From: Planctomyces sp. SH-PL62
GTDB taxonomy: Bacteria; Planctomycetota; Planctomycetia; Planctomycetales; Planctomycetaceae
DNA length: 32,637 nucleotides
Reading direction: 5' to 3'
NCBI GenBank assembly: GCA_945905295.1
Contig: CAMDPX010000063.1
Location: 1 to 32,637, forward strand
Within the stretch, counting starts at the first letter, position 1. Each line of letters begins with the position of its first letter. Of the stretch, positions 1 to 32,637 are shown piece by piece. The notes under the pieces are model-generated. The model did not search any database. It was not told where the DNA came from and saw nothing but the letters and a program-made list of their open reading frames with translations. The position numbers and the translations under genes are program-made.

Positions 1-86
1 TGGGACAAGCTCGCTTCGAGCGCCGGCCCACCAGAAACCGGCACACGAGCCTGCGGTGGGCCGGCGCTCGAAGCGAGCTTGTCCCA
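1..86. repeat. Intergenic inverted repeat (32-bp arms)
   Basis: Positions 1-32 are the reverse complement of 55-86, separated by a 22-base loop. It is one of many long intergenic palindromes in this window and lies upstream of the SIR2-NACHT gene. The window starts exactly at the arm, so the element may extend further left. The remaining sequence to 210 shows no gene. Confidence 0.85.
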
Positions 87-210
87 CCCTACATTGGGTT
101 GCGGCTCAGCCGCGCTGTTCCACCGGCAACTGGCATCGCCCGCATTGGCCCGATAGGTTGAGCGCACTTGCTCCCTGATTCACCACGACACTCGCAAGGT
201 CGGCCGGGCC

Positions 211-3200
211 ATGACGAACTCAACGAATTCGATTCCCGCATCATTGATTCAACAACTCGTCTCGCGGCGCATCGTCCCGTTCGTTGGTTCCGGAGTCAGC
301 TTAGCCGTGAAGCGCGACTTGTTTCCCACGTGGGGTAAGTTGCTGGCGACACTGGCCGACCGGCTCCAGCACGAGACGAAAGAGGACGCTGCCGAGATCG
401 TGCGGCGGTTCGTCAAGAAAGGGCAGCTCAACAAAGCGGCCGACGAAGCGTTCGACGAACTCGGCTTGGCTCTCTTTCGCGACTCCATGCAAAAGACGTT
501 TGCCGTGGATCAACCGGCCGACGCCAATCTGGCGCTGCCGGCGGCGTTGTGGTCGCTGCGGCCGAAGCTGGTCGTGACCACCAACTACGACCGCGTGCTC
601 CAGTGGTCCAACTCGGCGGCTCGCACAGCGACGAATACTCAGCAGGCGAACCTCGCCGATTTGTTTGGCCGTTCTGAACCAGACAAGCCGCTCATCTGGC
701 ACTTGCACGGACGCATCGACGATCCCGATAGCTTGATCCTCGCGCCGCGGCAATACGATCGGCTGTATCGCGAAGCGGGTGACGACAAACATCCCTTCGC
801 CGCCGCGCGGCTGCAATTGCGGACGCTGATCGGCAACCATCCGCTGCTGTTCGTCGGCTTCGGCTTGCAGGACGAGTACGTGATGGACGCGCTGGCCACG
901 GTGCTGGAGATTTTCGGCGGCAACCTGCGTCCCAGCTACGCGCTGCTCAAGACCGGCGATGAGCGGGCGCGGACGCTGTGGGACAAACACAAGATTTACG
1001 TCATCGAGTACTCGGACCACGGCGAACCGCTGGTCGCGTTGGTCGCAGAGATGGCTCGGCAAATGAACGCCGCGCCGGCCGATTCGCAGAACTTTGCCGC
1101 TGGTCCGCCGGTGATTCCGCCGGCCTACATCGAGTGGCTGACCGAGCAATGTGCCGACATCACGCCGTTCGGCATGGCACCGACGCAGGGGAAGTCGGTT
1201 TGCTTGCAGCAGGTTTACGTTCCGCCGCTGACCAGCCGCCGCTTTGACGACGAACAACAGGCCGAAGCGATCGCGGGAAACGTCGGCGGCAAGACACGCA
1301 AACGCGGTCAGACCAAGGAGCCGGTCCCTGGTGCAGACGATGACGTGGAGACGTCGGCCAAGCCGCAACTGCTGTTGAAACTGTTGGGTGAGCGGTCGCT
1401 GTATGTGGCGGGTGATCCAGGGACGGGCAAGAGTACGTTCTGTCGTTGGGTGGCGTGGTTGGCGGCGACGGGCGAAGTCCCGGCGTTTGAAGTGACGGCC
1501 GGTGACGAATACCAAGAGCGACTGCCCGATACTCTGCGTGGCCGGTTGCCGGTGTTGGTGCGGCTGCGTGAATTTCGCGAGTTCCTGCCGACGCAGCCCG
1601 GTCGCCGTTTGCTGACGGCCGACCAGCTTCAAGCGGCGTTGCAGCGCTGGTTGGATCAGGCTCGGCCGGGAGGATTGTGTTGGAGCGATGTCGCACCGCA
1701 TCTGACGAGCGGCTCGCTGCTGCTGATTTTGGATGGTGTCGATGAGTTGCCGCTGACCGAAGGGGAGGGGACGACCGCCTGGTCGCCGCGCGAGTCGCTG
1801 CTGACCGGCGTGATCGCTGCCGCGACGGCCTGGCTGAAGCACAACAATCGGGTGTTGATCACCAGTCGGCCGTATGGACTGACGCCCGACCAAGTCCGGC
1901 AACTGGAGCGTGTCGGTTTGGCCGAAGCTCGACTGGACCCGCTGTCTGATTCGCTGCAAGACCTGTTGGCTGCGCGATGGTTTGTCGCGTTGCCGAAGTC
2001 GTCGGTCGATGGCCGCGAAGTCGCTGCCGGGATGTTGGATCAAGTGCGGCGGCTGGCGGGTGATGTGAAGTTGCTGGTCAGCAATCCGTTGTTGTTGACG
2101 GCGGTCTGCATCATCTACGGCGAGGGAAAGCAACTGCCGCAGGACAAGCACAACTTGTATGACCGCATCGTCAACACGGCGTTGCACAGCCGGTATCTCC
2201 GCGGGCCGAACGTGATCGCTCCGGTGCGCGCGCGACTGGCGGCAGTCGCGTTGGGGATGCACACCGGCGAGCCGCATAAGCCGGCGCGGCAGTCCCCCGT
2301 GGCGGAAGTCAGCTACGAGGAACTCAATCAAATTCTGGGAGCCTACATCGGAGCCACGCCGGAGACCGAATCGGGCTTTCGGCGTCCGGTCGATGCGCGG
2401 GAGGATTTGTTATCGCACAGCGGGTTGCTGTCGCAGCGTGAAGCGGATCGAGCCAGCTTCTATCACCTGTCGTTTCAAGAGTTCCTCGCGGCGGAGCGGC
2501 TGGTGCTGTTGAATCCCAACGAGGACAAGTTGCGGGAAGTGTTTCGCCAGCGCGCGGCGCTGTCCGGCTGGCGGCCGACGCTGTCGTTTCTGTTTGGCAG
2601 CCGAGTCGCTCAACCCGGCTGGCGGGCCGGCGTCGATCTCCTGGAAAAACTGCTGGAGGTGATCGACACGCAGAACGTCGCCGGATCGCTTGGTCTGGCG
2701 CTGTCAGCGGTGGATGCGTTCGACATCTTGCTGAGCCGCGATTTGAAACTGCAAGAGCCGCTGCTGGCTCGGTTCCGCGAGGTCTGTCTGGCGGCCATCG
2801 CACAGTCGGTCGAGCTGAAGTCGCGCGTTGAGTTGGCGCGAATGCTGGGCCGCATCGGCGATCCGCGCGTGGTGGACGACTTGAGCAATCCAGCGGCCTG
2901 GGTGACGGTGAACGCGGGGCCGTACTTCTACGGTGACGACAAGCAGCCGTTCGACATCGACCAGTCATTCGCCTTGTCGAAGTACCCGGTGACCAACGGC
3001 CAATTCCAACGCTTCGTGGATGCGGGGGGCTACGACGACCCCTCGCAGTGGAACGCAGACGGCTGGAAGTGGCGTGTGGAAAACAACATCGTCGAGCCAG
3101 GCTATTGGCGCGACCCAAAGTGGAACGGTCTGACGCAGCCGGTGATTGGCGTGTCGTGGTGGGAGGCGGACGCCTTTTGCCGTTGGGCCAAGTGCCGGCT

Positions 3201-3549
3201 GCCGACCGAGCGTGAGTGGGAAGCCGCCGCGCGCGGTCCGCAGGGGTGGGATTATCCGTGGGGCGATGAGTGGCGCGAGGGGCTGTGCAACTCGTCCGAA
3301 GCGGGCCTGGAGGTGACCACGCCGGTGGGGATCTTCCCGCGATCGTCGGCCGTCTGCGGCGCGGAGGAGATGGCGGGCAACGTCTGGGAATGGTGCGATG
3401 ATTGGTACGATCGGCAGAAGCATTCAGGCCGCGTTTGGCGTGGCGGCTCGTGGAACTTCAACCCGCGCCGTTGCCGGTCCGCGTTCCGCAACGGCATCCA
3501 ACCCGACTTTCGCTACCGGGTCTGTGGTTTTCGTGCGGCGAGAACTTAA
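211..3549 (+). CDS. SIR2-NACHT NTPase with C-terminal FGE/C-type-lectin domain (DGR-type target)
   Basis: A 1112-residue conflict-type (STAND) protein. Residues about 10-280 resemble the SIR2-like family: FVGSG near 24-28, TTNYD at 123-127, and WHLHG at 163-167 with the likely catalytic His. Such domains hydrolyse NAD in several antiphage systems. A NACHT NTPase follows, with P-loop GDPGTGKS at 401-408, Walker B LLLILDGVDEL near 503-513, and the FYHLSFQEFLAAE end motif near 750. Residues about 898-1110 form a formylglycine-generating-enzyme-like domain (PVTNGQF, RLPTEREWEAAARG, MAGNVWEWCDDWY, RVWRGGSW). The segment that holds the catalytic cysteines in true FGE enzymes has no matching Cys pair, so I infer a ligand-binding C-type-lectin fold. 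Its last 35 codons match a DGR variable region in position and pattern. Inferred role: sensor by FGE domain, switch by NACHT, NAD-depleting effector by SIR2. The start is the first ATG of the frame. Confidence 0.9.
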   Translation: MTNSTNSIPASLIQQLVSRRIVPFVGSGVSLAVKRDLFPTWGKLLATLADRLQHETKEDAAEIVRRFVKKGQLNKAADEAFDELGLALFRDSMQKTFAVDQPADANLALPAALWSLRPKLVVTTNYDRVLQWSNSAARTATNTQQANLADLFGRSEPDKPLIWHLHGRIDDPDSLILAPRQYDRLYREAGDDKHPFAAARLQLRTLIGNHPLLFVGFGLQDEYVMDALATVLEIFGGNLRPSYALLKTGDERARTLWDKHKIYVIEYSDHGEPLVALVAEMARQMNAAPADSQNFAAGPPVIPPAYIEWLTEQCADITPFGMAPTQGKSVCLQQVYVPPLTSRRFDDEQQAEAIAGNVGGKTRKRGQTKEPVPGADDDVETSAKPQLLLKLLGERSLYVAGDPGTGKSTFCRWVAWLAATGEVPAFEVTAGDEYQERLPDTLRGRLPVLVRLREFREFLPTQPGRRLLTADQLQAALQRWLDQARPGGLCWSDVAPHLTSGSLLLILDGVDELPLTEGEGTTAWSPRESLLTGVIAAATAWLKHNNRVLITSRPYGLTPDQVRQLERVGLAEARLDPLSDSLQDLLAARWFVALPKSSVDGREVAAGMLDQVRRLAGDVKLLVSNPLLLTAVCIIYGEGKQLPQDKHNLYDRIVNTALHSRYLRGPNVIAPVRARLAAVALGMHTGEPHKPARQSPVAEVSYEELNQILGAYIGATPETESGFRRPVDAREDLLSHSGLLSQREADRASFYHLSFQEFLAAERLVLLNPNEDKLREVFRQRAALSGWRPTLSFLFGSRVAQPGWRAGVDLLEKLLEVIDTQNVAGSLGLALSAVDAFDILLSRDLKLQEPLLARFREVCLAAIAQSVELKSRVELARMLGRIGDPRVVDDLSNPAAWVTVNAGPYFYGDDKQPFDIDQSFALSKYPVTNGQFQRFVDAGGYDDPSQWNADGWKWRVENNIVEPGYWRDPKWNGLTQPVIGVSWWEADAFCRWAKCRLPTEREWEAAARGPQGWDYPWGDEWREGLCNSSEAGLEVTTPVGIFPRSSAVCGAEEMAGNVWEWCDDWYDRQKHSGRVWRGGSWNFNPRRCRSAFRNGIQPDFRYRVCGFRAART
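3430..3534 (+). other. Variable-region-like (VR) 3' end of the FGE domain
   Basis: These are codons 1074-1108 of the SIR2-NACHT gene, from RVWRGGSW to GFR. They align without gaps to the template-like segment at 3790-3894. Many of the asparagine (AAC/AAT) codons of the template are replaced here: N to F, R, I, F, R and V. This is where DGR variable regions lie in C-type-lectin-fold targets. By hand alignment about 15 of 24 template adenines differ, but so do about 29 of 81 other bases. The pair is therefore related but not a recent A-specific copy. Confidence 0.55.
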
Positions 3550-3609
3550 AACTTGGTCGCTTGATGGCCTGACCGCTTGCCGCTTTTCCCCTTATCCCCT
3601 TTACCCCTC

Positions 3610-3636
3610 GCCGCGCAGCGGCGCGCGATTTTTTTT
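3610..3636 (+). terminator. Possible intrinsic terminator after the SIR2-NACHT gene
   Basis: A short GC stem (GCCGC/GCGGC, 3610-3614 with 3618-3622) is followed by an eight-T run at 3629-3636, about 60 bases after the stop codon. The stem is short and several bases separate it from the T-run, so the call is tentative. Confidence 0.4.
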
Positions 3637-3642
3637 GCGACC

Positions 3643-3740
3643 GGGGTCAGGCACCGCAAAATTCAAAAATGGCGGAACGACGCGTCGTGTCCTTGCAGGA
3701 CTTCACTCCGCCAATTTTGAATTTTGCGGTGCCTGACCCC
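3643..3740. repeat. Palindromic element with GGGGTCAGG termini, 34-bp arms
   Basis: Arms 3643-3676 and 3707-3740 are reverse complements with a single mismatch, around a 30-base loop. The ends GGGGTCAGG and CCTGACCCC recur in the element at 15186-15311 and in the half site near 25067-25075, so this is a REP/MITE-like family. It lies between the variable-region-like end of the SIR2-NACHT gene and the template-like repeat. Confidence 0.85.
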
Positions 3741-3789
3741 TGAGCGTTCCCTGATCCACACAGTACTCTGCCGCCGGGTGGTGGTCGTT

Positions 3790-3894
3790 CGTGTGCTGCG
3801 TGGGGGCTCCTGGAACAACAATGCCAGGAACGTCCGCGCCGCCATCCGCAACAGGAACACGCCCGACAACCGTGACAACAATGTCGGGTTTCGG
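3790..3894 (+). repeat. Template-repeat-like (TR) segment of a DGR
   Basis: Read in frame this encodes [11 protein letters not shown] and then ARN, RNRNT and DNRDNN before GFR: the end of an FGE-type domain in which exposed positions are asparagine, mostly AAC. Enrichment of AAC/AAT codons is the hallmark of DGR template repeats, because adenines are the mutagenised bases. It aligns gap-free with codons 1074-1108 of the upstream gene. It has no gene of its own around it; an open frame runs through it (3724-3999) without a recognisable N-terminal domain. A terminator follows at 4067-4116. Confidence 0.65.
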
Positions 3895-3949
3895 GTGTTG
3901 TGTTGCGTCAGCACTCTGCGGGGGCGGTTCGCTGTCCCATTGCCAGAAT

Positions 3950-3987
3950 CGTCCGATTCATGGATCGGACGATTCATGGATCGGACG
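3950..3987. repeat. Short tandem repeat
   Basis: The 16-base unit GATTCATGGATCGGAC occurs twice in tandem just after the template-like segment. The preceding GTCC makes each copy part of a small palindrome (GTCCGAT...ATCGGAC). Function unknown. Confidence 0.7.
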
Positions 3988-4066
3988 AGCGTGCCGTAGC
4001 GTGAGTCCAGATCACTGTCCTGTGTCGATCACCAAGCAACTTGGCGGCTGGCCAAATTCTCAAGCC

Positions 4067-4118
4067 GCCCTGCGGGGACTGGTAGGCTCCAGCCGAACGC
4101 CCTCGCAGGGCTTTTTGT
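4067..4118 (+). terminator. Intrinsic terminator downstream of the template repeat
   Basis: GCCCTGCG at 4067-4074 pairs with CGCAGGGC at 4104-4111, and a T-rich tract TTTTTGTTTTG follows at once. The loop carries a second possible stem (CTGG...CCAG). It is oriented to end a plus-strand transcript that includes the template-like segment, opposite to the reverse transcriptase gene. Confidence 0.6.
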
Positions 4119-4126
4119 TTTGTTGA

Positions 4127-4236
4127 ACCCCGCCGAGCTTGCCTCGGTGGAAAAGGGCCTTTGCACTACGACCGAACTCCCTTGAAGCATGCGTAGTGCA
4201 AAGGCCCAAAAACCACCGAGGCAAGCTCGGTGGGGT
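4127..4236. repeat. Long two-part inverted repeat between TR and reverse transcriptase
   Basis: Two nested stems: 4127-4150 pairs with 4213-4236, and 4155-4170 pairs with 4192-4207, separated by A-rich bulges. It lies 11 bases beyond the stop codon of the minus-strand reverse transcriptase. It could end that transcript, or be another palindromic element like those elsewhere in the window. Confidence 0.75.
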
Positions 4237-4247
4237 TTGTGTCAACG

Positions 4248-4850
4248 TCACCCGCGTGCGGTATCAACCTCGGAAAGAGGCGGCGGTGATTCGCGAACAA
4301 ACGCGAACTCATGGAAGAGCCGCTCGCGCAGCCGATAGCTGTCGGCGTGGCGCACATGGCCGATCCAACTGATGATCCGCTCGCGGACCTGCGCGGCCGA
4401 CAGCTCGCCCGCCTGGAAGGCGTCGCACATCCTTCGCAAGCGCCGCCGCATGCGCTGAATGTTTTCGCGCGCGACCAGGCGGTAATCCGGAAACTGACGG
4501 AATCCCAAGAAGCGGCTGCCGTCCTGCGTGCGGGCGATCAATTGTTTGAGGATCTCCTGATCGACCGAGGGGAAGAATTTCCGCACATCGCACTGCAACA
4601 CGTACCGGTGGCGACGAGCAAAGTCCCGAAAGCGGTCGAGCGCCGCGTGAGTCCCCTTCCCACGGCGGCAGGCATAACTGTCGAACACAAACGTCGGCTC
4701 GAAGACCCGCTCCAGGACACCGCACAGCGCGTGATGCACGACACGATCCCGTATCGGAGCCGCGCTGATCAGCCGCCGCTTCGGCTCGAAAATTTCAAAC
4801 GTGCGGTAGGCTCCGGACGCATAGGTTCCGGCCAGCAACTCGTCCTGCAA
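4248..4850 (-). pseudogene. DGR-type reverse transcriptase, internally deleted and N-terminally truncated
   Basis: The 200-residue frame resembles the reverse transcriptases of diversity-generating retroelements. Visible landmarks are [48 protein letters not shown] and the motif-A segment [12 protein letters not shown] (Asp near residue 88). Near residue 110 the sequence jumps from LKQLIART to [11 protein letters not shown], which belongs after the palm in full-length enzymes. The segment holding the GNLTSQ-type motif and the YxDD catalytic box is missing, roughly 100 or more residues by memory of the family. Matching residues ([14 protein letters not shown]) continue upstream of the TTG at 4850 and end at the TGA of the giant gene (4896-4898), so the N-terminus is cut too. 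No accessory avd gene is visible. An active enzyme is very unlikely. Confidence 0.8.
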
Positions 4851-4895
4851 CCGGCACGTCTGCCGTTCGCGGTCGACCGTGTGCGAAACGTCGAT

Positions 4896-7800
4896 TCATT
4901 TTGGCTGCGCGCCGAGACCGGTGAGAATCTTTCGTTCCCGTTCGCTTTTCAGCCCGTTGACGTTCATCCCTTCGCATCTCAACTGCAGTTGATACACCTG
5001 CATTACGCGGTTTTCCTTTTCGGGACGCAGATCAGATCGAACAATCTTTCGATCGATGCCGCCTGAGAGAAGCGATTGGTCTTCGAGAAATGCCATCGCG
5101 GTGACGGCCCCCTCGTGTGCTCGAAAGGCGGTAATTTCCTCCCATGTGACTTCGTTCGCGGTCAGACAGCACTTCAGAACTTTCAGGTTCCCCTGGTGGT
5201 CGCCACAGGCAACCAAGAATTGATCACCGCCAAGATCGCAAACCGCAAGCGAAGTGGGCACCATGCTTGGACAAATTGTAGCTTCCACGTCGCTGCCGAC
5301 CCGATCCAAGACGATTCCCCTTTTGGGATCGGCCGAGACAATCACTTTATCGCGATAGCAGTCACAGATCGAAGACGCTCCAAGAGAATGACACACCAAG
5401 TTTGTCAAGACTTCGGAGTCAAGTTTGAACATTGACACACAGTATTGCCCGCTCTTGTCGCTCTCGACGACAAGCACCAGATCTTTTTTGATTATTATTC
5501 GCTGGATCTCAGGCCGTGTTCTGAATTCCGCTACCCGCTCGTGACTGCCAGCAATGTAATCCGCAAACACCAACCGATTGTTGTAATGCAGGCAAAGATC
5601 GAAACCTGGATGTGAAGAAATCTCAAAGTGTGCCGCTGCGCCGTCACCAATAGCGTAAGTGACGTGCGAACTCGACTCGTGATTCATCGCGAGAGACCAT
5701 TTCCGGACGCGACCGTCGTTGTATGAAGCGATGAAATGATCCGCACCACCGGGCACTGAAAGCGAACGGACTTCCGAAGTCTCCTCAAGACGAACGCCGG
5801 TCAGATCAACGTTTGAGAAGTTGGCATCACTGAAGTTCGCATTGTCGAGGATTGCGTTTTTCAGCGACGTTCCGCAAAAACTCTTTCGAGATAGGTCAGC
5901 ACCGGCGAGATTTACGCCGTCGAGCGTCATGGCGTCCCAGTCGTGCTCTCGAAGTTCTCCCTCCGACTTGAAAAGAACGTTGACCGCGTTCCTACCGAGT
6001 CGAGTTCGATCGTTGTCCGTCAAACTTGTGGCGCGAGTCGACAAACGACTGTGTTCCGCCATCGACCGCAGGGCCGGATGATACGCTGACGAGTTGTTGT
6101 CACGTCGAATAAGCAACGCCACGAATTGACAAATCTCATTGTTCAAATCAGTGCTGGCAAGGATCTTCATCGCTTTGGATGCATTCTCCCTAATCACAGA
6201 GACGATATATCGGGCGACAAAATATTCCCGAAGGGACCGGTGGCAGAAATCAACTGGCCAGTCATCATCCGAGTGTGTTTCTTCCCCGCTGTGAATACGT
6301 CGCAGCAATGAACGTACCCCAACACGCGCTGTCGCGTCATCTTCTAAGGACTCGTCCGAATTCGCGCGATCCCAGAGCATTTGCGCATATTTGGCGTTAG
6401 TTGCCTTATCTGCGATTCGTTTCAGACAGGTAAATTCCCGTTGGCTGCGATGAATAGCCATCGCCACCTCTTCCAGAATCGTCATTAGTCGATTGACCTG
6501 TTCTTCGCGTCCAACACGAGCGATGACGGGGTCAAGCAGTTCGCTTTTGCGCTTCAGTGATTTCTTGATGTAGCTCTCGTACAAGGCGATCGCGCTCGTG
6601 CAGTCTGCCTCCGGATCCCAAAGCGTTTCGGAAACCATTTGAAGGAACAATGGTTTAGTCGCTAGGCCAATCGGATCGTGCATCATTCGGAGCGACTCAA
6701 GCCGCACTCGGCGTTCGGGCGTCGTTGCCTCCAAGGCCAATCGTTCGGTCACAGTCGCTCGATCCAAATTGCAAAGCGTCAACACCTGAGGGTCACCGAG
6801 TAAACTAAGCAAGTGTTCCCTCTCGGGAAGCATATGGAAAAACGGCGTCCGACAGGTGAGAAGAATCTTGTTGTTTTGAAACTCATGCGTGCAACAGTCT
6901 CGTAAACGATCGATCGCGTTCTTCACACTCTTGGGATCAAGCGAGGTTGTCATTTCGTCGAGCCCATCGAGAATGACAAATACTGAGTGTTCTTCAATGA
7001 GGTGAAGCCAGCCGCCGATATCCGCGCCAAATTCCTCGATGCGGCGCCGGAGGAATTCCCGACCGCCCGCGATATTAGGCCGCGAGAAATCACGCAATGA
7101 GCACCGTAGGGGCAGCCAGCATGCTTTGGGATTGAGGCGAAACCGCTGAAGAAGGTGAGACGTCAGAAGGTACGTGGCGACGGTCTTGCCGTCGCCAAAG
7201 TCACCCAGCAGAACCATCGTTCGTTTCTGTGACTCAAGCCATGTGGCGACGGTCTCGCCGAGCGTTCCGGGTATGGGAGCCCCCGTTTCATCAATAGCGC
7301 GCGGCTCGACGTGATTCTCGCGTAACTTTGCGAGGATATCCTCAGATTCGTCGCTGAAAGTTTTCCAGTGGCGAGGAAGTCGAACATAATCCTTCCAGCC
7401 GGGCGGCAACCGAAGTGGCGGTTCAAGCTTTCGTCGCCAATGATTGATAATGCCTATCTGTGTGTCGTTCGACCACTTCGAGGGGTGGTCACCGTCAATG
7501 TGTCTGCCCTCAAACCACAAGTCGAAGAGGACCGGAACGAGGCCGAAGAGCTGATCCACTCCGGTTCCGCGAGTCCAGATGTGAATTTCGAACGAGTATC
7601 TTTCCCGGTCTCGCCAGTCGTCCAACACCGTCTTGAGCGTATTTGCTGATTCAGCGCGCGGGGCAATGAGGATCCAGTGATCTGGCTTGGACTGCATTGC
7701 ATCAAGTTCAGCGATCTTTCCCGCGACAATGTCTACGGTGATGGCCGATTCTTGGCTCTTGCATTCGACGAAGGAACGGATATCCCGGCCAGCACGACGG

Positions 7801-10568
7801 TCATAATAGGTGAGCTTGACGTCGAATCCGAGTTGTGAACCGCGTAACTGCTGAGACAACTCCTCTAGGATCCTTTCCTGATTCGCATCGTCGATTTCAA
7901 AGAGCATTTTCAGCAATTGAAGCGTGGCTTGCTCAAGCGCCTCGCCCTTTGCTTCAGACGTCATTTCAGTGACTTGTGCTCTTACCTGTGCCGCAGCGTC
8001 AGGGATTGAATGGCTATCTGAAACCTCCGCGTTTTCCCAATGGATGTGAGTATTGGCAGCAGGTTTCGGCAACTCAATGTCGTGGTGTCCTAACACTGTC
8101 CAAATCCTGCGTCTCCATTCAATTTGCGCACTGTGGGCTTTCCATTGTGCCTTTTGCGGCACGTCGTCGAGATTAAAGTCAAACACGAATCCGACCTCAG
8201 AATTCAATAATTCAGAATCTTCCGGAAGTGCGGAGATGATTTTCCTGAATCGCTGTCGTGCCGTCTCAATGTCACCCTTCGCCAATAATTCGCGGGCATC
8301 ACGCAGTTCGTCCAACACCGGCTGGACGAAGTCGGCTTCTTTGCTGAGCTTACCCAACAGCGCGTCATAACGTGGCTCGTGCGGCTGATAGCCGACAGAC
8401 TTCAAGTCGTGGAAGACAGCCGCCAATAGTCCCGCGCAGTTTGCTTCTGCGGCCAGATCGGACGACGCGGTGACGGTGTCCAGCACCCGCGACACGAAGC
8501 CGTCGACCTTAGCCTCACCTTGCTTGTGCAATCCCACGGCCAGCAGCAGGATTACCTCACGCCACTCGGCTAAGTACAAATTCTGAACCGACCCGCTTAG
8601 GATCGCCCACTGTTCCGATTCGGGACGATTGGCAATCGCTCGCGACGCCAGGAACTCTTGAAATAGCACATGCGAGAATTCGATGTTTTTGCGGACCGCC
8701 ACGACAATGCCACTGTCGAGTTCCTCTGCGGATAAAAACTCTTCGGCCGTCGCGACGCTTTCGCTCATCGGCAGCCCTGCCCCGAAATGCGGAGCCAATT
8801 GCTCTGCGGCCCACCGATTTGATACCTGCGCCTGGCGGCCGTCCGGATGGTTTTGCATCGCCAGCGCCAGTTCTTGCAACAACATCACGGTCCGCTCCGG
8901 CTTCTCGCGGCCGGGACGATCCTCGCGCGAACGGGACAGCCAGGTGATGACCGAGTCATACAACTCGGCCCGCTGTTCGGGCATCCGTCGCTCGTTCCAA
9001 TGAACCACCGCCAGCGCGGTGAGCATCACCGGATTGCGGGCCACGCGACGAATCTCCGGTCGCGCATGCAACGATTCGAGCAACTCGCGGCAATGCTCGC
9101 GCGCTTGAGGCGTGTCGCCGTCGTACAACTTCCGGCACCAGTGACTCAGGAACGTATCGACCGCGTCATCGGACAGCGGCGCGATCTCGACGTGGACGAA
9201 CTGCGGCAGCACCGTGTTCCCCGTGTATGCCGGCGGCCGGCTCGTCACCACGAATCGGCAACCGTCGAACACTCGCGAAATGTTCTCGGCCAACAGCGAT
9301 AAGGCATCCCGCTGCACGCGATCCGCCGCTTCGTCCAAGCCATCGAGCAACACCGTGCAGCGTCCCGCTTCCAACTGCCGCTGAAAAAAGGCTTGGTCCA
9401 ATCCGGTTCCGTTTTCGCGACTCGTGGCCGCCAGACAATGAGCCAACCAAGCCGGCGATGCCGCCTCGGCCGGCGCATCCGGCTTGCCACGATGAGCGGC
9501 GATGTGATTGGCCAGCGTCGCGCAGCGCAAGAAGATCGGAAACGTCTTGTCGCTGATCCCCAACCGCGCCTGCGCCGCCTGCGGCACGGTTCCCAACTCA
9601 GTGACACACAGCGCGGCGGCGACGCGCCGCAGAAACGTCGTCTTCCCCGCGCCCGGATCACCAATCACGACCAACCGCCGCTCGGACAGCGCCGCCTGCA
9701 ACGGCACCTCGCCCGACTCCCGCATCATCCCTTCGAGGTGCATTGCGGACTTCTCGTCCGCCTGGCCCGATTTCTTGCCACGCGGTTTTCCTTTCGACGC
9801 TTCCTCCGGATCACGCACCCCCATGCGGCTCTTGAGCGCGATATACAAGTCCTCGATCGGAAACCGATGCGCGTTGCCGGTCCGCACCGCCAACCCCCGG
9901 ATATTGATGAACGAAGTCGTCTCCAGCAGTTCGCGCAGATACTTGTCGGGCGTGACGACTTCGCCGGGAGCCACGGCGGGTGCTCCAATTTCCGGATGCC
10001 GGAGACGCCAGTCATTCAAAGCCAGACCGATCTCGACCTGCAAATCCTTGGCGGTCTCCACCGTCTTGCGAATGCCACGTCCGCCCAGCCACGACTTGAA
10101 AGCATCGAGTCCGTCGAGAGCTTCCGTGATGTCGGCCGAAAGTTCCGGAGTGAGCTGGCGTTCGACACCCGCCTTGGTAAAGCGATACTCCTCTTTCTGC
10201 TCGGCGGGCCATTCGCCTTTCTGGCCGATGAGGAACCCCAAGACTTCGCGTTCGTCGTCCGCCGCTTGCTGGCACTCCAGCCATGTAATGCTCTTGCGAG
10301 GCTTGTTCTTCTTTGACTGATCCTTGGGTCTCCAGCCGTAACGATGCGCGACCAGCACGATCAGCACATCGGTCCGCGACACGCGGTCGAGACAAACCTT
10401 GAGCGGCGGGTCAGCACCATTGGCGGGAAAGTTGTCGCACAACACCGGAAACATTCCGGCGGCAATCACCGCCTCGCGAGCGGCCGACCGATACGGTTCC
10501 AGATCCTCGATCGTGGAAGAAATGAAAACATGCGGAGTCGTCGGACGCTGGGCGGCAGATTTCGACAT
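4896..10568 (-). CDS. Giant DUF4062-NACHT-nuclease-like-NACHT-pentapeptide-WD40 conflict protein
   Basis: About 1890 residues from the ATG at 10568; an in-frame ATG at 10580 is possible, and upstream codons to 10697 would overlap the rhomboid gene. Order from that start: DUF4062 domain (HVFISSTIEDLEPYR, residues about 12-190); first NACHT with P-loop GDPGAGKT (303-310), Walker B LLDGLDEA (407-414) and FSHVLFQEFLASR; a linker; a PD-(D/E)XK-like segment with D929 and E935-C-K937; second NACHT with GDFGDGKT (1122-1129), FVILDGLDEM (1197-1206) and FCHRSLREYF; pentapeptide repeats (about 1547-1597, DLSRKSFCGTSLKNAILDNA); then a WD40-like propeller with one clear blade (AHEGAVTAMAF). Nuclease plus NACHT resembles single-protein antiphage bNACHT/Avs-like systems; I infer a defence or signalling role. 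Two complete NTPase cores in one chain are unusual. The DNA looks less GC-rich from about 4.9 to 8.3 kb than from 8.4 to 10.5 kb, so a fusion is plausible. Confidence 0.88.
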   Translation of the reverse strand: MSKSAAQRPTTPHVFISSTIEDLEPYRSAAREAVIAAGMFPVLCDNFPANGADPPLKVCLDRVSRTDVLIVLVAHRYGWRPKDQSKKNKPRKSITWLECQQAADDEREVLGFLIGQKGEWPAEQKEEYRFTKAGVERQLTPELSADITEALDGLDAFKSWLGGRGIRKTVETAKDLQVEIGLALNDWRLRHPEIGAPAVAPGEVVTPDKYLRELLETTSFINIRGLAVRTGNAHRFPIEDLYIALKSRMGVRDPEEASKGKPRGKKSGQADEKSAMHLEGMMRESGEVPLQAALSERRLVVIGDPGAGKTTFLRRVAAALCVTELGTVPQAAQARLGISDKTFPIFLRCATLANHIAAHRGKPDAPAEAASPAWLAHCLAATSRENGTGLDQAFFQRQLEAGRCTVLLDGLDEAADRVQRDALSLLAENISRVFDGCRFVVTSRPPAYTGNTVLPQFVHVEIAPLSDDAVDTFLSHWCRKLYDGDTPQAREHCRELLESLHARPEIRRVARNPVMLTALAVVHWNERRMPEQRAELYDSVITWLSRSREDRPGREKPERTVMLLQELALAMQNHPDGRQAQVSNRWAAEQLAPHFGAGLPMSESVATAEEFLSAEELDSGIVVAVRKNIEFSHVLFQEFLASRAIANRPESEQWAILSGSVQNLYLAEWREVILLLAVGLHKQGEAKVDGFVSRVLDTVTASSDLAAEANCAGLLAAVFHDLKSVGYQPHEPRYDALLGKLSKEADFVQPVLDELRDARELLAKGDIETARQRFRKIISALPEDSELLNSEVGFVFDFNLDDVPQKAQWKAHSAQIEWRRRIWTVLGHHDIELPKPAANTHIHWENAEVSDSHSIPDAAAQVRAQVTEMTSEAKGEALEQATLQLLKMLFEIDDANQERILEELSQQLRGSQLGFDVKLTYYDRRAGRDIRSFVECKSQESAITVDIVAGKIAELDAMQSKPDHWILIAPRAESANTLKTVLDDWRDRERYSFEIHIWTRGTGVDQLFGLVPVLFDLWFEGRHIDGDHPSKWSNDTQIGIINHWRRKLEPPLRLPPGWKDYVRLPRHWKTFSDESEDILAKLRENHVEPRAIDETGAPIPGTLGETVATWLESQKRTMVLLGDFGDGKTVATYLLTSHLLQRFRLNPKACWLPLRCSLRDFSRPNIAGGREFLRRRIEEFGADIGGWLHLIEEHSVFVILDGLDEMTTSLDPKSVKNAIDRLRDCCTHEFQNNKILLTCRTPFFHMLPEREHLLSLLGDPQVLTLCNLDRATVTERLALEATTPERRVRLESLRMMHDPIGLATKPLFLQMVSETLWDPEADCTSAIALYESYIKKSLKRKSELLDPVIARVGREEQVNRLMTILEEVAMAIHRSQREFTCLKRIADKATNAKYAQMLWDRANSDESLEDDATARVGVRSLLRRIHSGEETHSDDDWPVDFCHRSLREYFVARYIVSVIRENASKAMKILASTDLNNEICQFVALLIRRDNNSSAYHPALRSMAEHSRLSTRATSLTDNDRTRLGRNAVNVLFKSEGELREHDWDAMTLDGVNLAGADLSRKSFCGTSLKNAILDNANFSDANFSNVDLTGVRLEETSEVRSLSVPGGADHFIASYNDGRVRKWSLAMNHESSSHVTYAIGDGAAAHFEISSHPGFDLCLHYNNRLVFADYIAGSHERVAEFRTRPEIQRIIIKKDLVLVVESDKSGQYCVSMFKLDSEVLTNLVCHSLGASSICDCYRDKVIVSADPKRGIVLDRVGSDVEATICPSMVPTSLAVCDLGGDQFLVACGDHQGNLKVLKCCLTANEVTWEEITAFRAHEGAVTAMAFLEDQSLLSGGIDRKIVRSDLRPEKENRVMQVYQLQLRCEGMNVNGLKSERERKILTGLGAQPK

Positions 10569-10656
10569 GATGGCTTTCATCGGATCGGGGCCAGACGCTC
10601 CCGTGGTCCGGCGGGCGAATACCATATCATCCGCATCCGAACAACGCCCCGGATCG

Positions 10657-11991
10657 TCACCAACTCTTGCCGTCCAACTCAAACGTGTCGTCGTCAATCA
10701 TCCCCTCGGCCTTTTGCCGAATCTGTACGACCTGGTTGCGGAGGGAATCCGGCAGATCCTCCAGGTCGACTTGGTCCAAGAGCTTGAGCGCTGCGCGGGG
10801 CCGCGTCTGCACGTCGCACCACAGAGTCGCCAATTTGATGCGCGCGGCATTGGCTCGCGCGGGGAATCGTTTCACGAATTCTTCCAGCAGCGGGACTGCC
10901 TCGTTCCAAACCTTGAGCTTGAACAGGCCATCCGCGAGCGCCTGCAAGTCGTCCGCCTCCAACGGCCAGTGATCGACGATGCGCAGCCGCTTGCGGTACT
11001 CGACGAGTGCGGCCTGTGGCTTTCCGGTGCGCAGCAACTCACGCATCCGGTCCAAGACAGTCAGCGTCGCGGGAGACATTGCCGATTCGGACATCGTTCT
11101 CGGCGAGGCTGCCGTTGGTTGTTCATCGGCAGCGAGCGGCGGAGTCTTCGTTTTCGGCGGGCGGCGTTTCGTCTGGGCGGAGAGATAAATCGACGGCCGG
11201 AAGGCCGCTTTCTTTTTCTTGGGCTTCGCTGGAGCGGACGACGTCTCCGCGCCGCGCAGATCGGGCGAATGGGTGACCAGAATGTTTTCGTTCCAGTGTT
11301 TCAGGTCCGTGGGTCGGCCGTAGGTTCCCTTCCAGAGCGCGATCAGATCCCAATTCTCGCAGTCCACCCAGTGCAACCTCAGCAGTGCGAGGCCGATTCC
11401 AAATCCCCAGAACGCACCGACCAAATGCCCCATCGCGCTCCCCATCGAAAAGGCATTCCACCACGCCGACAGCACCTGCAACGCGACGTACCAAATACCA
11501 AAGGTCAGAATCGTGACCTCCACCGAGAGGAGCCGGTATCCGATGAAGACCAGCACGTCCATTTCGTTCTTCGGTGCCCACACCACGCAGATCGCCAACA
11601 GGCCATAAACGATCAACGATGCGCCGGCACCTCCCGAACTCGGCGGAAGTTCGCTCCCCAGCATGACCGCCTGAATGAACAGCCCGCCCAGAACGCCGAT
11701 CGACAAGAACACCAACAGAAAACGCCACCAGCCGAGCTTGCCTTCGACCACGATGCCGAAGCCCCACAGGAAAATCATGTTCCCGATCAGGTGCAGCCAG
11801 CCGAAGTGCAGAAAGTTGAACGCAACCCATTCCAACGGATGCAGGCCGTGACCGAACTGCAACAGCCAGCCGGTTTGGTGCTCACCCTGCCCGGTCAGAA
11901 AGAAGGTGATGCAGTTCACGGCGACCAGCACCAGCGTCATCCACGGCCAGTGATAAATCGGCGCGTCGGTGTTGATGGGGATGATGACCAT
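10657..11991 (-). CDS. Rhomboid-family intramembrane serine protease with C-terminal soluble extension
   Basis: A 444-residue protein. The first 210 residues form the rhomboid core: six or so hydrophobic segments, HLIGN near residues 67-71, the nucleophile Ser125 in GAGASLIVYG, and His189 in AMGHLVGAFWGFGIG. These enzymes cleave transmembrane segments of other membrane proteins. The serine motif GASLIVYG is slightly unlike the usual GASGAIFG, but serine and histidine are both present. Residues from about 220 carry a charged Lys/Pro-rich linker and a TPR-like helical region (AALVEYRKRL, AVPLLEEFVKRFP), probably for cytoplasmic partner binding. The stop lies 88 bases before the start of the giant conflict gene on the same strand. 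Confidence 0.87.
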   Translation of the reverse strand: MVIIPINTDAPIYHWPWMTLVLVAVNCITFFLTGQGEHQTGWLLQFGHGLHPLEWVAFNFLHFGWLHLIGNMIFLWGFGIVVEGKLGWWRFLLVFLSIGVLGGLFIQAVMLGSELPPSSGGAGASLIVYGLLAICVVWAPKNEMDVLVFIGYRLLSVEVTILTFGIWYVALQVLSAWWNAFSMGSAMGHLVGAFWGFGIGLALLRLHWVDCENWDLIALWKGTYGRPTDLKHWNENILVTHSPDLRGAETSSAPAKPKKKKAAFRPSIYLSAQTKRRPPKTKTPPLAADEQPTAASPRTMSESAMSPATLTVLDRMRELLRTGKPQAALVEYRKRLRIVDHWPLEADDLQALADGLFKLKVWNEAVPLLEEFVKRFPARANAARIKLATLWCDVQTRPRAALKLLDQVDLEDLPDSLRNQVVQIRQKAEGMIDDDTFELDGKSW

Positions 11992-12243
11992 GCGGCGATT
12001 CCGTGATGCGGATGCTCAAGATTCGCGAATCCCGCGAAGAGCAAACGCTTGGCATCATCCGGAATCATCTCGTCACTGCCAATGACCGCCGCACAACCGC
12101 GCGATGACACGGACCACGATCCGATGTCGCAGAATCCAATCGTCAGACCGCAATCCCCGTCTCGATGGATGCAACGAGGCGATGTTTTCAAGTCTCGACG
12201 ATCCCGATCATCGGCAACGATTTGCCGATGCCATACGGATCAA
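11992..12243. other. Intergenic, nothing recognised
   Basis: This 252-base gap between the rhomboid and rpsD genes shows no convincing open frame, palindrome or terminator. Confidence 0.5.
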
Positions 12244-12852
12244 CTATCGCGACAGGAACACAACCACTTGACCGACATCGACTGGCAGGCTGACGTCGCT
12301 AGCTCCCGGCATTCCGGTCACTCGAACCTCAAGTCCCTTGTCGTCGGTCGACAGCCAATCGCATCTCTCGGAACTGTTCGAGGCGGCGACTTCGGCGTAA
12401 ACCTTCTGCAAGTTGTGACGGTCGCGAACTCGCACGACATCACCTGGCTTGAGCAGAATTGAAGGGATGCTGACCGTCCGGCCGTTGAGCTGGAAGTGCG
12501 AGTGAACGACTCCCTGTCGAGCTTGCAAACGGGTCAGGGTCAAACCCGATCGGCGGATGACGTTGTCTAAACGGCATTCGCACATGACCATCAGGCGTTC
12601 GCCGGTGTTGCCCGGCAGACGGCGAGCTTCGTCGAAATAACGGCGGAGTTGCTTCTCACGCAGCCCGTAATAGTGCTTGATCTTCTGCTTCTCGCGGAGC
12701 GCCAGGCCGAAGTTGGAGAGTTTCTTCTCTCGCAAATGCTGTCCGGGAGGTTGCTGCCGCTTCTCGGAAGCACGGATCGCGCCGGATGTCTCGTAGACTT
12801 GTTGCTTCAAACGGCGATTGATGCGCGCCTTCGGACCTGTGTACCGCCCCAT
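12244..12852 (-). CDS. rpsD: 30S ribosomal protein S4
   Basis: A 202-residue protein that matches S4 over its full length. It begins MGRYTGPKARINRR. It has the N-terminal region with LREKKLSNFGLALREKQK and YGLREKQLRRYF, then the S4 RNA-binding domain (CRLDNVIRRSGLTLTRLQAR, GRTVSIPS, KPGDVVRVRD) and a C-terminal tail. S4 binds 16S rRNA early in small-subunit assembly. The start is supported by GAGGAGAGG about 5 bases upstream of the ATG. The gene stands alone here and is not inside a ribosomal operon, as I recall for planctomycetes. Confidence 0.97.
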   Translation of the reverse strand: MGRYTGPKARINRRLKQQVYETSGAIRASEKRQQPPGQHLREKKLSNFGLALREKQKIKHYYGLREKQLRRYFDEARRLPGNTGERLMVMCECRLDNVIRRSGLTLTRLQARQGVVHSHFQLNGRTVSIPSILLKPGDVVRVRDRHNLQKVYAEVAASNSSERCDWLSTDDKGLEVRVTGMPGASDVSLPVDVGQVVVFLSR

Positions 12853-12987
12853 CGACCTCTCCTCAACTTAAATTGCTCTCGCGTTTTGTGCTCAGCGAAT
12901 GAACTCGCTTTTCGACCATTTTGGGAACGCGGGATTGTAGTTACGGACCTCCCCGATGCAAGCGAGCCACGCAGCGAGAAATCGTAG

Positions 12988-13008
12988 CCGCGTTCGCCAG
13001 AACGCGAG
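12988..13008. repeat. REP-like 21-base palindromic unit
   Basis: CCGCGTTCGCCAGAACGCGAG is a small palindrome. The same unit recurs near-perfectly and in opposite orientation at 23808-23828 and 23940-23960. It sits in the 208-base gap between rpsD and the PPC-domain gene. Confidence 0.7.
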
Positions 13009-13060
13009 TGGCCCGCGCTTTGGCATGTGCGGCGACAGAGAAGTGATCTGTTGCCGGTCA

Positions 13061-15208
13061 CTATTTCGCAGGTTCAACCACCAGTTTGATGGGCGGAGTA
13101 CATGGGGCCGGCATCCCAACGCGGATGTCGCTGCCCCAGGTTTGAGCGGCCACGATGCTGAATGTGCCGATCGGCATCTCCGCCGGAATCTTCACCGTGA
13201 CTTCGGCGATGCCGTCTTTGATCGGGACGTTTTGGGGAGTCACCAATCCGCAGGCCACACCGTTCGTCGCAAGGTTGATCACCAGCGGCATCGCCTTCAA
13301 ATCGGCAGCCGCTCCCAAGACTTTGACCGGAAACGTCCCGGTCCCTCCGGGCTTCAGTTTGAGTTCGGTGACGCCTGAGAGTTCCAACCACGGCCCTTGG
13401 GGTTTCGCGATGGCGGCTCGCGTCTGCTGACTGGCTCGGAAGAAGCCGATGTCGCTGGAGTAGAACAACGTCAGCGGCCACGAACGATGCTCGATTTTTT
13501 CTTCGCCACGTTTCGCGCGACCGATGATTCGAAACGGCACGAATGTGCCCAGCGCCGCATCGGCCGGAGCGGTGATCGTCAGAAACACTTTGCGTTGATA
13601 GTTGTTGTAGTACCGCTCCGGCTTGCGACCGAGCGAGACGGCCGACGAGCTTTTCCAGCCGTCGGGCAGACCTTCGATCGAGCATTCGACGTCATCATTG
13701 AAGTCGGCGAGATGATCCACTTTGACGAGCACCGCGGCCGTTGAACCCGGTCCCCAGATCGGCACCGCGTCTGGGAAGTGCCGCACATGAAAGTCCGGCT
13801 TGGCTTCACTGACCGACAACCGATAAACGGCGCGCGGGCCGCTCAGGCCGCTCTGCTCGGTCAGCTTCACGAAGAACTCCCCCGCCGCCGGGGCCGTGAA
13901 CAGCAACTTGCTGTCGGTCGTGCGGAAGTTGTGAAACGATTCGTATTCGGGATCGTGCGGATCGTCGTCGTTTTCGGCGAGCATCTGCCCGTTCGCATCG
14001 AAGACTTGCAGCAACGTGTCGGCCGGCGAGTGCGTGAAACGCTGTGCAATCACGTCGAACCAGACTTTCTGTCCGGCCGTCAGTGTCACGCGATACCAGT
14101 CGGCATCGTTCGGTTCGGCGAAGCGAGCGTTGACGGTTGCCGGCCAACTCAGCGGCAGCGCGTGTTCGCGGTCGTTGTTGGGTTCGAGTTCCATCTGCTC
14201 TGGGAAATCTCCAACCGCGAGCGGCATATCCAAACCGGAATTCGGCAGGTCATTGAGCGCGACGTATTGCAGCGGGATCGTCAGATCGGCATCGGCTTTC
14301 ACTCGGCGCTTCGTTCCGGGAGGGATGTTGGGGCCGAACAGCTCGACTTCAGCCTCGGTGTCGCGTCGCAGTCCCGAAGGAAACGTGCCGATGAGATACG
14401 GAACCTCGCCGAGCGTCAGCCGATACACCGCATCCGGGAATCCCCCGAAGTTCAGCATCGTGACCCGCACGAAGTAGTCACCGTCGCGCGGCAACGTGTG
14501 CTCGATCAGCGGATCGAACCCAAGCGTGTCTTCCGCCGCCGCCAGCGTGCGTCCGTCAGCATCGAGCAATTCGAGGCTGAAATCGGCGATGCCGTAATCC
14601 TTGGATTGCCCGTGAATGTCGAGCGAAAACGCCGCGATCGCCGCGACCAGTTTCTGTCCCGTCTTGCCCGCGAAGCGAAAGCAGTCGATGTCCGCCTTCG
14701 GATCGGTGCGGCCGTTGATGACCGTCGGAGTCGTGACGGTCTGAGCCTTCGCGAGTTCCTGGTTCGGTTCGACTTCCAAAGACTCCGGCAACCGACCGAC
14801 GACGAACTGCGCGAAGTTGGTCAGCCCGCTGCGCTCGTTGAGCACTCGCAACCAGCGCCGGCCCGGCGGAGCGTCGGCGGCAATCTCCAGCGTGCCGACA
14901 ACGGTTCCCTTCTCCCCCTCTTTGACCTCCTTTACGGTGATGCCGGGAGGTCCGTCGATGATCACGCCGCGTGGCGGATTCAGCGCGTAAGCTTGGCCCC
15001 GAAACGTGACCGAGACCGTCGTCCCTTGTTGTCCGCCGTTCGGAAAGACCGAGTCGAGTCGGCAGTCCGCGTACTGCGGAGCCTGCGGCAGTTGTGCGAA
15101 CACCGTACTGGAAGAGAAGAGCAGGAGACAAGCGAGCGAGGCGATGCTGAACCGCAATTGCAAATTGCAAATTGCGAGACGGGCAGGGGTCAGGTCTTCA
15201 AATTTCAT
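13061..15208 (-). CDS. Exported PPC-domain (bacterial pre-peptidase C-terminal) protein
   Basis: About 715 residues from the ATG at 15208. A hydrophobic leader (SIASLACLLLFSSSTVFAQ) indicates export. An Ig/TIG-like segment follows (FPNGGQQGTTVSVTFRG), then two PPC-like domains announced by EPNQELAKAQTV and LEPNNDREHALPL, each with the usual D-x-D-x-(F/Y)-R strand pattern (ADIDCFRF, NDADWYRV). Planctomycetes carry many such proteins next to DUF1501 genes; the function is unknown, but binding or surface-assembly roles are likely. It lies downstream of a DUF1501 gene on the same strand. The start is uncertain: codons before about 15163 come from a palindromic element, an in-frame ATG exists at 15238, and a TTG at 15163 would give the most normal signal peptide. 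Confidence 0.85.
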   Translation of the reverse strand: MKFEDLTPARLAICNLQLRFSIASLACLLLFSSSTVFAQLPQAPQYADCRLDSVFPNGGQQGTTVSVTFRGQAYALNPPRGVIIDGPPGITVKEVKEGEKGTVVGTLEIAADAPPGRRWLRVLNERSGLTNFAQFVVGRLPESLEVEPNQELAKAQTVTTPTVINGRTDPKADIDCFRFAGKTGQKLVAAIAAFSLDIHGQSKDYGIADFSLELLDADGRTLAAAEDTLGFDPLIEHTLPRDGDYFVRVTMLNFGGFPDAVYRLTLGEVPYLIGTFPSGLRRDTEAEVELFGPNIPPGTKRRVKADADLTIPLQYVALNDLPNSGLDMPLAVGDFPEQMELEPNNDREHALPLSWPATVNARFAEPNDADWYRVTLTAGQKVWFDVIAQRFTHSPADTLLQVFDANGQMLAENDDDPHDPEYESFHNFRTTDSKLLFTAPAAGEFFVKLTEQSGLSGPRAVYRLSVSEAKPDFHVRHFPDAVPIWGPGSTAAVLVKVDHLADFNDDVECSIEGLPDGWKSSSAVSLGRKPERYYNNYQRKVFLTITAPADAALGTFVPFRIIGRAKRGEEKIEHRSWPLTLFYSSDIGFFRASQQTRAAIAKPQGPWLELSGVTELKLKPGGTGTFPVKVLGAAADLKAMPLVINLATNGVACGLVTPQNVPIKDGIAEVTVKIPAEMPIGTFSIVAAQTWGSDIRVGMPAPCTPPIKLVVEPAK

Positions 15209-15311
15209 TTTTGGCCTAGCGATCCACTCCCGACTCATTTCTCACGCCGCCATTTCAATCCACATCGCCCATCATTCGTGGGCCAAAAATGAAATTTGAA
15301 GACCTGACCCC
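15186..15311. repeat. Palindromic element with GGGGTCAGG termini, 31-bp perfect arms
   Basis: Arms 15186-15216 and 15281-15311 are perfect reverse complements, separated by 64 bases. The ends GGGGTCAGG/CCTGACCCC are shared with the element at 3643-3740. The left arm overlaps the annotated N-terminus of the PPC-domain gene; the right arm ends five bases before the stop codon of the DUF1501 gene. Confidence 0.9.
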
Positions 15312-15315
15312 GGTT

Positions 15316-16680
15316 CTACGCGATGACGCCTTCGATCGGTTTGCCGCCGGCGTTGATAAGCACGGGGCGGCCGTCTTCGGTGTGATACTCTTGCGAGTCG
15401 TCGATGCCCAGCAGCCGATAAATCGTTGCCGCATAGTCGAGCGTACTGTTGCTCTGGCCCACGACCGACGCGCACTTGCTGTCCGTTTTGCCGACGGTGT
15501 GCCCCATCGCAGTCCCCGCTCCGCTGAAGCCGACCGCGTTGCAGGGAGCGTAGTGGTCTCGGCCCGCTCCGCCGTTAACGCCCGGCGTGCGACCGAACTC
15601 GCCGGCGCAGATCACGAGCGTCGAATCGAGCATGCCGCGCTGTGACAAGTCTTCCAGCAACGCGGAGTACGCCTGATCGAGTGTCGGCAGCAGCGGTTGT
15701 TTCAAACTGATGAAGTTCTTGACGTGCGTGTCCCAACCGAGAAATCCGACGGTCACGAATCGCACACCTGACTCGACCAATCGCCGAGCCAACAACGTCG
15801 CTTGTCCCTCGCGCGTGCGGCCGTAGCGATCGCGCAACGCGTCGGGTTCGGATTGCAGGTCGAATGCCTTCTTGGCGGCGGGAGACGTGATGAGATCGAA
15901 TGCCTGCCGATAGAACTCGCTGCGGTCGAGTACCGCGCCACCTGCCGCAGGGTTGGCATTCGGCGACTTCATCGCTGACTCGACTTGCCGCTGCCAGCCA
16001 TCCAAGCGATCGAGCATTCGGCGGCGGCGCATTGTCCGATCGAAACCGATTTCGTTCGGGATGCTGACATCTTCGACGCTGAACTCTTTGGCGTTCGGGT
16101 CCGCTTTGACCGGCAACGGATCGTATTTGGAACTGAGATATCCGGCCCCCACGTAACTCATTTTGTTTCCGATAAGCACATTCGGCGGTAGGTTGTTTCG
16201 CCAGCCGAGTTCCTTGGCGATCACTGATCCGAACGCAGGATAAATCGTCGAGCCAACCGGCTGCCCCGTCGGGTCAGGCCGCTGCGGATAGCCTGTGAGC
16301 ATGTAGTGCATCGCCGCCGTGTGATCGCCGCTCTCGCCATGCACGATCGACTTGATCATGCAGACCTTGTCCATCGCTTGAGCCATCCTCGGCAAGTACT
16401 CGCAGACCTGCGTGCCCGGCACGTTGCTGGAGATCGGAGTGAACTCACCCCGGTACTCAACCGGAGCGTCCGGCTTCAAATCAAACGTGTCGATATTGCT
16501 CATTCCACCGGCCGTGAACAGCAGGATGCAGTTCATCGGCTTGGCGTCTGATTTGGAGGCGGCTTCCGCTCGCAACAGGCTCGGCAGGTTCAAGCCGAAC
16601 AATCCCAAGCCACCCGCTTGCAGGATTTGCCGCCGCGAAATGCCGTCACATTGCCGAGAGAAACTGCTCACGCCAAACAT
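15316..16680 (-). CDS. DUF1501 family exported protein (copy 1)
   Basis: A 454-residue protein of the DUF1501 family, a planctomycete-rich group related to the alkaline-phosphatase/sulfatase fold. The N-terminus has a twin-arginine-like leader (SRRQILQAGGLGLFGLNLP), so it is probably exported folded. Family landmarks include LLFTAGGMSNIDTFDLKP, GDHTAAMHYMLTGYP, GVRFVTVGFLGWDTH, LVICAGEFGRTPGVNGGAGRDHY and a C-terminal YRLLGID region. GGAG lies about 8 bases before the ATG and supports this start. It is followed on the same strand by the PPC-domain gene. Unlike the copy at 25.5 kb, it has no DUF1549/DUF1553 gene upstream. The biochemical activity is not established. Confidence 0.92.
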   Translation of the reverse strand: MFGVSSFSRQCDGISRRQILQAGGLGLFGLNLPSLLRAEAASKSDAKPMNCILLFTAGGMSNIDTFDLKPDAPVEYRGEFTPISSNVPGTQVCEYLPRMAQAMDKVCMIKSIVHGESGDHTAAMHYMLTGYPQRPDPTGQPVGSTIYPAFGSVIAKELGWRNNLPPNVLIGNKMSYVGAGYLSSKYDPLPVKADPNAKEFSVEDVSIPNEIGFDRTMRRRRMLDRLDGWQRQVESAMKSPNANPAAGGAVLDRSEFYRQAFDLITSPAAKKAFDLQSEPDALRDRYGRTREGQATLLARRLVESGVRFVTVGFLGWDTHVKNFISLKQPLLPTLDQAYSALLEDLSQRGMLDSTLVICAGEFGRTPGVNGGAGRDHYAPCNAVGFSGAGTAMGHTVGKTDSKCASVVGQSNSTLDYAATIYRLLGIDDSQEYHTEDGRPVLINAGGKPIEGVIA

Positions 16681-16695
16681 TTTCGATCTCCGCTC

Positions 16696-16793
16696 GTAGG
16701 TCAGCCTTTCCAGGCTGACCCAAGGGTTCTTGGATCGTCATTCACTCCAAAACGGTCAGAGACAATGCAGTCAGGCTGGAAAGCCTGACCTAC
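16696..16793. repeat. Inverted repeat of the GTAGGTCAG...CTGACCTAC family
   Basis: Arms 16696-16719 and 16770-16793 are 24 bases each, with two mismatches. Almost the same arms occur at 27709-27732 and 27784-27807, inside the DUF1549/DUF1553 gene. This one lies just upstream of the DUF1501 gene. The 304-base gap 16681-16984 holds this repeat and the hairpin at 16905-16971, but no gene. Confidence 0.85.
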
Positions 16794-16904
16794 TTGTATC
16801 GGCATTGACTGATCGGTGAAGCAGTTGAACTCGCACAACGCCGACTGGCAAGGCCGAGTGCGAATGGTGGAAGCTTATGACTGTCGCTCAATCGGAGAAA
16901 AGGT

Positions 16905-16971
16905 GCCCGACGAATGAAAGGAGACGACGATTGTTTTGTCTGCATTCGTCGTCTCCTTCGATTCGTCGGGC
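16905..16971 (-). terminator. Hairpin after serA, possible terminator
   Basis: Arms 16905-16930 and 16946-16971 are 26-base reverse complements with two mismatches, 14 bases beyond the serA stop codon. On the minus strand the hairpin is followed by a short TTTT. It could terminate serA transcription, or be another palindromic repeat. Confidence 0.55.
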
Positions 16972-16984
16972 TCCTTCCCTTTGT

Positions 16985-18616
16985 TTACCCACTGATCAAC
17001 CAAGGCAACGGAGCACCAGCCGGCGGCAATTGGACGGTTTCGACGGCAGTCACTTTGTCATGCGTAGAAACTTCGGCCAGCGATTCGGGAGTCGGTGCTC
17101 CATCAAGGTTCAGCACCGCGACCGCTTGGCCCCCCGCGACCTTTCGTCCGAGTGCCAAGTGCGCGATGTTGACGTTGTGCTTACCGAACACGGTCCCCAT
17201 GAAGCCAATCAAGCCGGGGGCGTCGATGTGGTGATACATCAGCAAGTGCCCGTCGAGATACGCATCCAAGTGGAAGTCGCCGAGCTTCACCAGTCGCAGG
17301 AACTGATTGCCGAAGATCGTGCTGGCGGCGGAGAACTCACCTGCGTCGGTCACGACCGTTGCGCTGACGAGCGTGGAAAAATCGCCTCGTTCGGAGGAGG
17401 ACGATTCGGTGATCTCAATCCCTCGCTCGCGAGCCAGCATGTCGGCGTTGACGATGTTCACACCGCTGTCGTCGGCCGAGGCCATCAAGCCGGAGGTGAA
17501 CGCCGCAGTGATGAGTTTCGTCTTCTTCGTCGCCGCGTCGCCACGATACAGCAGCCGCGCGGATTTGACGCGAGCGGACTTCTTCAATTGGCTGAGCAAC
17601 AAGCCGAGCCGATAGCCAATGTCGAGATACGGCTTCATGTCCGCCATCTCGGCCCCGCTGATCGGGATCAGATTGACCGCATGCCGAACTTCGCTGCGGA
17701 TCAAGAAGCCAACAATGATCTCCGCCGCTTCAACGCTGACCGCCTCTTGAGCCTCTTCGGTGGACGCACCGAGATGCGGCGTGAGCACGAGATTCGGAGC
17801 CTTCAACAGCGGATGATCGGCCGGCGGCGGTTCTTCGACAAAGACATCCAACGCCGCTCCAGCAACGTGTCCGGACTTGAGCGCATCGGCCAGCGCGGTC
17901 TCATCGACGATGCCACCGCGAGCACAATTGATGATCCGCACTCCCTTCCGCATCTTGGCGATGCGCTCCGCGTTGATCAGTCCGCGCGTGCCGTCGTCGA
18001 GCGGCGTGTGAACCGTGATGTAATCGCAGCGAGTCACAATCTCGTCCACATCGCGAATGAGTTCGATCCCATGCTCGGCAGCCCGTTCGGCCGACATGAA
18101 TGGGTCGTAGCCGACGATATTCATCTCCAGCCCGATCGCCCGCTTGGCAACCGCCAGTCCGATGCGGCCCAGTCCGACCACTGCCAGCGTCTTGCCGGCA
18201 AGCTGCGTCCCTTTGAACTTATTGCGATCCCACTTCCCCGCCTTCATGCTGGCATCAGCGGCGGCGACGTTGCGGGACAGAGCCATCATCATCGTGACGG
18301 TATGCTCGGCCGTGCTGGTCGTGTTTCCGGTCGGCGTGTTCATCACGACGATCCCTTCGCGCGTCGCCATCGGCAGGTTGATGTTGTCCACACCGACGCC
18401 CGCTCGCACGATGACCTTCAACCGGTGCTGCCCTTCGAGCAGTTCCGGCGTCAGCTCCGTCCCACTGCGGATGATGATGCCGTCGGCAGACTTCAACGCC
18501 TCACGCACTTCAGCGGGCGTCAGCTTCGAGCGATTATCGACCTCAATGCCTGGGGTCTCTTGCAGGATCTTCAATCCGGCGGGAGCGAGATTGTCCGTAA
18601 TCAACACGCGAAACAT
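16985..18616 (-). CDS. serA: D-3-phosphoglycerate dehydrogenase
   Basis: A 543-residue enzyme of the long (type 1) class. It oxidises 3-phosphoglycerate to 3-phosphohydroxypyruvate with NAD, the first step of serine synthesis in the cytoplasm. Visible are the substrate-domain motif RAGVGVDNIN, the NAD-binding VGLGRIG, and the catalytic residues in INCARGGIVDE (Arg), DVFVEEPP (Glu) and LTPHLGAST (His). After residue about 320 comes the allosteric-substrate-binding domain. The C-terminus is an ACT domain (DAPGLIGFMGTVFGKHNVNIA) that usually senses serine. The start is the ATG at 18616, with GAGGAG about 6 bases upstream. A hairpin follows the stop. Confidence 0.96.
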   Translation of the reverse strand: MFRVLITDNLAPAGLKILQETPGIEVDNRSKLTPAEVREALKSADGIIIRSGTELTPELLEGQHRLKVIVRAGVGVDNINLPMATREGIVVMNTPTGNTTSTAEHTVTMMMALSRNVAAADASMKAGKWDRNKFKGTQLAGKTLAVVGLGRIGLAVAKRAIGLEMNIVGYDPFMSAERAAEHGIELIRDVDEIVTRCDYITVHTPLDDGTRGLINAERIAKMRKGVRIINCARGGIVDETALADALKSGHVAGAALDVFVEEPPPADHPLLKAPNLVLTPHLGASTEEAQEAVSVEAAEIIVGFLIRSEVRHAVNLIPISGAEMADMKPYLDIGYRLGLLLSQLKKSARVKSARLLYRGDAATKKTKLITAAFTSGLMASADDSGVNIVNADMLARERGIEITESSSSERGDFSTLVSATVVTDAGEFSAASTIFGNQFLRLVKLGDFHLDAYLDGHLLMYHHIDAPGLIGFMGTVFGKHNVNIAHLALGRKVAGGQAVAVLNLDGAPTPESLAEVSTHDKVTAVETVQLPPAGAPLPWLISG

Positions 18617-18660
18617 CAAAAACTCCTCGGTAGCAATCAGAAACCGTAGACCGGACGCCC

Positions 18661-18727
18661 ACGTCCGGTCAGATCATCCGCCGTCAGCGAATGAAAAGTG
18701 GGCGAAAGCTGGCAGTCACTCAAGCGT
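18661..18727. repeat. Diverged direct repeat, left copy
   Basis: This stretch (ACGTCCGGTC, then CAGCGAATGAAAAG, AAAGCTGGCAGTC and TCAAGCG) aligns with 19794-19860 in the same orientation with small changes. The two copies flank the AbrB-like/unknown gene pair. The rest of the 263-base gap shows no gene. Confidence 0.7.
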
Positions 18728-18879
18728 GCGTCAAGTGCCGACGATTTAACTGCCGGTTGCTGGGCAGGACTGGATTCCGATCGTTTTTCCGTTCGACGGT
18801 CGCACCCTTTGACGTCTACACTGGCACTGCGTGAAATGATTGCCCTGCGGTGCAGTGATTCGATTCAGGAACCCCCGCC

Positions 18880-19236
18880 ATGAAAACATCGCTCGACGGT
18901 GCCGGACGAATCGAGGTCCCCGACTTTGTGCAAGTGAAACTTGGCGTGAAGCCAGGTGACGAACTGGCCTTGGACGAAGAGAACGGCAAGTGGTTCATCA
19001 AGCTCGCCAGCCCCAGTCAGAGCCCACGAGAATCGCGTCGGCCAGACGGTGCTTGCGGTGACTCGCCATGTTCTGAGCCGCCGCGAATGGTTTCTCCACT
19101 TGCCAACACCGATGACCTGCACTGGGAAGACTTGGATTACAAACCGGTGCCGCTCAAACACGCCGGACAGGTAGCGATCCGAGTCGAACAGCGTGGCCAA
19201 CTCAAACCGATGGTTCATCACTTGGACGAAGAGTAG
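18880..19236 (+). CDS. AbrB/MazE-like DNA-binding protein
   Basis: A 118-residue protein. Residues about 5-43 match the SpoVT/AbrB swapped-hairpin DNA-binding fold: GAGRIEVPDFV, then LGVKPGDELALDEENGKWFIK. Members act as transition-state regulators or as antitoxins that repress their own operon. The rest is a low-complexity linker and an acidic C-terminal segment (DDLHWEDLDYKPVPL), which could contact a partner. Its stop is six bases before the next ATG, so the two genes are very probably co-transcribed. The pairing suggests a regulator or antitoxin-like role, which is inference. The DNA upstream has no strong ribosome-binding site. Confidence 0.75.
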   Translation: MKTSLDGAGRIEVPDFVQVKLGVKPGDELALDEENGKWFIKLASPSQSPRESRRPDGACGDSPCSEPPRMVSPLANTDDLHWEDLDYKPVPLKHAGQVAIRVEQRGQLKPMVHHLDEE

Positions 19237-19242
19237 CCGAGC

Positions 19243-19776
19243 ATGGAACCGTTCTGGACTTCGATCAGCGACGAGTCATTGCGGCAAGGCGACCTTCTGC
19301 CCGGCTGTTGGATTCCAGAATTTCCATCCGATTTCGCAGTCCCAACGTCTGATCCACGCATCGTTCAGGCCGACCAAGCCGACCTGATCGTCATGACGCA
19401 AAGCTGCGACCTTGAGCTGGGAAACGTCTCGCTGGTTGCGCTCTGTCCTGTCTGGTCGATTTCTGCATTTGAGGAAGCCCAAGCGATCCAGGGCAAATCG
19501 GCCAAGGCTTGGCGAGATTATTGGAACAATGTTCGCAAAGGGCGTTCACCGACGCTGCACCTGTTGGCCTCTCCGATAACGCCGAACGAAGCCCGTGCCG
19601 CGTTTCTCGTGGACTTCCGCGCCATTTACAGCCTGCCATTCGGCTATCTGACCCGTCACGCCGGTGAACTCGGTGATCGTTGGCGTTTACGTTCTCCGTT
19701 CCTGGAGCACTTCTCGCAAGCATTCGCTCGATCCTTCATGCGCGTCGGCTTGCCGTCGTCCGTTCCGGAATTCTGA
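19243..19776 (+). CDS. Conserved-looking protein of unknown function, partner of the AbrB-like gene
   Basis: A 177-residue soluble protein with no signal peptide or membrane segment. I recognise the pattern but not a function: an N-terminal RQGDLLPGCWIPEF, a central LIVMTQSCDLELGNV that looks like a core strand with a conserved Cys-Asp, and a C-terminal FARSFMRVGLPSSVP. It begins six bases after the AbrB-like gene. Short two-gene units with an AbrB-type first gene are often toxin-antitoxin loci, but nothing here matches a known toxin motif. Alternatives are a small enzyme or a sensor. Confidence 0.7.
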   Translation: MEPFWTSISDESLRQGDLLPGCWIPEFPSDFAVPTSDPRIVQADQADLIVMTQSCDLELGNVSLVALCPVWSISAFEEAQAIQGKSAKAWRDYWNNVRKGRSPTLHLLASPITPNEARAAFLVDFRAIYSLPFGYLTRHAGELGDRWRLRSPFLEHFSQAFARSFMRVGLPSSVPEF

Positions 19777-19793
19777 CGCCTTCGAACGCGCCA

Positions 19794-19860
19794 ACGTCCG
19801 GTCGGAATCATTCGTCTTCAGCGAATGAAAAGAGAGCCAAAGCCGGCAGTCGATCAAGCG
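19794..19860. repeat. Diverged direct repeat, right copy
   Basis: Aligns with 18661-18727 in the same orientation (shared ACGTCCGGTC, CAGCGAATGAAAAG, GGCAGTC, TCAAGCG). It begins 18 bases after the end of the unknown 177-residue gene. Confidence 0.7.
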
Positions 19861-19894
19861 CCGCGCGACCCCTCGCGCGGCCACAAATGAAACA

Positions 19895-19966
19895 GGCGAG
19901 CGGGGCGGCGTCAGCCCCGCAGTCCTGCGGCGAACTCACCGTGGGGATGACGCCGCCCCGCTCGCC
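19895..19966. repeat. Inverted repeat, 24-bp arms
   Basis: Arms 19895-19918 and 19943-19966 are reverse complements with one mismatch. The element ends 12 bases before the first ATG of the truncated retropepsin-like frame, whose N-terminal part it seems to replace. Confidence 0.85.
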
Positions 19967-19978
19967 AATGGAGATGAA

Positions 19979-20251
19979 ATGTGGTCGCGCAACGGCGACC
20001 TCGAACTGCCGCAGAGTCTCCGCCATTTGCTGAACGAGAGGTATGTGGGCCGAGTCACGTCGGCGTCGGCTGGCGGCCAGACGATCGACGAAGACACCGA
20101 TCAGGTCGATTTTCCATTCGACGGTCGCACCCTGCGAGCGGATGCGACGTTCGTTGACAGCCGCGAGATTCTCATCGGAACACACTTGCTGCGGCGGCAT
20201 CGTTTGACCATCGACTTCGTCGCCGAGACGGTCAAAGTTGTCCGCGTGTGA
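19979..20251 (+). pseudogene. Retropepsin-like (clan AA) aspartic protease fragment
   Basis: The 90-residue frame matches the C-terminal two thirds of small bacterial clan-AA aspartic-protease-like proteins: DLELPQSL, YVGRVTSASAGGQ, DFPFDGRTLRADATF, and ILIGTHLLRRHRLTIDF with the usual T-V-x-x-x-x-V ending. Family members begin with about 30 residues that include the catalytic Asp-Thr-Gly motif directly before the DLxLP strand. Here that place reads WSRNGD, with no DTG, and the preceding DNA is a palindrome. It is therefore probably a 5'-truncated remnant. Its end overlaps the end of the convergent DUF4062 fragment by 20 bases. Confidence 0.6.
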
Positions 20252-21119
20252 TAACAATGGCTGGACGCTTTGGCCGACATCGTTTCTTCGAAAAGAGCTG
20301 CGTCTCCTTTCCGCCTCCGATCAACGGCGATCCCACACCGGCGACATGTGCATCCAACTGGTCGAAGTATTCCTGCCGGCCGATGTAGACGCTGGCTCGA
20401 CTGCGGGCGAAGGCTTCGTGATCCATCCGCTCGCGTTCGAGCGGCGTGGGTTGTTCACCCTGCGGATACAGCGTGTCGATCAACGCCGTGAAATCCGACA
20501 GCACGAGTTCGCCCAGCGCCTTCGCATCCCCGTAGTTTTCGCGCGGCTCGTAGAGCAATTCGCCGTCTTGAGATCGTCGGCGGATGTCGTCCTTCAGTCG
20601 ATTCAGCTTCTCGGTGCTCGCAGTGTCTTCTGAGGTGAAGTCTTTTCGCGATTCCTGTGGCACGGTTGCGAAGTAGTCCGGATCGCGGAAGTAGAAGAAG
20701 GCGTGGTCGGCCATCTCCGGGTTGTTGAGCACACCGTGCAGGATCTCCAGTTCAGTGACGGATTTCTTGTCCGCGCCGTCGGCGTGCTGCCGAATCCACG
20801 GCTCATCTTTGAGGACTTCCGCAGGGATCGCATCGGGAATCCAGCCGTAACGCTCGCCCAGCAGTCCGATGAAATAAGGCCGGCAGCGCCGGATCTCTTC
20901 CAGGCAGATCGGCAGAACCTCGCCGCGTTGCGACTGCTCTTCGGTGATGCCCCAGCGCAGATCAATCTCGCCCCAAGTCACGCAGCGCTCTTCGCAGAGC
21001 CGGCGAAGCTGTGGAAAGATCCGCAGCACCAACTCATCCCGCTCGGCCTGCATGTCGCGGAACGTGGACGAGACGAAGACTCGAATCGTGCGATCCTGCG
21101 TGTGGTCCGGCTTGCTCAT
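20232..21119 (-). pseudogene. DUF4062 protein truncated before its NTPase P-loop
   Basis: From the ATG at 21119 the product is 295 residues; the frame is open further upstream to 21212 without domain support. Residues about 10-240 form a DUF4062 domain of the type fused to large STAND NTPases: RVFVSSTFRDMQAERDELV, WGEIDLRWGIT, CLEEIRRCRPYFIGLLGERYG, DHAFFYFRDPDY. The linker GRQEYFDQLDAHVAGVGSPL normally leads straight into a P-loop, but here it runs into IGGGKETQLFSKKRCRPK, an unrelated tail of about 28 residues. The NTPase and sensor parts are lost, leaving a remnant or a DUF4062-only protein. The breakpoint lies between about 20250 and 20330. Confidence 0.75.
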
Positions 21120-21736
21120 GGGGTCTCCGCTGGCTGAATGTTGCAGAGCACAGCCGATGCCGGCGTTTCCAGTGCCGAGACAACTCAGAACTGGCGTATG
21201 GCGACGGACCACCGATGGGAGTGGCGCGGCATGGTTGGGTTCAATGCTTTCGCATCACAACGCGATCGGAGGATTCGATCAAGTCCGCCAGACCGATTGG
21301 AATCGGCAGGGGAGTACGACGCGCTTTGTGCGGGCGACGGTTTCACACGACGCCCCCATCGACCTCGTGTCGATGGAGCGAAAGATGGCGAGCTAAGTCA
21401 GCCGCACCTCGATTTGTTGTCAGACCCCATCCGCCTCGTGCGGATGGTGAATCAGATTCTTCGGCATTCCTCTCCCAATGATCTCTTTCACCATCCGCAC
21501 GAGGCGGATGGGGTCTCAAAAACGACCTGGCAGACGACGTCGCTAGCGCACCATCGGTTGCTCCATCCAGGCAAGCTGGATGGGGGCGGGACAATTCGCA
21601 AACTGCGTCGTGCGCCCGATTGCCAGTCGGGCAGTTGCTCGTTTGCTACCTACACCGATGACGGTATGGTGTTGCTGGCGTGCGACGGAGTTCCCGTGCT
21701 GCGGACACCTCTAAAAGAATTTCCTCGGAGAGTTTC
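21120..21736. other. Gene-free stretch with several palindromes
   Basis: No convincing gene lies here. Besides the main inverted repeat at 21422-21516 there are smaller stems, such as CCATCGACCTCGTGTCGATGG near 21355 and CCATCCAGGCAAGCTGGATGG near 21563. They all share a CATC...GATGG design with a different spacer, so they look like one repeat class. Confidence 0.6.
21422..21516. repeat. Perfect inverted repeat, 29-bp arms
   Basis: Positions 21422-21450 and 21488-21516 are perfect reverse complements separated by 37 bases. Each arm itself contains the smaller palindrome CATCCGCCTCGTGCGGATG. Confidence 0.9.
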
Positions 21737-23758
21737 ATGAGCGAGAACCTCGAATCCAAGCCAAACCCGGACGATAGTTTTTGGAAGCAAGTGGAACTGT
21801 GTGGAATCTCTCGCCCGCCGGAAGACTTTGAATCGAACGCTCGGAAGTTGTTGAAAGAGGGGGCTCCACTGCTGGCCTATGATGTGGCCAGAGTCGGGCT
21901 GATCCAGTATCCGGGCGACGTCAAGCTGCGCCGAAAAATGGGCTTAGCCTTGGCTCGCAGCGGAGCCACGATTGAGGCGTATCAACTGGCTCGGACACTT
22001 TATGAGGAGGGGCAGCGGGACATCGAGACCATTGGGCTGCTGGCGCGAACGCTCAAAGACCTGTGGCAGCAGAGCAATCATCAGGAACACAAGACTCACT
22101 GGTTGGCCGAAGCGGCGAAGCAATATGAGGACGCCTATGTCCGCGCCAACGAGTCGCAGGAGAGCGACACGAAAGATTCGAGTTATTGGCCCGGGATCAA
22201 TGCGGCGACATTAGCGTTGGCTCGTGGCGATCTCGACAGGGCGACCACGCTGGCCGCGAGTGTTCTCGAACAGTGCGAAGCTCTCGCGAAGCCCGATTCC
22301 AAAGACGAGAACGACTACTGGATCCTGGCGACGATCGGTGAGGCCAACCTGATCCTGGGTGATCTCGAGGAAGCGGGCGAAAAGTATGGGCAAGCCGCGG
22401 AGTTGGCTTACAAGGCTCGCAGCTTTGGCGACTTGTGCTCCACCTATCGCAATGTGCGGATCTTGCTCGATCTGCTGAAGCTCAGCGAGAAGGACCGTCA
22501 GCGCATCCAGTCCAACTTTCGCCGGCCACGGGTCGTCATCTTTGCCGGACACATGATCGATCACGACCGGCAAGTGCCGCGGTTTCCGGCGGAACTCGAA
22601 GACAAGGTTCGCGAGGCTTTGAAGCGAAAGCTCAAGGAGTACGGGGGTGTGGTCGCTTATAGCTCGGCCGCGTGTGGCTCGGACATTTTGTTTCTGGAGA
22701 CCGTGAAGGAACTGGGAGGGACGACCAAGGTTGTGTTGCCCTACGAGCGAAACGCATTTGCCGATGACAGCGTCGCCTTCGCGGGCGAGCAGTGGCTGGA
22801 GCGATTCCACAAGGTGCTTGAGGACGCCGACGAGGTGATTACCGCCTCGCCCTATCAGAAACTGAGTTGGGGCAGCGTGACCTATGACTACGCCAACCTC
22901 GTGCTGACCGGCTTGGCGACGGTGTATGCCCAGCATCTGGAGTGTGACCTGCAACCGCTGTGTATCTGGAACGAATTACCCGGCGACGGCGAAGGGGGGA
23001 CGGCCTTCATCGTTCAACGTTGGCAACAACGATTGGGTGCCGATGCGGTCGATATCCTCAACCCGTGCCGGTTTGGTCCCGCGACGAAGAAAGGATCGGC
23101 ATCCGGCCGGAGTACCGCCGCCGCGCGATCCTCGATGACTCCCATTCAGCCGGTGCAACGAGTGCCGCAGAAATCGAAGTTTCTCGACCAGATGGTGGTC
23201 AAGGCGTTGCTGTTCGCCGACATGAAGGGCTTCAGTGAATTGACCGAAGAGCAAATGCCCGCGTTCATCGAAACCTTCTTCGGGCTGGTGGCGCGGTTGA
23301 TTCGGCGTTCGGACAATGGCCCGGTGACGACCGAGGATCGTGGCGATGGTGTGTTTTGTGTCTTCAACACGTCACGCCAAGCGGCCCGGTTCGCTTTGGA
23401 TTTGAACGAGTGCTTGGAAGCGGTGAATTCTCAGAAAGAATTGAAACTGAAACAGGAACTCAAGGTCCGCATTGGTTTGCACGCCGGGCCGGTTCATGAG
23501 TTTCTACATCCCATCACCGGAAAGTTGGCTTATACAGGGACGCACGTCTCACGGGCGGCGCGCATCGAGCCGGTGGCTCCTCCGGGGCACGTCTGGGCGA
23601 GCCGGGAGTTCGCGGCGATGGCCAGTATCGAACAACAAGCCGTCCCGAAGAAAACTCCGGACTTCGACTGTGTCTATGTGGGACTCACGGTCTGGCACAA
23701 AGACTACGGCGTCGAGCCGACCTTTCATGTGCGGCGACACCTCAGTTCCGGAGGGTAA
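21737..23758 (+). CDS. TPR-like / SLOG-like / class III nucleotidyl cyclase protein
   Basis: A 673-residue cytoplasmic protein from the ATG at 21737, with CGGAGAG about 5 bases upstream. Residues about 30-250 are helical TPR-like repeats. Residues about 262-430 look like a Rossmann-type SLOG/LOG-like nucleotide-binding domain (VVIFAGHMID, YSSAACGSDILFLE, VLPYERNAF). Residues about 488-670 are a class III nucleotidyl cyclase: metal-binding Asp495 in LLFADMKGFS and Asp537 in EDRGDGVFCVF, KVRIGLHAGPV, and VSRAARIEPVAPPG. In the last motif the usual transition-state Asn is Ser, while the Arg is kept, so activity may be altered. It should make cAMP or another cyclic nucleotide; the SLOG-like part may sense or process a nucleotide. 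Similar domain mixes occur in predicted nucleotide-signalling conflict systems. No effector gene is adjacent. Confidence 0.85.
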   Translation: MSENLESKPNPDDSFWKQVELCGISRPPEDFESNARKLLKEGAPLLAYDVARVGLIQYPGDVKLRRKMGLALARSGATIEAYQLARTLYEEGQRDIETIGLLARTLKDLWQQSNHQEHKTHWLAEAAKQYEDAYVRANESQESDTKDSSYWPGINAATLALARGDLDRATTLAASVLEQCEALAKPDSKDENDYWILATIGEANLILGDLEEAGEKYGQAAELAYKARSFGDLCSTYRNVRILLDLLKLSEKDRQRIQSNFRRPRVVIFAGHMIDHDRQVPRFPAELEDKVREALKRKLKEYGGVVAYSSAACGSDILFLETVKELGGTTKVVLPYERNAFADDSVAFAGEQWLERFHKVLEDADEVITASPYQKLSWGSVTYDYANLVLTGLATVYAQHLECDLQPLCIWNELPGDGEGGTAFIVQRWQQRLGADAVDILNPCRFGPATKKGSASGRSTAAARSSMTPIQPVQRVPQKSKFLDQMVVKALLFADMKGFSELTEEQMPAFIETFFGLVARLIRRSDNGPVTTEDRGDGVFCVFNTSRQAARFALDLNECLEAVNSQKELKLKQELKVRIGLHAGPVHEFLHPITGKLAYTGTHVSRAARIEPVAPPGHVWASREFAAMASIEQQAVPKKTPDFDCVYVGLTVWHKDYGVEPTFHVRRHLSSGG

Positions 23759-23807
23759 ATCGGAACAGGAAACTTCTCCGTAGCCGCACTCGCCAGAGTG
23801 CGGGCGA

Positions 23808-23960
23808 CCCGCGTTCTGGCGAACGCGGTGGATGGCACGCCCTGAGTCATCGAAGGGCGTGGACGGTTCGCACGCCCTTCGCAAAGCCTCAGGGCGTGCC
23901 ACCCATTTTCTTGTGCGGTTCTACTTAGAGTGAAGGCTGCCCGCGTTCTGGCGAACGCGG
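23808..23960. repeat. Cluster of REP-like palindromes
   Basis: The 21-base unit CCCGCGTTCTGGCGAACGCGG occurs at 23808-23828 and 23940-23960 in direct orientation. Between them, TGGCACGCCCTGAG at 23833-23846 is the perfect reverse complement of 23888-23901, enclosing a second stem (23852-23861 with 23871-23880). A reversed, slightly changed copy of the unit is at 12988-13008. The cluster fills the 218-base gap between convergent genes and may also end transcription. Confidence 0.8.
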
Positions 23961-23976
23961 CTACGTTCAGGCGAGC

Positions 23977-24912
23977 TCAATTCGCTGAGACTTCCGGGCC
24001 TTCGTTCGTGGCCGTGTCGGTGTGGGCGGGATCGGTGTTGAGCAACGGGGCCGCGAGGGTCGGCTGCGAATCGGGAGCGCCCAGCAGGACCGGGTTCGAT
24101 GCGATCGTTCCTGCGGGAACCCAGCCGGAGGATGCGAACGTTGGCGACGAGGTCACGAATGGTCCCGGTTGTCCGGCGACGATCGAAGCCGTTGGGTTCG
24201 CGCCGGCGTACATCGGCATCTGCTGGCCGTAGACCATTTGCTGTGGACGTTGCTGAAGGCGAGCGGTCTGTGTCGGTGACGCATTCAGCGTCGCCAGTCG
24301 CGATTGCACCTGCGGCTGGAACCAGTTGGTGTGCAGCGAGCGTTGATACATGGCGACCGCTCGGTCGGATTGCCCGGACGAGCGATACAAGTCGCCGAGC
24401 TGCGCGGTCGCGATGTCGTGATTGGGTGCGATCCGCAGCGCGTTCTTCAGGCTTTGTTCGGCACCGGCGGTGTCGCCTGACTCGCGTTGCAGCCATGCCA
24501 GTTCGATGTGTGATTCGGGAAGGTACGGCTCGGTGTCCGCCCACATTTGAGCGACATCTTTCGCATCTTGAGTGCGGCCTTGCTCGGCCAGCAACATCGC
24601 GAGGCTGTGATGTGCGGGTTGATGTGATGGGTCGAGCATCAAGGCGTGGCGATAAGCCTGTTCGGCTCCGGCCACGTCTCCGGTTTTCTTCAACGAGGCT
24701 CCCAAGTTGTGCGCGTAGTCCGCGTTGGTTGGCTCGTCGTACAGCGATTTTTGGAAGGACTCCTTAGCGGAGGCGTAGTTGCCGTCCTGGTAGGCCCTCA
24801 TGCCCATGCGGTTTGTGGTCCAGCCGTGCATTTGATTGCAGCCGGTGCTCAAAACGGCGAGCCCAATGAAACACAACGCCCGCGCGGCGGACAGCCAACG
24901 AAATTGGCGCAT
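23977..24912 (-). CDS. TPR-repeat lipoprotein
   Basis: A 311-residue protein from the ATG at 24912; GGAG about 10 bases upstream supports this start over the longer frame. The N-terminus is a signal sequence ending VLSTGC with Cys25, a somewhat non-standard lipobox, so it is probably a membrane-anchored lipoprotein. Residues about 35-210 contain five or so tetratricopeptide repeats ([22 protein letters not shown], in the same register as [36 protein letters not shown] and [14 protein letters not shown]). The last 100 residues are Gln/Pro/Ala-rich and look disordered. TPR lipoproteins act as scaffolds; the partner is unknown. Confidence 0.85.
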
Positions 24913-25055
24913 GGAAAGTCTCCGAGGGGAGCAGTCAGTCAGGTGGGATTTCAGGCGAAGCGGGAGGAGGCCGAACGGCCGGAGTTCGCCGGAAGGGGAC
25001 GGGACCATAGACCGCTCTGCCGAAAAGCCGCAAGAGCAATTCGCCCACCTCCGAA

Positions 25056-25184
25056 TCACGGCGGCGCCTGACCCCTGCCGGTGGCTATCGTCGTCACTCG
25101 CGATTCATCGAGGCCGGTCCGTTCGGCCAACTTGGCGAGCGTGACTTGCTGCGACTCACAAAGTTCGGCGATGTTCGTGACCAT
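25056..25184 (-). pseudogene. Short XRE-type helix-turn-helix protein, 3'-truncated
   Basis: A 42-codon frame begins at the ATG 25184 with GGAGG about 10 bases upstream, a clear ribosome-binding site. It reads MVTNIAELCESQQ, then [20 protein letters not shown], a Cro/CI-like helix-turn-helix. The remaining helices and C-terminal part are absent. After IATG the codons come from the sequence AGGGGTCAGGCGCC, which matches the terminal motif of the palindromic elements at 3643 and 15186, and a stop follows. It is most likely a regulator gene cut by such an element. It lies on the same strand and upstream of the TPR lipoprotein gene. Confidence 0.55.
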
Positions 25185-25215
25185 GATTCAGGAATCCTCC
25201 GAGCGGCGAGGTGTT

Positions 25216-25442
25216 CCCTCTTCCCCCGCTCGGGGCATTGGCATCTACACAACTTTAAGCCGCAGGCGTTCCATTCGCTGCCTCCTTAAATTCGCTGTCG
25301 ATTTCTCACTCCCGACGAAGATTCGACAGCGAATTTAGGGTGCCAGCGAATGGAGGAATGAGAAATTCGCTCCACCCGAAAAACATTGGCCAGAGCCTCG
25401 ATCATCGAGTTGTGTAGATACCAATGGCAGCGGGAGAGAGGG
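25216..25442. mobile_element. MITE-like element with nested inverted repeats
   Basis: Imperfect terminal inverted repeats: GCATTGGCATCTACACAAC at 25235-25253 pairs with 25410-25428 (one mismatch), and similarity extends outward to about 25216 and 25442 with small gaps. Inside, 25268-25301 is an imperfect reverse complement of 25325-25358 (AAATTCGCTGTCGA core). It carries no transposase. It fills the gap between the HTH fragment and the end of the DUF1501 gene. This fits a non-autonomous element; target duplications are not obvious. Confidence 0.55.
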
Positions 25443-25465
25443 AGTCGGAATGCGGCGATGCCGCA

Positions 25466-26896
25466 TCAAGCCAAGATTTCTCGAACGATGCGGGCTTCAG
25501 TCGCCTCAATGAGTTGGCCGATTCCGGTAGCTCGCGGGAAGGTGACTTGATGCGGATCGAGGCCGAAGAGGTGGAACAGCGTGGCGTGATAGTCGTGGTG
25601 CATGACGACGTTCTCGACCGCCTTGTGGCCGATCTCGTCGGTGGCTCCGTAAGTGAGGCCCCCCTTCACACCGCCGCCGGAGAGCCAGTGGCTGAAGCCG
25701 TAGGTGTTGTGGTCTCGGCCGATGGACCCTTTGGCCGCGTTTTGGACGACCGGCAGGCGGCCCATCTCGCCGCCCCAGTGGACCAGCGTCGTGTCGAGCA
25801 ACCCGCGCTCTTTGAGATCTCGAACCAGCGCTGCGGCGGGTTGGTCGATCTTCAGGCAGACGCGCGGCAGACTCGTGAGGATGTTGCTGTGATGGTCCCA
25901 CTCTTGGTTGGCCGTGAAGAGTTGCACGAAGCGCACGCCCCGTTCAATCAGTCGCCGAGCGATCAAGCAGCGGGAACCGAATTCTTTCGTCTCCGCGCGG
26001 TTGAGGCCGTACATCTCGTGAGTCGCTTGCGTCTCGTGTGAGATGTCGAACGCTTCTTTCGCGGCGGACTGCATCTTCGCCGCGAGTTCATAGCTGGTGA
26101 TGCGCGCCGCGAGATCATTCTCTCCGGGGCGATCAGCGAGATGCTCGCGGTTGATCTGTTCGAGGTACGCGAGGAAGCGTTCCTGCGGCCTCCCCTGCAT
26201 GTGCAGCGGCGGATCGAGATTCGCGATCCGTGGCTCGGTGGGCCGAGCGACCGTCCCTTGAAACAGCGACGGCAGAAAACCGTTCGACCAGTTGTAGACC
26301 CCCTCGACCGGCAGTGACGCGGGATCTCGTAGCACCATGAACGCCGGCAAGTTGTCGTTCTCGCTGCCCAGCGCGTAGGTCATCCAAGAACCGAGCGACG
26401 GGCGACCGGGCAGAACGACTCCCGACTGCAACGCGAGGATCGACTGGCCGTGATTGTTCACGCCGGTGCGCATCGAGCGGATCAAGCAGATGTCATCGGC
26501 GACAGTACCCAGATGCGGGATTAGATCGCTCAGCTCCATACCGCAGTCGCCGCGCGGCCGAAACTTCCACGGCCCGGCGAACAGTTTGCGGCTCGCTTGA
26601 TCGACACTGTCGAATTTGAAGTCGCCACCGGAGTAATCCTGCATGTGATACTTGGACAACTCGGTTTTTGGATCAAAGAGGTCCACGTGACTAGGACCAC
26701 CTTGCATGAACATCGAAATCATGGCGCGAGCACGCGGTTCGGCGTGCGGCTGTTTCGGCTTGAGATCGTATGTCGGCCGTTCAAGCGTCGGCTTCGACGG
26801 AACGGCCGCGACGCCATCACGCTCCATCAGCCAGGCCAGGGCCAACGAGCCGAGCGAGAAACTTTGAGTGGCGAGGAAGTGGCGGCGGTTGAGCAT
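25466..26896 (-). CDS. DUF1501 family exported protein (copy 2)
   Basis: A 476-residue protein from the ATG at 26896. The longer frame to 26977 would include a palindromic repeat and is unlikely. The start gives a good twin-arginine leader, MLNRRHFLATQSFSLGSLAL. DUF1501 landmarks follow: MISMFMQGGPSHVDLFDPK, GVNNHGQSILALQSG, LGSWMTYALG, RGVRFVQLFTANQEWDHH, LVHWGGEMGRLP, GRDHNTYGFSHWLSGGG and YHATLFHLFGLDP. It lies directly downstream of the DUF1549/DUF1553 gene on the same strand, the usual planctomycete pairing. The two products probably work together outside the cytoplasm, but their substrates are unknown. Confidence 0.92.
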   Translation of the reverse strand: MLNRRHFLATQSFSLGSLALAWLMERDGVAAVPSKPTLERPTYDLKPKQPHAEPRARAMISMFMQGGPSHVDLFDPKTELSKYHMQDYSGGDFKFDSVDQASRKLFAGPWKFRPRGDCGMELSDLIPHLGTVADDICLIRSMRTGVNNHGQSILALQSGVVLPGRPSLGSWMTYALGSENDNLPAFMVLRDPASLPVEGVYNWSNGFLPSLFQGTVARPTEPRIANLDPPLHMQGRPQERFLAYLEQINREHLADRPGENDLAARITSYELAAKMQSAAKEAFDISHETQATHEMYGLNRAETKEFGSRCLIARRLIERGVRFVQLFTANQEWDHHSNILTSLPRVCLKIDQPAAALVRDLKERGLLDTTLVHWGGEMGRLPVVQNAAKGSIGRDHNTYGFSHWLSGGGVKGGLTYGATDEIGHKAVENVVMHHDYHATLFHLFGLDPHQVTFPRATGIGQLIEATEARIVREILA

Positions 26897-26912
26897 GAGG
26901 ATGTTCCATGTG

Positions 26913-26969
26913 ACGTAGGTTGGGACTCCGTCCCGACCAGGCGGGTCGGGACGGAGTCCCAACCTACGT
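26913..26969. repeat. Perfect inverted repeat, 26-bp arms
   Basis: Arms 26913-26938 and 26944-26969 are perfect reverse complements around a 5-base loop (core GTAGGTTGGGACTCCGTCCC). It lies in the 77-base gap between the DUF1549/DUF1553 stop and the DUF1501 start, so a strong RNA hairpin forms within the presumed operon and could reduce expression of the downstream gene. Confidence 0.9.
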
Positions 26970-26973
26970 TCGT

Positions 26974-29742
26974 TCAATCGACGTACAAAAAACCGTTCGA
27001 AATCAGCAAGGCTTGGCAGTAACTGCTCAATGCCCGCTGAGCCGGAGTCACGGCATTCTTTTTGTCAGCCGGTTGTCCGGCGAATTGCTCCGCGTGTTCG
27101 GTCAGGAACGCGACGGCGGTTTGCACTTGAGCGTCGCTGGGTTCACGGGCGAGCGTCAATCGCCAGGCGAATCGAGCTTGTGCGGCCGGGACGCTGCCGG
27201 CTTCGCGAGCGACTCGGTCGGCGAGTGCTTCGGATTGTTCCGAGGCGAATTCGTTGTTCATCAGCATCAGCGATTGCGGCGCGACGGTGGACGGCGTTCG
27301 AATCGCACAGTTCGGAGCGAGCGTTGCCGCGTCGAAGGTTTCGAGCATCGCCAGCGGCATCGTGCGGCGGACGGTGATGTAAACGCTACGACGATATTCC
27401 TCGCCATTGAGCGGCACCTTCTTCCCCGTCGGTCGCCCGGCCCCGTCGCGTGTGTCCACGCCGACGATGATCTGACCGGTTTCATCGGGCGTGACGGGAA
27501 TTGGCGCACCGAAGAGTTTTGTCGTGAGATCCCCGCTCACGGCCAACATCGCATCACGCACGGTCTCGGCCTCGAGACGCCGGATCGACATGCGGCCGAG
27601 CAAGCGGTTATCGGGATCGACGGCATCCTGTTCGGCACGTCGCCGCGACGATTGCCGATAGGCCGTGGAAGTCATCAACAAACGATGCAGCTTCTTGAGC
27701 GACCAGCCGTAGGTCAGTCTTTCCTGGCTGACCGAATTGGCGTTTGTCGTCGGCTGTGAATTCGAGGCCGATGTGCGCGACGTGTCAGGCTGGAAAGCCT
27801 GACCTACGAATTCGCTCGCGAGCCAATCGAGCAATTCCGGATGCGACGGTTGTTCGCCGAGCCGTCCGAAGTCGCCGGGAGTCGCGACCAGGCCGCGGCC
27901 AAAATGGTGCATCCAAACGCGGTTCACAAAGACTCGCGCGACCAGTGGATGTTGGCCGTTCGTCAGATGCCGAGCATAAGCCAAGCGGCGTCCGGAGGTC
28001 GGCAGGCTCTGATCATCACGTGGAATCGGGACACAGGAGGGCGTTGTCAGCACAGCCAGTTCGCCTGGCGAGACTTCTTGTTTGGGCTGAGTGATCTCAC
28101 CTCGAAAGAACAGAAACGTCGGCGGGATTTTTCCGGGCACTTCGGTCAGACAGTGTGCGAAGTCGTCGACCGGCCGAATCGCTCGCTGCTCGGCGATCAG
28201 TTTGCCGAACTGATCCATGATCGCTTTGTGCTCGTCCTTGAGATTGCGATCGATCAAATTCACGCCGACGGCCGCCTTCGGATGATCGGCCAGCAACTGC
28301 TTTTGTTCGTTGGTCCGTTTGGCGATCGGCGTCTTGTATGCCTCGCGGATTTTCTCTTTGAGTTCGTCGGGCAACCCTTCCATGTTCTTTTCGCGGAAGT
28401 TGGCGGCCAGCTCTTCGATCTTGTCGGCTCGTTCCTTTTCGAGCCGTTTGATTTCGAGATCGCACTTGGTCACCAGTTGGTTTTGCTCGGCGGTCCACAG
28501 CGAGACCAGGCGTGCGTTGGGATTTCGCCACTCCTTCCAGTCGAGAGCCGGTTCGAAGATCGCTCGCATCCGGTGGTAATCGACGTGCGAGATTGGGTCG
28601 TAGCGGTGCGAATGACATTGAGCACACCCGACCGTCAGCCCCAACAGCGACGTGCTGACGATCTTGATCGTCTCGGCCATGCACTCATTGCGGGCGATGT
28701 CTTGATTAACCGCGGCATCACCTGTGCCGTCCGGTCCCATGCGCAGGAAGCCGGTCGCGATGAGCATGTCGGCTTGTTGAGGAGTGAGCCCGCGATACTC
28801 AATCGGGGCCTTTCCCTTCAACGCACGCTTTTCTCCGGATGCGCTGGTGAGCGAGAGGAGCAGTTCGTCGCCGGCCAGTTGTTCGCGAATCAATTCATCC
28901 CACGGTCGATCGGCGTTGATCGCACGGACCAGCCAGTCGCGATACTTGAAAGCCCACTTGCGTTCGAGGTCTTTCTCGCCGAATCCGTCGCTATCGGCGT
29001 AGCCCGCGACATCGAGCCAGTGCCGTGCCCAACGCTCGCCGTAATGCGGTGATTCGAGCAGCCGATCAATCAGTCGCTCGAACGCATCGGGATCGCGGTC
29101 GGCCAGAAAGGCATCGACCTCTTCCGGGGTCGGCGGCAAGCCGAGCAAATCGAAGTACGCTCGCCGCAGCAGCGTCACGGCATCCACATCGTCGGAGAAT
29201 GAAAGTCGATCGTGCTCCAACCGCGCGAGCAGAAACGCATCGACCGGAGTTCGCACTCGATCGCGTTGACGCACCGGCGGGATCGCTGAGCGACGGATGG
29301 GTTGAAACGACCAGAATGCGCGTTCGTCTTCGGTGACGTCGTCGTCCGAGATGGCTTCCGGTTCCGGCCGAGCTGTCTTCGCACCGGCGTCGATCCAGGC
29401 GGCGATCGTTCGGCGATCCTTCTCGCTCAGCTTCTTTTCACCGGGCGGCATCTCGCCGGCCGTGATCCGCTTCCACAGCAAACTGTCCGCGTGCTTGCCG
29501 GCCACGAGCGCCGGACCTGACTCGCCACCTTTCGCGATGAGGCGTGCCAATCGCAAATCGAGCTTCGCTTCGTGCTTCTCTTCTTCGCCGTGACACGGGA
29601 AGCAATGCGTTTTGAGAATCGGCCGCACCTGCGTCTCGAACAGCGGCGTGTTCTTGGCACTGACGACCGACGGACGCTCGTCGGCGAGCGTCGCCGAGAC
29701 GCACGCGATCAACGACAGCGAAAGCACGCAGGATCGAAGCAT
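26974..29742 (-). CDS. PSCyt1-DUF1549-DUF1553 planctomycete cytochrome-like protein
   Basis: A 922-residue exported protein. The signal peptide is about residues 1-20 ([12 protein letters not shown]). A cytochrome-c-like PSCyt1 domain follows with one heme site, CFPCH at residues 47-51, and [13 protein letters not shown]. The DUF1549 (PSCyt2) region includes [42 protein letters not shown] and [12 protein letters not shown], which holds a second CxxCH motif. DUF1553 (PSD1) covers the C-terminal third ([33 protein letters not shown]). Function is unproven; extracellular redox or polysaccharide degradation has been suggested for the family. Residues about 646-678 (FVGQAFQPD ... QERLTYG) are translated from a palindromic repeat and interrupt the DUF1553 part in frame. 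Confidence 0.93.
27709..27807. repeat. GTAGGTCAG-type inverted repeat inside a coding region
   Basis: Arms 27709-27732 and 27784-27807 (24 bases, imperfect) match the repeat at 16696-16793. The element is 99 bases, a multiple of three, has no stop codon in the gene's frame, and adds about 33 residues to the DUF1553 part of the product. Confidence 0.85.
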
Positions 29743-29846
29743 GGCAGGCGGTCAAGCGGGAGGAAGAAAGCCGGGCCAATATATCGACCGGCCCTCGCAG
29801 GGTCGCGTCGTTTTTCCAAAAAAGTCTTGGTCGCAACGGGCTGCGA

Positions 29847-29901
29847 CGTGGAGCACGTTTTCAACGTGCTCGGCACGGGCACGTTGAAAACGTGCCCCAC
29901 G
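29847..29901 (-). terminator. Hairpin after the decarboxylase gene
   Basis: Arms 29847-29869 and 29879-29901 (23 bases, one mismatch; core GCACGTTTTCAACGTGC) begin immediately after the decarboxylase stop codon. It may end that transcript, but there is no T-run directly after it, and it also fits the window's palindromic-repeat style. Confidence 0.5.
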
Positions 29902-32181
29902 TTATTGATCCCCATTCGTGTCGGTCGATTGCACACAGTCGACGTAGTAGCGCCGCGTGCCGTCGACGGTCTCTTCGACAAGACCGTGGATGTCGGTGTC
30001 GAAGCCGGGGAAACGTTCGTTGAACATGCGGGCGAATTTGAGGTATTCGACGATCGTCTTGTTGAACTGTTCGCCGGGAATCAGCAGCGGGATGCCCGGT
30101 GGATACGGCGTCAGCAGCACAGCGGTGGCTCGGCCTTCGAGTTGGTCGATCTCCACTCGGTCGATTTCCCGGTGAGCCATCTTGGCGAATGCGTCGGACG
30201 GTTTCATCGCGGGTTGCATCACCGAAAGGTACATCTCGGTGGTCAAGCGCGCGACATCGCTCAACTTGTAGGTGTCGTGGATCTGCTGGCTGAGATCCTT
30301 CAGGCCGATCTTCTCGTAGTGTGGGAACTGCTGGCAGAACTCCGGCAGGATGCGCCACATCGGTTGGTTCTTGTCATAGTCGTCCTTGAACTGCTGCAAC
30401 GCGCTCAGCAGAGTGTTCCAGCGGCCTTTGGTGATGCCGATCGTGAACATGATGAAGAACGAATACAGGCCGGTCTTTTCGACGATGACGCCGTGCTCAA
30501 CGAGGTAACGGGTCACGATCGACGCGGGGATTCCGGACTCGGCGAACTTCCCGGAGACGTGCAGGCCCGGTGTGATCAACGTGGCCTTGATCGGGTCGAG
30601 CATGTTGAAGCCGGGTGCCAAGTGGCCAAAGCCGTGCCATTCCTCGTCGGCCTTCAAGATCCAGTCGTCTTGCTGACCGATGCCATCTTCGGCCAGGTAT
30701 TCCGGCCCCCAAACTTTGAACCACCAGCCGGTGCCCCATTCTTCTTCGACCTTGCGCATGGCGCGTCGGAAGTTCAACGCCTCGGCGATCGACTCTTCGA
30801 CGAGCGCGGTGCCGCCGGGAGGTTCCATCATCGCGGCCGCGACGTCGCACGACGCGATGATCGCGTACTGCGGCGACGTCGAGGTGTGCATTAAATACGC
30901 CTCGTTGAAGATATGCCGGTCGAGTTTTTGCGTCTCGGACTCGCGCACCAGAATCTGCGACGCCTGCGAGATCCCCGCCAGCAACTTATGCGTCGAGTGC
31001 GTCGCGAAGATCATCGTCTCTTTGGAACGCGGACGGTCTTTGCCGATCGCGTGCATGTTCTTGTAGAAGTCGTGGAACGTGGCGTGTGGCAACCACGCTT
31101 CGTCGAAATGCAGCGTGCCGATCTTGCCGTCCAGGATCTCTTTCAACGTCTCCACGTTGTAGATAATGCCGTCGTAGGTGCTCTGCGTGATCGTCAGGAT
31201 GCGGGGGATCCGATCGGGATGTTTGGCTTGCGCCGCGCGAGCAAACGGGTTCGCTTGGATTTTCTTCTGAATGTTTTCCGGAGTGAATTCCTCCAGCGGA
31301 ATCGGGCCGATGATGCCCAGATGATTGCGCGTCGGCGTCAGAAACACCGGCACGGCTCCGGTCATGATGATCGAGTGCAAAATCGACTTATGGCAGTTGC
31401 GGTCGACGACCACGATGTCGCCCGACGCGACTGTCGAGTGCCACACCATCTTGTTGGACGTCGACGTGCCGTTGGTCACAAAGAAGCAATGATCCGCGTT
31501 GAAGATCCGTGCTGCATTCAGCTCCGAGGCCGCGACCGGGCCGGTGTGATCCAGCAACTGTCCGAGTTCCTCGACCGCATTGCAGACGTCGGCACGCAGC
31601 ATGTTCTCGCCGAAGAACTGGTGAAACATCTGGCCGACGGGACTCTTCAGAAACGCGACGCCCCCCGAATGTCCGGGGCAATGCCACGAGTACGATCCAT
31701 CCTGAGCGTAATGGACCAGCGCCCGAAAGAACGGTGGCGGCAGACTGTCGGTGTAGGCTTTGGCTTCGCGGATGATGTGCCGAGCGACGAACTCCGGCGT
31801 ATCCTCGAACATGTGAATGAAGCCGTGCAATTCGCGCAGGATGTCGTTGGGGATGTGCCGCGAGGTGCGGGTCTCGCCATAAAGATAGATCGGGATCTCC
31901 GCGTTCTTCCGGCGGATCTCTTCGATGAAGGCTCGCAGATTCAGCATGGCCGGATCGAGCTCCGGCCCCGGCGTGAATTCCTCATCGTCGATCGACAGGA
32001 TGAAGGCCGAGGCCCGGCTCTGCTGCTGAGCGAACTGCGACAGATCTCCGTAGCTGGTGACCCCCAGCACTTCAATTCCCTCGCGTTCGATCGCTTCCGC
32101 CAAAGCTCGAATGCCCGACCCCGATGTGTTCTCTGTCCGAAAATCCTCGTCGATGATGACGATGGGAAACCGAAACTTCAT
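29902..32181 (-). CDS. Orn/Lys/Arg decarboxylase (biodegradative arginine decarboxylase type)
   Basis: A 759-residue PLP enzyme, the length expected of the large inducible class (AdiA/CadA/SpeF). From the ATG at 32181, with CGGAG about 8 bases upstream: an N-terminal receiver-like wing domain (FPIVIIDEDFR, about 1-135); the PLP-binding major domain (HCPGHSGGVAFLKSP, FVTNGTSTSNKMVWHS, LHFDEAW with Asp360 and THSTHKLLAG with the Schiff-base Lys399); and the C-terminal domain (GVIVEKTGLYSFFIMFTIG, ATAVLLTPYPPGIPLLIPGE). It removes CO2 from a basic amino acid, giving agmatine, cadaverine or putrescine, for acid resistance or polyamine supply. I cannot fix the substrate from sequence alone; arginine is my best guess. 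Confidence 0.93.
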   Translation of the reverse strand: MKFRFPIVIIDEDFRTENTSGSGIRALAEAIEREGIEVLGVTSYGDLSQFAQQQSRASAFILSIDDEEFTPGPELDPAMLNLRAFIEEIRRKNAEIPIYLYGETRTSRHIPNDILRELHGFIHMFEDTPEFVARHIIREAKAYTDSLPPPFFRALVHYAQDGSYSWHCPGHSGGVAFLKSPVGQMFHQFFGENMLRADVCNAVEELGQLLDHTGPVAASELNAARIFNADHCFFVTNGTSTSNKMVWHSTVASGDIVVVDRNCHKSILHSIIMTGAVPVFLTPTRNHLGIIGPIPLEEFTPENIQKKIQANPFARAAQAKHPDRIPRILTITQSTYDGIIYNVETLKEILDGKIGTLHFDEAWLPHATFHDFYKNMHAIGKDRPRSKETMIFATHSTHKLLAGISQASQILVRESETQKLDRHIFNEAYLMHTSTSPQYAIIASCDVAAAMMEPPGGTALVEESIAEALNFRRAMRKVEEEWGTGWWFKVWGPEYLAEDGIGQQDDWILKADEEWHGFGHLAPGFNMLDPIKATLITPGLHVSGKFAESGIPASIVTRYLVEHGVIVEKTGLYSFFIMFTIGITKGRWNTLLSALQQFKDDYDKNQPMWRILPEFCQQFPHYEKIGLKDLSQQIHDTYKLSDVARLTTEMYLSVMQPAMKPSDAFAKMAHREIDRVEIDQLEGRATAVLLTPYPPGIPLLIPGEQFNKTIVEYLKFARMFNERFPGFDTDIHGLVEETVDGTRRYYVDCVQSTDTNGDQ

Positions 32182-32479
32182 TGTGACACTCCGAGGACAC
32201 TCTGCATGGGGCATCGCTCACATGGCGGCGCGAGAACGGCGAATGGTCAGGTCGGAGAATACAAACCGCATCACCGCTTGGCGAAGCCAAGCCGCCGCGA
32301 TTTGCCACCCGCCGACGAATCCTTTTTCGCGGACCGGCGGCCGAACAACCGGCGAAGGGGGAGCAATCTGCGACCCAGTCCATAAACGGGCGCGGCGGCG
32401 CCCGCGGTCGGCCGGGCCGTTGCAGCACCTCAACATTGTGCCGATCTGCGGAGGGCTGGTTTCGCTGCCTTCTAATACT
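32182..32479. other. Leader/intergenic region upstream of the decarboxylase
   Basis: About 300 bases without a convincing gene. Apart from the ribosome-binding site next to 32181 I see no clear promoter, riboswitch or repeat. Confidence 0.4.
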
Positions 32480-32565
32480 ACTGCGCACGATCGCTCGTAG
32501 TGACCCGATTTATCGGGTCGGTCTCGACCCCATAAATGGGGGCACTACGAGCAAAGGTGCGCAGT
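32480..32565. repeat. Palindromic element flanked by CTAATAC
   Basis: Arms 32480-32502 and 32543-32565 are imperfect reverse complements (GCGCA, CTCGTAGTG core), with smaller stems between them (GACCCGATTTATCGGGTC). The heptamer CTAATAC stands on both sides (32472-32478 and 32570-32576). Confidence 0.65.
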
Positions 32566-32601
32566 CGGACTAATACGGATCGCAGGAATTAGCCGCGCGG
32601 C

Positions 32602-32637
32602 GCTAGCCCCGGTTCATGCGGTGTAACCGGGGCTAGC
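32602..32637. repeat. Inverted repeat at the window edge
   Basis: GCTAGCCCCGGTT at 32602-32614 pairs perfectly with AACCGGGGCTAGC at 32625-32637 around a 10-base loop. The window ends with the arm. Confidence 0.85.

Follow-up and report, generated by a model that had tools for sequence, protein, structure and literature searches.

A bacterial NLR-like protein is, as far as the accessible parts of the literature describe it, an effector-NTPase-sensor chain built around a single switch (PMC12169576; PMC10907252). The locus studied here raises the question of how one reading frame came to hold two complete NTPase cores, and of what such a chain may do. The window, i.e., the whole stretch of DNA analysed, is 32,637 bases long and comprises the entire contig G000:C63 of a draft genome of 8.6 Mb in 476 contigs. 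The frame of interest (P0001) spans 4896-10697 on the minus strand; it opens with a TTG at 10697, and an ATG lies further in at 10568. From this ATG the gene (4896..10568, minus strand, as for all its parts below) runs over 1890 codons plus a stop without any internal stop. The uninterrupted frame of about 1890 codons with two NTPase cores reported in the initial annotation thus stands, and there is neither a stop nor a frameshift at residues 800-880. That annotation also regarded one NTPase per chain as normal, which is the usual form rather than a formal rule, and P0001 deviates from it with two.

At the N-terminus, a DUF4062 domain (residues 14-102, 10263..10529; Pfam PF13271, E 1.7e-18) is followed by a first NACHT (NACHT1, residues 297-479, 9132..9680) with the Walker A and B motifs GDPGAGKT and LLDGLDEA. 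A second NACHT (NACHT2, approximately residues 1116-1242, 6843..7223) carries GDFGDGKT and ILDGLDEM. Pfam assigns NACHT to the whole protein at E 7.2e-22 in two stretches, and both places lie in the same frame and exceed the PF05729 cut-off individually. Both Walker sets are intact, as claimed earlier, NACHT1 by sequence reading and NACHT2 by alignment, where the Walker Lys and the Asp/Glu are kept in all nine aligned modules (see below). Among 12 genomes of the genus, with 23 NACHT places, P0001 is the sole frame with two. Pentapeptide repeats occupy residues 1549-1586 (5811..5924; PF00805, E 1.2e-11), followed by a WD40-like region (approximately residues 1597-1860, 4989..5780) and a C-terminal tail (4899..4988) that the module alignment shows to be common to the family. 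Of the sensor end proposed initially, the pentapeptide repeats are secure; the WD40 assignment is weaker than stated, since Pfam finds a single repeat (residues 1810-1842) at 23.3 bits against a cut-off of 27. The WD40-like end is nevertheless kept in the module's relatives and aligns across the family. By layout, residues 860-1890 fit the order of N-terminal effector, NTPase and C-terminal sensor, with the effector and sensor roles putative. No FGE domain was found in P0001 among the Pfam matches listed (25 of 29 families), and PADLOC gave no convincing model for the protein, with no Avs model among its matches for P0001 (limit 0.01) or for its two parts (limit 1). Rfam gave no match at gathering scores.

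The two halves of the chain have different relatives. For residues 1-740, tblastn recovered relatives at 78% (L002 in G007), 62% (L003 in G045), 52% (L004 in G057) and 46% (L005 in G025) identity, each of them with an FGE-sulfatase domain at its end (E 3e-33 to 1.4e-54); L002 is split over two frames. L004 (199-4044, plus strand) is a NACHT-FGE relative that, by eye, has a nuclease-like N-terminus instead of DUF4062. The alignment of P0001 with L003 is strong up to approximately residue 740 and then frays, and in this splice zone (residues 740-753, 8310..8351), where homology to the FGE-ending relatives is lost, the GC content of third codon positions (GC3) drops from 0.74 to 0.58. The most probable change point lies at residue 753, with a log-likelihood gain of 27.6 as compared to at most 8.6 in 300 shuffles. 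Alignment with L086 places the start of the acquired module in a linker at residues 740-840 (8049..8351). The acquired module (residues 741-1890, 3.45 kb) is the stretch of lowest GC content of its size on the contig (0.527, median 0.598), and beyond it, in the remnant of a reverse transcriptase (RT), the GC content of 0.634 is back to native composition. Judged from these comparisons, P0001 is a splice, in which a 3.45-kb module replaced the FGE/C-lectin end of what was probably a DUF4062-NACHT-FGE-type receptor; the module lies where, going by the relatives, FGE is to be expected. Fusion by loss of a stop codon between two neighbouring genes was also considered and rejected, because the sister loci have FGE at this place and lack a separate module gene.

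The RT remnant belongs to the diversity-generating retroelement (DGR) type and lies directly 3' of the P0001 stop (4251..4895, minus strand; PHROG RT, E 1.6e-61). Its 215 residues match residues 40-164 (71% identity) and 267-351 (55%) of an intact relative of 356 aa that adjoins a kinase-FGE gene (L139), so that the first 39 residues and the central YVDD part are missing. On the other side is a SIR2-NACHT-FGE gene (211..3549, plus strand; Pfam), convergent with P0001, with a variable-repeat-like end at approximately 3431-3542. An Asn-rich, template-repeat-like copy of its 3' end is located at 3791..3902 (plus strand); the two differ at 15 of the 24 A positions and at 33 of the other 88, a pattern that hints at a former template repeat but goes no further. 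What appears from its sequence to be another DGR-like site of this genome is G000:C319 (positions 1-2140, L085), with an RT end, a template-like copy 73% identical to that of the window and, by eye, a TIR-like FGE gene. In the simplest history, the incoming module would have taken the place of the FGE end together with the adjoining space and the first part of the RT gene.

Gene order in the window is SIR2-NACHT-FGE, RT remnant, P0001, rhomboid, rpsD and PPC. The corresponding locus of a sister species (L077, G002:C147) begins with a SIR2-NACHT-FGE gene in two frames, a Y1 transposase, an FGE end and a DUF4062 start, and continues with the rhomboid gene, an adenylate-kinase-like gene (by eye), rpsD and the PPC protein; for the adenylate-kinase-like gene, the window frames listed contain no counterpart. 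Identities with the window are 91% for rhomboid, 99% for rpsD and 95% for PPC, whereas the SIR2-NACHT part is only 43% identical, so that the flank is conserved and the adjoining defence-type genes are not. The DUF4062 gene of the sister species is decayed: residues 1-116 and 552-705 and the FGE end were matched, while approximately residues 117-551 are missing. In G007 a convergent pair of DUF4062-NACHT-FGE and SIR2-NACHT-FGE genes, the latter 59% identical to that of the window, lies amid other genes. Judged by this contrast in identity, and by DUF4062 genes that differ in kind, the locus looks like a defence-gene hotspot. Several further observations were made here. Two strong inverted repeats lie between genes (3643-3740, 34 nt, 97%; 4126-4237, 25 nt, 96%) and may be REP-type elements; the sister locus has its Y1 transposase at this place. 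In G007 the convergent NACHT-FGE genes (L076, 6875-10894 and 5303-7762) break at the same FGE motif and overlap antisense, which looks like loss or mis-assembly of the sequence that separated their similar 3' ends. Elsewhere in the window, 21680-23758 (plus strand) encodes a TPR-S protein with a guanylate-cyclase-like domain, both of which are domains of bacterial conflict systems, and the DUF1501, PSD1/PSCyt and 'planctomycete cytochrome' genes on the contig point to a planctomycete. A perfect 32-nt inverted repeat at its very end (1-86) is possibly an assembly edge.

Does the acquired half occur outside this genome? A profile built from three sequences (residues 845-1600) gave 16 loci in a scan of genome contigs, four of which (L086, L087, L088 and L089) match a whole-module profile along its full length. 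Such a match is expected, since that profile was built from the window and these four. In total, nine full-length chains were compared, i.e., P0001, L086-L089, L118, L119, L120 and L122; kept apart from them were L121 (G905), in which the module is broken by a TGA, the partial matches in G786 and G904, and loci L090-L101. Over its length, the module of the window is 25-31% identical to those of the eight relatives, and the C-terminal tail is common to all. What precedes the module differs strongly. In Paenibacillus sp. SYP-B3998 (L086, 1840 aa) it is HSDR_N plus SWI2/SNF2; in a Fibrimonadaceae MAG (L089, 2006 aa) TIR, NB-ARC and TPRs; in the Paractinoplanes family (L118, 2077 aa) PNP-EAD2-NB-ARC. 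Paractinoplanes tereljensis holds two copies, one (L087, 1375 aa) with an N-terminus that is caspase-like by eye, although Pfam finds no caspase in it, and one (L122, 1405 aa) with TIR. An Oscillospiraceae MAG (L088, 2038-12174, plus strand) has a single frame of 3378 aa in which an NTPase of NACHT/nSTAND3-like type, WD40 repeats, PPDK and a Roc GTPase come before the module. L119 and L120 (approximately 1250 aa) carry a short N-terminus and are little more than the module, which agrees with the earlier view of the second half as a full protein, here one of receptor type. A Pup-like match (PF05639) was noticed at residues 8-37 of L119 (E 3.7e-12) and, sub-threshold, at residues 246-270 of L087. 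The first NTPase of L088 falls just under the Pfam cut-offs, and the NACHT domains of L086, L119 and L120 also score below cut-off.

A second STAND-type NTPase is thus present upstream of the module in four of the nine chains (P0001, L088, L089 and L118), and homologues do not always occur as two separate genes, since the last three are tandem-NTPase single frames. Going by these architectures, the module is attached to other, sometimes apparently complete, immune-type proteins in other phyla. It is rare wherever it was searched for with the whole-module profile: one of 104 genomes of the Paenibacillus family and one of 167 of the Fibrimonadaceae phylum gave a match, the starting genome included in both counts; seven of 250 did so in the Paractinoplanes family (including the starting genome, two partial matches and one broken module); and of the three genomes among 397 of the window's class, two hold partial matches, so that it is full-length in its own genome only. 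The fusion of DUF4062-NACHT with the module is known from one draft genome, and in the first scan of genome contigs the whole of P0001 had no relative. Used as a single query, the C-terminal half matched 9 of the 170 family genomes and 56 of the 392 from the phylum; nearly all these matches are short and fall within the pentapeptide or NACHT stretch, and only the own genome covers the whole half. Distant proteins of the phylum (L058-L069) have NACHT, partly with pentapeptide/WD40 regions, behind other N-terminal parts. No relatives of the C-terminal half were found in phages. Viral contigs gave one match, to residues 765-869 of the query (1151 residues); the protein concerned is rich in pentapeptides and has, by eye, an NTPase-like core. 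Plasmid matches are partial at 21-29% identity, apart from one pentapeptide match at 39.6%.

The segment between the NACHT domains (approximately residues 860-1020, 7509..7991) had been described as PD-(D/E)XK-like, and it also models as such a fold. AlphaFold2 on residues 840-1075 of the window aligned with six relatives (seven sequences) reached pLDDT 77 and pTM 0.73; with the window sequence alone (residues 845-1110) pLDDT was 39. In the PDB, Foldseek matches the model best to two restriction endonucleases, AspBHI (E 9.8e-4) and MspJI (3.1e-3), and next to the Cap4 nuclease (9.9e-3); only one match is below E 0.001, TM-scores are approximately 0.3 and unrelated folds occur lower in the list. 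VIA-align puts RPB5 subunits, which have a PD-(D/E)XK-like part, on top (Z up to 7.6), and then Avs4 (5.8), VC1899, Nt.BspD6I, MspJI, AspBHI, FokI, EcoO109I and Cap4, most of which are PD-(D/E)XK-fold proteins. Every Z score is below 8 and the PD-(D/E)XK nuclease-like fold is therefore supported by the modelling but not proved. At the level of sequence profiles, Pfam assigns no family to the window's nuclease segment alone, Mrr_cat matches L089 weakly and below its cut-off (E 0.042), and a profile (A5) that took in L091 and L092, whose contigs are by their length those of L058 and L061, matched nothing among the PDB sequences better than E 0.49. The catalytic motif proposed initially was D929/E935/K937. 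E935 and K937 hold, whereas D929 is kept in one of the nine aligned modules, the window's own, and was rejected as catalytic residue; the conserved Asp is D916. The motif D916 ... E935-C-K937 (7758..7823) co-occurs in six of the nine modules and is broken in the other three (L087, L118 and L122), and cleavage is, therefore, not a fixed property of the module.

How might such a chain work? By analogy with the bNACHT proteins (PMC12169576), the module alone would be a receptor, with the pentapeptide/WD40-like end as sensor, NACHT2 as switch and the nuclease-like domain as effector. The relatives carry effector-type domains or whole effector-STAND proteins in their N-terminal slot, and DUF4062-NACHT1, which occupies the same slot, is therefore tentatively placed downstream of the module and not as a gate before it; the contents of this slot, the sole source for the order of the two NTPases, provide hints in this direction. 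We consider P0001 best explained, at a probability of roughly 0.55, as a chimeric STAND immune-type receptor with C-terminal sensing, NACHT2 assembly, clustering of the nuclease and a second output from DUF4062-NACHT1. In such a scheme, the pentapeptide/WD40-like end would detect an infection cue, NACHT2 would bind ATP and assemble, and the clustered nuclease domains would cut nucleic acid. DUF4062-NACHT1, in the effector slot, would be concentrated by the same assembly and might act as a second output or as an amplifier. The cell might then kill itself, or the nucleic acid of the phage might be destroyed, with defence as the presumed purpose of P0001.

The initial annotation had suggested the opposite order, in which DUF4062-NACHT1 might be a gate that acts first, by sensing or licensing, and holds the nuclease-NACHT2 half under its control. 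The intact Walker A and B motifs of NACHT1 speak for this, since two switches in series would permit two-key control, but the N-terminal part lacks the FGE end of its relatives while the module has a C-terminal end of its own, and the N-terminal slot of the relatives is filled with HsdR-like, TIR or TIR-NB-ARC parts. We therefore regard a gate as unlikely. Neither does it seem probable, and rather less so than a gate, that P0001 is a bifunctional fusion with two independent outputs lacking ordered coupling. The halves do differ in history and composition and the N-terminal partners elsewhere are very diverse, yet complete STAND proteins have repeatedly been joined to this one module, and such recurrence suggests that being linked is of some benefit.

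Two further readings are more sceptical. The broken RT next to it, the sister gene in pieces and the occurrence in a single genome would fit a recent, non-functional fusion within a decaying defence locus. This we hold to be improbable in view of 1890 open codons, the retention of both Walker sets and of the nuclease motif, and chains of the same kind in other phyla. An assembly chimera of two different genes might be suspected in a draft genome of 476 contigs with an abrupt GC step at the junction. However, composition is native again at the far edge, in the RT remnant, the flanking genes are syntenic with those of the sister species, the module stops at its natural conserved tail and tandem chains recur elsewhere. 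The decayed, FGE-ending sister copy at the same locus, together with this recurrence, argues against a chimera, which is very improbable indeed. Returning to the chimeric receptor with C-terminal sensing, a wider reading, for which the odds are about even, is that a nuclease-NACHT-pentapeptide-propeller module of approximately 1150 residues is transferred across phyla as a 'receptor on top of a receptor', being fused in frame behind immune proteins that are already complete, whole STAND receptors among them. This would create two-stage immune switches, and here the module would have captured a receptor whose antigen-sensor end, of the retroelement type, it displaced.

Recurring two-switch chains, some of them combining different STAND clades, would mean that the parts exchanged include entire receptors as well as single domains. 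They would also offer a tractable system to study the order in which two nucleotide-driven assemblies act within one polypeptide. The window appears to record the swap of an FGE-type (DGR-type) sensor end for a different sensor, and the exchange can still be traced at both of its edges. What is already known comprises STAND receptors with a single NTPase, nuclease-NACHT proteins and STAND proteins of the DGR-FGE kind. Among the matches listed from the open-access literature, which covers no preprints and few subscription papers, there is no description of the module or of bacterial two-STAND chains; plant papers do mention 'two NB-ARC domains'.

The closest known layouts are those of the bNACHT proteins, with an N-terminal effector, a central NACHT and a C-terminal sensor (PMC12169576). 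In the available text of that study, bNACHT25 and bNACHT32 have an N-terminal PD-(D/E)XK DNase, one central NACHT module and an NCH1 helical C-terminal domain. Residues 860-1890 of P0001 resemble them in having a nuclease-like domain before NACHT and a putative C-terminal sensing part; unlike them, as described there, P0001 adds the upstream DUF4062-NACHT and a pentapeptide/WD40-like end. Among the Avs (AVAST) proteins, the Avs4 chain (PDB 8dgf) structurally matches the nuclease-like domain (126 residues aligned at the Z score given above); P0001 has no Avs profile match among those listed by PADLOC. In the accessible parts of Dore et al. (2024; PMC10907252), DGR-diversified STAND-CLec/FGE proteins are put forward as putative antigen sensors. 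The DUF4062-NACHT-FGE relatives, the SIR2-NACHT-FGE neighbour and the DGR-type RT remains nearby are all in keeping with this type, whereas P0001 itself carries a second receptor module in place of the FGE end, and the RT beside it is broken. A two-gene STAND operon with one active and one eroded gene, whose two modules are proposed to cooperate, is described in the text available to us of PMC8195603; both systems have two STAND modules, P0001 in one chain with both Walker sets intact. Also close are L089 and L118, in which, as in P0001, a STAND protein is followed by the same nuclease-like-NACHT-pentapeptide module, although their first NTPase is NB-ARC instead of NACHT and L118 has lost the nuclease motif.
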